Made by a program: the position numbers and the translations under genes. Positions 1 through 64,000 of a stretch of 64,000 bases of DNA are shown here, piece by piece (within the stretch, counting starts at the first letter, position 1; the number at the start of each line of letters is the position of its first letter). The notes beneath the pieces were generated by a model. It saw only the letters and a program-made list of their open reading frames with translations. It ran no database searches and was not told the origin of the DNA. The stretch is from Planctopirus ephydatiae (GTDB lineage: Bacteria; Planctomycetota; Planctomycetia; Planctomycetales; Planctomycetaceae). The stretch covers positions 3,621,501 to 3,685,500 of the forward strand of contig NZ_CP036299.1 in assembly GCF_007752345.1 (NCBI RefSeq). Reading direction: 5' to 3'.

Positions 1-846
1 GGGCTTCTGAAAACCATCGATGAGTGAAACAAATTTGCCTTCAGCTGTCAGGCATTGAATCGTGTTGCGACTGCGGTCAGTCACATAAAGAATTTCTTCT
101 TTCCCGGATCGCGCTTCCAGTGCCAGACCATGGTTCGTACTGAACTTTCCCGGACTGGGGCCGGCACCAGCAAAGCTCAATTTGTAGTCGCCATCTTTTG
201 TATAGCGATGGATGTAATTTGAACCATATCCATCGGCCACCAGCAGATCACCATCCTTCAAAAAGGCAATGTTCGTCGGCTTATAGCGATTCGGCCCGCC
301 CACTCCTTTGCGAGGAACTTCACCAGAACGAACCCGCTGTGGCAAGGTGTTCTCACCCTCGGGATAAATGCCCGATTCCATGGGTGCAAACCGCTCCCAG
401 ATCAGTTCACCCTTGAGGTTGGTCTTGGCAATCGACTGCACCGGGTCGGGATTCGAGAAGAAAAGAAACTCCTCACCATTCTCTTCACGAAGTTCCAGCC
501 CGTGAGCGCCACCCTGAAAGTATTGGCCGAAGGAGCGGACGTACTTTCCGTCCTGATCGAAGACGAAGACATTCGGGTGATTCTTCTTGTTGAAATCACC
601 GGTGTGATTCAAATAGACAAAGCCATTCTTATCAACCACCACTGCTTGAGTCGTCTGCCACGTAAACTCGCTGGGAAGCTGAGCCCAGTTATGAATTACT
701 TCGTACTGATAATCACCTTGCCCCGTGGTTAATGGCTGAGAATCCGCTTTGCTTTGAGCATGCACGAACGGAGCCCCTGAAATCAAACCGGCAGTGGCCA
801 CACAGGCGGTCTTCAATGCATCGCGTCGAGAAATAGGCAAGGCCAT
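1..846 (-). CDS. NHL/beta-propeller secreted protein, 3' end outside window
   Basis: The first 282 codons of a minus-strand gene run off the left edge of the window. The ATG is at 846. The protein opens with a twin-arginine export signal (SRRDALK, a hydrophobic stretch, then a cleavage-like PFVHA near residue 27). The rest reads as repeating beta-propeller blades with motifs such as VDKNGFVYLNHTGD, FDQDGKYVRSFG, FLKDGDLLVADGYGSNYIH and LYVTDRSRNTIQCL. This is typical of NHL-repeat or peptidyl-alpha-hydroxyglycine-lyase-like proteins exported by planctomycetes. The substrate is unknown; a periplasmic sensor or binding role is as likely as catalysis. It lies 117 bases upstream of the valS stop side and is probably transcribed separately. 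Confidence 0.8.
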   Translation of the reverse strand, partial: MALPISRRDALKTACVATAGLISGAPFVHAQSKADSQPLTTGQGDYQYEVIHNWAQLPSEFTWQTTQAVVVDKNGFVYLNHTGDFNKKNHPNVFVFDQDGKYVRSFGQYFQGGAHGLELREENGEEFLFFSNPDPVQSIAKTNLKGELIWERFAPMESGIYPEGENTLPQRVRSGEVPRKGVGGPNRYKPTNIAFLKDGDLLVADGYGSNYIHRYTKDGDYKLSFAGAGPSPGKFSTNHGLALEARSGKEEILYVTDRSRNTIQCLTAEGKFVSLIDGFQKP

Positions 847-963
847 GCAACCCTCATCAAGCTGAAAAATCTGTTGTTGAAACAAAACTGAGTCCTTGCG
901 GCGTAATAGATTGCCCTCCAGATAGACAGCAAGAATCCATCGACTGGGGAAGATCCATCACCA

Positions 964-3963
964 CTACTGCAACTGCCGGATAATCTCTTCAATACTTGCG
1001 AGTTGACTCTTCTGATTCACCAACGTCTGGCGAACTTCGGCCACCACTTCCGGTGGGGCCTTGTCGACAAAGCTGGCATTCCCCAGTTTCTTTTCGGTCG
1101 CAGCGATGAAGCCGCGCAGCTTCTCAGCTTCCTTGGTCTGCTTGGCCAGTTCTGCCGCCTTATCAATGAGGCCTTCCAGCGGCACAAAGCCTTCAGCTCC
1201 TACGAGTGCAAAACTCGCAGAAGCGGGAGGACGTTGCACCTCGGGGCCAGTCGCCGCAATCTCCGCTTTGGCCAGACTCTGGATCTGGACACGTAAAGCT
1301 TCAAAATCAGCGGCAGCTTCAACACTGCACTTCAGATGAACCGCAATCGACTGCCCGGGGCTGATCCCATAGGTCGCGCGGATGTTCCGAATCGCACCGA
1401 TCGTCTCCTGCAACCTGGTAAATCGCTGCTCCAGGGCAGGGGAGATGTCGGCTTCGTTCACCTTCGGCCAGGACGCAACAATGCACGCGGCTTCCGCCGG
1501 CTGGGGTTCAGGCAAGCCGCGTGAAGGTGCGATCTCAGCCAGGCGGTGCCACAACTCTTCCGTAATGAACGGCGTGAACGGGTGCAACAACCTCAGGATC
1601 TGATCGAGAACATGCACCAGCACCCGCTGAGCGACGGGCTTGGTCGTCTCGTCACGCAACCGCGACTTGATCAATTCGAGGTACCAGTCGCAGAACTCGT
1701 TCCAGACGAAATCCCGCAGGGCGCGCGTCGCCGCGTCGAACTTGTAGACCCCCAGCAGGGAGGTCACTTCGTTCGTCACCGTCGCCAGGCGGCTGACGAT
1801 CCACTGGTCCTCAATCGCCAGTTCGCTCTTGGCCACTGCAGCAGGTGTGTAGCCCTCCAGATTCAGCATGGCGAAACGAGCGGCGTTCCAGAGCTTGTTG
1901 CAGAAATTGCGGCCAAACTCGAAGCGTTCGATCACAATCCCCGCCACCAACTCGCCTTCGTCGGGCGCATACCAGGGGGTCGCATACTGCGATTCCTTCT
2001 TGCATTTCGCGCACTTGATCTTCGGCTTGCCCGGCTGGAATTTGAGGTGCTTCTGCTCCTGGGGAATCAGGTTCTGGCAATGGGGGCATTCGTAGCTGAC
2101 CGGCAAGCGCACGTCCTGCGTTTCACCCGCAAACGAGGCGATCGTGAAGCGAGTTCCATCGCAACCGTAGCGGTCGACGAGTTCGAGAGGATCAACACCG
2201 TTCCCCTTGGTTTTGGACATCCCTTGCCCAAATCCGTCCTGAATTTTGGGATGGATATGCACATGTTTGAAGGGGATATCATTCAGGTTGTAGAGACCTG
2301 TTAGCACCATTCGGGCGACCCAGAGCGTGATGATATCCCGTGAGGTGATCAGCACACTGCCGGGATAGAAGTAGGGGAGAACGGTGTTCTTCCCGTTGCC
2401 AGTCGGATCAGGCTGATTGTTGAGTGGCGGATTCGCCGTTTCATTCGGCCAACCTAGCGTCGCATGCGGCCAGAGGGCGGAACTGAACCAGGTGTCGAGG
2501 ACGTCGGGATCCTGTGCAAATCCGTCTGCTTCGAGTTGCTTCTGGGTCTGTTCCCCATCGGCTGCCGAGGCATCCACGCAAATCAGCACGCTCGCGGGAT
2601 CGCTGGCTGAAAGAACACCAGCCGCCGCCGAACTGTCAGTGTGAGTCGCGAGATACGACTCGGCTTCCGACGCGCTCGCGAACTGCTTGCTCCACACGGG
2701 AATCCGGTGCCCCCACCACAACTGACGGCTGATGCACCAGTCGCGCTTCTCCCCCAGCCAGTCGAGATAGCTCGATTGGTACCGCTCGGGAAAGAACTTC
2801 ACGCGGCCATCCGTCACGGCGTCGATCGCCTTCTGGGCCAGATCGTCCATCTTCACGAACCACTGATCGGACATCAGCGGCTCAACCGGCGTCTTCGACC
2901 GATCACTGAACTTCATGGGAATCTTGCGGTCTTCGACCTTCTCGAAGTAGCCCAGTGATTCCATCTTGGCAACCACGGCCTTGCGGGCTTCGAGACGATC
3001 CAGCCCCGCGAATTCGCCACCTTCTTCATTGATAGTGCCATCGGCCCGCATGATGTTAATCATCGGGAGCTTGTTGCGCAGGCCACAGGCGTAGTCGTTG
3101 GGATCATGCGCAGGAGTCACCTTCACGCAGCCCGTCCCCAGTTCCTTATCGGCCAAAAGTCCATCGGCAATGATTGGCACGAGCCTGCCAACGAGTGGCA
3201 GCCGGACGTTCTTTCCCACCAGCGCCGTATAGCGTTCGTCGGTAGGATGGACACACAGCGCGGTATCGCCCAACATCGTTTCGGGTCGTGTCGTCGAGAA
3301 AGAAATCCGCTGGCCGGTTGGTTCCCCCTGATCGTCCACCACGGGGTAGTTGAACGTCCAGAACTGCCCGTCGATGTCTTCCGTATAGACTTCGTCGTCA
3401 GCCACGGCGGTCTGCAAAAAGGCATCCCAGTTGACGAGCCGCTGGCCACGATAAATGAGGCCATCGCGGAACATCTTGAAGAATGTTCGCCGCACGGCCT
3501 GGGAGCAGACCTCGTCGAGCGTGAAGCGTGTCCGCCGCCAGTCGCAACTCGCCCCCAGTCGCTTGAGCTGGCCGAGAATGCGGGCCTCGTAGTGATCCTT
3601 CCATTTCCAGATGCGCTGAATCAACGCCTCACGGCCCACGTCGTGCCGCGTCAGCCCTTCCTCCTCGAGCATCCGCTTTTCAACCATCGACTGAGTGGCG
3701 ATCCCCGCATGATCGGTTCCCGGCATCCAGAGTGCCGAATACCCCTGCATGCGCCTCCAGCGGGTGATGAGATCCTGCAGCGTTCCGTTGAGGGCATGCC
3801 CCATGTGGAGCGCCCCCGTCACGTTCGGCAGGGGGATCATGATCACATGCGGAGGTTTGGTCTCACTGGGATCGGCATTGTAGTAGCCATGGGATTCCCA
3901 GAAAGAAATCCAATGTGCCTCAATCGATTGCGGCTCGTAAGACTTGGGAATTTCAGTCGTCAT
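964..3963 (-). CDS. valS: valine--tRNA ligase
   Basis: Class I aminoacyl-tRNA synthetase that charges tRNA-Val in the cytoplasm. The HIGH signature is HMGH at residues 53-56 within PLPNVTGALHMGH. The CP1 editing domain carries TTRPETMLGD near residue 223. The KMSKS loop reads GMSKTKGN with Met582. The anticodon-binding domain holds GRNFCNKLWNAARF, and the C-terminus is the charged ValRS coiled-coil arm (about residues 930-999). At 999 residues it is longer than usual. The extra length includes a four-cysteine zinc-ribbon-like insertion (Cys626, Cys629, Cys651, Cys654) between the KMSKS loop and the anticodon-binding domain. It follows cimA on the same strand after about 230 bases containing two hairpins. 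Identification is secure. Confidence 0.97.
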   Translation of the reverse strand: MTTEIPKSYEPQSIEAHWISFWESHGYYNADPSETKPPHVIMIPLPNVTGALHMGHALNGTLQDLITRWRRMQGYSALWMPGTDHAGIATQSMVEKRMLEEEGLTRHDVGREALIQRIWKWKDHYEARILGQLKRLGASCDWRRTRFTLDEVCSQAVRRTFFKMFRDGLIYRGQRLVNWDAFLQTAVADDEVYTEDIDGQFWTFNYPVVDDQGEPTGQRISFSTTRPETMLGDTALCVHPTDERYTALVGKNVRLPLVGRLVPIIADGLLADKELGTGCVKVTPAHDPNDYACGLRNKLPMINIMRADGTINEEGGEFAGLDRLEARKAVVAKMESLGYFEKVEDRKIPMKFSDRSKTPVEPLMSDQWFVKMDDLAQKAIDAVTDGRVKFFPERYQSSYLDWLGEKRDWCISRQLWWGHRIPVWSKQFASASEAESYLATHTDSSAAAGVLSASDPASVLICVDASAADGEQTQKQLEADGFAQDPDVLDTWFSSALWPHATLGWPNETANPPLNNQPDPTGNGKNTVLPYFYPGSVLITSRDIITLWVARMVLTGLYNLNDIPFKHVHIHPKIQDGFGQGMSKTKGNGVDPLELVDRYGCDGTRFTIASFAGETQDVRLPVSYECPHCQNLIPQEQKHLKFQPGKPKIKCAKCKKESQYATPWYAPDEGELVAGIVIERFEFGRNFCNKLWNAARFAMLNLEGYTPAAVAKSELAIEDQWIVSRLATVTNEVTSLLGVYKFDAATRALRDFVWNEFCDWYLELIKSRLRDETTKPVAQRVLVHVLDQILRLLHPFTPFITEELWHRLAEIAPSRGLPEPQPAEAACIVASWPKVNEADISPALEQRFTRLQETIGAIRNIRATYGISPGQSIAVHLKCSVEAAADFEALRVQIQSLAKAEIAATGPEVQRPPASASFALVGAEGFVPLEGLIDKAAELAKQTKEAEKLRGFIAATEKKLGNASFVDKAPPEVVAEVRQTLVNQKSQLASIEEIIRQLQ

Positions 3964-4120
3964 CAGGGAAACTCTCGTGAAGCCGCAGCACTCGGATGCG
4001 GCGATTTATTCAAGGGTACTGAATCAATGAGAAATCGGCGGCTTCGGCTGAAATTCTGATTTCTTCCAGAGCAGCATAGCCGAAGGAGTTTGAGGAGAGA
4101 TTGCTGACATATTGCCTCTT

Positions 4121-4162
4121 GTGACTTTGTCACCCAGGTAGACCGAAGACGGTCAACCTGGG
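4121..4162 (-). repeat. paired hairpins between cimA and valS
   Basis: Two adjacent perfect stems lie in the cimA-valS gap. The larger one (4133-4162) nests CCCAGGT/ACCTGGG outside ACCG/CGGT with an AAGA loop on the plus strand. The smaller one (4121-4133) is GTGAC-TTT-GTCAC. There is no T-run after either in the minus direction, so this is not a standard terminator. It could be a processing or mRNA-stability element or a REP-like intergenic palindrome. A weakly similar stretch occurs near 59725-59765. Confidence 0.5.
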
Positions 4163-4192
4163 CCACCCAAGCGTCGTTCAAAAATGAGACCA

Positions 4193-5761
4193 CTAATCCG
4201 GCAGTCCTTCATCTTTGAAAAGCTTGTATTCGACACTGTCGACCAGTGCCAGCCAACTGGCTTCAATCACATTCTCACTCACACCGACAGTGCTCCAGGT
4301 GTCGTGTTCATCCCGGCTTTCGATCACCACGCGCACCCTTGCGGCCGTTCCTTCCGCCGAGTTGATCACGCGAACTTTGTAGTCGACCAGATGCATCTGT
4401 TCGAGTGATGGGTAAAAACGCAAGAGTGCTCGACGGACAGCTGTATCGAGAGCATTGATCGGGCCATCACCTTCTGCAACGACATGCTCGACGTCGTCGC
4501 CAACTCTCAGCTTGACTGTCGCTTCAGTCACTGGAACCTGAGATTCTTCGGTCACGACCCCCACGCGATAATGCAGCCGCTGAAACTTGGGCGTGTACAG
4601 GCCCGCTTCTTTACGGACCAGCAGATCAAACGAACCTTCGGCAGCTTCGAACTGATAGCCGATGTTCTCCAGATCCTGCACGCGTTCGAGGATGTTCCGC
4701 ATGAGCTGGTCATCCTCGGCAATGCGGTACTTCGTCGTCTTCGCGATGATGTTGCTGCGGCCCGAAAGCTCGCTGACCAAAACCTTGCGTTCGTTGCCCA
4801 CAGTCTCCGGTGGAATATGCTCATAGCTGCGTGCCAGGCGGTTGACCGCGTGGACGTGCATTCCCCCCTTATGGGCAAAAGCACTGCTGCCCACAAAGGG
4901 CTGGCCCGGACGAAGTTGCAAATTAGCGATTTCGTAAACGTACCGGGAGAGCTCTGTTAAATGGACAATTCCATTCGGCTTGAGCACCTCGTGATGTTTT
5001 TTGAGTGCGAGGTTGGCCGCCACGCTCACAAGATCGACATTGCCGCACCGCTCGCCAATGCCGTTGATCGTCCCTTGAACCTGAATCGCGCCGCAATCGA
5101 CAGCAATCAACGAATTGGCAACGGCCAGTTCACAATCATTGTGGCAGTGGATGCCCAGGGGAGTGGAAAGTTCTTTGCGCACGGCATTCACAGCCGCTGC
5201 GACCTCTTCGGGCATCGTCCCCCCGTTGGTGTCACACAGGCAGAGCAGAGCCGCCCCGGAATCGGCCGCGGCCCTCAATGTCTTCAAAGCAAACTCAGGA
5301 TTGGCCTTGAATCCATCGAAGAAATGCTCTGCATCATAAATGACGTGCCGGCCTTCGGCTGCTAGAAATGCCACCGAGTCGCGGATCATCGCCAGGTTCT
5401 CGGCTTCATCGACACGCAGAACTTCAAAGACATGCAGATCCCACGTCTTTCCCACAACCGTACAGCAAGGCGTTCTGGCGTCTCGCAGTGCCAGCATGCC
5501 TGTATCCTGATCGGCAGTCACGCCCTTGCGACGGGTCATGCCGAAGGCGGAAATTTTGGCATGCTTGAGCGGCAGATCCCGCACACGTTGAAAGTATTCC
5601 GCATCTTTGGGATTCGAAAGAGGATAACCTCCTTCAATAATGTCGAGGCCAATTTCATCCAGCTTCTGAGTAATCAGGAGTTTATCCTGCAGCGAGAAGT
5701 TAACGCCTTCACCCTGGCTACCGTCGCGCAAGGTGGTGTCGTAAAGCTGGATGCGAGCCAT
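4193..5761 (-). CDS. cimA: (R)-citramalate synthase
   Basis: Condenses acetyl-CoA and pyruvate to (R)-citramalate, the threonine-independent entry to isoleucine synthesis. The 522 residues begin with the DRE-TIM metallolyase motif LYDTTLRDGSQGEG. The metal-binding GIHCHNDCELAVANS motif lies near residue 200. The C-terminal third (about 380-520) is a LeuA-type allosteric dimerisation domain, the site of feedback control in this family. The N-terminal pattern (EGVNFSLQDKLLITQKLDEIG, GGYPLSNPKD) matches the CimA branch better than 2-isopropylmalate synthases, but the two families are close and the assignment rests on that resemblance. An attenuator-like leader lies upstream. valS follows on the same strand. 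Confidence 0.88.
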   Translation of the reverse strand: MARIQLYDTTLRDGSQGEGVNFSLQDKLLITQKLDEIGLDIIEGGYPLSNPKDAEYFQRVRDLPLKHAKISAFGMTRRKGVTADQDTGMLALRDARTPCCTVVGKTWDLHVFEVLRVDEAENLAMIRDSVAFLAAEGRHVIYDAEHFFDGFKANPEFALKTLRAAADSGAALLCLCDTNGGTMPEEVAAAVNAVRKELSTPLGIHCHNDCELAVANSLIAVDCGAIQVQGTINGIGERCGNVDLVSVAANLALKKHHEVLKPNGIVHLTELSRYVYEIANLQLRPGQPFVGSSAFAHKGGMHVHAVNRLARSYEHIPPETVGNERKVLVSELSGRSNIIAKTTKYRIAEDDQLMRNILERVQDLENIGYQFEAAEGSFDLLVRKEAGLYTPKFQRLHYRVGVVTEESQVPVTEATVKLRVGDDVEHVVAEGDGPINALDTAVRRALLRFYPSLEQMHLVDYKVRVINSAEGTAARVRVVIESRDEHDTWSTVGVSENVIEASWLALVDSVEYKLFKDEGLPD

Positions 5762-5880
5762 TTCTACTCAAACCCTTTCCGTGGCTGTCTCAATGAAACA
5801 CTTCATTAATCTCAGCCCGGCCTCGGAACTTGGGCACCTCTTGCAGCCTTTTTGAAGAAGAGCTGAAGCGGATGCCATAC

Positions 5881-5909
5881 AAAAAATAACCCCCGGCATA
5901 ACCGGGGGC
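5881..5909 (-). terminator. intrinsic terminator in the cimA leader
   Basis: On the minus strand GCCCCCGG, a TTATG loop and CCGGGGG form a 7-bp all-GC stem (arms at 5902-5908 and 5890-5896) followed by TTATTTTTTG. It lies about 120 bases upstream of the cimA start, so it would end transcription before the gene unless disrupted. Its first arm is also complementary to CCGGGGGC at 5947-5954. Confidence 0.8.
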
Positions 5910-5943
5910 ACAAACAGGCAGAATCATTACGGCCTGGGTTGCA

Positions 5944-6003
5944 TTAGCCCCCGGAAGTCGTAATTCCAATAATCGATACTGTGTATACAAATGTGAGTGA
6001 CAT
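5944..6003 (-). CDS. putative cimA leader peptide (19 residues)
   Basis: The reading frame ATG (6003) to TAA (5944) encodes MSLTFVYTVSIIGITTSGG. Three Ile codons (ATT at 5973-5971, 5970-5968 and 5964-5962) sit among four Thr and two Val codons. This composition resembles leader peptides of isoleucine/valine/threonine operons. A GGAAAAAGC purine stretch precedes the ATG as a possible ribosome site. The stop codon abuts the first attenuator segment. No longer protein frame on this strand fits the region better. Translation is inferred, not shown. Confidence 0.6.
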   Translation of the reverse strand: MSLTFVYTVSIIGITTSGG

Positions 6004-6031
6004 GCTTTTTCCATTTTCTTGACGTCATTGA

Positions 6032-6060
6032 AGCCTACCCAGTGAAGGCAGACACGTCAA
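6032..6060 (-). promoter_or_regulatory. candidate sigma-70-type promoter for the cimA leader
   Basis: On the minus strand TTGACG (6060-6055) and TAGGCT (6037-6032) are separated by exactly 17 bases. The -35 element matches 5 of 6 consensus positions and the -10 element only 3 of 6. The expected start point near 6026 would leave about 22 bases before the leader-peptide ATG and give a terminated leader RNA of roughly 145 bases, a normal size for attenuated leaders. Confidence 0.45.
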
Positions 6061-6349
6061 ACCCTCGCGGGGTTCATGGGGTTTCCAGCCCACGTTTTCG
6101 ACGCGAAGTTTGTCAGAAGTAATGGATTTTACAAAAGATCTGCCTTTCTTCAGTCGCTCAATTTCCGGAGTCTGTTTCAAAGTCGGATGCGAGTTCATGT
6201 CGTAACAGCTAAACTGACGCTGATTTCTTTGGGGTGAACTGAGAGCTAAACGTGGGCTGTGTCGTTGACAGTTCACAATAGATTTTCGATCGCCTGAGAT
6301 CTGGGGGCTGGATCAGCCCAAATCTGCCGTTTCCAAATTAGCTTTATGA
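6061..6349. other. divergent intergenic region cimA leader/purA
   Basis: About 290 bases between the cimA leader promoter and purA. A GGGCTG-GAT-CAGCCC hairpin lies at 6305-6319, about 30 bases before the purA start, and could be extended by weaker outer pairing. A TTGACA hexamer occurs at 6265-6270 without a convincing -10 at the right spacing. No gene is seen. Confidence 0.5.
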
Positions 6350-7642
6350 GTGAGTGGTTTCGTGGCAATTACGTCAGTTGTCGGTCTGCAATGGGGCGAT
6401 GAAGCCAAAGGGAAAATCGTTGATCTCCTGACGGACGAACACGAAATCGTCGTTCGCTATCAAGGAGGCAACAACGCGGGCCATACCGTCAAATTTGATG
6501 GGCAGACTTATAAGCTCTCTTTGCTCCCTACCGGGATTCTTCGGCCCGGTGTCACGGCTGTGATTGGCAACGGCGTGGTCGTGAACCCGGAAGCATTGCT
6601 GAAGGAAATCGGTACTCTCCGCTCCCAAGGCGTGAATGTCGAAGGGAATCTGCTCCTTTCTGATCGAGCCCATGTGATTCTGCCCTACCACGTGGCTGAA
6701 GATCTCGCTGCTGAGCGATCACAGAAGAAGGATGCCATCGGCACCACCGGGAGAGGCATTGGCTACTGCTATCGCGATAAGGCCGGTCGCAGCCAGGCAG
6801 TGCGTGTGGGCGATCTTTATCATCCCGAAAGTCTGAAACAGCGATTATCCGGCATTGTCGATTCCAAAAATCACGTGCTTTCGGCACTGGATCCGGAATT
6901 CAAGCCGTTCTCTTCCGACGAAATCTTCACTCTCACCCAACAGTATGCCGAGACTTTGAAGCCGTTTGTGACAGACACCGTCGCCTGGCTTCACAAAGCC
7001 ATTGCTGCCGGGAAAAACATCCTTTTTGAAGGTGCCCAGGGAAGCCTGCTCGATGTCGATCACGGCACCTACCCATTTGTAACCTCGTCCAACAGTTCAG
7101 CGGCCGGGATTCATCCCGGTAGTGGTGTGCCCGAACGGCTCATCGAACAGATGATCGGCGTGGTCAAAGCTTACACCACTCGAGTTGGTGGCGGCCCATT
7201 CCCGACAGAGCTCAATAATGAGATCGGCCAGCATATTCGGGATGTGGGTCGGGAGTATGGCACGGTCACGGGCCGCCCCAGACGTTGCGGCTGGTTCGAC
7301 GCGGTCGCAGCAGGGCATGGGGCCAAAATCTGTGGCGTTGATTGCATTTCGCTCATGCTGCTGGATGTCCTCAGTCAGCTCGATGAACTCAAAATCTGCG
7401 AAGCCTATGAGATCCACGGCGAGCGAACGACCGATTTCCCGGCTCACGTGGAAGATTTAGCAGCTGCCAAGCCCATCTATCGCACCATTCCGGGCTGGAA
7501 GACAGAAATCAGCCACATGACACGTCTGGCCGATCTCCCCACCGGGGCCAGAAAGTACATCGATACCGTTGGTGAATTGATGGGGAAGCAGGTCAAGATT
7601 GTATCGGTCGGCCCAGATCGTGCCCAAACGATCCTTGGCTGA
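6350..7642 (+). CDS. purA: adenylosuccinate synthetase
   Basis: Catalyses the GTP-dependent joining of IMP and aspartate, the first committed step to AMP. The 430 residues match the usual bacterial length. The N-terminal GTP/IMP-binding signature is [16 protein letters not shown], followed by GGNNAGHTV. The switch segment [17 protein letters not shown] and the [21 protein letters not shown] motif are also present. The start is a GTG at 6350; an in-frame GTG at 6362 is an alternative, and the nearby ATG at 6346 is out of frame. It is divergent from cimA and followed 56 bases later by a DedA-family gene on the same strand. Confidence 0.97.
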
Positions 7643-7698
7643 TCCTGGTCTGTTCCTTAAGGTTGAAACTTCTCTTTGCGCAGGCAGGATGCTCTTGA

Positions 7699-8394
7699 AT
7701 GGACTCGCTCAAGCAGATCGTCGAATTCGTCCTGCACTTTGATAAGTATCTGCAGGGGTTCATCGAGAACTACGGCACCTGGACGTACGCGATTCTTTTC
7801 GCCATCGTCTTTGCCGAAACGGGCTTGATCTTCATGCCCTTTCTGCCGGGCGATTCTTTGCTGTTTGCAGCCGGTATTCTGGCTGGTGACCGCTTGCTCT
7901 CGCTGCCAGCCCTGTGGATATTATTGACCATAGCGGCCATTGCAGGTGATGCCGTGAATTATCTGGTGGGCCGCTGGTTTGGCCAGAGACTGTTGAGTGC
8001 AAAACGGTTTCGCCTGGTCAAACCCGAACATCTCGCGAAAACTGAAGAATTCTTCCAGAAGTACGGCAGCAAGACCATTGTCATCGCGCGATTCGTCCCG
8101 ATTGTCCGCACGGTGGCACCATTTGTCGCCGGCATGGGCAAAATGCCCTATCGCGTCTTTTCTATTTACAACATCGCAGGCGGTATTCTATGGGTCTCAG
8201 CCTGCCTCATCGCAGGTTACCTCTTTGGCAAAATTTCATTTGTCAAAGACAATTTTTCGCTGGTCGTTCTCGGCATTGTGATTGTCTCTGTCCTGCCCAT
8301 TGCCTGGGAACTGGCTGCAGGTTATCTCCGTGGGCGAAAAGCAGTGGCATCACAAGTCCCCGCGACGACATCTTCTCCTGATGAACCCGTCTGA
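7699..8394 (+). CDS. DedA/SNARE-associated family membrane protein
   Basis: A 231-residue inner-membrane protein of the DedA (VTT domain) family, proposed to act in membrane lipid translocation and proton-motive-force homeostasis. Family motifs are visible: FAETGLIFMPFLPGDSLLFAAG near residues 38-60, GRWFGQRLL, and ARFVPIVRTVAPFVAGMGKM near 133-153. The last motif holds the conserved arginines and the re-entrant PXXR-like region. Several hydrophobic segments span the protein and the C-terminal tail is polar and cytoplasmic. It lies 56 bases after purA and may be co-transcribed. A strong terminator follows. Confidence 0.9.
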   Translation: MDSLKQIVEFVLHFDKYLQGFIENYGTWTYAILFAIVFAETGLIFMPFLPGDSLLFAAGILAGDRLLSLPALWILLTIAAIAGDAVNYLVGRWFGQRLLSAKRFRLVKPEHLAKTEEFFQKYGSKTIVIARFVPIVRTVAPFVAGMGKMPYRVFSIYNIAGGILWVSACLIAGYLFGKISFVKDNFSLVVLGIVIVSVLPIAWELAAGYLRGRKAVASQVPATTSSPDEPV

Positions 8395-8422
8395 AATCAG
8401 TTTCATTCGCTGCCTCAAGACC

Positions 8423-8459
8423 AAGATCCCGATCAGAAAATTCTGACCGGGATCTTTTT
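8423..8459 (+). terminator. intrinsic terminator after the DedA gene
   Basis: A 16-base inverted repeat (AAGATCCCGATCAGAA against TTCTGACCGGGATCTT, one mismatch) with a very short loop is followed by TTTTTG on the plus strand. It lies about 30 bases after the DedA stop codon and also separates the convergent FAD oxidoreductase gene. Confidence 0.9.
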
Positions 8460-8511
8460 GTTGAAATATCAGTAATCGTTCAACGCGTTCGCCTGGCCCG
8501 AACGAATGTAC

Positions 8512-10629
8512 TTAGTCTTGAGCAGGAAGTGCCTGCACAGCGTCGATAATGACATGGCCATCGGTCTTGTCATTCGAGATGACGACATTCAACGTCTGCC
8601 CCGCATTTAATGTCATGCGGCCCAGAGTATGAAAGCCATCTTTCCCGGCAGCATTTCGCTGATTGACACTGGTCTCGGTTCGTAACGTCCCTGCTTCAAC
8701 CACGACTGGAACATTACTGGCACGATTGGCATTCGGAGTCCAGCTCATACGAATGTCATAACTCCCTGTCTTGGGAATCTTCAGTTCGAAAAGAGCCGAT
8801 TTCTCCCCCTTCTGCTCGTTTCCATCGGTCTGATATCCACTCCCCACAAATCCGCTGATCGAACCGCTGGCTGTCCATTCGCCTTTGGTTCTTGCCAAAG
8901 CGTCATCGACGACAACCCCAGGCAGTGAACTTGGCACAATCCCCGCTGCTCCACCGCGAGCACCTTGCCATTCCAGCACCTGCTTGTCCTCCAGCAGTTT
9001 TTCCCTCAGCTTTGCGTAATCAACATCTTGAACGGATGTTTTTCCATCGATGGCAAAGCTGGCTGCTGTCGCTGCCGACTGCCCGAGCACCATAAAAACA
9101 GGCTCCATGCGAATCGAACCATAAGAGATGTGCGAGGCCGACAAGCACACCGGCACCAGCAGATTGGTGACGTGCTCTTTTGCCGGGCGAATGCTCTTGT
9201 AGGAAATGGGGTAGGGGGGGACACCCACCTGAATATCGCCTTCGTTCCGCACGTAGCCTTCTTTGGTCACATACCGCTGGCAGTTGTGCGAATCCATGTT
9301 GTAAGCGCCCATGCCGACTGAATCTTCGGCTGTGACCTTGCGCTGGCAGTTGTGCTGAGTCATTACGTAATCCGAGATCATGCGACGAGCCTCACGCACA
9401 TAAAGTTGCGGCGGCCAGTTATCGGTCTCCACAAACTCGTCTTTGGCCAGCCCTAACTTCTGGAAATGGTCGCGAATTTCCTGCGGTACGCGCGGATGAT
9501 TCGCCAGTGTCCACATCAGACCCTGCTGGTATCGCTTGTGGTCATCGATGATGGCCTGTCGTTTGGCATAGTCGGCATCAGGATACTCGTAGTTTGCCCC
9601 AATATAATCCGTCGAAACCGCGAAATTGTTATTCGTGTCGGTCTTACGATTGGGCATCCAGACCGGGTTCCACGACTTACGATGATCACCCGCCTCGCAG
9701 TTCCTGAGCACCAGCTCGTACGTTTTTTCGTCATAACCTTCGGGCTTTGGCCAGGCACGGCGATTCTCGGCCACATCGGTCGTACACATGCGATAGTTAT
9801 AAGCCTGCACGCGATGATCACCAGCACCCTCTTCTCCAGGGCCACCGGCCTGAATCAGAGGAATCAGCCCACTCTCTGGCTTACCTGGAATCACATAAGG
9901 GTCAACCTTGTGTGTGAACTGATGGTGAGTCGATTTTTCCACGCGAATCCCGTTCAGTGTCTCGCCGTAAACGCTTTCCCCCTCGCGACCCACATGATAA
10001 GGAACGCCAGCTTTGGCCATCAGGTCGCCTTCATAGGTGGCGTCGATAAACACCTTGCCCGTGTAGACCTTTCCCGATTCCATGCTGATCGATTCAATGG
10101 CTCTGGTTGTGGGATTTTTCTTCACACCATTCTTGAGATCGAGCCGCTCATTCATCACGACTTGAATCGTGGGGTATTCAGCCAGCCAGTCTTTATAAAC
10201 CTTCATCGCGACATGTGGCTCAAAGGTCCACATTTCGTTCTCACCACTCGATTTACGCCGCTCATTGTACTTGGAAGCGCTTTCATGCACCCAGTTTTTA
10301 GGGTCGGCATACCATTTTCCGACACGCTGATAGAACTCACGCGAAAGCCCGCCAATGGCGGCTTTATTTCCAATATCAGTGGCCCCGAGTCCACCCGTCG
10401 TCAATCCGCCCAGATGATTCGAAGGCTCGATGAGGACAACCGTTTTCCCCAATCGAGCCGACTGAATCGCCGCAGCAATCCCACCCGACGTCCCACCATA
10501 AACCACAACATCAGACGACTTGACTTCTACTGACGTGACCTGCCCCAACAGCGAAGTGACCAATGGAACGCTGATCGCACACAGCGTCAGGGTTGCCATA
10601 ACCAGCAAGCGAAAACTGCGAAGCATCAT
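8512..10629 (-). CDS. secreted FAD-dependent oxidoreductase with golvesin-like C-terminus
   Basis: After a signal peptide (MMLRSFRLLVMATLTL, cleavage near GQVTS) comes a Rossmann dinucleotide-binding motif VVVYGGTSGGIAAAIQSARLGK and LIEPSNHLGGLTTGGLGATD. This is the hallmark of the FAD_oxidored family common in planctomycetes. The last ~120 residues resemble the golvesin C-terminal/xanthan-lyase CBD-like beta domain (FELKIPKTGSYDIRMSWTPNANRASNVPV). The product is therefore probably periplasmic and active on a carbohydrate or related polymer; the substrate is unknown. The ATG at 10629 was chosen because AGAGGTG precedes it; an in-frame start at 10686 would bury the signal peptide. The XRE-cupin regulator gene lies directly upstream on the same strand. 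Confidence 0.85.
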   Translation of the reverse strand: MMLRSFRLLVMATLTLCAISVPLVTSLLGQVTSVEVKSSDVVVYGGTSGGIAAAIQSARLGKTVVLIEPSNHLGGLTTGGLGATDIGNKAAIGGLSREFYQRVGKWYADPKNWVHESASKYNERRKSSGENEMWTFEPHVAMKVYKDWLAEYPTIQVVMNERLDLKNGVKKNPTTRAIESISMESGKVYTGKVFIDATYEGDLMAKAGVPYHVGREGESVYGETLNGIRVEKSTHHQFTHKVDPYVIPGKPESGLIPLIQAGGPGEEGAGDHRVQAYNYRMCTTDVAENRRAWPKPEGYDEKTYELVLRNCEAGDHRKSWNPVWMPNRKTDTNNNFAVSTDYIGANYEYPDADYAKRQAIIDDHKRYQQGLMWTLANHPRVPQEIRDHFQKLGLAKDEFVETDNWPPQLYVREARRMISDYVMTQHNCQRKVTAEDSVGMGAYNMDSHNCQRYVTKEGYVRNEGDIQVGVPPYPISYKSIRPAKEHVTNLLVPVCLSASHISYGSIRMEPVFMVLGQSAATAASFAIDGKTSVQDVDYAKLREKLLEDKQVLEWQGARGGAAGIVPSSLPGVVVDDALARTKGEWTASGSISGFVGSGYQTDGNEQKGEKSALFELKIPKTGSYDIRMSWTPNANRASNVPVVVEAGTLRTETSVNQRNAAGKDGFHTLGRMTLNAGQTLNVVISNDKTDGHVIIDAVQALPAQD

Positions 10630-10729
10630 CAGGGCACCTCTGGAAGTCGGTGGATTGCTGAACCTCTGTGATTCATAGATCAACAACTGTTTATACCAGA
10701 GTCCACTTCAAAAAGCACCTGGCCAGACC

Positions 10730-11320
10730 TCACTCGTAGATCACGACTAGAAAAGTCAGAGCATCTCCTTTGCCGAGATTTTCGATGGCATGCGGGACAT
10801 CCGCGCGGTAGCTCGCCGAGTCCCCTTTGCCGAGTTCCTGCTTTTCGCCTGCTGAGTGAATGCAAATTCGCCCCTGCTCAACCGTGATGAATTCACGGGT
10901 CTTCTGAAAATGAGCTTCACTGCGAAGAGCACGTCCCGGTTTGATTCGCAGCTGGTAAAACTCGACATCCTTTTCCAGCGGCAATGGAGAGAGCGTCCGA
11001 ATCTCACAGTCTTCATCGCTTCGATACAGATGCGCGGGATCATCCCCTCGAATGACATGAATGCCTGGGGCCACATGCGGTGTTTCCACAAGCTGGCCAA
11101 TTGTCAGCCCAAAAGCCTGAGCAATTCGCGCAGTCACAGCCAGGGTAGGATTCGCCTGATTTCTCTCAATCTGACTGAGCATGGACCGACTCACACCGCT
11201 CGCCGAACTCAGTTGATCAAGTGACCAGCCATTCTGCTGTCTCAACTCACGCACACGGTGACAAAGCATTTGACTAATTGCGTCACTGGGCGTAGGCAGA
11301 TCTGATGAGAGAGATGTCAT
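10730..11320 (-). CDS. XRE-family regulator with cupin domain
   Basis: A 196-residue DNA-binding protein of the XRE-cupin (PuuR/SutR-like) class. The N-terminal helix-turn-helix (about 15-70) contains LRQQNGWSLDQLSSASGVSR and SMLSQIERNQANPTLAVTARIAQAFG. The C-terminal RmlC-like cupin (about 95-190) has FYQLRIKPG, SEAHFQKTREFITVEQG and DVPHAIENLGKGDALTF. Such proteins sense small metabolites through the cupin. ATG 11320 is preferred over a TTG at 11386. The gene is divergent from tdh-kbl and just upstream of the FAD oxidoreductase gene, so control of one or both is likely. A perfect palindrome lies in the shared intergenic region. Confidence 0.9.
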   Translation of the reverse strand: MTSLSSDLPTPSDAISQMLCHRVRELRQQNGWSLDQLSSASGVSRSMLSQIERNQANPTLAVTARIAQAFGLTIGQLVETPHVAPGIHVIRGDDPAHLYRSDEDCEIRTLSPLPLEKDVEFYQLRIKPGRALRSEAHFQKTREFITVEQGRICIHSAGEKQELGKGDSASYRADVPHAIENLGKGDALTFLVVIYE

Positions 11321-11476
11321 CGCGGAATTTTCATTCGTTTTGAGGATCGAAAAACCATCTCCCCGATTTTTCGAGAGATAATGCAATTTTTCGCTTGTTG
11401 TGATGCTTCAAAGATTCTAACATACCGGAGGCAATTTCCACTATATTAAACAACGAATTCTCAGCCATAACACACA

Positions 11477-11495
11477 GGATCAATTTTATTGATCC
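11477..11495. promoter_or_regulatory. palindromic operator candidate upstream of tdh
   Basis: GGATCAAT-TTT-ATTGATCC is a perfect inverted repeat with 8-base arms and a 3-base spacer. It is centred at 11486 in the 205-base region between the XRE-cupin regulator and tdh, 30 bases before the tdh start. Size and symmetry fit a dimeric helix-turn-helix protein. Binding by the neighbouring regulator is inference. Confidence 0.6.
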
Positions 11496-11525
11496 CATTA
11501 AACACCCAGCAGACGAAAGTACTCC

Positions 11526-12554
<1,029 letters not shown>

Positions 12555-12671
12555 ATCTCTCCTTGCATTGAATATTGAGCAGGGTGCATGAAGTTCCGAC
12601 GGAATGCACCAGCTCATTTAACATCAACTGTTAAAAAACGACTATCTCTTTGCCTTCCTGAGATCGCCCAC

Positions 12672-13856
12672 ATGTCCACACGATTTCTCGAACATATATC
12701 CGGGCAACTGGATCAGATTCGAAGTGCCGGAACTTATAAGTCTGAGCGAGTCATCACGACTCCACAGAATTCAACCATTCAAGTTGCAGGAGGAAAGCCA
12801 GTCCTGAACTTCTGCGCGAATAACTATCTCGGTTTAGCACAGCATCCCGCAGTTCAAGCGGCGGCGGCCGAGGCTCTGGAGGAATGGGGCTACGGGCTAG
12901 CCTCAGTGCGTTTTATCTGTGGTACACAAGGGCTACATAAACAGCTTGAGAGCGCACTCAGCAAGTTTCTCGGAATGGAAGATACGATTCTTTACTCCTC
13001 CTGCTTCGATGCGAATGGCGGGCTGTTCGAAACATTGCTGGGAGCGGAAGATGCGATCATCTCTGATGCACTCAACCATGCGAGCATCATCGATGGTATC
13101 CGCTTATGCAAAGCTCAACGGTTTCGCTATGCCAACAACAATATGACCGAGCTTGAAGAACGACTTAAAGAAGCCTCCGGGGCTCGTTTTCGCCTCATCG
13201 CGACAGATGGAGTCTTCTCCATGGATGGCTACATCGCGAATCTTCCTGCAATCTGCGAACTGGCGGATAAGTATGATGCGATGATTATGGTCGACGATTC
13301 TCATGCTGTTGGTTTCACTGGCCCCAATGGGCGAGGAACGCACGAATATCATAACGTCATGGATCGCATTGACATTATGACCGGTACGCTTGGTAAAGCC
13401 CTGGGAGGTGCCAGTGGAGGCTATACCAGTGGACGCCAGCCGATCATTGATCTCTTGAGACAGCGTTCAAGACCTTACCTCTTCTCGAACACTCTTGCTC
13501 CTCCCATTGCTGCGGCTTCGCTCAAGGCGTTAGAGCTTCTGAGTGAATCGACTCATTTGCGTGATCAATTGGAGGCCAATACGGCCTGGTTTCGGAATGC
13601 ACTGCAAAGTGCGGGGCTGAAGGTGCTTCCGGGGACGCACCCCATCTGCCCGGTCATGCTGGGTGATGCCGCCCTGGCTGCTCAATTTGCAGATCGCATG
13701 CTAGCCGAAGGAGTTTATGTCATCGGCTTCTCTTACCCGGTCGTCCCCCAGGGACAAGCCCGCATTCGCACACAGATTTCAGCGGCTCACTCGCAACAAG
13801 ATCTGGAAACTGCAGCGACAGCATTTACTAAAGTCTGGAAAGAGCTGGCCGTCTAG
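12672..13856 (+). CDS. kbl: glycine C-acetyltransferase (2-amino-3-ketobutyrate CoA ligase)
   Basis: PLP enzyme of the alpha-oxoamine synthase family. It cleaves 2-amino-3-ketobutyrate with CoA to glycine and acetyl-CoA. From the ATG at 12672 the protein is 394 residues, close to the 398 of E. coli Kbl. An upstream in-frame ATG at 12588 would add 28 residues with no family counterpart. Recognisable motifs are [45 protein letters not shown] and the PLP-lysine segment [15 protein letters not shown]. It follows tdh by about 117 bases. No terminator is seen after it. Confidence 0.95.
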
Positions 13857-13930
13857 GCGATGTTGCCCCGCTAGAGATTTATCACCATCAAACGATTCTT
13901 GATTCTGCCTGGCTTCGACGGAGTTTTTCC

Positions 13931-16288
13931 ATGTCATATCGACACGTACTGATTTTGAGCCTCGCCTGCTGTCTATGGACAGAAAACCTCCTGGCGCAAT
14001 CAGGAAAATCACAAGGTACGAAGCCGACGGCAACGAAACCGGCAACCAAGCCCTCAGCCAAATCCTCATCCAAAAAAGGGGCTACTGCCCGCACAGAAAC
14101 CTCAAAGTTTGATCCAGAACTCTGGAAGCCGCACCAGGATTTTCTTCTGGAAGGTGTCACTGAGATCAAAATCAGTGGTGCTCCAGGAACAATCCTCCCT
14201 TACGGCCCCGAAGCTTTTCCTGTGGTGGTTTCGACCAACAAAGGGAAAACCAGTGTGGCAGCGGCGGCGGCGGAGTTTGGCAAAGGTCGAGTTGTGGCTT
14301 TTTGCCACAATGATCTGCTTGGCTCAGGTCCAGCCAATCACACGATGACTGGCCGCTTCATCAGCAACTGTATTGCCTGGGCTGGACACAAAGAAAAAGC
14401 CCCCGGCACAGTGAAGGTGGCTGTGATGGGGAAGCGAAATCTGTTTCAGCAACTGCAGTCCGCGAAGATCGCAGCCATTGAAGTTGGAGGGAAAAACTGG
14501 CTGGCACAAACTCGCGGAGCTGATGTCATCATTGCTGAAACTGATGGACTTGCTGATGACGAGCTCCGTGGCCTTGAAGCGTTCGTCAAGGACGGTGGAG
14601 GACTGATTTCCGTCACCTTGATCTGGGCGTGGCAACAATATGGCAAAGGGGGCAACGCCGCCACGGATAACCAATCAAACAAGCTCTTCTCAAAGGCGGG
14701 CATTGTCTGGCTGGATGCCACACAAGAAGGTCAGGATGAGATTTTCAAAGTCATTAATCCGGTTCCAAAGTTTTCCAATGCCGGCTATGCCACCCAGCAT
14801 CTTAAGGATGCGTTAGAGACGAAAGTCCCACCCACTGCCGAAGAAATGGCAATGATTGCCTCCACTCTGGAACCAGCACTGGTGGGCATTCCCTGGAAGA
14901 TGGATCACGGAGTGGTGGCACAACTGATTGCTTTTGTCGAAGACCTCAAAAAACAGATCCCAGTGCCTACGTCGAAACAACCGGTCAAAGCCAAACAGGC
15001 CGACGCCAAGTTGCTCGTTGGTCTTCAGACAGGTTACTACCTGCAGCTTCCGTTGGAAGAGATGAAGCCTGCTCCGACGGCGTCGGTTTTTCCGGGGGCA
15101 GTTCCAGCAAATGCTAAAAAGGTCACTCGAAAAGTGATAATCAACACCGAAACCACTCGCTGGAAAAGCACAGGGCTTTATGCGGCCCCGGGAACGCTGG
15201 TAAAGGTCAAAGTTCCCCGAAACATTGTGGGCCAGAAGTTTGAAATCCAGATTGGCAGTCACTCGGATTCCCTCTGGTCGAAAGATGAATGGAAGCGACC
15301 ACCGGCAGTCATCCGCCAGTTCCCCATCGACAAAGTCGAGTTTGAAGTTGGCAATGCTTATGGAGGGTTAATCTACGTTGTCGTTCCCGAGAAAACTCCT
15401 GCCGGGAAGTTTGAAGTCGAGTTTTCGAATGTGGTCGATGCACCCTATTTTGTGCATGGCGAAACGGATATCAGCGACTGGCGATTTACGATTCGTAACT
15501 ATCCCGCCCCCTGGGCCGAACTGGAGACGAGACACCTTGTCATTACGGTTCCCAGCGAACTCGTCCGTAAGCTCGATTTTCCAGATAAGCTCATGAACCA
15601 CTGGGCCGCAGTCCTCGATGCCTGTGCTGATCTCTACTCGATTTCGAGAAATCGACCTTATGCCGAGCGTTTTGTGTTTGATGATCAGATCAGTGCCGGG
15701 TTCATGCACAGTGGTTATCCCATCATGTGCTTTACAAATCCCTCGGCACCCGAAGTTGTCGATCTCAATTTCCTTGAGAACAAAGGGGGTTGGGGTTTCT
15801 ATCACGAGTTAGGCCATAATCACCAAAAGGGAGATTGGACTTTCCAGGGGACAGGTGAAGTGACGAACAACCTCACACCTCTGTATGTCATTGACACCCT
15901 CACACCCAAAGCTTTTTCTCACGATGCGATTCAACAGCCAGAGCGTGACAATCGCGAACGCAAATATGTCACGAACGGTGCTCCTTTCAGCACCTGGCAG
16001 GAAGATCCTTTCCTCGCTCTGACCATGTACATTCAGCTCAAGGAGCAATTCGGCTGGCAACCCTTCCGTGATGTCTTCCTCGAATACGAAAAGCTTCAGA
16101 AAGACGAGCGTCCCAAATCGGAAATGGATAAACGCGATCAGTGGATGATGCGGTTTTCACGTAAAGTGAATCGCAATTTAGGGCCGTTTTTCCAATATTG
16201 GGGAGTCCCCACGAGTGAAAATGCCCGCCAGATGATTAAAGATCTCCCCACCTGGATGCCACCTGGGAGACCCGGTTCGCAAACCTGA
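13931..16288 (+). CDS. secreted M60-type (enhancin-like) metallopeptidase
   Basis: A 785-residue exported protein. After the signal peptide (MSYRHVLILSLACCLWTENLLAQ) comes a short Lys/Thr/Ser/Pro-rich linker. A region with alpha/beta character (about 75-260, with GRVVAFCHNDLLG, ADVIIAETDGL and LEAFVKDGGGLISV) resembles the glutamine-amidotransferase-like folds seen in planctomycete exported proteins. The C-terminal half is the M60 peptidase: HELGH at residues 625-629 with a downstream Glu643 fits the HEXXH-X(8-28)-E gluzincin motif. Family members act on mucin-like or glycosylated proteins. It sits 75 bases after kbl, though no metabolic link is obvious. Confidence 0.85.
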   Translation: MSYRHVLILSLACCLWTENLLAQSGKSQGTKPTATKPATKPSAKSSSKKGATARTETSKFDPELWKPHQDFLLEGVTEIKISGAPGTILPYGPEAFPVVVSTNKGKTSVAAAAAEFGKGRVVAFCHNDLLGSGPANHTMTGRFISNCIAWAGHKEKAPGTVKVAVMGKRNLFQQLQSAKIAAIEVGGKNWLAQTRGADVIIAETDGLADDELRGLEAFVKDGGGLISVTLIWAWQQYGKGGNAATDNQSNKLFSKAGIVWLDATQEGQDEIFKVINPVPKFSNAGYATQHLKDALETKVPPTAEEMAMIASTLEPALVGIPWKMDHGVVAQLIAFVEDLKKQIPVPTSKQPVKAKQADAKLLVGLQTGYYLQLPLEEMKPAPTASVFPGAVPANAKKVTRKVIINTETTRWKSTGLYAAPGTLVKVKVPRNIVGQKFEIQIGSHSDSLWSKDEWKRPPAVIRQFPIDKVEFEVGNAYGGLIYVVVPEKTPAGKFEVEFSNVVDAPYFVHGETDISDWRFTIRNYPAPWAELETRHLVITVPSELVRKLDFPDKLMNHWAAVLDACADLYSISRNRPYAERFVFDDQISAGFMHSGYPIMCFTNPSAPEVVDLNFLENKGGWGFYHELGHNHQKGDWTFQGTGEVTNNLTPLYVIDTLTPKAFSHDAIQQPERDNRERKYVTNGAPFSTWQEDPFLALTMYIQLKEQFGWQPFRDVFLEYEKLQKDERPKSEMDKRDQWMMRFSRKVNRNLGPFFQYWGVPTSENARQMIKDLPTWMPPGRPGSQT

Positions 16289-16316
16289 TCGACCACGAGT
16301 TCCCTGATACTTCATT

Positions 16317-16973
16317 ATGCCGTTTCTGTATTTTCTCGAGCATCTCTCTGTCGCCTTTGGGGCCATTGCCGGTGTGCTTGCCGGCCGTGGAAAGCGAGTC
16401 GATCTGTTTGGGATTCTGGTTCTCGGAATGGTCACTGCTACTGGAGGAGGGACCTTACGAGACCTGATTCTCGACGTCCCGGTCTTCTGGCTGAAAGATC
16501 CGAATTTTGTTTACACGGTGGTGGTTGCATCGTGCCTGATGTTCGTGACGGCACGCTACCGCAAAACTCCCCTGAAGCTCCTAATCTTCGCCGATGCCGC
16601 TGGGCTGGCGTTTGTCGCTATCGTAGGGACATCCAAGACACTCTCGCTGGGGCATGCGGGAATCATCTGCATTGTGATGGGCGTAACCAGCGGAGTCGCT
16701 GGTGGGATTATTCGAGATGTCCTCTGCAGCGAATTCCCCAGCATCTTCCGCATTGATTTCTACTGGTACGCGACAGCAGCCTTTTGCGGTGCCTGCTGCT
16801 ATCTGGCACTTCACTTGGTGCAGGGGCCCAACCCGATCAACCTCATCGTCTCTTCCGCCTTGATTCTGATCCTGAGACTGGCGGCACTTCGGTATCGCTG
16901 GCGGCTTCCCGAATTCCGTACGCACGAAGACACCCACACCATCTCGGTCGATAAACTTCCTCCAGTGGCTTAA
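16317..16973 (+). CDS. TRIC/UPF0126 membrane protein (glycine-transporter family)
   Basis: A 218-residue polytopic inner-membrane protein with two internally similar halves. Each half carries a glycine-rich, Arg-Asp-ended signature: ATGGGTLRDLIL near residue 40 and SGVAGGIIRDVL near residue 125. This duplication defines UPF0126 (YadS-type), related to trimeric intracellular cation channels and called a glycine-transporter family in domain databases. About seven hydrophobic helices are visible, with a polar C-terminal tail. It begins 28 bases after the M60 peptidase gene, downstream of the glycine-producing tdh-kbl pair. That makes a glycine role plausible, but it is inference. Confidence 0.88.
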   Translation: MPFLYFLEHLSVAFGAIAGVLAGRGKRVDLFGILVLGMVTATGGGTLRDLILDVPVFWLKDPNFVYTVVVASCLMFVTARYRKTPLKLLIFADAAGLAFVAIVGTSKTLSLGHAGIICIVMGVTSGVAGGIIRDVLCSEFPSIFRIDFYWYATAAFCGACCYLALHLVQGPNPINLIVSSALILILRLAALRYRWRLPEFRTHEDTHTISVDKLPPVA

Positions 16974-16988
16974 CTCAGGCAGCCTGAA

Positions 16989-17732
16989 TCAACGGGTGAG
17001 AGCCACCGCCTCTTCAACGCGAATCGTTCCTTCGTAAATCGCGCGACCGATAATCGCTCCCACCAGATGGGGCTGCTCCTGATGAACCGCCTCCAGGCGG
17101 CGCACATCGTCCAGGGTCGTCACCCCACCTGAAGCGATCACGGCAAAACCCAGATCGGCCAGACGCTGCATGTCGGCAATGGTCCCTTCGTCGACACCTT
17201 GCATCATGCCATCGTTGGCAATATTGGTATAGATCACCGCTGCGAGCGGGAGACCAACAAACTGCGATGCCAATTCCAGTGCCGAGACGGCCGAGACTTC
17301 GAGCCAACCCGCCGTCGCCACCTTTCCATCGCGAGCATCCAGTCCCAGGGCGATTCTCCCGGGATACTTTTTGACCAAATCTTGAAACCACGCCGGTTCT
17401 TTGAGTGCCTGCGTACCGATAATCGCACGGTCCAGGCCAACATCTTCGAGCATGAATCGCACTGATTCCTCGGAGCGAAACCCGCCTCCCAACTCACAGG
17501 GAATCGACAGCTCACTGACGATTGCTCTCACGATTTCATGATTCACGGGGTAGCCGGCTTTCGCTCCATCAAGATCGACCAGATGAAGCCGGTCTGCACC
17601 TGTGGCTGCCCATTTTTGGGCCATGGCGACCGGGTCATCACCAAAAACGGTCTCCAGGGCATAATCACCCTGGCGAAGTCGCACACATTTGCCTCCACGC
17701 AAATCGATTGCCGGCAGAATTTCCATCCCCAT
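16989..17732 (-). CDS. hisA: phosphoribosylformimino-AICAR-P isomerase
   Basis: Histidine biosynthesis enzyme that isomerises ProFAR to PRFAR, a (beta/alpha)8 barrel. From ATG 17732 the protein is 247 residues, the usual length. An ATG at 17726 is equally possible and a GTG at 17750 less likely. Typical segments are [74 protein letters not shown] and [13 protein letters not shown]. The two phosphate-binding half-barrel loops and the catalytic aspartates are present. hisH lies 161 bases upstream on the same strand; no other his gene is in the window. It converges with the TRIC-family gene. Confidence 0.96.
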
Positions 17733-17893
17733 CACTTTCACTACAGACACGGATTCTCAAGAGACAGATCAACTTGCGCCAGAAGAAGTCAACCAAAGAC
17801 CAGGAATCTTCAATCTCGGAGACCTGTTGGCCGAAGAGACGACCTCATCTCCGAGCCGGTATTCGGAGTCAATTTTTGCCAATATGCATCAGA

Positions 17894-18556
17894 TCATTGG
17901 GCGGAAACTACGGGCAGTTCGTGAGAATTTCCCGTAGAACCTTGACCTTCCATACTCCGTGCAAAATTCTTCAATAATCTGAGTCCGGCGTTCTGGCTCT
18001 TCTCAGGATGAAACTGTGTTGCCAGAAGATTTCCTCGCGAGACAGAGGACACAAAACTTTCACCATGTGTCGTGGTCGTCGCAATGATAGAAGGATCCTC
18101 TGGAACCACAAAATAACTGTGGACAAAATAGAAAGTGGCATCCGAAGGGATACCTGTTAACTGCGGGACAGCTTTCTTGAGTTCGATCGTATTCCAACCC
18201 ATGTGAGGAATCTTCAACCCTTCACGAGAAGCGAAACGCCGTACGCTGCCACGAAAAATCCCCAGGCCCTGATATTCGCCGTCTTCATATCCCACATCAA
18301 ACAGCATTTGCAGGCCGAGGCAAATCCCAAGAAATGGCTTATCGGCTGCGATGTGCTCCTTGAGAGCAGGGATCAGATCGAGACGCTTAAGTTCGCTGAT
18401 CGCATCACGGAAGGCTCCCACACCGGGGAGAACCAGTCGATCAGCAGCAGCAATCTCTGCTGGCGTACTCACAATATGGGCGGTAGAACCAACCTTTTCG
18501 AAGCCCTTCTGGACGCTTCTCAGGTTCCCCATTCCATAATCCACAATCCCGATCAT
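17894..18556 (-). CDS. hisH: imidazole glycerol phosphate synthase, glutaminase subunit
   Basis: Class I glutamine amidotransferase that feeds ammonia to HisF. The start ATG 18556 gives [18 protein letters not shown], the standard N-terminus; a GTG at 18586 would add ten residues. The oxyanion strand [10 protein letters not shown], the nucleophile Cys in [13 protein letters not shown] and the His-Glu pair in [11 protein letters not shown] complete the triad. About 20 residues beyond LKNFARSME are extra and polar. hisA follows on the same strand after 161 bases; hisF is not in the window. Confidence 0.95.
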
Positions 18557-18756
18557 TTCACTGTCTTTCGCGACTTTATCAATCACACGGATCTCGCCAT
18601 GGCCTCATGACTGAACACCACCATACGCTTTCGGCAATTCGCGCGTAAAGCGACTGGATCGTGGCGGGCTTCTCCAAATACCTTTCACTTCGCACGGATG
18701 TGATCTCTCACAAAGCGGAAGGTTCAGGTCATTTTCTCTGAATGAGCAGTGACAGC
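18557..18756. other. intergenic region between hisH and the Pro/Ala-rich gene
   Basis: No gene is seen. With the terminator that follows, this is a stretch of about 305 bases. A 13-codon plus-strand frame with three consecutive His codons (18607-18648) points away from hisH and has no terminator in its own direction. Confidence 0.4.
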
Positions 18757-18805
18757 AAAAAAATCACCCCTTCAGCCGGTCGCAGGGTCCGGCCAAAGGG
18801 GTGAT
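18757..18805 (-). terminator. intrinsic terminator of the Pro/Ala-rich protein gene
   Basis: ATCACCCCTT and AAGGGGTGAT form a perfect 10-bp outer stem. GCCGG/CCGGC pairs inside it, and the structure spans 18763-18805. On the minus strand it is followed directly by a run of seven T. It lies about 55 bases after the stop of the 930-residue gene. Confidence 0.92.
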
Positions 18806-18861
18806 CGATCCTGACAGATTCGCCCCCAAGGGCTCAGGTCAATGCAGGAGTGATCTCGTCG

Positions 18862-21654
18862 TTATTCCAACCCGGCAGGTGAGGCATATTTCGCGGGATC
18901 AATCACGAACTGCCGATGCGATTCTGCATCACTGAACAGATACAGCTTGCCTTTGTACCAGGCCGCATGATCGAGTGATCCTTCCACCACATCTTTCGCG
19001 TTCGCCAGAACGACCACGTCAGCACCGTAAGCAGCTGGTGCGTAGCGAGTGGGTTCTTGTTCAAACCGGGCTTTTGCTTCGGCCGATGAGAATTGGAATT
19101 TCTGCCCACGATAGGTGGCTGCAAATTGTGGCTGAATATCCTTCAATTCGCGTTGATCGCGTAATGCCACTGGGCAGAACCCTTTCAATCCTGAAACTCC
19201 TTCACGAGCAAAAATCTGCTTCATCCGTGGATCATTCTGTGCATCCGCCGGAAGCTGAGCCGGTGCCACGGCTACACTGGCAGGAGCGGCTGCACTGGCA
19301 GGAGCGGCTGGAGTTGTTGGAACTGCTTGAGCAGCTGTGGCCAATGTTCCAGGCAATACCTCTTTCGCCTGTGGTGTAGCTGGTGGCGCCGCCGGAGCGG
19401 GAATTGCTGCTGGTGGCACGGCCTCAGCCGCTGGCGGAATCGCCAGAGCAGGAACTTCTGCGGGAACCATCAAAGCGGGGGGCTGAACAGGTGCTTGAGC
19501 AGGAACCGCCGGCTGTCCACCCTTGTCCGCATCCAGAGGCAAATCCAAAGCTTGTCCACCCGGTGGAACAACAGGTGCCACTGGAATTGCAGGTTGGGCC
19601 GTTGGAGTTGCTGTGTCAGTTGGATTTGCTGGAGCTTTGGCAGCTTCGCGTGCCTTTCGAGCTTCTTCTTCGAGTTCGGCAGCTTCTTCGGCCAAATCTT
19701 CCAGTTCCCAATCCTCTAGAGCAGGCTCTCCTGGTTTGTTAGGAATCACATTTTTTGAGGCTTCCTTAGCAGTCGTTGTAGAGGGAGCCAATACAGGTGC
19801 TTTCTCCATTGCTGCGGCAGGTAAGCTTGGTGGCGGTAAAGCAACTCCCGAGAAGGGATCTGCCACCGCGTCTGTCACTGGTGCCACCGCTGGAGTCACC
19901 ACCTTTGAAGCCACAGGTGCGGGACTGGCGGGAGCACTTTCCACTGGCAACACAGGAGCGGTCGGCACAGGTGCATTCGGCACAAGAGCGTTCGACAGAG
20001 TGGTGCTCTGTGTTGGCACAGCCTGCACAGGCGCAGCTGCAGGAGTTGTCGAATTTACTGGCGCGGCAGAATTGGTTCCTTGAGCAACAGCCGCCGTCTG
20101 TGGTGCTGGTTCAGCCCGACGCAAGCCGCGATCTGCCATGGCCTCGGAGACTTCGGTAAACGGATCTGGGAAATCGTCCAGTCCTGCAGCCACTGCTGGT
20201 TGCCCAGCTGGAGCTGCTTGAGAAGTCGCCTCGACAACAGGTTTGACGACAGGAATTGCGGCCTGGTTCACGGGAATCCTTGTCTCTGTCACCACAGGCT
20301 GCTGCACTGCTTGTGCTGCGCTGGGAGTGGCTGGAATCCGTCCAGGATTTTGCACAGTCGGTTCAACAGGGGCTGGTAATGTGCCGAGTGGGACAGGCAT
20401 TGAAAACACTGGTTCAACAGCGACTGGCGCATTCTGCACTGGTGGAGTTTGCACTGGCGGAGTTTGCACCACGACCTGAGGCACAGGTTGTGTAGGAACT
20501 GCTGGAATCGCGGGAACAACAGGGATTTTCGCCACTGGCGCCTGAGGGGTGGTGGTGATTGGTGCCCGGACAGTCACTGGAACCTGAGTTGTGGCTGGTG
20601 GCTGAACAGCTGGTACCTGAACAGGGGCCGCGACTGATGCTTGCCGTGGTGCTGGCGATGGAGGAATCGCATACGAATCCACGGGTGCCATCACCGGTGG
20701 CGCAACAGTCTGTGATAACCCTTGTGGAACTGCCAGGATGCTCGAAGCAGCGGCAGGAGCTGGCACCGGAGCAGGGACAGAATTCACCCGGGCAGCCTGT
20801 GGTGGAGCTTGCGCCGGAACCTGCACTTGAGTTTGATTTGAAGGAGCAGGCAATGGGCGTTGCAAGGTCACCACAGGACGAGTTGTGGGAGCCAAAGGTG
20901 CCGCCTGAATCTGGGGGGGAGCAATCACGGTTGGCAGTCGGTTCGGTGCTGCAGAGGGCAGGGGAACTTCATCACTCGTCATCAATTCAGCGGGCGGTAC
21001 TGATGGAGCCTGATACGCCGGATAGGACTGTGCGACTCCCGGAGGTACCGGAGGTTGTGAGCTGGCAGGCGTGGTTTCTTTTCGACCGGGTGTCAATCGC
21101 TTAAAGAATCGCGAAACAGCATTTCCTGAAGGAGCAGGTGTAGGCTGAGCCGTTGGAGTTGCAGTGGCAGGCACAGCAGGAGTTCCAGAGGGCGGCAAAT
21201 TTGCTGGAGCCGCTCCTGGGGCGTACCAGTTTGTCGCAGGTGCCGCTGGAGCGGGTTGAGATCCAGCAGGGGCAGCGACGGAACTTCCCGGCGTTTGTCC
21301 AGGCCGCTGATAATTCGGGCTGGTTTGCTGGGTAGCTGATTCGAGAGTCATGGCCGGCATTTCCCGACCACTTTCCCGATAGAGTTTTTCTAACTCTTCC
21401 TGAATCGAATTGTTTCCAACCGGAATGATTTTGGCCGCTTGCGAGGGCTGCTGAATCGTCGTCGTCTGCTGCTTTAAGTTGACGTCATCCGATTTGGTCA
21501 TCGGCGTTGTTCGAGCCGGCGAACTTTTCTGCCCTTGAGGCAAAAACCCAGGCCTGATGATCTGTGCATCGGCAGGAGTTGCCGCAGCCAGCATTCCCCC
21601 GGCTGCGCATGTCAATAACCAGCGATAGTCATTCATCCCTGACGACTTTTTCAT
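18862..21654 (-). CDS. exported Pro/Ala-rich protein with two C-terminal YHS-like modules
   Basis: A 930-residue protein. Residues 1-31 are a signal peptide (WLLTCAAGGMLAAATPADAQ). About residues 100-800 are low complexity, dominated by Pro, Ala, Val, Thr and Gln in irregular APV/PVQTPP-type repeats. A short acidic coiled stretch (DWELEDLAEEAAELEEEARKAREAAK) lies near residue 660. The last ~125 residues are globular. Two tandem modules there, GFCPVALRDQ...YRGQKFQFSSAEAKARFEQEP and VVEGSLDHAAWYKGKLYLFSDAESHRQF, resemble YHS domains, which are small metal-associated modules. The likely picture is an envelope protein with a long flexible tether carrying a paired binding domain. The function is unknown. 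A strong terminator follows, and the gene looks monocistronic. Confidence 0.8.
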   Translation of the reverse strand: MKKSSGMNDYRWLLTCAAGGMLAAATPADAQIIRPGFLPQGQKSSPARTTPMTKSDDVNLKQQTTTIQQPSQAAKIIPVGNNSIQEELEKLYRESGREMPAMTLESATQQTSPNYQRPGQTPGSSVAAPAGSQPAPAAPATNWYAPGAAPANLPPSGTPAVPATATPTAQPTPAPSGNAVSRFFKRLTPGRKETTPASSQPPVPPGVAQSYPAYQAPSVPPAELMTSDEVPLPSAAPNRLPTVIAPPQIQAAPLAPTTRPVVTLQRPLPAPSNQTQVQVPAQAPPQAARVNSVPAPVPAPAAASSILAVPQGLSQTVAPPVMAPVDSYAIPPSPAPRQASVAAPVQVPAVQPPATTQVPVTVRAPITTTPQAPVAKIPVVPAIPAVPTQPVPQVVVQTPPVQTPPVQNAPVAVEPVFSMPVPLGTLPAPVEPTVQNPGRIPATPSAAQAVQQPVVTETRIPVNQAAIPVVKPVVEATSQAAPAGQPAVAAGLDDFPDPFTEVSEAMADRGLRRAEPAPQTAAVAQGTNSAAPVNSTTPAAAPVQAVPTQSTTLSNALVPNAPVPTAPVLPVESAPASPAPVASKVVTPAVAPVTDAVADPFSGVALPPPSLPAAAMEKAPVLAPSTTTAKEASKNVIPNKPGEPALEDWELEDLAEEAAELEEEARKAREAAKAPANPTDTATPTAQPAIPVAPVVPPGGQALDLPLDADKGGQPAVPAQAPVQPPALMVPAEVPALAIPPAAEAVPPAAIPAPAAPPATPQAKEVLPGTLATAAQAVPTTPAAPASAAAPASVAVAPAQLPADAQNDPRMKQIFAREGVSGLKGFCPVALRDQRELKDIQPQFAATYRGQKFQFSSAEAKARFEQEPTRYAPAAYGADVVVLANAKDVVEGSLDHAAWYKGKLYLFSDAESHRQFVIDPAKYASPAGLE
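19276..19311. repeat. 18-bp direct repeat in the Pro/Ala-rich gene
   Basis: Two adjacent copies of ACTGGCAGGAGCGGCTG plus one variable base lie within the coding region and produce duplicated Ala/Pro/Ser residues. Looser repeats of the same kind recur through the low-complexity part, for example near 20430-20470, pointing to growth by slippage. Confidence 0.7.
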
Positions 21655-22083
21655 TGCAGAAGCACTCCTCGCGACAGACCAGGCAGATTGACCATTTTGG
21701 CGTCGTGCATGTGCTCGACACGTGGCACCCGAGCTGTCAATTCAGTTCCATTCGGCAATTGTCCACACATCTGGCCCTGGACAATGCCGCTCACTGTTCT
21801 GGATCGACATTCCGGGTAAACCGAATTTCACGGTTCTGCGGGCGTCACGAGCGATTCAGGTGGCACTTTGGCTAAAGTCGTTACACGACGAACAATCCGT
21901 AGTCTTTGCCCGATCGTTAAAATTTGACAGCGTCGAGGCTCTATTCGCAGAATCTGCCACGCAGAAGACGACAATTCCTGTCCGGTGAGGATCGATCAGA
22001 AGGATTTATGAATGGACCCCTGGATCGGCTGAGACAACTCGGGACAGAATGTTGAATGTTTCGCGAAGGTGAAGAAGTGATAC
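21655..22083. other. divergent intergenic region
   Basis: About 430 bases between the Pro/Ala-rich gene (minus) and the SpoIIE-type phosphatase gene (plus). Short frames here lack protein-like composition. No RNA gene, terminator or large repeat was recognised. The right end borders the sigma-54-like promoter. Confidence 0.4.
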
Positions 22084-22099
22084 TGGCAATTCCATTGCA
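22084..22099 (+). promoter_or_regulatory. sigma-54-like promoter of the SpoIIE phosphatase gene
   Basis: TGGCAATTCCATTGCA has GG at 22085-22086 and GC at 22097-22098 with exactly ten bases between them. It matches TGGCA at -24 and TTGCA at -12. Transcription would start near 22110, about 46 bases before the ATG at 22156. An NtrC-type sigma-54 activator gene lies just downstream on the other strand. Confidence 0.6.
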
Positions 22100-22155
22100 G
22101 GAACTGGAGATTACAAGGGAACCGAGTTGCCGATCACGGGGCCGATTTCAATGCG

Positions 22156-23838
22156 ATGAGACAACCGATGCCGAGCTGGAATCGTTCACAGAATCCTCCC
22201 GATGTCCTTCCTCCATCGATCATCATGGGGTTAGTCATCGCCTGCGCACTCCCTTTGGTGACCAATCTCTTCGGTATTCGCTGGGGTATCAACCCGATTG
22301 ACGCAGGGACGGCCCTTCAGCAGGTTCGTGGCGAGATCATTGTCACTCTGCTCTCATGGACAGCCGCTTGCACCGGTGTTGTGACAGCCGTTAGCGCGTT
22401 TTCCATGTTTCGTCTCCGGGGAGATGTCACCACACCCATTCTTGGGACAGCATTGTTGTTCTGCGGATTGATGGATGCTGCCAACGCACTGGCGATCAAT
22501 GGAATCCTGGTCTCGGCTTCAGATCCCTCCCGATTTGCTGACTTTACCGATGCCATGACACGCCTGACATATGCCTTGATCATTACTTTAGGTACGGCTC
22601 CATTCGCTCTGGGGTTCATCACACCTGAATGGAGTGGATCGAGGAATAACCGCAACGCAGGTTTTCTAATTTGTGCAGCGATCGTATTCGGACTTGGTGC
22701 CTTCTCGATTGTTGAGCTCTGTGCGTGGATTCCCGAGTTACCCAAAACGGTGTTCCCTGCATCTTCGATCCCCAGACCCCTCGATGCATTCACATTGATC
22801 ATTTACCTCATCACTGGAATCTTCTTTCTGCCACGTTTTTACAAGCAGTATCCCAGCCTGTTCTCACATGGTCTGCTGCTGAGTGTGATCCCCCATATTC
22901 TGCTGCAAATGTATATGGCCTTTGGATCTCGCCGGTTTGATGACAATGCGGCAGTCATAGCACACTATCTGAAGATCGTCGGATACCTCGTCCCTTTCAT
23001 TGGTCTACTCTGCGATTACTCTCGTGTCTCGCAGGTCGAAGCCAGAATGTTGAGTACCGAAGCCCAACTCCAATTGGCTCGCCAACTGCAGCAGGCACTT
23101 CTTCCCAGAGAAGCACCAGTCATCGAGAACTATCAGCTGGCAGGTTTTTCAATCCCTGCAGAAGCTGTGGGAGGAGATTACTTCGACTATCTGGTTTATG
23201 GCGATGGATCGATTGGCCTCGTGATTGCCGATGTCAGTGGTCACGACCTGGGTGCTTCGATCCTCATGTCGCAGACGCGCGCATTTCTACGTGCTGATCT
23301 AAGTGTGGGTCACGATCCAGCGATCATTGCCGAACGTCTCAATCGATTTCTCTGCGATGGAGATATTCTTGACCACAGGTTTGTCAGTCTGTTTTTTGCT
23401 CGACTGATTCCCGAAGAACACGAATTGCGTTACATCGCTGCAGGTCAACCGGGTGTCATTCTACTCCCCGATGGTGAAACTCAAGCCCTGTCACCCACCG
23501 GCCCCGTGCTCGGGTTTGATCCTCATTGTCAGTTCGTTCAAGAACAAACGAAATTGCCGCCCGGCAGTCTGCTGCTGCTTTACACGGATGGCATTACGGA
23601 AACGACCGATACCTCGGGACTTGCTCTGGGGACACAGCCTCTGTACGAGTTACTGCATGCCGGACAAGGCCAGTCGGCCGAACACCTCACGAGTGTGATC
23701 AAAACGGCTGTCCTGAGGCATGCCGGTGAACGAGGCCCAGTGGACGACCTGACCTGCCTTTTGCTGAAACGCTCTCCTCAGGAAGCGAATTCACCATTGA
23801 ATATCGGAGCATCTCTCACGCATGCCACGAAAGTCTAA
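22156..23838 (+). CDS. membrane-anchored SpoIIE/RsbU-type PP2C phosphatase
   Basis: A 560-residue protein. The N-terminal half (about 18-290) is a polytopic membrane sensor with roughly eight hydrophobic helices, resembling MASE-type modules (GTALLFCGLMDAANALAINGIL, LDAFTLIIYLITGIFFL). A short coiled coil (EARMLSTEAQLQLARQLQQALLP) leads to a PP2C/SpoIIE domain. Metal-binding motifs there are AEAVGGDYFDYL, LVIADVSGHDLGASILMS, LLLYTDGITETTD and GPVDDLTCLLLKR. Such proteins usually dephosphorylate STAS anti-sigma antagonists in partner-switching pathways, but no STAS or anti-sigma gene is in the window. A sigma-54-like promoter precedes it. The 3' end converges with the NtrC-type regulator gene. 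Confidence 0.88.
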   Translation: MRQPMPSWNRSQNPPDVLPPSIIMGLVIACALPLVTNLFGIRWGINPIDAGTALQQVRGEIIVTLLSWTAACTGVVTAVSAFSMFRLRGDVTTPILGTALLFCGLMDAANALAINGILVSASDPSRFADFTDAMTRLTYALIITLGTAPFALGFITPEWSGSRNNRNAGFLICAAIVFGLGAFSIVELCAWIPELPKTVFPASSIPRPLDAFTLIIYLITGIFFLPRFYKQYPSLFSHGLLLSVIPHILLQMYMAFGSRRFDDNAAVIAHYLKIVGYLVPFIGLLCDYSRVSQVEARMLSTEAQLQLARQLQQALLPREAPVIENYQLAGFSIPAEAVGGDYFDYLVYGDGSIGLVIADVSGHDLGASILMSQTRAFLRADLSVGHDPAIIAERLNRFLCDGDILDHRFVSLFFARLIPEEHELRYIAAGQPGVILLPDGETQALSPTGPVLGFDPHCQFVQEQTKLPPGSLLLLYTDGITETTDTSGLALGTQPLYELLHAGQGQSAEHLTSVIKTAVLRHAGERGPVDDLTCLLLKRSPQEANSPLNIGASLTHATKV

Positions 23839-23916
23839 TACTCGAGTGTCGTAGAGAGCGACGATTCAACACCACGGATACACAGGCTCCACCGCTCTGG
23901 CGTGAATCAGGTCTGA

Positions 23917-25308
23917 TCAACTGGCAGCACGAGTCTGATCACCGTTGAGCTTGTTATATAACGTCTTGAGAGCTATGCCCAACTCGGCAGCCACCTTGAC
24001 TTTGTCACCTTTGTGCTTCTCCAGCACCTGATAGATGACTTCCATTTCAATCTCACGCAAGGTTTTGGGAGAACCGTTGGAAAACGCAGCTTCGACGCCC
24101 TTATTGCCAGTCAGCACGGCAGATCGCTGACGTGTGATTGCGCCGGGAAGATGTTCGGGGAGGATCACTCCGCCATCAGCCAGAATCACCGCATGCTCCA
24201 GTGCATTGGCGAGCTCACGAATGTTTCCACTCCAGTCGTGTGATTGTAATGCTTCGATCGTTTCTGGTGCAAGAATCTCGGGTGGCACGTCACGCCGCTT
24301 GAGATGTCTCGCAATCAGATTGCGAGACACATCTGGAAGGTCTTCTTTCCGTTCGCGCAGTGGAGGGAGCCGAATCTCGAACGTATTCACACGAAAGAAT
24401 AAATCTTCCCGGAAGGCACCTTCACGAACCATCGATTCGAGGTCACGATTTGTCGCACAGACGATGCGAACATCCACATGAAAAGCCTCGTTCTCACCCA
24501 CTCGACGAACTTCACCGGACTCTAAAAATCGCAGCAGTTTCACCTGCATCGACTTATCGAGCTCTCCCAGTTCATCCAGGAACAGCGTCCCTCCATTCGC
24601 CACCTCGATGAGTCCTTTCCGAGGTGTATCCGCCCCGGTGAAAGCACCTTTCCGGTGACCGAACAGTTCACTCTCCACCAGGTTATCCGGGAGGGCTCCG
24701 CAATTCACAGCCACAAACGGCATTTGAGCACGATGGCTCAATTCATGCACCCGACGAGCCACCAGTTCCTTGCCAGTCCCGGTCTCACCCAGAATTAACA
24801 CAGCCGAATCTGTCGGAGCAATCTTTTCGATCATCCGTTTGACACGCTGCATCGATGGCGTTTTGCCAATGATATCTGGTGCTCCTTCGACCGCCTTCAA
24901 TCGCGTTTCGAGAGCAATCGCTTTATTGGTGAGAGTCCGTTTTTCAGCGACTCTTTTTAACGCAGCTGAAATCTCAAACAGCTTGCAAGGCTTGGGCAGA
25001 AAGTCGTAAGCCCCCTTGCGTACAGCCTGAATGGCCGCCTCAAGATCACCATGCCCCGTACTGATAATCACTTCGGTTTCAGGGGAAACTTTTTTGATGT
25101 GATCAATCACATCCCAGCCACTGATCCCTGGCATCCGCAGATCCACAATCGCAGCATCGAAAGTATGATTCTCCAGCACCTTCAGCGCTGATTCACCATC
25201 TTCGCAGAATGTGACATCGTGCCCCATGCGTGGCAATTCGATCTTCATCACACTGCGGATAGCCGCCTCATCATCCACGAACAGCACACGCAGTTTGTTT
25301 GATGTCAT
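23917..25308 (-). CDS. NtrC-family sigma-54-dependent response regulator
   Basis: A 463-residue activator of sigma-54 RNA polymerase. The receiver domain (1-120) has [13 protein letters not shown], phospho-acceptor Asp56 in [10 protein letters not shown] and the conserved Lys in [10 protein letters not shown]. The AAA+ domain carries Walker A GETGTGKE, the sigma-54-contact GAFTGAD loop, Walker [13 protein letters not shown] and a CATNRD sensor. The C-terminus ends in a Fis-type helix-turn-helix ([20 protein letters not shown]). ATG 25308 starts at the family N-terminus; ATG 25350 or a TTG preceded by AAGGAG are alternatives. The gene follows the histidine kinase gene on the same strand, so the two form a pair. 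The target genes are unknown. Confidence 0.94.
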
Positions 25309-25455
25309 CGTACCCAACGGGCTTTCTCCTTGCCCTTCCAGAGGCATCATGCCTCAGGGCCTGATCAGGCTGATTTGGCAAATTACTACATCGGCTTGTT
25401 AACAGAAGACACGAATCCGGGCAATGCCGCATTCAACGATTGCGGCAGCTTTTCA

Positions 25456-27033
25456 TCAGGCCGCCATCGATTGGACAGCTCTCTTAGGAAGATGAACACG
25501 AAAGGTACTTCCGCAGCCAGGGCCATCGCTGTGAGCCTCAATTCGCCCGCCATGATCAACGACAATCCGGTGGCTGATCGACAGCCCAAGACCAGTCCCA
25601 CGCCCTGATTTTCTTTCTGTAAAGAATGGCTCAAACAGATTCTCAAGGACGCGGGCCGACATGCCGCAACCAGTATCTGTAAAAACCAGACAAACCTCAT
25701 CAGAAAGCTCTTTGATTTCCACACTGAGCTTCCCACCAGATGCCCCCATCGATTCCAGGGCATTTGCCACAAGATTCAGAACCACCTGCTTGATTTCCGC
25801 ACCATTAACTTCAGCGAAGACCGATCCCACAGGAAGGCAATCAATCGTATGTCCCGAGAAACGCCCCATATGACCCACCATCTGTACGACGTCCTGAACG
25901 ATCTTCGTCAGATCCTGCCGACCGCGAGGAGCGTCCTGCCCGCGTGCAAAAGTCAATAATCTTGAAGTGATTTCTTCACATCGACCCGCCTCAGACTGAA
26001 TCATCTCCAGATACTGCCTCGCGACTTCTGCATCTTCAGCAGAGATCAACAATGGTTCGCCATTGGACCCCGCTACTCGAGATGCCAGCGATTCGGAAGC
26101 CATCGAGATGGCCGAAAGCGGATTATTGATTTCATGAGCCACGCCAGCCGCCAGAAAACCGACACCCGCCAGACGCTCAGAGCGAACCAGTTGTCTCGAT
26201 CGTTCATTCACCTGCCTATCAAGGTCGGCTTTAATCTCACAAAATCGCTCGGTCATGGCATTGAATGCCTGTGCCAGATCGACAATCTCATCCTGCCCGT
26301 CGAGTTTGACTCGCACGCTGAAATCACCGCGCGCAACTTTCATCGCCTTTCGGTGCAGCTCTTTTATGGGCAGGAAGATCCAGCGAATCATCAGGTGCAT
26401 CACCATAAAAATTGCGACGATGGCACACAGGGCAACGACCAGCAATATCCAGAAGAAGACCTGATAAGTCGATTGCGAATCCTGCCAGAGCTTCTGCAAC
26501 CCCTCAATGGGATTGGGCAGACTGACGGCACTCTTCTGCAAAGAAGCCAGCGACTCAGTCATCTCCTGCTGGGCGACAAAAGCAATCTGCTGACTCTCAA
26601 GCGCCGGCAGCTTGTCTTTCATGCGGGCAATATCCGCATCCATTTTCTGGAGAATCGCGAAAGCGATTGAGCTTTGCTCCCGATTTTCTGGTGAATTGGG
26701 CAACTTCGCCTGCTGCAAGCGGTAGTCAGCCATGGCCGATTCCAGATCAGCCAAATGCCTCGAAAGCGTGAATGCGTCTCGCCTGAGAGTGGGGTCCATC
26801 AATCTCGAAGTTGCCGCGAGGACTTCGTAGCGACGAGGACTCGACCTCAGATTTTTTTCGATCTCATGAACCATACTTCCATAAGACCACAGGCCCAGAA
26901 ATCCCGCACCAAACAACGCGGTGAGCAGCCCTCCTGAGATGAAGAGCACAATACACAGCTTGCGACGAATGGAACGCGTTAAAAACACCCGGCCTCCTTG
27001 CCGTAAACCTGCCCGCCCATCAAGCCCGCACAT
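25456..27033 (-). CDS. sensor histidine kinase with HAMP domain
   Basis: A 525-residue membrane kinase. Transmembrane helices at about 24-49 and 191-216 bracket a helical periplasmic domain. A HAMP linker follows (217-270, with KVARGDFSVRVKLDGQDEIVDLAQAFN). The dimerisation/phosphotransfer domain has phospho-acceptor His300 in GVAHEINNPLSAIS. The ATPase domain shows the N box (QVVLNLVANALESM), G1 (VFTDTGCGM), F box (LFEPFFTERKSGRGTGLGLSI) and G2 motifs. The NtrB/AtoS-like H box fits pairing with the NtrC-type regulator 147 bases downstream on the same strand. The periplasmic ligand cannot be told from sequence. Confidence 0.94.
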   Translation of the reverse strand: MCGLDGRAGLRQGGRVFLTRSIRRKLCIVLFISGGLLTALFGAGFLGLWSYGSMVHEIEKNLRSSPRRYEVLAATSRLMDPTLRRDAFTLSRHLADLESAMADYRLQQAKLPNSPENREQSSIAFAILQKMDADIARMKDKLPALESQQIAFVAQQEMTESLASLQKSAVSLPNPIEGLQKLWQDSQSTYQVFFWILLVVALCAIVAIFMVMHLMIRWIFLPIKELHRKAMKVARGDFSVRVKLDGQDEIVDLAQAFNAMTERFCEIKADLDRQVNERSRQLVRSERLAGVGFLAAGVAHEINNPLSAISMASESLASRVAGSNGEPLLISAEDAEVARQYLEMIQSEAGRCEEITSRLLTFARGQDAPRGRQDLTKIVQDVVQMVGHMGRFSGHTIDCLPVGSVFAEVNGAEIKQVVLNLVANALESMGASGGKLSVEIKELSDEVCLVFTDTGCGMSARVLENLFEPFFTERKSGRGTGLGLSISHRIVVDHGGRIEAHSDGPGCGSTFRVHLPKRAVQSMAA

Positions 27034-27291
27034 CGCCGCCGCTAACTTCTGGCAGCCGCAACCAGCTTCTGTGCCAATTGCTGAACAGCTTTTATGGATT
27101 TGAAAAGATTACAAGGTGATGCCCAACTCCAGCAAGACCGATTTCCAGGAGAAGTCATCTCGCCTGTCGAATTCTTACGACCCGCGATTATCACTCAGTC
27201 AACCGGCGGTAAAGTTCCGTTTGCTGAATCACCAGCAGGAGAACCAATCAGCCGCTGTTCATCAGTGATCACTCGGTGGTATCACGCGAGA

Positions 27292-28629
27292 TCAACCGCC
27301 TGAAGTGTCGTTCGGCTTGCGAACTGATCCCCAGCGAGACTCTCGTTTCAGCCGCCGCCGCTGTGCCTGAACGCCACTCATCAACATGCCGATCACTTTC
27401 GTCAGATCTCGAAAGGCCCGACTGAGACGTTTCTCCATAGTGGCCAAGGTGAATTTCTGCATGAGATCATCATGCTCAGGCCAATCAATGGACCACTCTT
27501 CTTCCCGGGCCGCTTTCTGCAGTTCGGCATGCAGTCTGGCCAGTCGATCGATGAGTTCCGGTGTCGCGCGAGCCGATGCTGTTCGATAAGGCCGCCAGAG
27601 CACAGTCGCCATCGAATCGGCTTCAATCCCCGCTTTATCAGTTGGTTTCACATGGCTTCTACGAAAAATCCAACCAACAGCAAGGAGAAAGACAGATAAT
27701 CCAATCAACGCTAAACCTGCGGCACGCCAATCAGGTCCATTGATCACCAGACTTATTCCAAAAACACCAGAGACCACCATGGCAATGACCCATGCCAGGC
27801 GGGCAAATGATCGCCTATTAACCTCACGAGCTTCACTCTCAGGAATTCCATCGACAGAGACCCCTTCAGGCATGGCCCCCAGGCGAACTGTAATCACCGT
27901 GATGTTATCGATTCCACCTCTCAAATTGGCCAGATTCACAAGAAATCGACAGGCATCCGCAGGAGCCAGTTCCCGCACAGCCACGCCAATCTCCTGGTCA
28001 CTCACAAGGTTCGTCAAACCATCAGAGCACAGGACATACACATCCCCGGAAAGAGCGGGGAAAGGCCCTTCCATATCGACATTGACTGTCGGTTCGACAC
28101 CCAAAGATCGGGTAATGATATTTTTCGGAACAATCGAACTCGCATCTTTGGGATGCACGCGACGCTGCTGAATCATTTCCCAGACAAGACTGTGATCTGC
28201 CGTCAGTTGATCAATCTGACTGCCTCTTACCCGATATGCCCGGCTATCCCCCACATGACCAATCAGCACACCGGTACTTCCCAGTGCGAGCGCCGTACAG
28301 GTAGTTCCCATTCTTTCAAATTCGCGATTCTGCGTGCCACGCTCATTGATCACTCGATTGCCATCAACGATGGCATTCAGAAGTGCGGTTTTCGCATCCT
28401 GTTCGAGCGATTTCTGGAAAGCATGTGGAATCGTATCCACCGCCAGCTTACTGGCTAACTCTCCTACGGCATGACCACCCATGCCATCACAAACGATAAA
28501 CAAATGGCCGCGACGAACCCAGTCTTCGCGGTCTTTACAAATATGAACCGCAAAGGAATCCTGATTATTCTGACGCCTGAATCCAATATCACTCAGACTG
28601 GCGAACTGAACGGACTGCTCAACGAGCAT
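27292..28629 (-). CDS. PP2C-type serine/threonine phosphatase with membrane segments
   Basis: A 445-residue protein with a PP2C domain (about 1-245) in its N-terminal half. Metal-ligand motifs are SDIGFRRQNNQDSFAV, LFIVCDGMGGHAVGELASK, IGHVGDSRAYRVRG, VLCSDGLTNLVSDQEI and RGGIDNITVITVRL. Two hydrophobic helices follow (about 275-330), then a cytoplasmic helical tail with an AELQKAAREEEWSIDWPEHDDLMQKF segment of unknown function. In bacteria such enzymes usually oppose Hanks-type Ser/Thr kinases, which planctomycetes have in numbers, though none is adjacent here. It is transcribed in the same direction as the histidine kinase pair but separated from it by 258 bases. A weak sigma-54-like site lies about 100 bases upstream. 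Confidence 0.92.
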   Translation of the reverse strand: MLVEQSVQFASLSDIGFRRQNNQDSFAVHICKDREDWVRRGHLFIVCDGMGGHAVGELASKLAVDTIPHAFQKSLEQDAKTALLNAIVDGNRVINERGTQNREFERMGTTCTALALGSTGVLIGHVGDSRAYRVRGSQIDQLTADHSLVWEMIQQRRVHPKDASSIVPKNIITRSLGVEPTVNVDMEGPFPALSGDVYVLCSDGLTNLVSDQEIGVAVRELAPADACRFLVNLANLRGGIDNITVITVRLGAMPEGVSVDGIPESEAREVNRRSFARLAWVIAMVVSGVFGISLVINGPDWRAAGLALIGLSVFLLAVGWIFRRSHVKPTDKAGIEADSMATVLWRPYRTASARATPELIDRLARLHAELQKAAREEEWSIDWPEHDDLMQKFTLATMEKRLSRAFRDLTKVIGMLMSGVQAQRRRLKRESRWGSVRKPNDTSGG

Positions 28630-29065
28630 GCCCTGCTTCCTGAATTAAAATGATCTCCACCTGCTGGATTTAACAGACGCCAGCTTATTTACAGCATTAT
28701 TTGTAACAGCAAGAATCACCGCAGGTAAAGCAGTGAGTTCGCCAATTTCCTTGAGTTTCAGGTTGTGAGCACTCTGCCGGCAAGCTTCAGACGCTCACCA
28801 GTGCATCATCGGCATGATGCGCGCGATCTGGCAGCGTCATAACACATCCACGATTTACCACCAATCAGGCAGAAAATGCCGTTATACAAAGCTGAAATCG
28901 CGTCGGTCGGGTGACTTTCACTTGATGGGACAGGCGAACTTCTGATATTACCACATTCCTCACTCCTGCCCTCGATTTTCCCCCGCCAGCCCCTCTCTTT
29001 GCCTCAACCTTCTCATAACACCCCTGTGCTGACTGATCTTCAAACTGTTGTGCTGGACAGAATTT
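28630..29065. other. divergent intergenic region
   Basis: About 435 bases between the PP2C gene (minus) and the outer-membrane-like gene (plus). It holds a GCATCAT-CGGC-ATGATGC inverted repeat at 28803-28820. It also holds a weak sigma-54-like site on the minus strand at 28729-28744 (TGGC and TGC blocks with correct spacing). Short frames here do not look coding. Confidence 0.4.
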
Positions 29066-30304
29066 ATGTCTTCGCCAAACCAAAAGGCTGACTGCCACTC
29101 TGGAACAAGATCTGTTCCGGCAGCGCTATGGATCACCCTTGTCGTGGCCATTTTCTATTCCAGCACCACCTGGGCTCAGCACCCTTCCGGGCCGGTTCAC
29201 AATGTTTCGCCTCTGACTCACCAATCAACAGAGACATTCGTACCAGAATCCAGCGCCACAGCCTGGCCAGTGATTCTGCTTATGCCGGAAGCTATCGAAG
29301 TACCGCCCGAGACCCAAAATTCCGGGAACACCTGGTCTGTCTCTGAATCTCCTTCAAGCGAGATTCCCGGCATGATCACTGCCGCGCCCCACGTGATTCC
29401 CGCAGCTCAATGGCAGGGCGAACCTCAGAATCAAATCCTGCAGGGCGATAACGTCATGCTTCCGGGAGAGCCGGCATCTCCTTTTGAAACGGACATTGGA
29501 CAGGCAAACCTCAACGATCCTCAGCTGCCTCAAGCAGACAAACCATGGATCATCCCCATTTCGACTCAAGCTGCGATTTCGATTCTGCCAGGTGATGGTG
29601 ACGAACTGGGCATGACGAACCTCGAGTTCAGGCAAACATTTCTCTTCCCTCGATCCAACGGCTGGATGGTGACACCGGCTTTCAGCACAAATTTCCTCAA
29701 CGGCCCGACATCGACCGATCTCCCGCCAACTCTTTACAGCGGCTCGATTGATTTCATGTGGGCCAAAGAACTCTCGCCGAAATGGAAGATGAACCTCGCC
29801 GTTGCTCCGGGCATTTACACAGATGCTCAGAATACCAGTAGCAATGCTTACCGCATCACTGGCCGAGCGATCTTCATGTGGCAGATGAATGCCAGTTGGC
29901 AATTGGCATTTGGTGCTGTCTATCTTGATCGGGATGATATCGTGGCTCTGCCAGCCGTGGGGGCTGTTTATACCCCCAGTGAATCATTTCGAATCGAAGC
30001 CATTTTCCCCAGACCACGAGCTGCCTGGCGACTTTCGCAAATTGGTGATGAAGAGCGGTGGTTCTATCTTGCTGGTGAACTGGGTGGCGGTACATGGGCC
30101 GTCGAACGTGCATCAGGCGCCGATGACACTCTCACATACAACGCTCTCTATCTGCTGGCCGGCTATGAAATCAAACATAAGGGACGGCTGACTCCCCGCT
30201 TTGAAGCTGGTTATGTCTTCAATCGACGAGTCGAATACGAGTCCAATGTCGGGAACTTTAATCCCAGTTCAGCAGCGATGATCCGCGTGGGTCTCGGATT
30301 CTAA
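29066..30304 (+). CDS. outer-membrane beta-barrel-like protein (DUF6268-like)
   Basis: From ATG 29066 the protein has 412 residues. The signal peptide is SVPALWITLVV-like, ending near STTWAQ. A disordered Pro/Ser/Glu-rich segment (about 40-160) follows. The C-terminal ~240 residues alternate polar and aromatic strands (GWMVTPAFSTNFLNG, PKWKMNLAVAPGIYT, SWQLAFGAVYLDRDD, IEAIFPRPRAAWRLS, YNALYLLAGYEIKHK) and end in MIRVGLGF, a terminal Phe typical of outer-membrane barrels. It resembles DUF6268 barrels of planctomycetes. A TTG at 29048 could extend it by six residues. It converges with the DUF1501 gene with only eight bases between stops. Cargo or function is unknown. Confidence 0.75.
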   Translation: MSSPNQKADCHSGTRSVPAALWITLVVAIFYSSTTWAQHPSGPVHNVSPLTHQSTETFVPESSATAWPVILLMPEAIEVPPETQNSGNTWSVSESPSSEIPGMITAAPHVIPAAQWQGEPQNQILQGDNVMLPGEPASPFETDIGQANLNDPQLPQADKPWIIPISTQAAISILPGDGDELGMTNLEFRQTFLFPRSNGWMVTPAFSTNFLNGPTSTDLPPTLYSGSIDFMWAKELSPKWKMNLAVAPGIYTDAQNTSSNAYRITGRAIFMWQMNASWQLAFGAVYLDRDDIVALPAVGAVYTPSESFRIEAIFPRPRAAWRLSQIGDEERWFYLAGELGGGTWAVERASGADDTLTYNALYLLAGYEIKHKGRLTPRFEAGYVFNRRVEYESNVGNFNPSSAAMIRVGLGF

Positions 30305-30312
30305 CTGAACCA

Positions 30313-31659
30313 TCACGAGAAGAGTTCGAGTACGGGGGTACCACCGTCAGTGATGGGAACAGGACGCTCACCTGCATAAAGTTCTTCCCGGGGATTCACG
30401 CCACATGTTGCATACATGGTGGCATGCAGATCGGGCACGGAAACCGGACGACTCACGATGTTCATCGCCAGATCATCAGTCTCACCAATCGCCACGCCGG
30501 TCTTGATCCCGCCGCCGGCACAGGCAACTGAAAAACATTTGCCGTGATGCCCACGCCCGCCGCCGCCATCGAATTTGGCGGGTCGTCCAAACTCTGTTGA
30601 AACCACAATCAACGTTTTATCGAGAAGTTTGTGTCGTTCCAGGTCGAGCACAAGGGCAGCCAGCGCCTGATCGAGTTCCTGAATCAGTCGATGCTGCTGG
30701 ACGATCCCATCATTATGGACATCCCAGCCAGTACCGTTGAGAAAGTTCAAGTTGTGGGAGACTTCGACAAACCGCACCCCTGACTGGAGTAATCGACGGG
30801 TCAGCAGGCAGCGCTGCCCAAACTCTCCACCATATTCATTACGAAGGTCGGCAGATTCGGATTTCAAATCAAAGATCCGCATGAACTGCGGGCCAGCGAG
30901 CCGCTGAGCTTCATCAATCATCGACTCGTAATTCTTCAGTAAAGCCTGTTTTTCTTCAGTGGTATTGAGCTGGCGAACTTTCTTCAGCAATTCGTTACGA
31001 CGTACTTGCCGCTCCTGGCGAATCACCGAAGCTGGCTGAAAGCCCTGAGGGCCACTTTCGGTATCCGTCAAATAGACATAGTTTCCTTTGCTACCAAGAA
31101 ATCCCGGGCCTCTTGTCGTGCTGGGATACCCGATGAGAACATATGCCGGCACACCATCACCTGCTGCACCACGCTGATGAGCAATGACAGAACCGACCGA
31201 AGGGTAAATCACCGTTTCACTGACAGGGCGGCCCGTATGCATACGATTCGTTGCTGCGGCATGCTCGTCAATCACATCGTGATGCACAGTTCGAAATAAT
31301 GTAAATCGATCCATGATCGGTGCACAGCGCGAGAGGTGTTCACAAACTTCCACCCCAGGGATAGCCGTCTGAATCTTGTCATAATACGAACCCGCTTTAT
31401 TTGCTTTGGGATCACCTTTCACTTTGGGATCCCAGGTATCGATCTGACCAGCTCCACCTCCGAGCCAGATCATGACACAATGCTCGGCTTTCCCCATCGG
31501 AAAACTGACTTTTGCGTGCTCCTCAGCCAGAAGAGAAGATGCAGATCCAACCCCTTGTATTCCTGCTGACAATCCAAAGGGTAACCCTGCCGATAAAGCT
31601 GCTGCCCCACCAAGTGTAGTGTACTGGTTGAAATCACGACGATTTAAAAATGGATTCAT
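30313..31659 (-). CDS. DUF1501 domain protein with Tat signal
   Basis: A 448-residue planctomycete protein exported by a twin-arginine signal (LNRRDFNQYTTLGGAAALSAGLP). The body shows the DUF1501 hallmarks VMIWLGGGAGQIDTWDPK, PSVGSVIAHQRG, VRFVEVSHNLNFLNGTGWDVHNDG, TLIVVSTEFGRPAKFDGGGGRGHHGKCFSVACAGGGIKTG and DLHATMYATCGV. The fold is sulfatase/alkaline-phosphatase-like. DUF1501 proteins almost always sit next to DUF1549/DUF1553 proteins, as here (91 bases upstream on the same strand). The reaction is not known. Confidence 0.92.
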   Translation of the reverse strand: MNPFLNRRDFNQYTTLGGAAALSAGLPFGLSAGIQGVGSASSLLAEEHAKVSFPMGKAEHCVMIWLGGGAGQIDTWDPKVKGDPKANKAGSYYDKIQTAIPGVEVCEHLSRCAPIMDRFTLFRTVHHDVIDEHAAATNRMHTGRPVSETVIYPSVGSVIAHQRGAAGDGVPAYVLIGYPSTTRGPGFLGSKGNYVYLTDTESGPQGFQPASVIRQERQVRRNELLKKVRQLNTTEEKQALLKNYESMIDEAQRLAGPQFMRIFDLKSESADLRNEYGGEFGQRCLLTRRLLQSGVRFVEVSHNLNFLNGTGWDVHNDGIVQQHRLIQELDQALAALVLDLERHKLLDKTLIVVSTEFGRPAKFDGGGGRGHHGKCFSVACAGGGIKTGVAIGETDDLAMNIVSRPVSVPDLHATMYATCGVNPREELYAGERPVPITDGGTPVLELFS

Positions 31660-31750
31660 AGCGTACTTCCATCAGCAGTGGGCCAAATCAACAATCGAAG
31701 GACAGGTGTGTTCGCACTTTTAATTGATACTGTATCCATGCTGTTAACGC

Positions 31751-34700
31751 TCAGTTCAGCAGTACGAACTCGGGCATATTGATCAGCGTCCACACAAAAT
31801 CTTCCGCCCGCTCACGCCAATCAGCCTGTAACCGTGGTGAAGGTTCATCACCTTTTTCAATCGTCATGGCGTAGTTGACCTTAATGCTATTCGCTTCTGA
31901 CTGCAGATGATTCGTCCAGGATACACCCGTTGCCTGAGGACGAAGCACCACTTTCGGTTCTGCACCCGCCAGCACTCGTTCGCTGAAGCCAGAGCTCAGG
32001 AACTCCACGAACATGGTCTTTTCCTGAACAGATGGAGCACGAGTCATCAACTGCTGGAAGACCTTCTCAACAAACTCCTCGACCGACTTCGACGAAATCG
32101 CCAGTTCCGTGATCAAGCTATCATCTGAGAGTTGAGACGCCCGGAGAGTCAAAGTTCCATTGGCTAAGGTCGCCGGCTGCAGCACAGTCGTTTCCTGACT
32201 GCGCAGACTTTGAGGATCAGGCCGCGAAGCTCTCCAGCCGAAAGTTTCGAGCACATTGATAAAGCTCTGCACCCCAGGTAAAGCCAGGCTCGGGCGGTCA
32301 CGTTCATTGTTTGTGGCCACAAACTCCCAGGCACGTTCCGGGAAACCAAATCCCAGGGACTGATTCATCGGCCTCAGCCCATCGACATCAATATTCAACT
32401 CTTCTGTGCGGAAACTCTTCCCGGAAGCTACAAAGAGCGAATCCACAAGTTGCTCGGCAGTCAGTTTTCGTGGTGCGGGCCCAGCAAAAAGCCGTGCTCG
32501 CCGGGCATCACTATAGACTGAATGGTCACGCTTTCGCTGGTAAACATCGGTATTCAAGATCACGCGGGCGATCTGCTTCAAATCATAACCGGAAACAATC
32601 AGTTCCTGTTCAAGAATCGACAGCACCTGAGGATGTGTCGGGTCGGGGTTCTCCCAATCATCAATCGGCTCCACAATCCCTTTGCCCAGATATCGCTGCC
32701 AGAGGCGATTGACGATCACATCTGCAAATCTCCGATTGGCAGGAGAGGTTATCAGCACAGCCAGTTGCTCACGGCGATCAGCAGGATGTTCAAGAATATC
32801 CGGAGAGAGACTCACCGAAAGACGTTCTGAAAATGGCCACTCCGGTGGGACAGGCTCACCCGGTTTCAACGTCACTTTGACCAGCAGTGACTTCAGTGCA
32901 TTTTCATCACCCGGAATCGTGCTCGTTTTGGGAACTGATTCGGGTTCTCGCTTCAGCATCGCTGCCAGACTGAAGAGGTCTCGCTGCTGAAAATCATGAT
33001 AGGGAGCATCGTGACAACGGGCGCATTTCATCTCCATGCCCAGAAAGGCCTGCGCCAGAATATGCGCCTTGGCTGCCATCGGACTGTCGTTCTGCGTCGC
33101 CAGAGCGAAACCGGCTGGCCCTCCAAAATAGGTGCTCCCTTCCATAAGGATCAATTCTGTCGCAAATCGATCAAAGGGCTTGTTGTCGCTGAACGATTCA
33201 TGAATCCAATAGCGGAAGGGGCCCGTATTATTCAACGTAGGATTCACCAAATTCGGATTTTCCGCCAGCACGTCTTGCCAGTAAGCCACCCAATGATCAG
33301 CCCAACCCGGTTGCTCCAGCAGCCAATCAATCCACTCAGCACGTCGATCGGACTCCGCCAGTGACCAGAAACGCTCCTGGAGCTTCAATGAAGGAATCGT
33401 TCCCAGAATGTCGAGTGTGGATTTTCTCAAAAACTCGGCATCCGAAATGGGTGCCATTGGCTCAATACCAGCGGAAGACAGACCTTGCTGAATTTCGCGG
33501 TTAATGGCCGCGACAGTGGCTTTGGTTCTGCTGAGATCTTCTCCGATGGGCCCTTGAGACTGCTGCCCGAGCGTATCTTTCGCCAATTGATGACGTTTTT
33601 CCCAATAGCGGGCGTACGTCTCGGAGGCTTTTCTTCGCCTGACGGTGTTTTCACTTTCAAGGCGTTTCTTCTCGGTTTTGGCCCATTGTTCCCAATGCCA
33701 GTCATCCAGTGGAAACGGTTGCCTGGCAGACAACACATGGAACTGTTTGCCATCAGCACTAATAGCCAGACACATCTCTCCCAGTTCCGGGCGGCGTCCT
33801 TTACCTCCTACCCAGAGATCAACTTGCACACGATGCTCACCAGGTGTGGGACTCCATGCAATGGCCTGCTCATAGTCACCTGGCTGCAAAGGACGAATCG
33901 CATCTGAGATCCGGCTCTCGACTCGATAGAGCGGGCCATGACCATCACTTCCTCGACCAGGGTGCCGATTATCGAGTACCAGTTGGTCATCAATCCATAG
34001 CCTGGATCCACTGCGCGCCCTGAGCAGCAAGTGCCGCGTTTCTGGTGGAAACTCCACCAAACCGCTTAATCGCACTACTACAGGATTGCTGCGATCAGTC
34101 CGCACCCCATGTGAGTTGTAAAGCTGAGGAATCGCAATCAGTGACCAATCGACCTGCTGGAACGATTCGAACGGCTTACCTAAGCGAAATTCCCAATTAT
34201 GCTTATCGGGAACATGATGAAAGACCTCGACAAAGACGTTGTCTCTTGAAAGATGCTCACGAGGGGTCAGGTAAGGGGGCTCCTGAACGATGCGGGCATG
34301 CTGTGCGATGCGGTCAGGTGACAAGGCGGATCGATAAATGGCGACTTCATCAATCAACCCACGAAAGGTACTGGAGGGATTCCCCCCTAACGAGGAGCCC
34401 ACCCAGAGTTGATCATCATCGACCACAGGTGCCTTCGTGGTTGGCCCGCCATAGTCCCAAGTCCCCTCAACGGGAGTTCCATCGATATAGCCTTTGATCG
34501 ACTTCGGCTCGCCAAAGGTGTAACTCACGGCAATGTGATGCCATCCCGAATCGACAGCCACGCCGGATTGCGAGTTCCAGCGGTGGTAATTCTCACTGTT
34601 CCCCGGCTGACTGTCCGCATCACGAAAGAGAAAACTGACGAGCGCCTGGCCATTCTTGCCAGCTAGTCGCAAGGCATAGTTCTGATTTTCGGCAGGATAA

Positions 34701-35272
34701 CCGGAGCGTTTGGTGCGTCCTTTGCCGACCACATACATCTGCTGATTGTCGGCAAGCTGCTGCACGTCGACCCAGGCTTCCAGAGTAATCGAATCTCCCT
34801 GCTGAAATCGCAGAGGACTGGCCGCGAGGGCCGCTGGATCTTTGGGATTGATAGGGGAATCATCAAGAGTCAGGTAACCCGCTTTGTTGCCGAACTCCAG
34901 AGCCTCATTGTCGCTGCTGAATAGCGGATACTTTTCACCCTTTGGCCCTGCAACTTTCGACTTGACGTTCCCTTGTTGTTTGAAGACCCATTGGCCAGAA
35001 ACGTCTTTCCCAGAAACATCTTTCAAAGAGCCTTGATCAAAACTCCAGTAGAAGGCGGGTTGATCGGCAGCGACCATTGCTGCATACAGGTTTTTCGAGA
35101 GTTGCGATTCTCCAGAATCGTCCTGGCTACCTGCTGCTGGTTCCTGAGAACTCTTCGACATCTGGGCAGGAGCAATGTTCGCTTGCTGACTCCAGCCCAC
35201 ACCCATCAGCCCGTTCATCAGCACAGGGAGGGTGATCGCCATCATGACGATACGAAGAAAAGAATGGCTCAT
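31751..35272 (-). CDS. LamG/DUF1549/DUF1553 planctomycete protein
   Basis: A secreted protein of 1173 residues from ATG 35272. An upstream in-frame ATG at 35344 would put 24 residues before the signal peptide MSHSFLRIVMMAITLPVLMNGL. Domains in order: a laminin-G/concanavalin-like fold (about 85-330, with GWHHIAVSYTFGEPKSIKGYIDG), a PA14-like beta domain with SGSRLWIDDQLVLDN (about 360-520), DUF1549 (about 610-810) and DUF1553 (about 850-1160). A single c-type haem motif CARCH lies near residue 750 in the DUF1549 part. This suggests a cytochrome-like surface or periplasmic protein acting with the DUF1501 partner. Polysaccharide handling is often proposed for the family, but the function is unproven. 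Confidence 0.9.
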   Translation of the reverse strand: MSHSFLRIVMMAITLPVLMNGLMGVGWSQQANIAPAQMSKSSQEPAAGSQDDSGESQLSKNLYAAMVAADQPAFYWSFDQGSLKDVSGKDVSGQWVFKQQGNVKSKVAGPKGEKYPLFSSDNEALEFGNKAGYLTLDDSPINPKDPAALAASPLRFQQGDSITLEAWVDVQQLADNQQMYVVGKGRTKRSGYPAENQNYALRLAGKNGQALVSFLFRDADSQPGNSENYHRWNSQSGVAVDSGWHHIAVSYTFGEPKSIKGYIDGTPVEGTWDYGGPTTKAPVVDDDQLWVGSSLGGNPSSTFRGLIDEVAIYRSALSPDRIAQHARIVQEPPYLTPREHLSRDNVFVEVFHHVPDKHNWEFRLGKPFESFQQVDWSLIAIPQLYNSHGVRTDRSNPVVVRLSGLVEFPPETRHLLLRARSGSRLWIDDQLVLDNRHPGRGSDGHGPLYRVESRISDAIRPLQPGDYEQAIAWSPTPGEHRVQVDLWVGGKGRRPELGEMCLAISADGKQFHVLSARQPFPLDDWHWEQWAKTEKKRLESENTVRRRKASETYARYWEKRHQLAKDTLGQQSQGPIGEDLSRTKATVAAINREIQQGLSSAGIEPMAPISDAEFLRKSTLDILGTIPSLKLQERFWSLAESDRRAEWIDWLLEQPGWADHWVAYWQDVLAENPNLVNPTLNNTGPFRYWIHESFSDNKPFDRFATELILMEGSTYFGGPAGFALATQNDSPMAAKAHILAQAFLGMEMKCARCHDAPYHDFQQRDLFSLAAMLKREPESVPKTSTIPGDENALKSLLVKVTLKPGEPVPPEWPFSERLSVSLSPDILEHPADRREQLAVLITSPANRRFADVIVNRLWQRYLGKGIVEPIDDWENPDPTHPQVLSILEQELIVSGYDLKQIARVILNTDVYQRKRDHSVYSDARRARLFAGPAPRKLTAEQLVDSLFVASGKSFRTEELNIDVDGLRPMNQSLGFGFPERAWEFVATNNERDRPSLALPGVQSFINVLETFGWRASRPDPQSLRSQETTVLQPATLANGTLTLRASQLSDDSLITELAISSKSVEEFVEKVFQQLMTRAPSVQEKTMFVEFLSSGFSERVLAGAEPKVVLRPQATGVSWTNHLQSEANSIKVNYAMTIEKGDEPSPRLQADWRERAEDFVWTLINMPEFVLLN

Positions 35273-35516
35273 TGAGAACTCGCTACTCAAAGAAGTCCTG
35301 TGGAGCGATGCTGGATCGAATCGATGACTCAGAGTGTTCCGCATCGCTTCATAAGCGAATGGGACTTTTTGGCTGAACTCGTCAAAGTCATCACATATCG
35401 AGCCAGATCACTCGACGAAGAGATACATGCAAACGATGAAACTGCAAGTGTAGCGAAAGCATCCACCAATCTCGATATGAAATCTGGAAATCAAGATCTC
35501 AGGATTGGGTGCAAAG

Positions 35517-36014
35517 TCAAGGAGCGGCGATTCGTCCACCTCGACTGACAGGTGCTACGCCATAGCCTTTCGCGGAGGCTGGCACATCGAGATCACACTT
35601 CGCACCGACCTTTTCGACAGGGATAGTGAACATGAGAAACAGGGGAATATCGGCCTTGGTGATGATCGTTTCATCCCCTTGGCTACTGGCGGGCTTTTTT
35701 TCGTAACCTGTCACCCTCACAAGATGGGGCCCGGGAATGACTCCTCTCCCCGAACCCCTTGTCGTGAATTGCCCATCGACGATTTCTGCAGATCCAGCGG
35801 GGCCTTGATGGCCTTTAGCGCTATCGGGGACAAACTCCAGCAGGCCGAACTTCACTGGCTCACCACCAAAAGTCACTTTCCCGGAGACATCGACTGGTTG
35901 CACCCCACTCTGGCCACAGCCTGATATGCAGGCGCCAATCCAGAGCATCAGCGACAGATAGCCAACCCATTGTATCCGTTGATTGAAACGGTAGCGGGAA
36001 AAAACATCGATCAT
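35517..36014 (-). CDS. lipoprotein with transthyretin/carboxypeptidase-regulatory-like domain
   Basis: A 165-residue protein with a lipoprotein signal ending at ACISGC, lipidated Cys near residue 33. One beta-sandwich follows: VSGKVTFGGEPVKFGLLEFVP, then GSAEIVDGQFTTRGSGRGVIPGPHLVRVTGYEKK. This is the usual small lipoprotein found beside DUF1559 genes in planctomycetes. It lies 131 bases downstream of one DUF1559 gene and upstream of the DUF1549/DUF1553 gene, all on the same strand. The function is unknown; an envelope structural or binding role is likely. Confidence 0.8.
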   Translation of the reverse strand: MIDVFSRYRFNQRIQWVGYLSLMLWIGACISGCGQSGVQPVDVSGKVTFGGEPVKFGLLEFVPDSAKGHQGPAGSAEIVDGQFTTRGSGRGVIPGPHLVRVTGYEKKPASSQGDETIITKADIPLFLMFTIPVEKVGAKCDLDVPASAKGYGVAPVSRGGRIAAP

Positions 36015-36145
36015 CTTCGATCACCTAACTTCTCAACACTTGCAGATCAAGCCGGAATCGCCAGAGAAGCAAGTCGTTACTTCCACACAAAACGGCTGAC
36101 ATTCAACTGGTAAACACAGCTCAATAGTGGCTGCTGTCTCATGAA

Positions 36146-37129
36146 TTATTGAATCTGCATCGATTCAGCACCATCACGACTGGCTGTCCCTTGATAGGTA
36201 GCAAAGTCAATATTCTCAGAGACAAAACGGACAGTTCCGTCACCCATCAGAAAATGAGTCCCTCCGACATGCTGACTGCCAAACCGGGAATCGTTATAGA
36301 GACTGCCGGCAGTATTACTTCGCCAACCGGTATTCGAACCAATCTGATGCGTAATATTCTTCGAGGCATACATGGCAGTGGAGTTATCGTTTGTTGAAAC
36401 GCCTTGCGTCCAGGCTCGAAAAGTTCGATTCCAACCCGAAGCTGCGTTGGCCGAAGCCTCACCCATGAGGAATGTGTTCGACAAACCATCAGTACAGTCG
36501 CTGAATCTTGACGAGACATTTCGGGTCAACAAACCATTCGTGGCCAGACCGCCATGATCAGAGGTCAGATTCGGAACTGCAGGTAACGAAGCGTAATAGG
36601 CAGTTGTTGAACCAGGTAAAAAGCCTTTTGCACCCGCCACCCCCAGATAATGTACCGATACGGGCGAATGGGTCTGATTGTTAGTTGCGCCATAAGTGAC
36701 TGTTTCGCTGTCTGCTGTCCTGTCAGAGAGCAAGGCACTGGGGCAATGCAGAACAGGGATTGTGGATCGCTTCAAGGCAAAGTTGGGTGCATCATTATAA
36801 AAGCGAGACATATCGAACTGGTTATAGAGCGGGGTCTGATCAAGGAAGGGCAGAACACGCACATGAAAACTGAAGCGGTTATGCTGACCTGGATTGGGCG
36901 GAGTCCCTGCAGTTACCGAAAAACCTGCTGCGGGGAGGCTATTGTATGTATCGTGGTAATTATGGAGTGCGAGCCCCCATTGCTTAAGAATGTTTTTACA
37001 TTCCGTCCGGCGGGCCGCTTCACGAGCCTGCTGGACAGCCGGCAGCAGTAGGGCAATCAGAATCGCAATGATCGCGATGACCACCAGCAATTCAATGAGC
37101 GTAAAGGCTTTGCGATTTTGAAAAATCAT
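36146..37129 (-). CDS. DUF1559 pseudopilin-like protein A
   Basis: A 327-residue protein with a type II/IV pseudopilin N-terminus, RKAFTLIELLVVIAIIAILIALLLP. The prepilin peptidase would cut before Phe-Thr. It continues VQQAREAARRTECKNILKQWGLALHNYHDTY. The DUF1559 (SBP_bac_10) body ends with the family signature GGTHFLMGDGTVRFVSENID. ATG 37129 is preferred; an in-frame start at 37177 would add 16 residues before the short positive N-region. It lies 59 bases downstream of a lipoprotein gene. Such proteins are greatly expanded in planctomycetes and may form or decorate surface pseudopili. Confidence 0.92.
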   Translation of the reverse strand: MIFQNRKAFTLIELLVVIAIIAILIALLLPAVQQAREAARRTECKNILKQWGLALHNYHDTYNSLPAAGFSVTAGTPPNPGQHNRFSFHVRVLPFLDQTPLYNQFDMSRFYNDAPNFALKRSTIPVLHCPSALLSDRTADSETVTYGATNNQTHSPVSVHYLGVAGAKGFLPGSTTAYYASLPAVPNLTSDHGGLATNGLLTRNVSSRFSDCTDGLSNTFLMGEASANAASGWNRTFRAWTQGVSTNDNSTAMYASKNITHQIGSNTGWRSNTAGSLYNDSRFGSQHVGGTHFLMGDGTVRFVSENIDFATYQGTASRDGAESMQIQ

Positions 37130-37188
37130 CTTTCTCACTCCATGGAATAACGAATAACTCCGTATTGACAACAACACCTGATGATGGA

Positions 37189-37728
37189 TTATGGATCGTT
37201 GAATCGGGCTTTGGGCCCCACAATTTCAATTTGCGCAGGCTTTCCACCAGTCGTTAATGCAAACTCGGAAGGATTCATTCCTGAACTCGTGACATTGGAA
37301 GTCAGAGTCGAGCCGAGTGGATCCGCATATGACTTAGGTACCACCCATTTATAGGTGATGTTCACAGACGAACTGGCTTCATCGCCAGGATCAACCTTAG
37401 ACTGACCCACGACTTCACGCTTCTGAACCCCGACGAGATATTCGCCGTAAGGCAACCCATCACCGGGTTCATACGTCCTGACCACGAACTGGCCTTGCGC
37501 GTCAGTCACTCCTGTCGAAGGGCGCTGAAAACCAGCCTTTTCACCGGAGGCTTTGGGCTGAAAAACAATGGCTGCACCTTCCAGAGGCTTGCCATCCAAA
37601 GTGACTTTTCCCGTCACCTTGACCAGTTTTGGGCGCCCATTTCCACAACCGGAAGATGTCAGGCACTCGACCAGGAGTACCAGGATTCCCAGGCTCAATA
37701 CGCCAGTTCGATACATGGCAGCAGGCAC
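37189..37728 (-). CDS. lipoprotein with carboxypeptidase-regulatory-like domain
   Basis: A 179-residue lipoprotein. The signal LSLGILVLLVECLTSSGC places the lipidated Cys near residue 28. One transthyretin-like domain follows: KVTGKVTLDGKPLEGAAIVFQP, STGVTDAQGQFVVRTYEPGDGLPYGEYLVGVQKRE. It belongs to the same class as the 165-residue lipoprotein at 35517-36014. It sits between two DUF1559 genes on the same strand, so this is a repeated DUF1559-lipoprotein unit. The partner and function are unknown. Confidence 0.82.
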   Translation of the reverse strand: MPAAMYRTGVLSLGILVLLVECLTSSGCGNGRPKLVKVTGKVTLDGKPLEGAAIVFQPKASGEKAGFQRPSTGVTDAQGQFVVRTYEPGDGLPYGEYLVGVQKREVVGQSKVDPGDEASSSVNITYKWVVPKSYADPLGSTLTSNVTSSGMNPSEFALTTGGKPAQIEIVGPKARFNDP

Positions 37729-37816
37729 TGCTAATCCCCTTATCTGTATGATTCTTCAGAGCAGACAGAAATTAACCTTGATCGATTCGCTCGCAGATGA
37801 TGAGAGGAGTGCCGCC

Positions 37817-38761
37817 TTAGAACTCACCGATCGTATTGCGATCATTAATCTGGAAAAGATTCTGGTAAAGAAAATTTCCTGTATCAGCCCCGAGTGCTGG
37901 ATTGGATTGTATATTCTCACTGAGAAACCTGACTGTTCCATCACACATCAGGACATGCGCCCCACCGGTATGCGGACTCGCTACCGCAACTCGGGAAAAA
38001 AGATTGACCGGCGTACCATTCTCCAGATAGCAGTTCGTAGCGGTATCTAATGTTCCATCAAACGGAGTGTTAATCTCAGTATGTGACGAAACGATGTTGA
38101 TACGGAATTGACACATTTTCCCCGTCGCCCAGGTCGAGCCAATGGCGACGAAGGGAGCGCTCATTAATGCTTTTTCACCAGCGAGGATCGTATTCGATGT
38201 TCCATCGAGAATATCTGAGATGGGGGTGGCTCTAGGTGGGTTGGGAACCGGGAAAATCGTATTGCTGCCACCGTACATAAGTACGCCCAGATTTTTGTGG
38301 TTCGGATTCAAATCACCTCCATTGGCAGAAGGGCAGATAAACCCAGGAATCTTGGTCGTCAGCAATCGTTCGACGGTCCCACCATTGGCTGTTGAGTAAT
38401 CTTCAATGTTGGACATATTTGCCGTGTTCTGAGGAATGAGATTCGAATTCCCCACGTTGATGGCGGTGTAAAGTGGCGTCTGATCGATGAACGGGAGCAA
38501 CATGCATGACCATGTCCACGACCTGGTCGTGGTATCCTGATTGGCTCCTACGCCACCTGCGACAGCTGCGACGGGAAAGCGCTTATGGACATCATGGTAA
38601 TTGTGAAAGGCTAACCCTAACTGCTTCATATTGTTTTTGCACTGAGTTCTCCTGGCCGATTCCCGTGCCTGTTGTACAGCAGGGAGCAGCAGTGCAATCA
38701 GAATCGCGATAATTGCAATCACGACGAGGAGTTCAATGAGAGTGAATGCGCGACGAGACAT
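37817..38761 (-). CDS. DUF1559 pseudopilin-like protein B
   Basis: A 314-residue paralogue of the DUF1559 protein at 36146-37129. The pseudopilin signal RRAFTLIELLVVIAIIAILIALLLP is nearly identical, followed by QQARESARRTQCKNNMKQLGLAFHNYHDVH. The C-terminus carries GGAHVLMCDGTVRFLSENIQ; here Cys replaces the usual Gly in the MxDGTVRF motif. A GGAGA ribosome site lies six bases before the ATG. It appears to be the first gene of a co-directional set of two DUF1559-lipoprotein pairs followed by the DUF1549/DUF1553 and DUF1501 genes. Confidence 0.92.
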   Translation of the reverse strand: MSRRAFTLIELLVVIAIIAILIALLLPAVQQARESARRTQCKNNMKQLGLAFHNYHDVHKRFPVAAVAGGVGANQDTTTRSWTWSCMLLPFIDQTPLYTAINVGNSNLIPQNTANMSNIEDYSTANGGTVERLLTTKIPGFICPSANGGDLNPNHKNLGVLMYGGSNTIFPVPNPPRATPISDILDGTSNTILAGEKALMSAPFVAIGSTWATGKMCQFRINIVSSHTEINTPFDGTLDTATNCYLENGTPVNLFSRVAVASPHTGGAHVLMCDGTVRFLSENIQSNPALGADTGNFLYQNLFQINDRNTIGEF

Positions 38762-38966
38762 GCGATTTCTCCACAGAAAGGAGTTTTGGCCAAAAGAACT
38801 GGCCCAGAAATGAATGGAGCATCATTTGAGCATAACAACATTGACTGATGCGATCAATCTTTTGCCGTCACTAATGTGGAGGTTTTCGCTGAACTTGAGA
38901 CATTCATATGGCTGCACGTTTAAAAGCCGCTGGATTCAACAACATGCTTCAATCCTCGCAAAGTGC

Positions 38967-39698
38967 CTAAAGCCGCACGACGAGGAGATCTTCTGCCACA
39001 ACAGTTTTGGGGAAGATCTGACGTGCCTGATCGAGATCGACCGGATCGTCAGTAAGATCCCGCGGATCGATGTGTGTCAGATAAAGCTGCTGGACATTCG
39101 CAGCCAGTGCCAGCTGGGCCACTGCACTGGTATGGCTATGGCCTGTCGGCTGGCACCATTTCTCGTCAGGATCACGAAATGAGCATTCGTGAATCAGAAG
39201 ATCCACTCCGCGAATCCAATCGACATAGCTCTCGTTGGCCGTGGTATCTGTCACGTAGGCCAGCACCTTCGAATTTCTTTCGAGGCGGAAGGCCATCGAT
39301 CCGCCCGGATGCACCATCGATCGAGAGGTAATGACACAGTCACCGCAAGAAATCACATCCTCAAGATTGCAGAACTCGAACCCCGGAAGAATGGGAAAAA
39401 TCGGTTCCGCAAACAGATGGGTGCGAACGGCTTGAAGTGTGGCTGCCGTGCCATACAGCCTGCAACTTGTAAAGTAACCCGTGAGCAATGGTGCCAGGAG
39501 GTAAGTCAGACCACACACATGGTCAAGATGGGCATGAGAGAGGAAGACATTCAATTCCCCAGGTGGCATGACCTTGGGAATACGGAAGGCACTCGTTCCC
39601 GCATCAAAAACAATTCGAGCTTCAGGGATGGCCACTCCCGCCGTATGCCGCCTTTCATTGGGGTGATACCCGCCGGTGCCCAGGAAAATCACCTCCAT
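38967..39698 (-). CDS. MBL-fold metallo-hydrolase (RNase Z-like)
   Basis: A 243-residue metallo-beta-lactamase-fold protein. It begins MEVIFLGTGGYHPNERRHTAG, a typical RNase Z/ElaC-type start. The metal motif SHAHLDHVCGLTYL is present, with further ligands suggested at YVTDTT, HECSF, GHSHTSAVAQLA and LTHIDPRD. ATG 39698 was chosen because it places the conserved first strand at the N-terminus; an in-frame start at 39773 adds 25 residues with no family match. tRNA 3'-end processing is possible, but the long exosite typical of RNase Z is not obvious, so a general phosphodiesterase is equally likely. Confidence 0.85.
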   Translation of the reverse strand: MEVIFLGTGGYHPNERRHTAGVAIPEARIVFDAGTSAFRIPKVMPPGELNVFLSHAHLDHVCGLTYLLAPLLTGYFTSCRLYGTAATLQAVRTHLFAEPIFPILPGFEFCNLEDVISCGDCVITSRSMVHPGGSMAFRLERNSKVLAYVTDTTANESYVDWIRGVDLLIHECSFRDPDEKWCQPTGHSHTSAVAQLALAANVQQLYLTHIDPRDLTDDPVDLDQARQIFPKTVVAEDLLVVRL

Positions 39699-39827
39699 AA
39701 CGGTTGATCCCTGTTCAAAATGAAAGACTTTCCCAGCACGATGAGTGCCCCACGTTACCAGCCGATTCGCCAACTCTGAAGCATCCGCGTGTCAATCATC
39801 ATGCGCTGCGAGTGAGCAGCGATGCAA

Positions 39828-41600
39828 TCATTGATTTTCAGTGGCAGGTTGAGGCCGCGTGAGGAGCGATACCACAATCACGACCAGAAATCCGAGGGGG
39901 ATTGTCACAATCCCGGGTTGACTGAAGGGGACGAGCGCCATCTGGGCGGCATCATTCTTTGCGTAGCCGTAGACGTTCTGAAATGTCTCCTGGCTGAGAA
40001 GAATCCAGGTCAAGGACGACAACATCCCCACGAGAACCGAAGCTGCGACACCGGCACCGGTTGTCCTTCGCCAGAAGAGGACCATCACCAGAGCTGGCAG
40101 ATTGGCCGAAGCCGCCACACTGAAGGCCCAACCGACGAGAAAGCTGGCATTAAACTTCTGAAACCAGATTCCCAGACCGATGGCCATCACAGAGACCAAC
40201 AAAGCGACGAGTTTTCCAAAGCGAACTTTCTGATGATCGCTCAATGGAATCTGCAGCCACCCCACCAGGAGATCGTGCACCACGGCACCACTGGCGGCCA
40301 CAATCAAGCCACTCACTGTTCCGAGAACTGTGGTGAATGCAATGGCAGAGACCAGTGCAAAAGGAAGCTCACCGAAGGTTCGAGCCAAGAGCGGAGCCGC
40401 CATATTGCTGTCTGTCAGATCGATGTTTCCACCGGTCATGGCCCCCAGACCCAGAAACAAAGTCAGAATGTAAAACACACCAATGGTCGCGATTCCGACC
40501 ACGGTACTTTGACGTGCCGCGCGGCCGTCTTTAACGGTGTAATAACGAATCAGCACATGTGGTAAAGAAGCTGTCCCGGCAAAGAGAGCCAGCATCAGCG
40601 AGATGAAGTTCAGTTTGGGCCAGATGGAATCCGACTTGATCCCCTGGAACAAGGGGCTGCGCCCGGGCATCAGCACTTCCTGTCCAGAAACAACGATCGG
40701 AGAATAGGTTGTGACCTTTCCTTCCTCGGTCGCTTGAGTGTTTTCATTCCACAAAATGACTTCTGACTGATTCAATTCCTGTAGAAATCCCCATGGACTC
40801 AATGGGCCTGTGCTCGTGCGTGCTTCGCCATTCGGCCCTGTGGCTAACGATGCCAGTTGACCGACACCGCGAATTCGAGCCTGTCCGGCACCACTTCCCA
40901 GAGGAGTACCATCAATCAGTTTTTCTCCTGAGGTTGTCACCGTCAAAACCTGCGGCCGCATGGCCAACGGATCATCTGTGCTGGTCAAACCACGATTGAG
41001 TATGAGAATCGTGATCAAACCACTGAAGAGCACCAGCAACGCCCCCTTAATGAATTGAACGTACGTCGTACTCACCATCCCGGCGGAAACCACAATCACT
41101 GTGACAACCAGTCCCACGGCAATCACACCCATCCAGTGAGGCAAACCGAAGAGTGGCATAATGAGTGCGCCGGCACCGACCATCTGCGGTATGAGGTAGA
41201 ACGCACTGACAACCAGCGCACTCAATCCCGCCGCAAAGGTCACTGCACGCGATTGAAAACGACTGTTCAACGCATCGGCAAATGTGTACCGCCCCATGCG
41301 TTTGAGAGGTTCGGCAATCACAAACAAGGCCACCACCCAGCCAGCCAGAAATCCGATCGAATACAGAAATCCATCGTAGCCGTAGCGAGCAATCATCCCG
41401 CAAATTCCGAGAAACGATGCGGCTGATAGATAGTCACCGGCAAAAGCCACACCATTCACAAACCATGGAATCTGCCCACCCGCTGCAAAGTAAGAAGCCG
41501 ACGATTTACTTTTGGAAGCGAACCAGAAACTGATCCCCAGCGTGAAGCCGACAAAGATCAGAAAGATCAACATTGCCAATGGTGAAGGGTCTGTGAGCAC
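39828..41600 (-). CDS. actP: cation/acetate symporter
   Basis: A 590-residue permease of the sodium:solute symporter family that imports acetate and similar short-chain monocarboxylates. The ActP-type N-terminus reads FWFASKSKSSASYFAAGGQIPWFVNGVAFAGDYLSAASFLG. About 13 membrane helices follow, with TASLPHVLIRYYTVKDGRAARQS and AFTTVLGTVSGLIVAASGAVVHDL as recognisable segments. An insertion of about 110 polar residues (about 205-330) between helices is longer than in E. coli ActP. A DUF485 gene lies upstream on the same strand, as in the E. coli yjcH-actP operon. Confidence 0.9.
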   Translation of the reverse strand: MLTDPSPLAMLIFLIFVGFTLGISFWFASKSKSSASYFAAGGQIPWFVNGVAFAGDYLSAASFLGICGMIARYGYDGFLYSIGFLAGWVVALFVIAEPLKRMGRYTFADALNSRFQSRAVTFAAGLSALVVSAFYLIPQMVGAGALIMPLFGLPHWMGVIAVGLVVTVIVVSAGMVSTTYVQFIKGALLVLFSGLITILILNRGLTSTDDPLAMRPQVLTVTTSGEKLIDGTPLGSGAGQARIRGVGQLASLATGPNGEARTSTGPLSPWGFLQELNQSEVILWNENTQATEEGKVTTYSPIVVSGQEVLMPGRSPLFQGIKSDSIWPKLNFISLMLALFAGTASLPHVLIRYYTVKDGRAARQSTVVGIATIGVFYILTLFLGLGAMTGGNIDLTDSNMAAPLLARTFGELPFALVSAIAFTTVLGTVSGLIVAASGAVVHDLLVGWLQIPLSDHQKVRFGKLVALLVSVMAIGLGIWFQKFNASFLVGWAFSVAASANLPALVMVLFWRRTTGAGVAASVLVGMLSSLTWILLSQETFQNVYGYAKNDAAQMALVPFSQPGIVTIPLGFLVVIVVSLLTRPQPATENQ

Positions 41601-41709
41601 GAGATTACCTTTACGCCGAGCGGCAGAAGAATTCGTCAGGCTGTCATAGCGAATTGTGAAATCGAGATGCTGTTGATGAAGCCATCATCAGGTGAGTCAT
41701 TAATTTCGA

Positions 41710-41730
41710 CTCCCCACTTGAAAAGGGGAG
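41710..41730 (-). promoter_or_regulatory. hairpin between the DUF485 and actP genes
   Basis: CTCCCC and GGGGAG pair around a 9-base loop immediately after the DUF485 stop codon. No strong T-run follows on the minus strand. It could be a leaky terminator or an RNA-stability element that sets the ratio of the two genes. Confidence 0.45.
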
Positions 41731-41991
41731 TTACTCCGACGTACAGGCTCTGGCATAGAGCACTGCCAGAATAATCGCCCCCAGAATCAGGCCGAATCCT
41801 GCAGTCACTGCGGCGGGGACACCGAAAAGTGGAATTCCCAGCGACGAAAATGAGAAGGCACTGATGGCAACAAACAGGCTGTAAAAGCTCGTGTAGAAGA
41901 TGAACAGCCTCATTCCCAGGCGTGCATTGCCTTGCTGCGAAGCCAGTGACTGAGGGGCCGATTCGTTCACGGGTTGATGATCGAAGTGCAT
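41731..41991 (-). CDS. DUF485 small membrane protein (YjcH-like)
   Basis: An 86-residue protein with two hydrophobic helices (FIFYTSFYSLFVAISAFSF and AAVTAGFGLILGAIILAVLYARAC). This is the architecture of the DUF485/YjcH family encoded next to actP in many bacteria. It probably supports or modulates the acetate permease, though its biochemical role is unknown. A purine-rich AGAGGGG lies roughly ten bases before the ATG. A sigma-54-like promoter lies about 65 bases upstream. Confidence 0.85.
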   Translation of the reverse strand: MHFDHQPVNESAPQSLASQQGNARLGMRLFIFYTSFYSLFVAISAFSFSSLGIPLFGVPAAVTAGFGLILGAIILAVLYARACTSE

Positions 41992-42055
41992 CAGGAAATA
42001 CCCCTCTTTTCAGCGAATTTCTCAGCGGGCTGACAATTCTCAATCAGCCGATAGG

Positions 42056-42071
42056 AGCAAGAATTTGGCCA
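42056..42071 (-). promoter_or_regulatory. sigma-54-like promoter of the DUF485-actP genes
   Basis: On the minus strand TGGCCAAATTCTTGCT has GG (42070-42069) and GC (42058-42057) separated by ten bases. TGGC and TTGC blocks match the -24/-12 consensus. The start point would be near 42045, about 55 bases before the DUF485 ATG. Confidence 0.45.
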
Positions 42072-42204
42072 TTGCCACAGTCACGTTACAGATTGACCGG
42101 CAGACATGTTGATGAAGCATTTGAGTTTGCCTGGGAAAGTATCGGGATCGGAATGATGGTCTCACTCCGATCCCGACAAGCTGTCCCGCACTTTCAATTG
42201 AGAT

Positions 42205-43287
42205 TTAGCGCTGAACGCGGGCTGAACCACCCTTGGCCAGTGCTTCCACTTCAGGCAGCTTGGCCATGGTGGTGTCTCCCGGGAAGGTTGTGAGCAGAGC
42301 GCCGTGAGCCCAGCCCAATCGGAGAGCCTGCTCTGGTGTCTTGCCATTGAGAAGGCCGTAAATCAAACCCGCACAGAAACCATCACCGCCACCAATTCGA
42401 TCGACAACGTCGAGGGCCATGGTGGGGCTGACAAACTTCTGCCCGTTGAGCCAGAGCACTGCGGCCCAGTCATGTCGATTTGTAGTATGCACCTCGCGCA
42501 AAGTGGTGGCGACCAGTTTGACATTCGGGAATTTCTTCGTGGCTTTGTCGATGAGCTGGAAGAAAGAATCCGGGTCGAGTTTGGACTTATGCTCGACATC
42601 CTGTCCTTCAATGCCCAGACCTTTTTGCAGGTCTTCTTCGTTACCAATCAGACAGTCGACATGCTCGACAATCTTGGCAATCGTTTCCTGTCCTTTGGCA
42701 TCACCACCGACTGATGCCCAGAGCTTGGCTCGATAGTTGAGATCAAACGAAGTGATGGCTCCCGCCGCCTTGGCAGCCTTCATCCCTTCGATGATGACCT
42801 GTGAGGTTGTCTCCGAGAGGGCTGCAAAAATGCCACCCGAATGAAACCACTTAACGCCCTTGGCGAAAATCTCTGACCAATTGAAATCACCTGGCTTGAG
42901 CATGGCCCCGGCTTCGTTGGCGCGATTGTAGAACACAACGGGAGGGCGGACTCCCAGACCGCGATCACTGTAAACAGTCGCAATATTGGGTCCACGCACA
43001 CCATCATGCTTGAACCACTTATAGAAAGGCTTGACACCCATTTCGCGGACACGGGCCTGCACCAGTTCACCAATCCCGTAGTCAACCATGGCTGTGGCCA
43101 CACCCGTCTTCTGGCCAAAACAGTCCGCCAGGTTGGCAGCGACGTTGTACTCGCCACCCGAGACATGGATGTCAAAACTCCTGGCCTTCCGGAAAGGGAT
43201 GATGCCAGGATCCAGACGATGCACGAGAGCACCCAGCGCCAGAAAATCGAGTTCACAGGCATCTTGACGAATTGCGAGATCAGCCAT
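42205..43287 (-). CDS. PfkB-family sugar kinase (KDG kinase-like)
   Basis: A 360-residue ribokinase-fold enzyme. Substrate-binding motifs near the N-terminus are SGGEYNVAANLADCFG and VDYGIGELVQARVREMGV. The ATP/anion-hole signature near the C-terminus is DVVDRIGGGDGFCAGLIYGLL, with catalytic Asp in GGGD. The spacing and FHSGGIFAALSE plus SFDLNYRAKLW segments resemble 2-keto-3-deoxygluconate kinases. The neighbouring SDR gene, similar to mannonate/fructuronate oxidoreductases, supports a uronic-acid pathway ending in KDG phosphorylation. Sugar specificity remains inferred. Confidence 0.85.
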   Translation of the reverse strand: MADLAIRQDACELDFLALGALVHRLDPGIIPFRKARSFDIHVSGGEYNVAANLADCFGQKTGVATAMVDYGIGELVQARVREMGVKPFYKWFKHDGVRGPNIATVYSDRGLGVRPPVVFYNRANEAGAMLKPGDFNWSEIFAKGVKWFHSGGIFAALSETTSQVIIEGMKAAKAAGAITSFDLNYRAKLWASVGGDAKGQETIAKIVEHVDCLIGNEEDLQKGLGIEGQDVEHKSKLDPDSFFQLIDKATKKFPNVKLVATTLREVHTTNRHDWAAVLWLNGQKFVSPTMALDVVDRIGGGDGFCAGLIYGLLNGKTPEQALRLGWAHGALLTTFPGDTTMAKLPEVEALAKGGSARVQR

Positions 43288-43395
43288 GAGTTGAAAACTT
43301 TCTATTCAGATAAAGGAGGAAACCGTGTTTGCCAATAAGGTTGTCAGGCCAGCTTTCGATTCTGCCGAATCGACAATACTTACCTCAATCAGGCA

Positions 43396-44208
43396 TTAAA
43401 TGGTGACTGAAGAAAATCCACCATCGACCACAATATTCTGCCCCGTCACGAAGGAGGAGGCTGTTGATGAAGCGAGCCAGACGACAGCGCCCGAAAGTTC
43501 GTCTGCAGTCCCAAAACGGGCCATTGGTGTATGCGAGATGATCTGCTGACCACGGGCGGTATAGCTACCATCGGGATTAAACAGCAGAGCCTTATTCTGC
43601 TCGGCCGGAAAAAACCCAGGACTGATCGCATTGACCCGCACACCAGTCGTGGCCCATTCACGGGCGAGAAACTTGGTCAGATTCAAAACCGCTGCTTTGG
43701 CTGCCGAATACGCCACCACACGTGAAAGCGGAATCATGCCTGACATTGAGGCAATATTGATAATCGAGCCACGCCGCTGCTTGACCATCGACTCACCAAA
43801 AACCTGACTGGGGAGCAATACACCAGCCGTCAAGTTGAGATCAAACACTTCATTCCAGGCACTGATCGGGAGTTTGCAAAAGTCAGCCCCAGGAGGAAGC
43901 GTCGCCTCAGGCCGGTTGCCACCTGCCGCGTTGACGAGAATTGTCGCAGTTCCGACGGTGCTCTCAATCTCCTGACGGGCTTGAAGCAACGATTCCGCAT
44001 GGCCGGCATCGGCCGATACAAAACTGGCCCGGCCACCTTCCCCTCGAATGGACGCCACTCGGGCTTCACCGCGTTCCTGGTTTCGACCCATCACGACCAC
44101 ATGGGCTCCCTGAGCGGCGAGAGCACTCGCCATCGAGCCACCCAGAACACCGGTGGCGCCAATCACAATGGCGACATCTTCCGATAAATCAAAAATATTG
44201 CGCATCAT
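43396..44208 (-). CDS. SDR oxidoreductase, probably hexuronate/mannonate pathway
   Basis: A classical short-chain dehydrogenase/reductase of 270 residues. The cofactor motif is VIGATGVLGGSMASALAAQGA, with VMGRN at the end of strand 2. NAAGG follows strand 4, Ser lies in INIASMSGMIP and the catalytic pair is YSAAK. The C-terminal FVTGQNIVVDGGFSS is typical of sugar-acid SDRs. The extended loop with FFPAEQNKALLFNPDGSYTARGQQI resembles D-mannonate/fructuronate-type enzymes. The start is ATG 44208 or the adjacent ATG 44205; a TTG at 44223 would add five residues. The PfkB-type kinase gene follows after 108 bases on the same strand. Confidence 0.85.
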   Translation of the reverse strand: MMRNIFDLSEDVAIVIGATGVLGGSMASALAAQGAHVVVMGRNQERGEARVASIRGEGGRASFVSADAGHAESLLQARQEIESTVGTATILVNAAGGNRPEATLPPGADFCKLPISAWNEVFDLNLTAGVLLPSQVFGESMVKQRRGSIINIASMSGMIPLSRVVAYSAAKAAVLNLTKFLAREWATTGVRVNAISPGFFPAEQNKALLFNPDGSYTARGQQIISHTPMARFGTADELSGAVVWLASSTASSFVTGQNIVVDGGFSSVTI

Positions 44209-44395
44209 GTTACCATTTAACAATTTACAGACATTCGAAAAATCACCGCTATGAGCCAGTGGATTTCATCTGATATTTTTTGAATCTGGTCACTCGGGAA
44301 GTTCGTTTCCCAATTTTGGGGTTTCATTTTTTGGGAAAGAGTAGCAACTGGCTGATCTTTTCGCACGCATGCACACATGCGAAGGAGATCATTTG

Positions 44396-44779
44396 ATGGA
44401 GTCTTCCAACACGAGTCCTTCCGATTCATCCGCGAACAGCACATTGGGAACAATAGCACCTTCGAATCACCAGAACTCATGCTGGCGAGGGCTGCGGTAT
44501 CGACTCAGGCTGTCCCAGCGCAGAATTCGAATGTTTCCAAAGCCGCTAAGGTTGATCTTCATTTTCTGTCTGGGAACAGGTCTCATCGTCTCCGGGATCA
44601 TCATGCTCGTTATCCCTGGGCCGGGCATTCTGACGATCCTTTTAGGATTGAGTATTCTTTCGACAGAGTTTTTGTGGGCCGCGGGAGTGATGAAGTGGAT
44701 CGGTAGGCATGGCAAGCCTTGGCTAATCTGGATCAATCAATGCTGGAGGCGAATGATCGAACCCCAACGCGTGAAGTGA
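44396..44779 (+). CDS. PGPGW-family transmembrane protein
   Basis: A 127-residue protein. The N-terminal ~50 residues are Ser/Thr-rich and polar. Two close hydrophobic helices follow, with the family signature VIPGPGILTILLGLSILSTEFLWA and a basic C-terminus (GRHGKPWLIWINQCWRRM). AAGGAG at 44382-44387 precedes the ATG at 44396 by eight bases, which decides the start over an ATG at 44369. PGPGW proteins are widespread and of unknown function. It stands between the divergent SDR gene and rsmH. Confidence 0.85.
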   Translation: MESSNTSPSDSSANSTLGTIAPSNHQNSCWRGLRYRLRLSQRRIRMFPKPLRLIFIFCLGTGLIVSGIIMLVIPGPGILTILLGLSILSTEFLWAAGVMKWIGRHGKPWLIWINQCWRRMIEPQRVK

Positions 44780-44894
44780 AGGTCTTCTATCAAAAGAAAA
44801 CCTGCTCATGCCGAATGCCATTTGATCTTTCGATTGGCTAAAGTGCTGGAGACTTGTTGTCGGCACTTGATCTTTGCAGTAGAGAGACCAGATC

Positions 44895-45875
44895 TTGGGT
44901 AATTTTTCGGCGGGAAATGCTTCGACTCCCGACGCAGAGCCTGCGGGGCCTGGCAAGAAAAACTCGTCCCAGCGGGCTGTGCATCTGCCCGTTATGCTTC
45001 GAGAAGTGATTCAGCATCTCCAACTCGAATCAGGACTCGTGGTCGCTGACGGAACTCTCGGGGCAGGGGGGCATAGTCGAGAGATTTTGAAAGCCATCGG
45101 ATCAGCAGGGATGCTGCTCGCTTTCGACCGCGACCCGATGATGATTTCGTTGGCAGAGAAAATTGTGTGTGGAGAAAACGTCCACATTCACCACGGAAGT
45201 TACATCGAAATCCGGGATGTGCTCCAGCGTCACAGTCAGTCAACTGGTCGTCCACCTCTCGTTGATCGCATGCTTCTCGACCTGGGGTACTCTTCCGACC
45301 AACTGGCAGATCGACAGCGCGGCTTCAGCTTTCAGACAGAAGGACCACTCGATCTGCGTTTCTCAACCAGTGAGAATGTTTCCGCTGCCCAGTGGCTGGC
45401 CACGGCCCATGATTCGCAGATTGTTCGAGTCCTGACAGAGTTCGGCGAAGAACCTTTTGCAGAGCGATTAGGGCCTGCAATTAGTCTTGCGGCGCGGCGG
45501 GGCGAAATACAAACGACGAAAGACCTGGTGCGTGTTGTCGAGCAGACAGTTCCTCCAGCGATTTTGCGAAATGCCGAGAAGCACCCGGCAACACGCGTTT
45601 TTCAGGCCCTGCGCATTCAGGTGAATGATGAACTCACGCATGTTTCGACCATGTTGAACCAGATCGCACCGGAGGTATTGGCTCCTCGCGGAATCATGGC
45701 AGTCATTACCTTCCATTCGCTGGAAGATCGACTGGTCAAACAGGCCTTTCGACAAAAAAACCTATGGGAAGAAGTGACAGATAAACCCATTGTGCCCACT
45801 CCAGCCGAGATTCGGTTTAATCCCCGGAGTCGATCAGCGAAACTGAGAGTTGCCCGAAGAGTTCCGGGTCAGTGA
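44895..45875 (+). CDS. rsmH: 16S rRNA (cytosine(1402)-N4)-methyltransferase
   Basis: SAM-dependent enzyme that methylates C1402 in the ribosomal decoding centre. Motifs are VHLPVMLREVIQHL, DGTLGAGGHSREIL, FDRDPMMISLAEK, LLDLGYSSDQLADRQRGFSF, GPLDLRF, HPATRVFQALRIQVNDEL and VITFHSLEDRLVKQAF. The best start is a TTG at 44895 (326 residues); the first ATG, at 44995, falls inside the conserved N-terminus and is too late. In most bacteria rsmH (mraW) heads the division/cell-wall cluster, but here it has no ftsL, PBP or mur neighbours. Its frame overlaps the region leading into the nitroreductase gene. Confidence 0.95.
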   Translation: MGNFSAGNASTPDAEPAGPGKKNSSQRAVHLPVMLREVIQHLQLESGLVVADGTLGAGGHSREILKAIGSAGMLLAFDRDPMMISLAEKIVCGENVHIHHGSYIEIRDVLQRHSQSTGRPPLVDRMLLDLGYSSDQLADRQRGFSFQTEGPLDLRFSTSENVSAAQWLATAHDSQIVRVLTEFGEEPFAERLGPAISLAARRGEIQTTKDLVRVVEQTVPPAILRNAEKHPATRVFQALRIQVNDELTHVSTMLNQIAPEVLAPRGIMAVITFHSLEDRLVKQAFRQKNLWEEVTDKPIVPTPAEIRFNPRSRSAKLRVARRVPGQ

Positions 45876-45916
45876 TCGCTGTCAATCTCTGGAATCGATG
45901 GAAAGTTTTAGATTTA

Positions 45917-46519
45917 ATGTCTGCCAAACCCGCACCTACTTCCGTCGAAATTCATTCACTGATCCAACATCGGTGGAGCCCCTTGAGTTTTCGACCAGAG
46001 CCGTTGACAAAACTCCAGATTATTCAGATTTGCGAAGCCGCGAGGTGGGCCCCCTCCAGCTATAACGATCAGCCGTGGTCGTTTCTGCTGGCCCCGCGCG
46101 ATGATCAAGCCGCGTTTGAGAAGCTGCTGGGCTGCCTCATGGAGGCCAACCAGTCCTGGGCGAAAAATTGCGGTCTGCTGGTCCTGGCGGTCGCGCGGAC
46201 GACTCTCAAGAAGACGGGCAAACCCAACAAGTTCGGCCTGCACGATACCGGCATGGCGACATTTTCGATGATGCTGCAGGCCGAGGCGTTGGGCCTCAGG
46301 GCCCATGCGATGGGAGGCTTCAACGCAGTCCACGCCCGCGCCATGTACGCCATTCCCGAAAACTGCGAACTGGCCTCGGTCATTGCCTTCGGTCACCCGG
46401 GGGATGCCAGCAATCTGCCCGACGACCTTAGGACCCGCGATGCCAGCTCTCGCGAACGACAGCCCCTATCTCAAATGGCCTTTATCGGCAAATTCGGCGA
46501 GCCCTTTCCCCTTCCGTGA
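45917..46519 (+). CDS. nitroreductase family protein
   Basis: A 200-residue flavin (FMN) oxidoreductase-fold protein. The N-terminal motif RWSPLSFRPEPLTKLQIIQICEAARWAPSSYNDQPWSFL contains the usual SxNxQPW-type FMN-binding element. Later come MLQAEALGLRAHAMGGFN and LASVIAFGHPGDASNLPDDL. Such enzymes reduce nitroaromatics or quinones in vitro; the natural substrate is unknown. ATG 45917 is preferred over a GTG at 45872, which would overlap the rsmH end. Most of the gene after about 46040 is visibly richer in G+C than neighbouring genes (40 of 60 bases in 46141-46200). It converges with the membrane-protein gene, ten bases apart. Confidence 0.9.
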   Translation: MSAKPAPTSVEIHSLIQHRWSPLSFRPEPLTKLQIIQICEAARWAPSSYNDQPWSFLLAPRDDQAAFEKLLGCLMEANQSWAKNCGLLVLAVARTTLKKTGKPNKFGLHDTGMATFSMMLQAEALGLRAHAMGGFNAVHARAMYAIPENCELASVIAFGHPGDASNLPDDLRTRDASSRERQPLSQMAFIGKFGEPFPLP

Positions 46520-46528
46520 GGGAAATCC

Positions 46529-47044
46529 TCAGCCTCGGTCAGACGGTGGCCGTCGGGCTTGCTCGACGCTCGCGGCCAGCGCTTCGGAAAAGTCGCGGTA
46601 AGCTCGCTTCGACACGAACATCGAAGCGGCGATGGTGGCCCGGCCGCTTCGATGAGTGACGTATAGCAGCTCCTGGCCGTTGATGGTGTTCGTCGACAGG
46701 CTTTGGATGTCTTGGTAGGCGATCTCCGTTTCCGCCGATGACCACAAGTTGGGGGGAATCGTCACGCCGGTGGTCCCCAGCCGTAACGTCTTTCTCAGCA
46801 GAAGGCGTTGAGCGGCAAGAAACATCGCCAACACGACGAATCCGCAACAGCACGCCGTGATCACCCAATAGAAGGCCGTTGCTCCGGCCGGCCCCAATTC
46901 GATGATCCCGCCCCAAGTGAGACCCCGTTGGTTGTTGGCGGCCTTGAAAGCCAGGATCACCGCGCACCCCGCGAAGAACCCGCCACTCAGCACGATGACT
47001 GTCCACCGTGGGTTGTAGTCGTATTCCCGCTCGGCATCTTGCAT
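46529..47044 (-). CDS. membrane protein with PH-like C-terminal domain
   Basis: A 171-residue protein with two transmembrane helices (WTVIVLSGGFFAGCAVILAFK and AFYWVITACCCGFVVLAMFLA). A basic beta-rich segment follows (LRKTLRLGTTGVTIPPNLWSSAETEIAYQDIQSLSTNTINGQELLYVTHRSGRATIAASMF), reminiscent of bacterial PH-like domains. No specific family is recognised. A longer overlapping minus-strand frame (46539-47273) begins inside the tRNA and is not coding. Like the nitroreductase it is richer in G+C than its surroundings (about 38 of 60 bases in 46561-46620), which may mark a transferred segment. Confidence 0.7.
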   Translation of the reverse strand: MQDAEREYDYNPRWTVIVLSGGFFAGCAVILAFKAANNQRGLTWGGIIELGPAGATAFYWVITACCCGFVVLAMFLAAQRLLLRKTLRLGTTGVTIPPNLWSSAETEIAYQDIQSLSTNTINGQELLYVTHRSGRATIAASMFVSKRAYRDFSEALAASVEQARRPPSDRG

Positions 47045-47136
47045 GGCGGCCTCGCATCAGGTTCGGGGAAAACTGTTTCGAACGATCACCTTGGAAAGAA
47101 AGGTTCGAGTGATCCTCTGATTCAGACGACACCCCA

Positions 47137-47177
47137 TCGAAAGAAAGTAGGCCGGAGACTGTCATCTCCGGCCTACT
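47137..47177 (-). terminator. intrinsic terminator after tRNA-Leu
   Basis: AGTAGGCCGGAGA and TCTCCGGCCTACT form a perfect 13-bp stem with a six-base loop (47146-47177). On the minus strand it is followed by a T-rich TTTCTTTC tract. It lies directly after the tRNA-Leu 3' end. Confidence 0.85.
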
Positions 47178-47183
47178 CTTAAG

Positions 47184-47267
47184 TGCCCAAGACAGGAATC
47201 GAACCTGCACGGGAGTGATCCCACTAGCTCCTGAAGCTAGCGCGTCTGCCAGTTCCGCCACCTGGGC
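47184..47267 (-). tRNA. tRNA-Leu (CAG anticodon)
   Basis: An 84-base type II tRNA. The acceptor arms GCCCAGG and CTTGGGC pair with one G-U, with discriminator A. The D-loop is GGCGGAACTGGCAGACGCGC. The anticodon stem CTAGC/GCTAG encloses TTCAGGA with anticodon CAG (47233-47231). A long variable arm follows, then GCAGGTTCGATTCCTGT as the T arm. CCA is not encoded. The long variable arm and discriminator A identify leucine; it reads CUG codons. Confidence 0.96.
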
Positions 47268-47366
47268 CAGCACTTCGTGAAGAATACTTGACGCTCGTCA
47301 AACAGGCAAGTCTCCCAGCGTGAAAGTCCAAAGCCCATCACCGGGATTTTCAGTCAGAATCATCGC

Positions 47367-47861
47367 CTAGATCATATCCAGTCTGCGATGCGATCTTTGG
47401 GGCGGCCTGAGACACTTTGCGCAAACCCCCTCGACCTCAAGACGATGTCCCGACATCCGAAAACCGTGCGCATTGGCCACTTTTTCCAGTGTTTCGGAAA
47501 TCACATCATTAGCGAATTCGATCATGTCGCCGCATTTACTGCAGATCAGGTGATCGTGCTGAGGATAACCGTAATCGTGTTCATAGACTTCACGGTCGTT
47601 AGCACGGGCAACACGACGCAGCAAGCCAGCCTCAACGAGCAGACTTAAGGTCCTGTAAATCGTCGAACGACTGGCACCATCTTTCCGCCCACGTTGTGAA
47701 AGATTCGCTACCCATTGCTCTGCATCAAAGTGATCATGCGTGGCATAGACCGCAGTCACAACGGCTTCCCTCTCGGGTGTCAGCCGCATCCCTTTGGTCT
47801 GCAGAAATTCCCGAAATTTTTCGGTCGGGTCGATGTCTTCATCAAATGCAGCGAGATGCAC
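47367..47861 (-). CDS. Fur-family transcriptional regulator
   Basis: A 164-residue metal- or peroxide-responsive repressor. A winged helix lies at about 15-90 (KGMRLTPEREAVVTAVYATHDHFDAEQWV, SRSTIYRTLSLLVEAGLLR). The dimerisation domain has YGYPQHDHLICSKCGDMIEF and a second VEGVCAKCLRP, giving the two CxxC structural zinc pairs. The GTG at 47861 is favoured because GGAGG precedes it by five bases; a TTG at 47873 is an alternative. Whether it responds to iron, zinc or peroxide cannot be decided. It lies 68 bases downstream of the FlgM-like gene and upstream of tRNA-Leu, all on the same strand. Confidence 0.93.
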   Translation of the reverse strand: MHLAAFDEDIDPTEKFREFLQTKGMRLTPEREAVVTAVYATHDHFDAEQWVANLSQRGRKDGASRSTIYRTLSLLVEAGLLRRVARANDREVYEHDYGYPQHDHLICSKCGDMIEFANDVISETLEKVANAHGFRMSGHRLEVEGVCAKCLRPPQRSHRRLDMI

Positions 47862-47929
47862 AACAACCTCCAACGGCTGGCTGGGAAAAAAGCCATCGAA
47901 GACATGTCGTCTGTCGCGTTGCGAGTTCC

Positions 47930-48484
47930 TTAATCCTCATTTCGCCAGACATTCAACATCTTCTCAAGGGCGGCTTCTAACTTGGCTTCTGTATCATAGG
48001 TACCGTTGGCAATCATTTCACGAATGGCATTCAGGCGCTGTTCGCGAATTTCCGGCGTTTGGGTGAGTTGATCGAGCATTCGGCCTGCTGTCGAAATATG
48101 CAGTTCATCCTGAGGAGAGGTTGTCACTGCAGGGTAGCGGTTGTCACCTGACGAAACACCCCTTGTGGGTTGGTTCGTCAACATGCGGAAAGAAGGATTC
48201 ACTCCGCTGACATCCATGCCGACTACTCCAGGTTCGATCCACCGGAACACCGTATCAATGAATTCGTCTTCGTTCGAGATTTCGAGCGCTGACTCTTCGG
48301 GATGATACCGTAAATCGTCGGACAGGTTCAACCTGGTGTTTGAGGAGTGAGACATTACGTGGGCTCCATCGGGACAACAGACACTGATTTTGGCCGTCAT
48401 CCCGACGAATTCCGAGGAAACCTCTTGATTTCCCACACTGACAGACAAACTGGCACGAAGTACTGGGAAAGTTCCCAACATCAT
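47930..48484 (-). CDS. FlgM-like anti-sigma-28 factor with extended N-terminus
   Basis: The last ~55 residues (ISTAGRMLDQLTQTPEIREQRLNAIREMIANGTYDTEAKLEAALEKML) match the FlgM core, in particular the RxxxI...IANGTY signature. In flagellated bacteria that segment binds and inhibits sigma-28 (FliA). The N-terminal part is not FlgM-like and is unrecognised. The longest frame, 184 residues from ATG 48484, overlaps the stop of the upstream small gene by ATGA. An internal ATG at 48355 with GGAG about eight bases upstream gives 141 residues. Either exceeds the ~100 residues of standard FlgM. No flagellar or fliA genes are in the window. Confidence 0.7.
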   Translation of the reverse strand: MMLGTFPVLRASLSVSVGNQEVSSEFVGMTAKISVCCPDGAHVMSHSSNTRLNLSDDLRYHPEESALEISNEDEFIDTVFRWIEPGVVGMDVSGVNPSFRMLTNQPTRGVSSGDNRYPAVTTSPQDELHISTAGRMLDQLTQTPEIREQRLNAIREMIANGTYDTEAKLEAALEKMLNVWRNED

Positions 48485-48705
48485 ACAACAAAGAGGGTTG
48501 CATGCTTCTCATCGGCGTTGAACGTCTGACAAACAGAGTTATCGGCAAGCTTCTGGCGAGAATTCATCACCTTCACCTTGTGGCGGGCTCCAACCTTCAG
48601 ATTGGGTGCTGTCGAGCGCGGTATGACGAATTTGCACTTGGCTGATGCTGAAAGTTCTAAATTCCATCCCCCTCTGGCTTGCATCCGCTGAATTGTCAGT
48701 TTCAC
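48481..48705 (-). CDS. small protein coupled to the FlgM-like gene
   Basis: A 74-residue frame (GTG 48705, with GGAAG just upstream) encodes a basic, beta-strand-like sequence including LTIQRMQARGGWNLELSASAKCKF and NLKVGARHKVKVMNS. Its TGA overlaps the ATG of the FlgM-like frame as ATGA, an arrangement typical of translational coupling. No family is recognised. If translation of the next gene starts only at 48355, this frame could be non-coding. Confidence 0.4.
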   Translation of the reverse strand: MKLTIQRMQARGGWNLELSASAKCKFVIPRSTAPNLKVGARHKVKVMNSRQKLADNSVCQTFNADEKHATLFVV

Positions 48706-48889
48706 TTCACTTCCGATGCGACTGGGAATCAGTCACAATGTCGAACATGCGGGAATCAAGGATGGCCCTTAACTCCTCTGCAAAGAGCCCAAGAAACCAG
48801 CTCTAAGTCACAAGTCTCTACTTAAAAAACACTTGCGACAAAACCTGCATATAAATCATCAATCCGAAATTATCTCAGGAAGCTGCCAG

Positions 48890-50566
48890 ATGGGTGAACA
48901 GTACATCTTCACAATGGAAGACTTGAGAAAGTTCCACGACAAAAAGGAAGTTCTCAAGGGAATCTGGCTGTCGTTTTACCCCGGCGCTAAAATTGGCGTG
49001 CTCGGCGGAAACGGAGCAGGGAAGAGTACCCTCCTGCGAATCATGGCGGGAGTGGATAAAGACTTTATGGGAACTGCCCGGCTGACAGCAGGGTTTACCT
49101 GTGGCTTTGTGCCGCAGGAGCCAGTGCTGAATCCCGAAAATACGGTTCTCGATGAACTGAATGAGGCTGTCGCCCCCAAAAGAGCTTTGCTCGCGCGATA
49201 TGACTGGATCAATCAGCGATTTGGTGAAGGTCCGGATGCGGACGAAATGGATAAGCTGATTGACGAACAGGGGAAGATTCAGGAACAGATCGACGCCCAG
49301 AACTTGTGGGAGCTTGATCGGGAACTGGAAATCGCTGCCGACGCCATGCGTTTGCCTCCGATGGATTCCAAGATTGGGCCGCTTTCGGGTGGGGAACGCC
49401 GCCGGGTCGCTCTGTGCAAAGTTCTGCTGCAGCATCCCGACATGCTGCTGCTGGATGAACCCACGAACCATCTGGATGCAGAATCGGTCGCCTGGCTGGA
49501 GAGATATCTGCACGATTATCAGGGAACTGTGGTGGCGGTGACCCACGACCGGTACTTCCTCGATAACTCTTGCGAATGGATTCTCGAACTCGACCAGGGA
49601 CACGGAATTCCCTTCAAAGGGAACTACAGCGGTTGGCTGGAACAGAAGCAGGAGAGGCTTCGAAAAGAAGAACGTCAGGCCTCGGCTCGACAGAAAACAC
49701 TGGAGCGCGAGCTGGAATGGGTGCGCATGTCACCAAAGGCTCGGCAAGCCAAAAGTAAAGCTCGCCTTGCTGCCTATGAAAAACTGCTGGCAGAAGAGCA
49801 GGAACAGCGGGATGACGTGATTGAACTCAAGATCCCCCCTGGCCCAAGACTGGGGGAACTCGTCGTTAAATTCGACGGTGTCAGCAAGGCTTTTGGCAAT
49901 AAGCTGCTGTTTGACTCACTCGAGTTCCGTTTGCCTCCAGCGGGTATCGTCGGTGTGATTGGCCCCAATGGTGCCGGCAAGACGACACTTTTCCGGTTAA
50001 TTATGGAGTTGGAGCAGCCGGATCAAGGAACCGTCACGGTCGGCAACACAGTCAAGATTGCTTATGTCGAGCAAAACCGGGAATCACTGAATGGCGAGCA
50101 GACGGTGTACGAAAACATTTCCGGGGGTAATGACAATCTGAAGTATGGCGACGTAACGATTAACTCACGGGCCTATTGCGGGAAATTCAACTTTAAGGGC
50201 CCCGATCAACAGAAGCAGGTCAAGTTCCTGTCTGGTGGGGAACGTAACCGACTGTTGCTGGCCAAAACGTTGACTGTTGGTGGGAACGTCCTGCTGCTTG
50301 ACGAACCAACCAACGACCTCGATATCGACACGCTGCGAGCCCTTGAAGAAGGTCTTTTGAACTTCTCTGGTTGTGCGGTCGTCATCAGCCACGACCGCTG
50401 GTTCCTGGACCGCGTGGCCACGCACATTGTGGCCTTTGAGGGAGATAGCCAGGTCGTCTGGCATGAAGGCAACTACCAGTCGTATGAAACGCTTAGGAAA
50501 CAGCGATTGGGAGAAGACGCCAACAAGCCTAAGCCGATGCGTTATAAAAAGCTGGCGGGAATGTAA
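48890..50566 (+). CDS. ettA: energy-dependent translational throttle protein EttA
   Basis: ABC-F ATPase that binds the ribosomal E site and gates the first elongation step according to the ATP/ADP ratio. It has two nucleotide-binding domains and no membrane part. Walker A motifs are GGNGAGKST and GPNGAGKTT. Both halves have LSGGE signatures and Walker B-type LLLDEPTN (NHLD, NDLD). The linker is positively charged ([42 protein letters not shown]). ATG 48890 gives 558 residues with the standard MGEQYIFTM start; an ATG at 48833 would add 19. It converges with ubiX. Confidence 0.95.
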
Positions 50567-50602
50567 CTCGACAAAGTTGTCGCTTCGTGAATTCTTTTTG
50601 AG

Positions 50603-51292
50603 TTATTCAAATTCACCCGCAGATGGAGTTTCACTCCATCGTCGACCCAGTTTGTGGGGCACTGCCAGCTGATCACAGACTCGCGCGACGACAAAGTCGA
50701 CTAAGTCCCCCAGCGATTGCGGCTGGTGGTAATAGCCTGGCATGGCAGGCAAAATGATGGCACCAGCCTCAGAAAGCCTCTGCATATTTCCCAAAGCAAT
50801 CGAACTCAGCGGGGTCTCTCGCGGCACGAGGACCAGTTTACGTCGTTCTTTCAGATGAACATCAGCAGCACGGTGAATCAGATTGCTGGAGAGCCCGTGA
50901 GAGATTGACGCGAGAGTTCCCATCGAGCAAGGGCAGATCGCCATGCCATCTGTCAGAAAACTTCCACTGGCGATCCCTGCTGAGTAATCACGCACTGGGT
51001 AGTAGAACAGCTTGCCAATACTTGCCGGCTGGATGGCGTCAACCAGCAATGGTCGGAACTGATAATGCGACAACGTGGCTTTCTTCCAGGTTCCCCAAGG
51101 CTCGGGGAGTAATGAGCGAGGGTCAAAATGATCTAAAGAAAGCTCGATTCCCATCTCATGGTAAAAGACCTGTTGCGCCGCGGGGCTGATGGTGAGATGT
51201 GTTTCCACACCTGCTGCAGCCAGCGTCTCTAACAGCCGTAAGCCATAAACTGCACCACTGGCACCCGTAATGGCGAGGACAATGCGGCGCAT
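50603..51292 (-). CDS. ubiX: flavin prenyltransferase (UbiX family)
   Basis: Makes prenylated FMN, the cofactor of UbiD decarboxylases, from FMN and dimethylallyl phosphate. The 229 residues show the flavin-binding TGASGAVYGLRLLETL, the central GSFLTDGMAICPCSMGTLASISHGLSSNLIHRAADVHLKERRKLVLVPRETPLSSIALGNM and IILPAMPGYYHQPQ motifs. A UbiD homologue lies about 1 kb upstream on the same strand, with ubiE between. The trio serves quinone synthesis, probably menaquinone in a planctomycete; which branch is inference. It is 35 bases downstream of ubiE. Confidence 0.95.
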   Translation of the reverse strand: MRRIVLAITGASGAVYGLRLLETLAAAGVETHLTISPAAQQVFYHEMGIELSLDHFDPRSLLPEPWGTWKKATLSHYQFRPLLVDAIQPASIGKLFYYPVRDYSAGIASGSFLTDGMAICPCSMGTLASISHGLSSNLIHRAADVHLKERRKLVLVPRETPLSSIALGNMQRLSEAGAIILPAMPGYYHQPQSLGDLVDFVVARVCDQLAVPHKLGRRWSETPSAGEFE

Positions 51293-51327
51293 GGCAAAAT
51301 CTTTCCATCAAGCGAACAAATCCAGGT

Positions 51328-52086
51328 TTACTCGGCACGATGAGCAATGTCGGGTTTTTGACCAATGTACAACGTGGCAATCCCCAGAGTCAGCGGCCAG
51401 AACTTGACATTAATCAAACCAGCGCTGCGCATGTGCTCTGCCAGAGCCTCTCCATAAGGAAACTCGGCTACCGAACTGGGAAGATAGTCGTATGCCGCCT
51501 GACGATTACGAGCCAGCCATTGTCCGATCCGCGGCAGAATGTTGCGAAAATACCAACAGTAAACGCTGCGAATGATCGGGTTGCCAGGAAGAGAAAACTC
51601 GAGAATGGCGACCTGACCTCCGGGTTGGCAGACACGGGTCATCTCTTCCAGTCCCAACGCCATACGAGTGACGTTCCGGAGACCAAAGGCGACTGAAACT
51701 AACTGAAATTGATTCGCCTCAAATGGTAACGCCTGAGTATCAGCTTCAATAAAGGTGATGGGTGATTTGTTTGAGCCAGCGGGCGAGTGGGTGTTCTTTC
51801 GTGTCTTTTTGCGGGCAATGGCCAGCATCTCGTGGGTGAAATCTGTTCCGATCACCGGAATCTGCTGTTGACTATGTTTCCAGAAAGCAATTGCCAGATC
51901 ACCTGTTCCTGTGCAGACATCAAGAATGGGAGCTTGGTTACGGATCTGGCATCTTCGAATGGTAAACCACCTCCAATAGTAATCCACCCCACCGGAAAGC
52001 AGGTGATTCATCAGATCGTAACGACTGGAAATCTCGCCAAACATCTGGCGAATTCGATTCTCCGATTTATCGACGGTAGCTGCCAT
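51328..52086 (-). CDS. ubiE: quinone C-methyltransferase UbiE/MenG family
   Basis: SAM-dependent methyltransferase of the ubiquinone/menaquinone (demethylmenaquinone) family, 252 residues from ATG 52086. Family landmarks are VRQMF-like IRQMFGEISSRYDLMNHLLSGGVDYYWR, motif I DVCTGTGDLAIAF, FEADTQALPF-like EADTQALPFEANQFQLVSVAFGLRNV and the C-terminal YLPSSVAEFPYGEALAEHMRSAG. In a planctomycete the substrate is most likely demethylmenaquinone (menG role). ubiX follows 35 bases later, probably in the same transcript. A UbiD homologue lies 216 bases upstream. Confidence 0.92.
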   Translation of the reverse strand: MAATVDKSENRIRQMFGEISSRYDLMNHLLSGGVDYYWRWFTIRRCQIRNQAPILDVCTGTGDLAIAFWKHSQQQIPVIGTDFTHEMLAIARKKTRKNTHSPAGSNKSPITFIEADTQALPFEANQFQLVSVAFGLRNVTRMALGLEEMTRVCQPGGQVAILEFSLPGNPIIRSVYCWYFRNILPRIGQWLARNRQAAYDYLPSSVAEFPYGEALAEHMRSAGLINVKFWPLTLGIATLYIGQKPDIAHRAE

Positions 52087-52302
52087 GGGGGCCTGTCTGA
52101 ACCTCACTGATGGACACAGAGTTTCTCATTAGCAACTCATTTTGTTTTCCATCAACAAAACGAGATAAATTTCATCGTTCGGAAACTTCTTAGTCGTGCA
52201 TTTCAAATGAACCGCAGCAAACAATCGATTGATAACCGGGATTTCAAATGACGGGACTGAATTCAAATCCTGTCTATTTTCACCCGCAAACTGCCGACTT
52301 GC

Positions 52303-53844
52303 TTACAAGAGTCCAGGCGTTCTCAAGTATTCTGACAACCCGTATTCATCCCAGCGGGCTTTGACTTTTTCAATCGTCGCACGGCTTAATTGATCATCTG
52401 AGTCTGATACGCGCTTTTTACGAGTGGCATCAATCCCGATCTTTTGACCCGAAAAAATCAATGGCATTCCAGGATTTTGCCGGGATAAGAACTCGACGGA
52501 ACTCGGTGGTTTTGACCAGGGGACACCAGTTCCTCTGGAATATTCGATATCTTCAGGAAAGCCGGCCTCCCGGACAATTGCCCGCCAGACGGCCGATTGA
52601 TCACGGATGTCGACGTCATTGTCTACAATGATCACCAGCTTGGCTTCGCTCAAGATCGGCAGCGACCAGATGGCATGGATTAACTGTCGAGCTCGCCCAA
52701 CGTCGGAACTTTTCAGACTGGCAACGATCAGTTGATGGCCTTCCTGCAGGGCAGGGAAGTAAAGTTCATTTAGTTCCGGAATGATCGACGACAACCGGCT
52801 TCGGGATACCTGCTCCAGAAGTCGATCAGCCAAATGTGATTCCCGGGTCTCCGGCAAGACCATCGGCACGAGTGGCAAAGCCTTGTGTGTAATGGCAGTA
52901 ATCCGGGCCAAAGGAAACTCAGCCACCTCAGATTGCCAACCAGAGCGGCGAGTTTCCAGATGATGTGGCACATTGACAACGCCTGTATCGATGACCCCTT
53001 CGAGGATCATCTCAGCGTCACCCGCGACATCGATGTCGGAAGTTCGAGCCCTGGCCACCACAAAGCCAGACTCTCGTTGTCGACCGAGAAACTCCCAAAC
53101 ATCACGACCCCAGCATGCCGGATGCAGGTTCAACCAGCGGCCATCCATGGCGTAGCTGGCCGTATCCGAGCCAATCACGAAGGCCACAGGCAAGGGCTGC
53201 CCAGCAGCTCGAGCTTCTTCCAGATGTCTCGGGGCAGCACTCCCCAGAGGCCAATCACAAATCAAGGTTTTGCCGTCGAGAATTGACAGATGACATCGAT
53301 CAACCGATCGATCGCCTCCAGTTCCTCTTGTTACCGAATGTGCATGAAACAGGACTGGATGAGGGCTCTGGGTCTGTCGGTAAATGCCTGGAAGAGTGCC
53401 GAGATCAACCTCGCCTCCCAGACGGATCACCTGCTGTGAGGCCACTGTTCGCTGTCTGATGATTGGCTCTGTCGCTGTGCTCCAGAGAAAACCTTTCGCT
53501 TCCGAGTTTATGGACCGGCTGAATGGAAACAGTTGGCTGATGTCGTTCCAGTGAGGCACACCGAGCATTTGGGCACAGCGCTGTTCCGTTGCCAGCAGAT
53601 TCACCACGACTGGAAACTGACTGCCCCGAACATCGTCGAACACGATGACGGGTGGAAATTCTGTGAGTTGGTCGATCTGGCGAACAATCTCGAAGAGTTC
53701 TTCCCGAGGATCGACCGCGACGGTGATGCGAATCAATTCCGCTTCAGCCGCTCTTCCCGAAGAGGCCAGGTCAAAACCGTGCGAGGCTTGGGATTGAGTT
53801 GCCAGCGCCTGAACGAATGCCCCAATCGAACAGACAGTCTTCAT
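52303..53844 (-). CDS. UbiD-family decarboxylase
   Basis: Prenyl-FMN-dependent decarboxylase, 513 residues from ATG 53844. UbiD landmarks are VAVDPREELFEIVRQIDQLTEFPPVIVFDDV, TRGTGGDRSVDRCHLSI, PVAFVIGSDTASYAMDG, EFPLARITAITHKALPLVPMV and SEAKLVIIVDNDVDIRDQSAVWRAI. The Arg-Glu-Glu catalytic set is probably present but was not confirmed by alignment. The sequence is clearly more divergent than canonical 3-polyprenyl-4-hydroxybenzoate enzymes, so a menaquinone-branch (MqnL-like) or aromatic-acid role is possible. ubiE and ubiX follow on the same strand. Confidence 0.85.
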   Translation of the reverse strand: MKTVCSIGAFVQALATQSQASHGFDLASSGRAAEAELIRITVAVDPREELFEIVRQIDQLTEFPPVIVFDDVRGSQFPVVVNLLATEQRCAQMLGVPHWNDISQLFPFSRSINSEAKGFLWSTATEPIIRQRTVASQQVIRLGGEVDLGTLPGIYRQTQSPHPVLFHAHSVTRGTGGDRSVDRCHLSILDGKTLICDWPLGSAAPRHLEEARAAGQPLPVAFVIGSDTASYAMDGRWLNLHPACWGRDVWEFLGRQRESGFVVARARTSDIDVAGDAEMILEGVIDTGVVNVPHHLETRRSGWQSEVAEFPLARITAITHKALPLVPMVLPETRESHLADRLLEQVSRSRLSSIIPELNELYFPALQEGHQLIVASLKSSDVGRARQLIHAIWSLPILSEAKLVIIVDNDVDIRDQSAVWRAIVREAGFPEDIEYSRGTGVPWSKPPSSVEFLSRQNPGMPLIFSGQKIGIDATRKKRVSDSDDQLSRATIEKVKARWDEYGLSEYLRTPGLL

Positions 53845-54204
53845 CGATGGTGACTTTCGGAAGTGCAACGCTCACGTATTCGTTACAAATTGAGAGATAC
53901 AAGCATCCCAGCGAAGAGTTGCGCGCAATGACTCAGTAAAGCATGCTTGCTCGGAGCTGCAAGCATGGCACATGAAACGCTTCCAAATTCTGGAATCCGC
54001 ATCAATAGACACAGAAAGATATGAGCTTGCAGCGAAAGCCCGCCACAGTCAACTCGACCGTTGGCCGGGAGGAATGAGCTTGTTGAGAGGCGGAGATTTC
54101 CCGGCCAGAACAGGGAAAAAAAGGGGAGTTTCCTGAAATTTGGTGCTGACCCGAGACGACAGCCTTTTCATAAGGAACAGCATATCCTGTGTCTTACGAC
54201 ACGC
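53845..54204. other. intergenic region with palindromic repeat
   Basis: About 360 bases between the ubiD homologue and a small coiled-coil gene. It contains the palindrome described at 53942-53967. The other frames show no protein-like composition. Confidence 0.4.
53942..53967. repeat. REP-like palindrome
   Basis: CATGCTTGC and GCAAGCATG form a perfect 9-bp inverted repeat with an 8-base spacer. The right arm plus three bases (GCAAGCATGGCA) recurs identically at 59818-59829 in another non-coding stretch, where the left arm is not preserved. It may be a dispersed intergenic repeat. Confidence 0.45.
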
Positions 54205-54492
54205 TCAGTCATTACTTTCCAGCCGCTGGCGAAGTTCATCTCTCTCGCTGCGAGTGACTTCCAGATCGAACATCAGGTACTTGATATCCAATCGAAGCTG
54301 GCTGAGTGCCTCCTGGACAAGATTCAGAATTCTTCGGCGTCGTTTCACGCTATCCACCACTTGATCGTAAGCTACTTGCAGCTCTTCGTGGCGCTGGGTC
54401 GCGTTCAAGACCGCGATCTGCCGCCCCAATTCGGAGAGTTCACGTGGAAGCTCTTCAGTCTCAGGGTTTGGCAATCTCGACGCGTAATCCAT
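54205..54492 (-). CDS. small coiled-coil protein of unknown function
   Basis: A 95-residue protein from ATG 54492, with AAGAG as ribosome site. An in-frame start at 54573 would add 27 unlikely residues. The sequence is almost entirely helical heptad: RELSELGRQIAVLNATQRHEELQVAYDQVVDSVKRRRRILNLVQEALSQLRLDIKYLMFDLEVTRSERDELRQRL. No signal peptide and no family recognised. The regular charge pattern argues that it is real. It is divergent from the 987-residue secreted protein gene. Confidence 0.6.
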   Translation of the reverse strand: MDYASRLPNPETEELPRELSELGRQIAVLNATQRHEELQVAYDQVVDSVKRRRRILNLVQEALSQLRLDIKYLMFDLEVTRSERDELRQRLESND

Positions 54493-54847
54493 GGTGACTC
54501 TTTTCCGTGCGTGCAGAGAAGGGAATCGATTTTTCCTATTCAGATTCTGTGCCAACGAGTAAGCCAAACGCAACAGATTGATATAAGTTCATTCAAAAAA
54601 ACAACTTAGAGATATCCAGCATTACTCAACATTAGTCCCTGATGTTGCAAAATTGCCACTTCTTGTCAGTTTCATGGAGCGCAAAGACGTTTACGCAAAA
54701 GCATTTAGGAAATAGACTGTGACGGAGCGAGCGTTTGAAAAAAGCGACAACGTGGAGTCCGATGAGCCGGAAAGTCGATCAATTCTTTATAAGAAATCCC
54801 TGAATTGATCTCATTTTTATCAATGCCGATTTACTAAGTAACCCTGC
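54493..54847. other. AT-rich divergent intergenic region
   Basis: About 355 bases separating the coiled-coil gene and the 987-residue secreted protein gene. An inverted repeat GATCAATT (54777-54784) and AATTGATC (54803-54810) flanks 18 bases containing TATAAG. It could be an operator or promoter element for the rightward gene. Nothing else was recognised. Confidence 0.45.
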
Positions 54848-57811
54848 ATGGATGCACCGGGCCAGACATATTCGTTTCCTCAGGCCGATTTGCGATTACT
54901 CCGCAAATCCTGGTTGTGCCTTGCTGTCTTGGTGGGATGGATGGGGGTTTCTCTGTCCGCTTATGCCGACTTTGCCGAAACGTTCGACAGCGAGCAGACG
55001 AGTTTCCGCATCAGGGTAGGTGGCACTCGCAGTCGAGTTTTGAATCATTCCCGCGAATCCAAGTCGGCACAGTCTGGTCTCCGAGGAGAAATGTTCCGCG
55101 TCGAGATCCTCGAAGATGGGAATGTCATTCAGGCAGAAATGCCAATTTCCAAGGGCCGTGCTCTGGAGGGTGTCAGTGCCGAAATTTTTCTCAAATCCAA
55201 TCGCCCGGGAGCTGTGCTGGCTCTCAAACTGATTTGTGCTTCGACCACCCATCCTGAAACAGGTCATCCACTAGAACTGATCATCGAAGGAAACACCTAT
55301 GTTTCCTCTGGACAATGGCAAAAACTCTCCTGCACGTTAACTGAAAAGAAACTCGCAGAGAAAGTTCGCCCACTGCGTGCCAAATACCGGCAACCAATCC
55401 CATTGAGTGAGCTTGTCCTTCATTCCGTCATGTTCGCGATTCCTGCTGACAGAGGCCTCATCGATGTTTCACTTGATGAGTTGAAAGTCAGCCCTATCGT
55501 GCCAGTAGAAACTCAACCCCACACGTCAACCACGCCATCAGACATCGAGCAAGCCTCACACGTTGATTTTCGCCTGGATCGTCTGGTCGTGGATGGCAAA
55601 CCGATGATGCCCCGTTTTGTGCCGTGGCACAGCGAATCACCATCGGATTTGCGAAAGATGGGACTGAACCTGGTGTGGGCTCCGGATTGGTCGGATATCG
55701 AATCACTGTCCGAACTCCGAAAAGCGGGACTCTGGGCCACAGCCACACCACCCAAACCCAAATCGGCCACAGGTGAAAACCTCCCTGCTGATGAGGCAGG
55801 TCTACCACCATTTTTACCAAACACTTCGCCAATCCTGTTCTGGAACCTGGGGACTCGAGTCACCAGCCAGGTCAAAGACGACCTTCTGAACTGGGTGGAA
55901 CAGGTCCAGACAGCCGATCGCCAGTTCAATCGCCCGCTGTGTGCCGATGTGATTGGCGGGGAAAGGCTTTACTCCCGTTACATCGACATGCTCGGAATGA
56001 GTCGCCACGTCGTCCATTCTTCGATGAGCTTTACAGATTATCGCCGCTGGCTCATCGAGCAGAAATTGCGCGGACGCCCTGGAACATTTGCCTGGACCTG
56101 GCTGCAAACGGAACCATCACCCAACTGGCGGAAATTCACGGCAACCCCTCTTCAGCAGGAGGGGAGTGGATTATCGACCGTCTCTGCAGAAGTCCCTGCG
56201 GTCGATATCAGCCGGGGGCAGAGCCCGACGAACATTCCTTTTGTGCATTATGTCGAACCTGAGCAGATTCGATTACAGGCCTGGATTGCAGCCACCAGTG
56301 GCTATCGAGGTCTGGGCTTCTGGTCAACATCCCCCCTCACTGATGATTCTGTACTTAACCGTGAACGACGACTCGCCATGACGATGTTAAACCTCGAGTT
56401 GGAATTGCTCGAACCATGGCTGGCGACCAGTACACCTTTTGCAGAAACCACATTCACAGTCGAACGGCGTAACAGTTCAAACCGGCGTGAAGGTAAATCG
56501 ACGGCACCTAAACCCTCCGAGAGCGACTCACAGGAATTGATTGCTGCCGTGCTGCGTACAGAATCTGGAACGCTCGTTGTTCCCATGTGGCTCGAATCCA
56601 AATCGCAGTATGTTCCGGCCCAGCTCGCAGCCAACTCGGCAACCATACTGGTTCCTGAAGGTAATGAAGCTGCCATGGCTTACGAGATCACTCCGACAGG
56701 GATTGACAGTCGTAAGCACCGCAGAGTCGCAGGTGGGTTAGAAGTGGTTTTGCCAAAGTTTGATCAGACGGCCGTCATACTCCTGACTTCTGACAGACAG
56801 TTGATTGCACAGCTAGAACAGCGGGCGGCAATCTATCAGGCCGCTTATGCAGAAACCTGCCTCGAGTTGACTCGTTTGAAACTCGAGCGCGTTCGGCTGG
56901 TTGATCAGGAATTGCAACAGATGGGTGTGGGCCAGGCAGACAGCCCGCAGCTTTTAGGTTCGGCGAGAATTTACTTCGAGCAGGCCGAATACGCTTTTCG
57001 AAATCAGGATTATCGTGGGACGCAAAATGCCTGTCAGGCGGCTTTACAGTTAACAAGAATCCTCCAGCGGGCCCATTGGGATGAGGTTGTCCGTAAAGGG
57101 AATTCACCATTAAGCAGCCCTTACAGCGTCTGCTTTCAGACGTTACCTCTGCACTGGAAGCTGATTTCCCGCATGGGCAGATCTCATCTGCTTCAGGGAG
57201 AAAACCTGCTCAAATCGGGAGATTTTGAATCGCCTGACCAGTTGATTACTGATGGCTGGACTCATTGGCAGAACGATGTTCCCGGCTGGATGGCCTTGGC
57301 AGAACTCTGTCCCCAGGGGCAGGAGAGTCGCTATGCACTCCGCCTCGCTGCCTTTGAGCAATCGAAAGACGAAAGAACTCCTCCGACCGATCAAATGCTC
57401 GATCACGAGCCACTTCTGACAATCCGCTCACCGGCCATTGAAGTTTCACCGGGTGACATTGTTTACATGAGTGGCAACATTCTGATGACGAAGCCGATTG
57501 TGGGCCCGTGGGAAGGATTGACAATCACGGATAGTCTTTCTGGTAAAGCGGGATACCATCGATTCCAGCCGTCGCCCACATGGCAACGATTTGAAATGGT
57601 ACGCCCTTGTACCGAAGCTGGCCAATTGCAATGGATTCTGGAACTGGGTGGAAGTGGAGAAGTGCTGATCGACAACCTTCAGGTACGCAAGCTCTCCCCA
57701 GCAGAGTCAGCGACTGGACATTCCAAACCCGAAGGAAGTGGGAATTCTCGTTTACGTGGTCTGATTCCTCGCTGGCCTGGACGCAGCAAAACACCAGCGA
57801 ATATGCCATAA
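54848..57811 (+). CDS. large secreted protein, probable glycan-associated, unknown function
   Basis: A 987-residue protein. The export signal is LRKSWLCLAVLVGWMGVSLSAYA (about 18-40). The first region (about 45-220) is a beta-sandwich resembling carbohydrate-binding modules (FAETFDSEQTSFRIRVGGTRSRV, GVSAEIFLKSNRPGAVLALKLIC). The centre (about 240-530) has alternating segments such as VVDGKPMMPRFVPWHS and LNLVWAPDWSDIESLSELRKAGLWATATPP, reminiscent of a glycosidase-like TIM barrel; catalytic residues could not be assigned. A helical stretch near 660-760 precedes a CBM4/9-like C-terminal domain (LLKSGDFESPDQLITDGWTHWQND, VLIDNLQVRKLSP). Polysaccharide contact is inferred from the ends only. Confidence 0.75.
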   Translation: MDAPGQTYSFPQADLRLLRKSWLCLAVLVGWMGVSLSAYADFAETFDSEQTSFRIRVGGTRSRVLNHSRESKSAQSGLRGEMFRVEILEDGNVIQAEMPISKGRALEGVSAEIFLKSNRPGAVLALKLICASTTHPETGHPLELIIEGNTYVSSGQWQKLSCTLTEKKLAEKVRPLRAKYRQPIPLSELVLHSVMFAIPADRGLIDVSLDELKVSPIVPVETQPHTSTTPSDIEQASHVDFRLDRLVVDGKPMMPRFVPWHSESPSDLRKMGLNLVWAPDWSDIESLSELRKAGLWATATPPKPKSATGENLPADEAGLPPFLPNTSPILFWNLGTRVTSQVKDDLLNWVEQVQTADRQFNRPLCADVIGGERLYSRYIDMLGMSRHVVHSSMSFTDYRRWLIEQKLRGRPGTFAWTWLQTEPSPNWRKFTATPLQQEGSGLSTVSAEVPAVDISRGQSPTNIPFVHYVEPEQIRLQAWIAATSGYRGLGFWSTSPLTDDSVLNRERRLAMTMLNLELELLEPWLATSTPFAETTFTVERRNSSNRREGKSTAPKPSESDSQELIAAVLRTESGTLVVPMWLESKSQYVPAQLAANSATILVPEGNEAAMAYEITPTGIDSRKHRRVAGGLEVVLPKFDQTAVILLTSDRQLIAQLEQRAAIYQAAYAETCLELTRLKLERVRLVDQELQQMGVGQADSPQLLGSARIYFEQAEYAFRNQDYRGTQNACQAALQLTRILQRAHWDEVVRKGNSPLSSPYSVCFQTLPLHWKLISRMGRSHLLQGENLLKSGDFESPDQLITDGWTHWQNDVPGWMALAELCPQGQESRYALRLAAFEQSKDERTPPTDQMLDHEPLLTIRSPAIEVSPGDIVYMSGNILMTKPIVGPWEGLTITDSLSGKAGYHRFQPSPTWQRFEMVRPCTEAGQLQWILELGGSGEVLIDNLQVRKLSPAESATGHSKPEGSGNSRLRGLIPRWPGRSKTPANMP

Positions 57812-57872
57812 GGCTGGATGTTGCTGCTCGCTGAAACGACAGATTTTCCTGCCCCAGGAAACCTGCCGGAGG

Positions 57873-57909
57873 TGAAAGTTGAAAAGTCTGCTCGACACTT
57901 CAACTTCAG
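57873..57909. repeat. hairpin before fbaA
   Basis: TGAAAGTTGAA and TTCAACTTCA pair over ten positions with one bulged base, around a 15-base loop that can pair further. It lies in the 266-base gap between the 987-residue gene and the aldolase gene. No clear T-run follows on either strand, so it is more likely an operator or RNA element than a terminator. Confidence 0.4.
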
Positions 57910-58077
57910 ATCAAAAGGCCGTACCATTCGCGTAGATTTTCTTGCAGGTAACGCCGCAATGTTGCGATATGCCTGAGGAACTTTCGCGTTCTGGCAGTGA
58001 AAACTGTCGATGATTCCAAGCCTGTCTTCGCTGGCTGTAGTGCCACCTGACACTTTTTCGAAAATGGAAAGCCCGAA

Positions 58078-59103
58078 ATGCCAATTGCCACCCCTGCGCA
58101 GTATGCCCAAATGCTAGACGCCGCTCAGAAGGGCGGATATGCCTATCCCGCAGTCAACGTCTCGTCGATCGTCACGATCAATGCAGCGCTGAAGGCGTTT
58201 TCTGACAAGAAGTCCGACGGCATCATTCAGGTTTCCACAGGTGGTGGCCAGTTTGCCTCAGGTCAAAACGTGAAAGACATGGCATTTGGAGCCATTGTTC
58301 TGGCAGAAGCTGCACACCGTCTTGCAGAAAAGCACAACGTGCTGGTGGCTCTCCATACTGATCATTGCCAGCCAGCCAAAGTCGAATCCTTCCTGAAGCC
58401 CCTGATTGCTGAAACAGCACGCCGTCGCAAGGCAGGGCTGAACAATCTTTTCCAGTCTCACATGCTGGATGCTTCGGAGCTACCACTGGGCGAGAACATG
58501 GCTCTTTCCAAAGATCTGCTCAAGCTCTGCGTGGAGAATGAAATCATTCTCGAAGTGGAGGCTGGTGTGGTAGGTGGTGAAGAAGACGGGATTGATAACT
58601 CAGACCATCCTGCTGAGAAGCTTTACACCACCCCGGAAGACATGGTGGCTGTCCATGAGTCTCTGAGTGATATTGGTCGCTTCCTGTTTGCTGCCACCTT
58701 TGGCAATGTCCACGGCAGTTACAAGCCAGGGGCCGTCAAACTTCGACCAGATATCCTCAAGAACGGTCAGGATGCCGTGATGAAGAAGTATGGCGCATCG
58801 GCTGAATTCGATCTGGTCTTCCATGGTGGTTCTGGCACGCCACTGGAAGAAATCCGTGAGACATTGGGCTATGGCGTGGTGAAGATGAACATCGACACCG
58901 ATACTCAGTACGCCTTCACACGTCCTATTGCCGACCATATGTTCAAGAACTATCTCGGTGTGCTCAAAGTCGACGGCGAAATTGGTGACAAGAAGCAGTA
59001 CGACCCACGTGCTTATCTGAAGGGGGCCGAAGTCGGAATGGCTGCCCGTCTGGGCCAGGCTTGCGACGATCTCCTCAGCACCGGCAAAACCCTCCTCGGC
59101 TAA
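58078..59103 (+). CDS. fbaA: class II fructose-bisphosphate aldolase
   Basis: Zinc-dependent aldolase of glycolysis/gluconeogenesis that interconverts fructose 1,6-bisphosphate with DHAP and glyceraldehyde 3-phosphate. The 341 residues are of the class IIA type. Metal and substrate motifs are ALHTDHCQPAKV, EVEAGVVGGEEDGID, FGNVHGSYKPGAVKLRPDIL, DLVFHGGSGTPLEEI and VVKMNIDTDTQYAFTRPIADH. The segment STGGGQFASGQNVKD is also family-like. It is flanked upstream by a hairpin and downstream by a strong terminator, so it appears to be monocistronic, as fits a highly expressed housekeeping gene. Confidence 0.96.
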   Translation: MPIATPAQYAQMLDAAQKGGYAYPAVNVSSIVTINAALKAFSDKKSDGIIQVSTGGGQFASGQNVKDMAFGAIVLAEAAHRLAEKHNVLVALHTDHCQPAKVESFLKPLIAETARRRKAGLNNLFQSHMLDASELPLGENMALSKDLLKLCVENEIILEVEAGVVGGEEDGIDNSDHPAEKLYTTPEDMVAVHESLSDIGRFLFAATFGNVHGSYKPGAVKLRPDILKNGQDAVMKKYGASAEFDLVFHGGSGTPLEEIRETLGYGVVKMNIDTDTQYAFTRPIADHMFKNYLGVLKVDGEIGDKKQYDPRAYLKGAEVGMAARLGQACDDLLSTGKTLLG

Positions 59104-59204
59104 CCCCTGTCGGGGTTTGTGGCGGCGTCTGGGGGTCAGTTATTGATCTTCGAATGGGTCTTACGCCGCCAGATCGCTGCGTGTTGATTGGGTTTGAGAT
59201 GATT

Positions 59205-59249
59205 GAAGCGGGGTGGTTTCTCTGAAGAGAAGCTTCCCCGCTTCTTTTT
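59205..59249 (+). terminator. intrinsic terminator of fbaA
   Basis: GAAGCGGGG and CCCCGCTTC form a 9-bp outer stem around a TTCTCT/AGAGAA inner pairing, followed by TTTTTG on the plus strand. A smaller CCCC-TGTC-GGGG hairpin with a T-rich tail lies right at the fbaA stop codon. Confidence 0.9.
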
Positions 59250-59255
59250 GTTTGA

Positions 59256-59402
59256 TCAAAGTAAAATGAAGTCGATGCAGGGGCCGGTGACGAGCGGGAT
59301 GGTGAGATTGTCCAAACCGAGAGGCGACCAGGCTTCCATGGCGGCGATGACCACTCCCATTCCGCAGGCAATGGTGAGGATGGCCGGCAAGCCGAAAGTG
59401 AC
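59256..59402 (-). pseudogene. C-terminal remnant of a polyprenol/diacylglycerol kinase-family protein
   Basis: A minus-strand frame ending at 59256 encodes VTFGLPAILTIACGMGVVIA, then AMEAWSPLGLDNLTIPLV, before the stop. This resembles the C-terminus of SEC59/dolichol-kinase-type membrane proteins, where an E-x-x-SPxGLDNLTIPL motif is usual. The residues before about 59402 are not membrane-like and no upstream part of such a gene is seen on either strand. It is therefore read as a decayed fragment rather than a gene. The identification rests on one short motif. Confidence 0.35.
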
Positions 59403-59911
59403 CGACTGTGTAGCTGAGGTCAAACATCCTCTTTGGCCCCAGTTTCTTTGACTCTCATCAGTTAGTAACGAACATGCTTGAAAGTCATAAGTGCATGTCA
59501 TAGCTGCCTGCATGCTGGCAGCATTACGGAACTCGCTGCAGATGAGGCCATCGGATCCCAGCCACAGTCCCTGACATCAAATGTGACGTTCAAGTGGGTA
59601 AAGACCAAGCTCTGTCGCAGTGTTTTGATTTTTGGGCCCTCAGTGTCGTGCCATCCAAGGGTGTATGAAAGGTGGTGGCAGAGCACGCGCATGTCGCAGC
59701 CTCTTGTCATAGCACAAAATACGATGACCCGAAGACAAGTTGGCCGGGTCACCCGTCGTTACTCCTTTTGGGGGCGGGCTGTGAGGCCAAGTTGTGTGTA
59801 ATGCAGGTCTCGAAGCCGCAAGCATGGCATACAAAGCACCCAGGACGTCGTCACACTCTGGGCTCTTTATCGAATGTCGTATGCTTGTTCTGGAACAGTC
59901 AGGTCAGACTG
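59403..59911. other. non-coding region, probably degenerate
   Basis: About 510 bases (800 counting from the fbaA stop) with no credible gene. It includes the GCAAGCATGGCA sequence shared with 53959-53970. A stretch near 59725-59765 loosely resembles the cimA-valS hairpin in reverse orientation. Relic sequence or dispersed repeats are likely. Confidence 0.4.
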
Positions 59912-61255
59912 TTAGAAACCAAGGCCCGGCCCATTCATCGCGGCTGTCTGGATCACTCCATTCTTGACCGTAAAGACTTCGGGGTAGTCGCGAGCCCAGA
60001 TTTTGTTGGCTGCCGGGCAATACTGGCGACCATTTCCTTCCACAGCTTTGATACCGGGTAAGTGAGCAGCCAGACTCGCCGAATGCAGAAACGAAGCTCC
60101 CGGGCAGGTTAAATCCTGCACACACAAAAACATCCCAAACTTTTGTGCTGCCGCTGCGAGTAACAAGGATTCAGTCTGCCCTTTGCAAGCCTTGATTGCC
60201 ACACCTGAATAACCCAGATCACGTGCAGCGACCAGAGCATCAAAATCCACCAGTGATTCATCGATCACCACTGGCTTGAGCTTGGCCACCTCATGCATGG
60301 AAATCGCATGGGATGCGAGATCGCGATGAGTCGGTTGCTCGAGATACTCGATCCGGTCATAAATGGCAGGGTGATCCGTCTTCAGAAAGTTGAGCAAAGA
60401 GAGCACAACATCAGCGGATTCGCACTGCTCGTTGAAATCGAGAGAATAATGCCACTGTGTCTGCGGCGCAGTCGTTGTGGCCACCTGATCGACACCTAAA
60501 ATTCGTGCACGATCCCACTCAGGATCATTCCCTCTGAGCTTGATTTTCAGATGCGTCAATTGATCTCGAACAATCCATTCGCCCAGATGTTCCGGCAGGC
60601 CATCTCCGATTTTCTGTGCCACGTCACCAGTTGCCAGTGGGTCGACAGCTCCCACCAGGTGATAAAGTGCCAACGTCTCGGCCGGTGCTCGCGAGGTGTA
60701 CTTATCGAGATACTCACCCGCAAACGATTTATCGAGATACTCCGAAAGATCGAAGGTCATGTACTTTTTGGTGAGGACGTCGTAACTGCTCATCTGATGC
60801 ATGCGACCAAAGGCATCATGGAGAGCCGCATCCAACGCACTGGCGGCCACCAGTTGAGCCAATGCGGGAAGGGCCTCTGGCATTTTATTCCGCACGGCTA
60901 AAGTCTTTGCCAGGTGGGGATATTCACCAGCCAGATGATAAACCAGATCGATGGGGTGCCCTGCCTCCGTACAGATCTGAGCGAGATTGACGATTTCCTC
61001 GACGAAGAGCTTCATCGCCGCTTCGGTCTGATCCGGCGTGCAAACCGACGATGGCCACGACCAGAGGTTCCCCAGGGGCATGCTCCCATACCCCTGTCCT
61101 TTGTGTTTTCCATCGCGCGATTCGACGACCACATCGACATTCACCAGAACTGCAGTCTTCTGGACTCGATCACCGAATTTGAGAGGCGTACGAAACGCAA
61201 TCGGCTCAAAGGCGCAAGTTACGTCTTTTATCTGGAGGTCAGTCGCCTTCGCCAT
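59912..61255 (-). CDS. enolase-superfamily (mandelate racemase/MLE-type) enzyme
   Basis: A 447-residue enzyme of the enolase superfamily, which abstracts a proton alpha to a carboxylate using Mg2+. A capping domain (about 1-150) precedes the barrel. Barrel motifs are HLKIKLRGND (Lys region), YSLDFNEQCESA and IEYLEQPTHRD and VVIDESLVDF (metal ligands Asp, Glu, Asp/Glu), then GVAIKACKGQTESL (second Lys). The C-terminus has VEGNGRQYCPAANK. ATG 61255 is preferred over a TTG at 61276. Substrate is unknown; sugar-acid dehydratase and epimerase are both possible. It is divergent from the STN-module protein gene. Confidence 0.85.
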   Translation of the reverse strand: MAKATDLQIKDVTCAFEPIAFRTPLKFGDRVQKTAVLVNVDVVVESRDGKHKGQGYGSMPLGNLWSWPSSVCTPDQTEAAMKLFVEEIVNLAQICTEAGHPIDLVYHLAGEYPHLAKTLAVRNKMPEALPALAQLVAASALDAALHDAFGRMHQMSSYDVLTKKYMTFDLSEYLDKSFAGEYLDKYTSRAPAETLALYHLVGAVDPLATGDVAQKIGDGLPEHLGEWIVRDQLTHLKIKLRGNDPEWDRARILGVDQVATTTAPQTQWHYSLDFNEQCESADVVLSLLNFLKTDHPAIYDRIEYLEQPTHRDLASHAISMHEVAKLKPVVIDESLVDFDALVAARDLGYSGVAIKACKGQTESLLLAAAAQKFGMFLCVQDLTCPGASFLHSASLAAHLPGIKAVEGNGRQYCPAANKIWARDYPEVFTVKNGVIQTAAMNGPGLGF

Positions 61256-61436
61256 GCTCCCGTCTTTTCCCAACAAAGTTTTGTGAAACGTGGTAAAACG
61301 CTCTGCCGTTACCAGAGGAGTTTAATCCACTTCCGGCAATCAGGGCAAGAACACACCTTCCCATGCCTGTTCCAGAAAGTCAAAATCTAAGCTGTAATAA
61401 TCAGTTTCCCAATGGCTGACATCCCTGCGTGACTGG

Positions 61437-62777
61437 ATGAAATTTCTACCGAAAGTGCTGCTGAGCATGAGTTCGATTTTTCTCGACAGACGGTGCACAA
61501 GGCCGCTTTCCGTGCAAGTCTTCCGAAATTCCGGGTGCCTGCTGGCCCTGTTGGTGATGTTCAGGGGATTATCCCTCGCTGCCCACGAACCAGAAATTCA
61601 GCGTCCGGAGTACTTTGATATCAAGGATCTGAACTTTGCTGTTGAGAAGCAGCTACCACGAACAATGATTCTCACGGGACAATCTCTGCGAGAGACACTC
61701 CTGAAGATGGTCGAAAACGAAAAATGGTCCTGCTGGATTGATCCGGAAATTGACGGGACACATCAGGTGGAACTTCAGGCCATTCAAATCACCACTTCGG
61801 AAGCGTTACAAAAACTTGCGGAAAAGACCGGCCTGGGAATTCTCCGCATCGACACGATTGTTTATGTCAGCACGCCAGAAAACACGCCAGTCGTGGCGAC
61901 GACAGCAGCACTACGTAAGCTGGAACTTCGCGCCAAACTGATCCACTGGCCTGCTCATCGCCAGCAAGCCTGGAAATCACGTCACAGCCTCGCCTGGGAC
62001 GATCTGTCGGCGATGTCAGAACTGATCGAAAAAGCGGAACAATTATGGGATGTGCAAATTGAAGGAGAAATTCCTCACGATCTTTTGCCCGCAGGTCATC
62101 TCACCAACGTGCTTCTGGCAGATGTTCTCTCACTCATCGCTGCCAATTCCAACCAAACGTTTGTCGTTTCCTCATCGGGCGAGTCCTGCAGATTTCGTCC
62201 CCTGCAACCAGATGATCTGACGATCCGCGTTCAATTTCCTGATGTCCCGCAGGACAGGTTACTCAAACTGGCTGCAGATTTACCGCAAATCAAGATCGTG
62301 GATCAAAAACCCTTAGTAATCGTTACGGGAACTGAACCAGACTTGAGGCAGCTGTACTGGCTCACACGCGGCAAACCAGAGAGTTCAACCAATGTCTCTC
62401 GACCGGCAAATTCGTCTCCGTCTCATGGATTAACGACTGCCGTCGAGCAGGGGAACTCCCAGGGGAAAAAGTCTTCCAAGAAGAAAACACCAGAGAATCC
62501 TGCTGGCCTTAATCCTGCCAAACTCAAAATCACACTCAAACCGACACAGACAACTCGACTGGCAGTCCTCGAGCAACTCTCACAAAGTGGAATGGTCATC
62601 GAGTACAGCGAGAAAGATTTCATTGCCCAGGGATTACCACTGGATCAAAAAATCGATGTCGTTGCCGAGAGCATTCCATTGGATGAGTTCGTCAAAAGCC
62701 TGTTCCCGGTGGGAAAAGTACGGCTTCAGGTCGAGGCGGGAAAACTCATTTTGTCACCCGTCATCGCACAACCCTGA
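61437..62777 (+). CDS. exported protein with STN-like modules
   Basis: A 446-residue protein with a late signal sequence (NSGCLLALLVMFRGLSLAAH, about 32-51). Three stretches show the STN (secretin/TonB N-terminal short) pattern: LRETLLKMVENEKWSCWIDPEI...ITTSEALQKLAEKTGLGILRIDTIVYVSTP; VQIEGEIPHDLL...NVLLADVLSLIAANSNQTFVVSS; and RLAVLEQLSQSGMVIEYSEKD...IPLDEFVKSLFPVGKVRLQVEAGKLILSP. A Lys-rich linker (GKKSSKKKTPENP) precedes the last. No secretin beta-barrel or TonB receptor part follows, so this is a free-standing periplasmic protein of unknown function. An SppA-type protease gene follows after 144 bases. Confidence 0.65.
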   Translation: MKFLPKVLLSMSSIFLDRRCTRPLSVQVFRNSGCLLALLVMFRGLSLAAHEPEIQRPEYFDIKDLNFAVEKQLPRTMILTGQSLRETLLKMVENEKWSCWIDPEIDGTHQVELQAIQITTSEALQKLAEKTGLGILRIDTIVYVSTPENTPVVATTAALRKLELRAKLIHWPAHRQQAWKSRHSLAWDDLSAMSELIEKAEQLWDVQIEGEIPHDLLPAGHLTNVLLADVLSLIAANSNQTFVVSSSGESCRFRPLQPDDLTIRVQFPDVPQDRLLKLAADLPQIKIVDQKPLVIVTGTEPDLRQLYWLTRGKPESSTNVSRPANSSPSHGLTTAVEQGNSQGKKSSKKKTPENPAGLNPAKLKITLKPTQTTRLAVLEQLSQSGMVIEYSEKDFIAQGLPLDQKIDVVAESIPLDEFVKSLFPVGKVRLQVEAGKLILSPVIAQP

Positions 62778-62921
62778 AGTGGAATTCCCTCAGATCTGAG
62801 GATCATCTCTAATCCTGTTGATTTTCCAACCTCCCATTTTGTCAGAGATTGAGTTGTCTGTTAGGATCATGTGCTTCTGCCTGGCCATCTCCCTCAATTC
62901 GGAACAGAAACAACTTTCACC

Positions 62922-63938
62922 ATGTCCACCACCAGTTCGCCGACCGTTGTTGTCCATGCCGGTAAGTCGTTCTGGAAAAGCTGGGCTTTCCGTGGCATGG
63001 CAATCATTCTGGGGTTTTCCGTACTCCTCAACATGGGCCTGTATGCCACCTTTCGCGACTATTTTGCCCGTAGTCCGGAAGTCAGTGAGCGATTCCTTTC
63101 GGGTAACTCCTCAACAACGCAGCGGATTGCCGTATTGCGAGTCAGTGGCACGATCATGCCACCACTTACCGAACGCATCATCCGACAGATTGAAGTTGCT
63201 GCCGAAGATGAACGCGTGAAAGGGGTGCTCCTGACGATTGACAGCCCAGGTGGGCTTGTCGCTGACAGCCACCAGATTTACCACGCCCTTGAAAAACTCC
63301 GCGAGAAGAAGCCGATCAGTATTCAAATGAAGCGACTGGCAGCATCCGGCGGATACTACATCGCGATGGGTGCTGGCACCAAAGGGCAGATCTTTGCTGA
63401 ACCAACGACCTGGACCGGTTCGATTGGTGTCATCATTCCCCGGTATGATATGAGCGCACTGGTGGAGAAAATTGGTATCAGTTCGGATCCGCTGAAGACC
63501 GGGGAATTCAAAGACGCACTCAGTCCGTTTCATCCGCTGACAGAAGCTGAGCGAAAAGTCTGGGAAGAAATTCTCAATCAGTCTTTTGAACAGTTCATCG
63601 AGCTGATTGATACCAACCGCGATACTCTCGACCGGGAACAGGCTCGAAAACTCGCCACCGGTCAGATTTATACGGCACGCGACGCGCGAGCCAACGGGAT
63701 GATTGATGAAATTGGATTCGAAGAAGATGCCCTGGCGGCCCTGCAGAAATCGTTAAAGCTGGATCAAGTCCGCGTCGTCGAATATCGCTCACAGCCGCAG
63801 CTTGTCGATCTATTACTCGGAAGCAAAACCGAGAATGTCACAGCGGCTCAATGGCAAGCTCTGGTCGACGCCACAACACCGAGAGCCATGTTCCTTTTCA
63901 GTTGGCTGCCAGGTTTGCCTCAATCTCCAGCTCTTTAA
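62922..63938 (+). CDS. SppA-type signal peptide peptidase (S49)
   Basis: A 338-residue membrane serine protease. After a single helix (AFRGMAIILGFSVLLNMGLYA, about 25-45) comes the S49 ClpP-like domain. Motifs are AVLRVSGTI, VKGVLLTIDSPGG, the nucleophile region RLAASGGYYIAMGA with Ser in ASGG, TWTGSIGVI, and the Lys of the Ser/Lys dyad in LKTGEFKDALSPF. It is of the short form, one catalytic domain rather than the tandem E. coli type. ATG 62922 was chosen over a GTG at 62871, which precedes the membrane segment without family support. The role is cleavage of signal peptides or membrane proteins. Confidence 0.92.
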   Translation: MSTTSSPTVVVHAGKSFWKSWAFRGMAIILGFSVLLNMGLYATFRDYFARSPEVSERFLSGNSSTTQRIAVLRVSGTIMPPLTERIIRQIEVAAEDERVKGVLLTIDSPGGLVADSHQIYHALEKLREKKPISIQMKRLAASGGYYIAMGAGTKGQIFAEPTTWTGSIGVIIPRYDMSALVEKIGISSDPLKTGEFKDALSPFHPLTEAERKVWEEILNQSFEQFIELIDTNRDTLDREQARKLATGQIYTARDARANGMIDEIGFEEDALAALQKSLKLDQVRVVEYRSQPQLVDLLLGSKTENVTAAQWQALVDATTPRAMFLFSWLPGLPQSPAL

Positions 63939-64000
63939 GTATTTGTCTCAATTTTCCAGCTCATCCTCGACAGACCTTACATCCACGATCAAGCACCATT
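63939..64000. other. right window edge, no gene seen
   Basis: The last 62 bases follow the SppA stop and carry no recognisable feature. Confidence 0.3.

Follow-up and report, generated by a model that had tools for sequence, protein, structure and literature searches.

An isoleucine-rich leader upstream of cimA in Planctomycetaceae, very probably a ribosome-mediated transcription attenuator, and its leucine-rich counterpart upstream of leuA

The trp, his, thr, leu and ilv operons of enterobacteria are controlled by ribosome-mediated attenuators. The leader analyzed here, upstream of cimA, the gene for citramalate synthase, which catalyzes the first step on the way to isoleucine, likewise combines a putative promoter, a leader frame with control codons that match the product, mutually exclusive antiterminator and terminator helices and a U-tract. 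It is unlike the enterobacterial attenuators in its target, cimA, and, in the window, in having three segments and no predicted protector or pause hairpin. Many Planctomycetaceae leaders also differ from the enterobacterial ones in that the stop codon lies inside or beside the antiterminator strand.

Leaders of related function have been described in other phyla (statements on the papers cited by accession cover the available excerpts of each). In Actinobacteria, a candidate Ile/Val/Leu-rich leader with a terminator precedes ilvB and a Leu-rich leader precedes leuA; the leuA element is described as a pseudoknot with a stem that reaches the leuA Shine-Dalgarno box, and mutations in the Streptomyces ilvB and leuA leaders did not fit classical attenuation (PMC1262725). 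These leaders share a leader peptide rich in branched-chain amino acids (BCAA) with the planctomycete devices and are set apart from them by the leuA pseudoknot. Rli60, which precedes ilvD of Listeria monocytogenes, has a leader with BCAA codons and an alternative terminator and antiterminator (PMC5864092), and a Leu-rich attenuator precedes ilvD of Staphylococcus aureus (PMC5794164); both stand before BCAA operons that are also under CodY (PMC5864092, PMC5794164). When BCAA were low, hindered translation of the Rli60 leader lowered ilvD transcription, which is termed super-attenuation (PMC5864092); in contrast, untranslated RNA of the window leader is predicted to antiterminate. By 2010, leader peptide systems were known from Proteobacteria and Actinobacteria, to which Firmicutes were then added, and the available main text of that paper lacks the word planctomycetes (PMC2965389). 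A genome-wide essential-gene study exists for Planctopirus limnophila, and a term search of its available text for BCAA genes found nothing (PMC10632474). The original prediction knew of no account of cimA attenuation in planctomycetes, and in the literature that we searched (subscription papers being mostly outside reach, and some searches covering the best 20 matches) we likewise found no description of attenuation of cimA or in planctomycetes. Within that literature, an attenuator here would be the first on record for citramalate synthase as well as for planctomycetes.

The window, by which we mean the whole stretch of 64,000 nucleotides that was analyzed (G000:C1:3621501-3685500), carries the leader on its minus strand between the divergent genes purA and cimA. 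Its parts and the genes downstream are as follows.

6055..6060, minus strand: -35-like TTGACG (sequence reading; family promoter motif)
6032..6037, minus strand: -10-like TAGGCT (sequence reading; TAATCT in the sister species)
5944..6003, minus strand: leader peptide frame MSLTFVYTVSIIGITTSGG, 19 codons plus TAA (Ile-rich frames in relatives)
5962..5973, minus strand: control codons ATT ATT GGA ATT, which are Ile11, Ile12, Gly13 and Ile14 (sequence reading)
5947..5954, minus strand: segment 1, CCGGGGGC, 5' strand of the antiterminator, abutting the stop codon (sequence; 1:2 covariation in relatives)
5911..5937, minus strand: linker with a predicted nested hairpin CAGGC/GCCTG inside the antiterminator (fold)
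5902..5909, minus strand: segment 2, GCCCCCGG, common to antiterminator and terminator (sequence, terminator scan)
5889..5897, minus strand: segment 3, GCCGGGGGT, 3' arm of the terminator (sequence, terminator scan)
5881..5886, minus strand: T-tract of the intrinsic terminator (sequence, terminator scan)
4193..5761, minus strand: cimA, citramalate synthase, the regulated gene (TIGR00977, 670.6 bits versus a cutoff of 450)
964..3963, minus strand: valS, the next gene, same strand (NF004349)

When the window was read again, the promoter-like pair, the 19-codon frame, the stop codon, the segments and the terminator were all found where the original prediction had placed them, and the TIGR00977 score confirms its naming of the downstream gene as cimA. 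The leader frame starts with ATG at 6003 and ends with TAA at 5946-5944, and it has 3 Ile within 4 codons. The original prediction put Ile11 and Ile12 (5973-5968) 14 to 19 bases before segment 1, which is exact; that reckoning left out Ile14 (5964-5962), the end of which is 7 nt before segment 1. The three segments have exact 8-base complementarity, and the third carries CCGGGGG followed by the T-tract. The terminator stem (5909-5889) was also matched by the terminator scan, and the terminator ends approximately 120 bases upstream of the cimA start. The -35-like and -10-like hexamers are separated by a 17-nt spacer. This TTGACG/TAGGCT pair was not among the matches of a promoter scan of the window, and we accept it because it is conserved in relatives: TTGA-N18-20-YANNNT precedes 53 of 58 Planctomycetaceae leaders versus 4.7% of mononucleotide shuffles. 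The sister species (L002, genome G033) keeps all the parts: its three segments are identical, its frame differs by a single synonymous substitution, and its -10-like hexamer, TAATCT, is nearer the consensus.

The original prediction would fail if relatives lacked the frame or the paired segments. In fact, most of the Planctomycetaceae cimA loci examined carry an Ile-rich frame and three segments of the same plan. Among 189 cimA loci, with gene starts placed by tblastn, we kept 62 from Planctomycetaceae and 122 others, leaving out L168, which has a late start, and 4 duplicates; L031, L032 and L034 were counted as Planctomycetaceae by title and similarity. In the 420 nt upstream of each gene, we looked for a terminator, a short frame with at least 3 Ile among its final 25 codons, and an antiterminator lying between the end of that frame and the terminator. 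This full anatomy is present in 52 of the 62 Planctomycetaceae loci, 4 more have it without the Ile codons, and 6 have none; these counts are not independent because the 62 loci include close relatives. The same test finds the anatomy in 0/62 reverse strands and in 1/1240 dinucleotide shuffles. With 480 nt upstream, 53 of the 62 loci pass and 9 fail. L016 and L177 also pass once more upstream sequence is included, which gives 55/62 by the strict test, and L017 and L180 have an Ile leader with antiterminator scores of 13 and 12.5 against a threshold of 14, which gives 57/62 with near misses. The remaining 5 of the 62 loci (L015, L025, L142, L173 and L182) have no leader before cimA. In L015 and L182, TTTGAC and a -10-like TACCAT or TATCAT run almost straight into a terminator without a leader peptide, an arrangement that, judged by its letters, would be a reduced or decayed form. 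In L150, the leader is MTNTLIIIGRIII, and it is the start-codon region ATGACCAATACAC, not the end of the leader, that is complementary to GTGTATTGGCCAT at the terminator; this is possibly a different kind of switch.

An Ile-rich short frame cannot serve as the sole criterion because such frames are too common when the terminator test is omitted: they precede 41/62 Planctomycetaceae loci (reverse strand, 13), 26/65 loci of other Planctomycetota (reverse strand, 10) and 29/55 loci of other phyla (reverse strand, 9). Many of the Ile-rich frames from other phyla have ISTSEIK-like ends, which we take to be the end of aspartate kinase. With the full test, 15 of the 122 loci outside Planctomycetaceae pass and 9 more do so without Ile, compared with 0/122 reverse strands and 1/2400 shuffles. 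The passing loci are 13 from Planctomycetota, with titles that include Pirellulaceae (L041), Phycisphaerales (L049), Phycisphaeraceae (L054) and Planctomycetales (L059), plus one titled Abditibacteriaceae (L061) and one Desulfobacteria (L074). No Ile leader was found at cimA of Isosphaeraceae (L042) or Singulisphaera GP187 (L038). L083, on a contig titled Deltaproteobacteria, falls short of the required Ile count, yet Ile codons lie farther upstream in it and its helices are strong. L066, on a Desulfobacteraceae contig, and L083 have Ile runs in their leaders, plus an additional hairpin that lies within or behind the leader, an arrangement nearer the classical four-segment plan.

We analyzed codon content in leaders that were picked blind to Ile, which were obtained for 58 of the 62 Planctomycetaceae loci. 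Over the final 20 codons, the share of Ile is 21.0% in the leader frame versus 3.3% and 1.4% in the two alternative frames; the cimA gene itself has 5.1%. The leader averages include 7 of the 58 leaders for which the blind rule gave 0 or 1 Ile, and in the window the rule chose another, longer overlapping frame that starts at 6028. The codon ATT accounts for 166 of 242 leader Ile codons versus 353 of 1110 in cimA genes. One alternative is a broader sensor that responds to Val and Thr as well as to Ile. In its favor, Val6, Val9 and four Thr codons occur in the window leader, and valS lies downstream. Across the 58 leaders, however, Val (8.1%) and Thr (5.8%) are near their cimA background (9.5% and 4.8%), Leu (4.2%) and Val are not raised, and Ile alone is raised among the branched-chain and Thr residues, so that we regard a sensor of several amino acids as improbable.

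The same plan, with a Leu-rich leader, is found upstream of leuA in 19 of 20 Planctomycetaceae loci examined (of 28 fetched). Leu makes up 34.3% of the last 20 codons of these leaders versus 6.8% in the leuA gene, and the rare codon CTA accounts for 27 of 124 Leu codons in the leaders versus 3 of 631 in the genes. In 13 of the 19, segment 1 shares bases with the stop codon. The leuA leader of the window's own genome is MHPENFNLLRLSSLLLRRTGENL (L217, minus strand of the locus). Of 27 additional leuA loci from the window's class, 14 have a Leu-rich candidate (5/5 in Planctomycetaceae and 9/22 outside), 2 have a candidate that is not Leu-rich, and 11 have none. The leuA attenuator is thus like the cimA device of the same planctomycetes in plan and in the positions of the terminator and T-tract, and it has Leu codons, including the rare CTA, where the cimA leader has Ile. 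The cimA/leuA pair is a natural codon-swap experiment and an internal control. The claim that the codon content fits the gene is borne out both by the rise of Ile in the leader frame alone and by this twin with Leu codons. No attenuator was found upstream of ilvB (0/23), ilvC (0/14, of 16 fetched), trpE (0/14) or a trpE-like paralogue (0/5; 19 of 20 trpE and paralogue loci examined) in Planctomycetaceae; in the ilvB, ilvC and trpE tests the match start was taken as base 1501, so loci near contig ends may be weak negatives, and L204 and L269, which are cut by contig ends, have no usable upstream sequence.

The two helices were examined in an alignment of 54 Planctomycetaceae leaders chosen for at least 3 Ile, a 1:2 score of at least 13 and spacing. 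Its consensus is GCGNC-CTGAGG, a linker, AACCCTCAGGTCG, a loop, CCTGAGGG and the T-tract, in which GCGACCTGAGG would complement CCTCAGGTCGC. The antiterminator (1:2) is paired in 82.6% of cells (79.3% in shuffles) and the terminator (2:3) in 95.3%, percentages that are inflated because the rows were selected for 1:2 pairing. In 1:2, 24 cells are changed on both sides (9.0 in shuffles) and covariation is 0.204 versus at most 0.070 when the strands are slid; in 2:3, 32 cells are changed on both sides (5.6 in shuffles) and covariation is 0.290 versus at most 0.084 when slid. Both helices peak at slide 0. Two of five covariation measures for 1:2 are not clearly above shuffles: pairs with two-sided change (5 versus 3.9, with 145 of 500 shuffles) and further pair types (16 versus 14.0, with 68 of 500 shuffles). 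The compensatory changes that the original prediction asked for in relatives are seen, more clearly for the terminator, and the covariation of both helices in the 54 leaders, together with the folds of the window, upholds its claim that 1:2 and 2:3 are mutually exclusive. Cognate 1:2 pairings score 19.0 versus 17.5 for non-cognate ones in Planctomycetaceae (P = 0.003), where 1481 of 3306 non-cognate pairings are as good. For 13 outside loci, hand-picked from 21 Ile-blind picks, the scores are 24.4 versus 16.7 (P = 2e-6), and 22 of 156 non-cognate pairings are as good.

The spacing of codons and segments also fits attenuation. Ile codons are commonest 7 to 12 codons before the stop, the last one ends a median of 13 nt before segment 1, and in 26 of 58 cimA leaders segment 1 and the stop codon overlap. 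If the ribosome edge is taken as 12 nt from the first base of the A-site codon, then a stall at some Ile frees segment 1 in 55/55 Ile-containing leaders and a stall at the last Ile does so in 47/55; when the ribosome stands at the stop, the beginning of segment 1 is covered in 47/55. This is the geometry that the original prediction had described for the window, in which a stalled ribosome leaves segment 1 free and one at the stop hides it. In folding predictions with the ribosome on Ile, P(1:2) is >0.5 in 45/55 leaders (0.997 in the window), and with the ribosome at the stop, P(2:3) is >0.5 in 55/55 (0.97 in the window). The predicted folds of the window are -27.2 kcal/mol for the antiterminator region and -17.6 kcal/mol for the terminator. 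For untranslated RNA before segment 3 is made, P(1:2) has a mean of 0.55 over the 55 leaders and is 0.99 in the window. No protector or pause hairpin hiding segment 1 is predicted in the window, where the probability that segment 1 pairs with upstream RNA is 0.005; the Planctomycetaceae mean is 0.27, and the value is >0.5 in 15/55 leaders.

On the parts and their recurrence, the enrichment of Ile in one frame, the covarying helices, the spacing and the Leu device at leuA, all of which are there to be read in the sequences, we conclude that the leader very probably controls cimA by ribosome-mediated transcription attenuation, with charged tRNA-Ile as the signal. Recurrence, covariation and the leuA device thus speak for the mechanism originally proposed. 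The start site, translation of the leader, stalling, read-through and the response to isoleucine would follow from that reading. Transcription would start near 6025. When Ile is plentiful, the ribosome would proceed to the stop codon bordering segment 1 and so cover this segment; segment 2 would then pair with segment 3, and RNA polymerase would terminate at the T-tract. Under a shortage of charged tRNA-Ile, the ribosome would pause at ATT ATT, 13 to 16 nt before segment 1, and the free segment 1 would pair with segment 2 once it is made, so that the terminator could not form and cimA would be transcribed. Since no hairpin is predicted over segment 1, an untranslated leader is expected to give read-through rather than super-termination. 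The features of an attenuator that are readable from sequence (a run of control codons, exclusive helices, geometry, and a promoter-like motif with a pathway gene) are all present. A protector or pause hairpin marks the trp type and is absent from some attenuators. Because that hairpin is missing here, we do not file the leader as trp-type; the assignment to the wider attenuator kind stands, and the lean three-segment plan is a possible variant of ribosome-mediated attenuation.

A family model built from the cimA leaders has its best match upstream of cimA in 31 of 41 genomes (E of 2.6e-8 or better), and 28 of those 31 genomes gave model rows (G003, G014 and G022 did not). The model search of the window's genome (G000) and of G033 did not return the cimA leader and gave only a weak terminator match elsewhere. 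Scored directly and unfiltered, the window leader obtains 30.1 bits with a mis-set stem, despite being a model row; it has CCGGGGGC/GCCCCCGG in place of the consensus CTGAGG/CCTCAG. Read from these letters, the window leader is a divergent member, with a plan that is common to Planctomycetaceae and segment letters that are not. Because of the direct scoring, we lowered our confidence in the attenuator reading, very slightly, and it remains high. The model also matches just upstream of leuA in 10 genomes (E of 1e-4 to 0.09). We read 13 further weak matches as candidate attenuators and rejected them, since they look like 3' terminators of coding genes; approximately nine more weak matches are mostly partial.

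These results bear on a second alternative, that the element is a plain promoter-proximal intrinsic terminator next to an Ile frame that arose by chance, with no control by isoleucine. Such a terminator is consistent with L015 and L182, which have promoter-like sites and a terminator without a leader, with the departure of the window segments from the Planctomycetaceae consensus, and with the resemblance of the 13 weak model matches to 3' terminators. It does not account for the frame-specific Ile enrichment, the covarying antiterminator, the Leu-rich leuA twin, the rarity of the anatomy in shuffles (1/1240) or the exact 8-base complementarity of the three window segments, and we consider it quite unlikely. 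Two other readings are less likely still. Direct binding of isoleucine or tRNA-Ile by a riboswitch or T-box, elements that commonly control amino acid genes in other phyla, is very improbable given that Rfam yields no match at gathering level and just three weak sRNA matches over the terminator (E of 0.03 to 0.19), and that the codons change from Ile to Leu with the gene. TnaC-like arrest, in which the nascent peptide sequence and free isoleucine would stall the ribosome, would look alike in its anatomy but is equally improbable, since the peptides have, by eye, no shared sequence outside the Ile run and the leuA leaders use Leu codons, rare CTA included.

The attenuator reading now extends beyond the original prediction in the family-wide plan, the other families reached, the leuA twin and the frequent position of the stop inside segment 1, and in the finding that the window segments are unlike the Planctomycetaceae consensus. 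For Planctomycetota as a whole, we tentatively propose, at somewhat less than an even chance, a paired system on two paralogous synthases, with isoleucine sensed at cimA and leucine at leuA, three lean segments, a stop often in the antiterminator strand, no need for a protector and an untranslated leader that would turn the gene on. The mechanism is classical; what would be new is the phylum, the target, the codon swap between cimA and leuA, and the bearing on coupling. The planctomycete cell plan has been claimed to separate transcription from translation. If the paired system is real, its spread would imply transcription-translation coupling at the cimA and leuA loci in Planctomycetota, and these leaders would offer a genetic read-out of the coupling of ribosome and RNA polymerase in planctomycetes.

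In the phylum sample, cimA was detected in 58 of 159 genomes (E of 1e-100). ilvA (TIGR01127) is above the cutoff in 1 of 61 Planctomycetaceae genomes, and matches below the cutoff, a few of them full length, occur in 35 more, the window's genome included. In the window (964-5761), valS directly follows cimA on the same strand. It may be on the cimA transcript, and the Ile sensor could set valS expression too. The cimA-valS pair recurs in many relatives and at some loci of other phyla.
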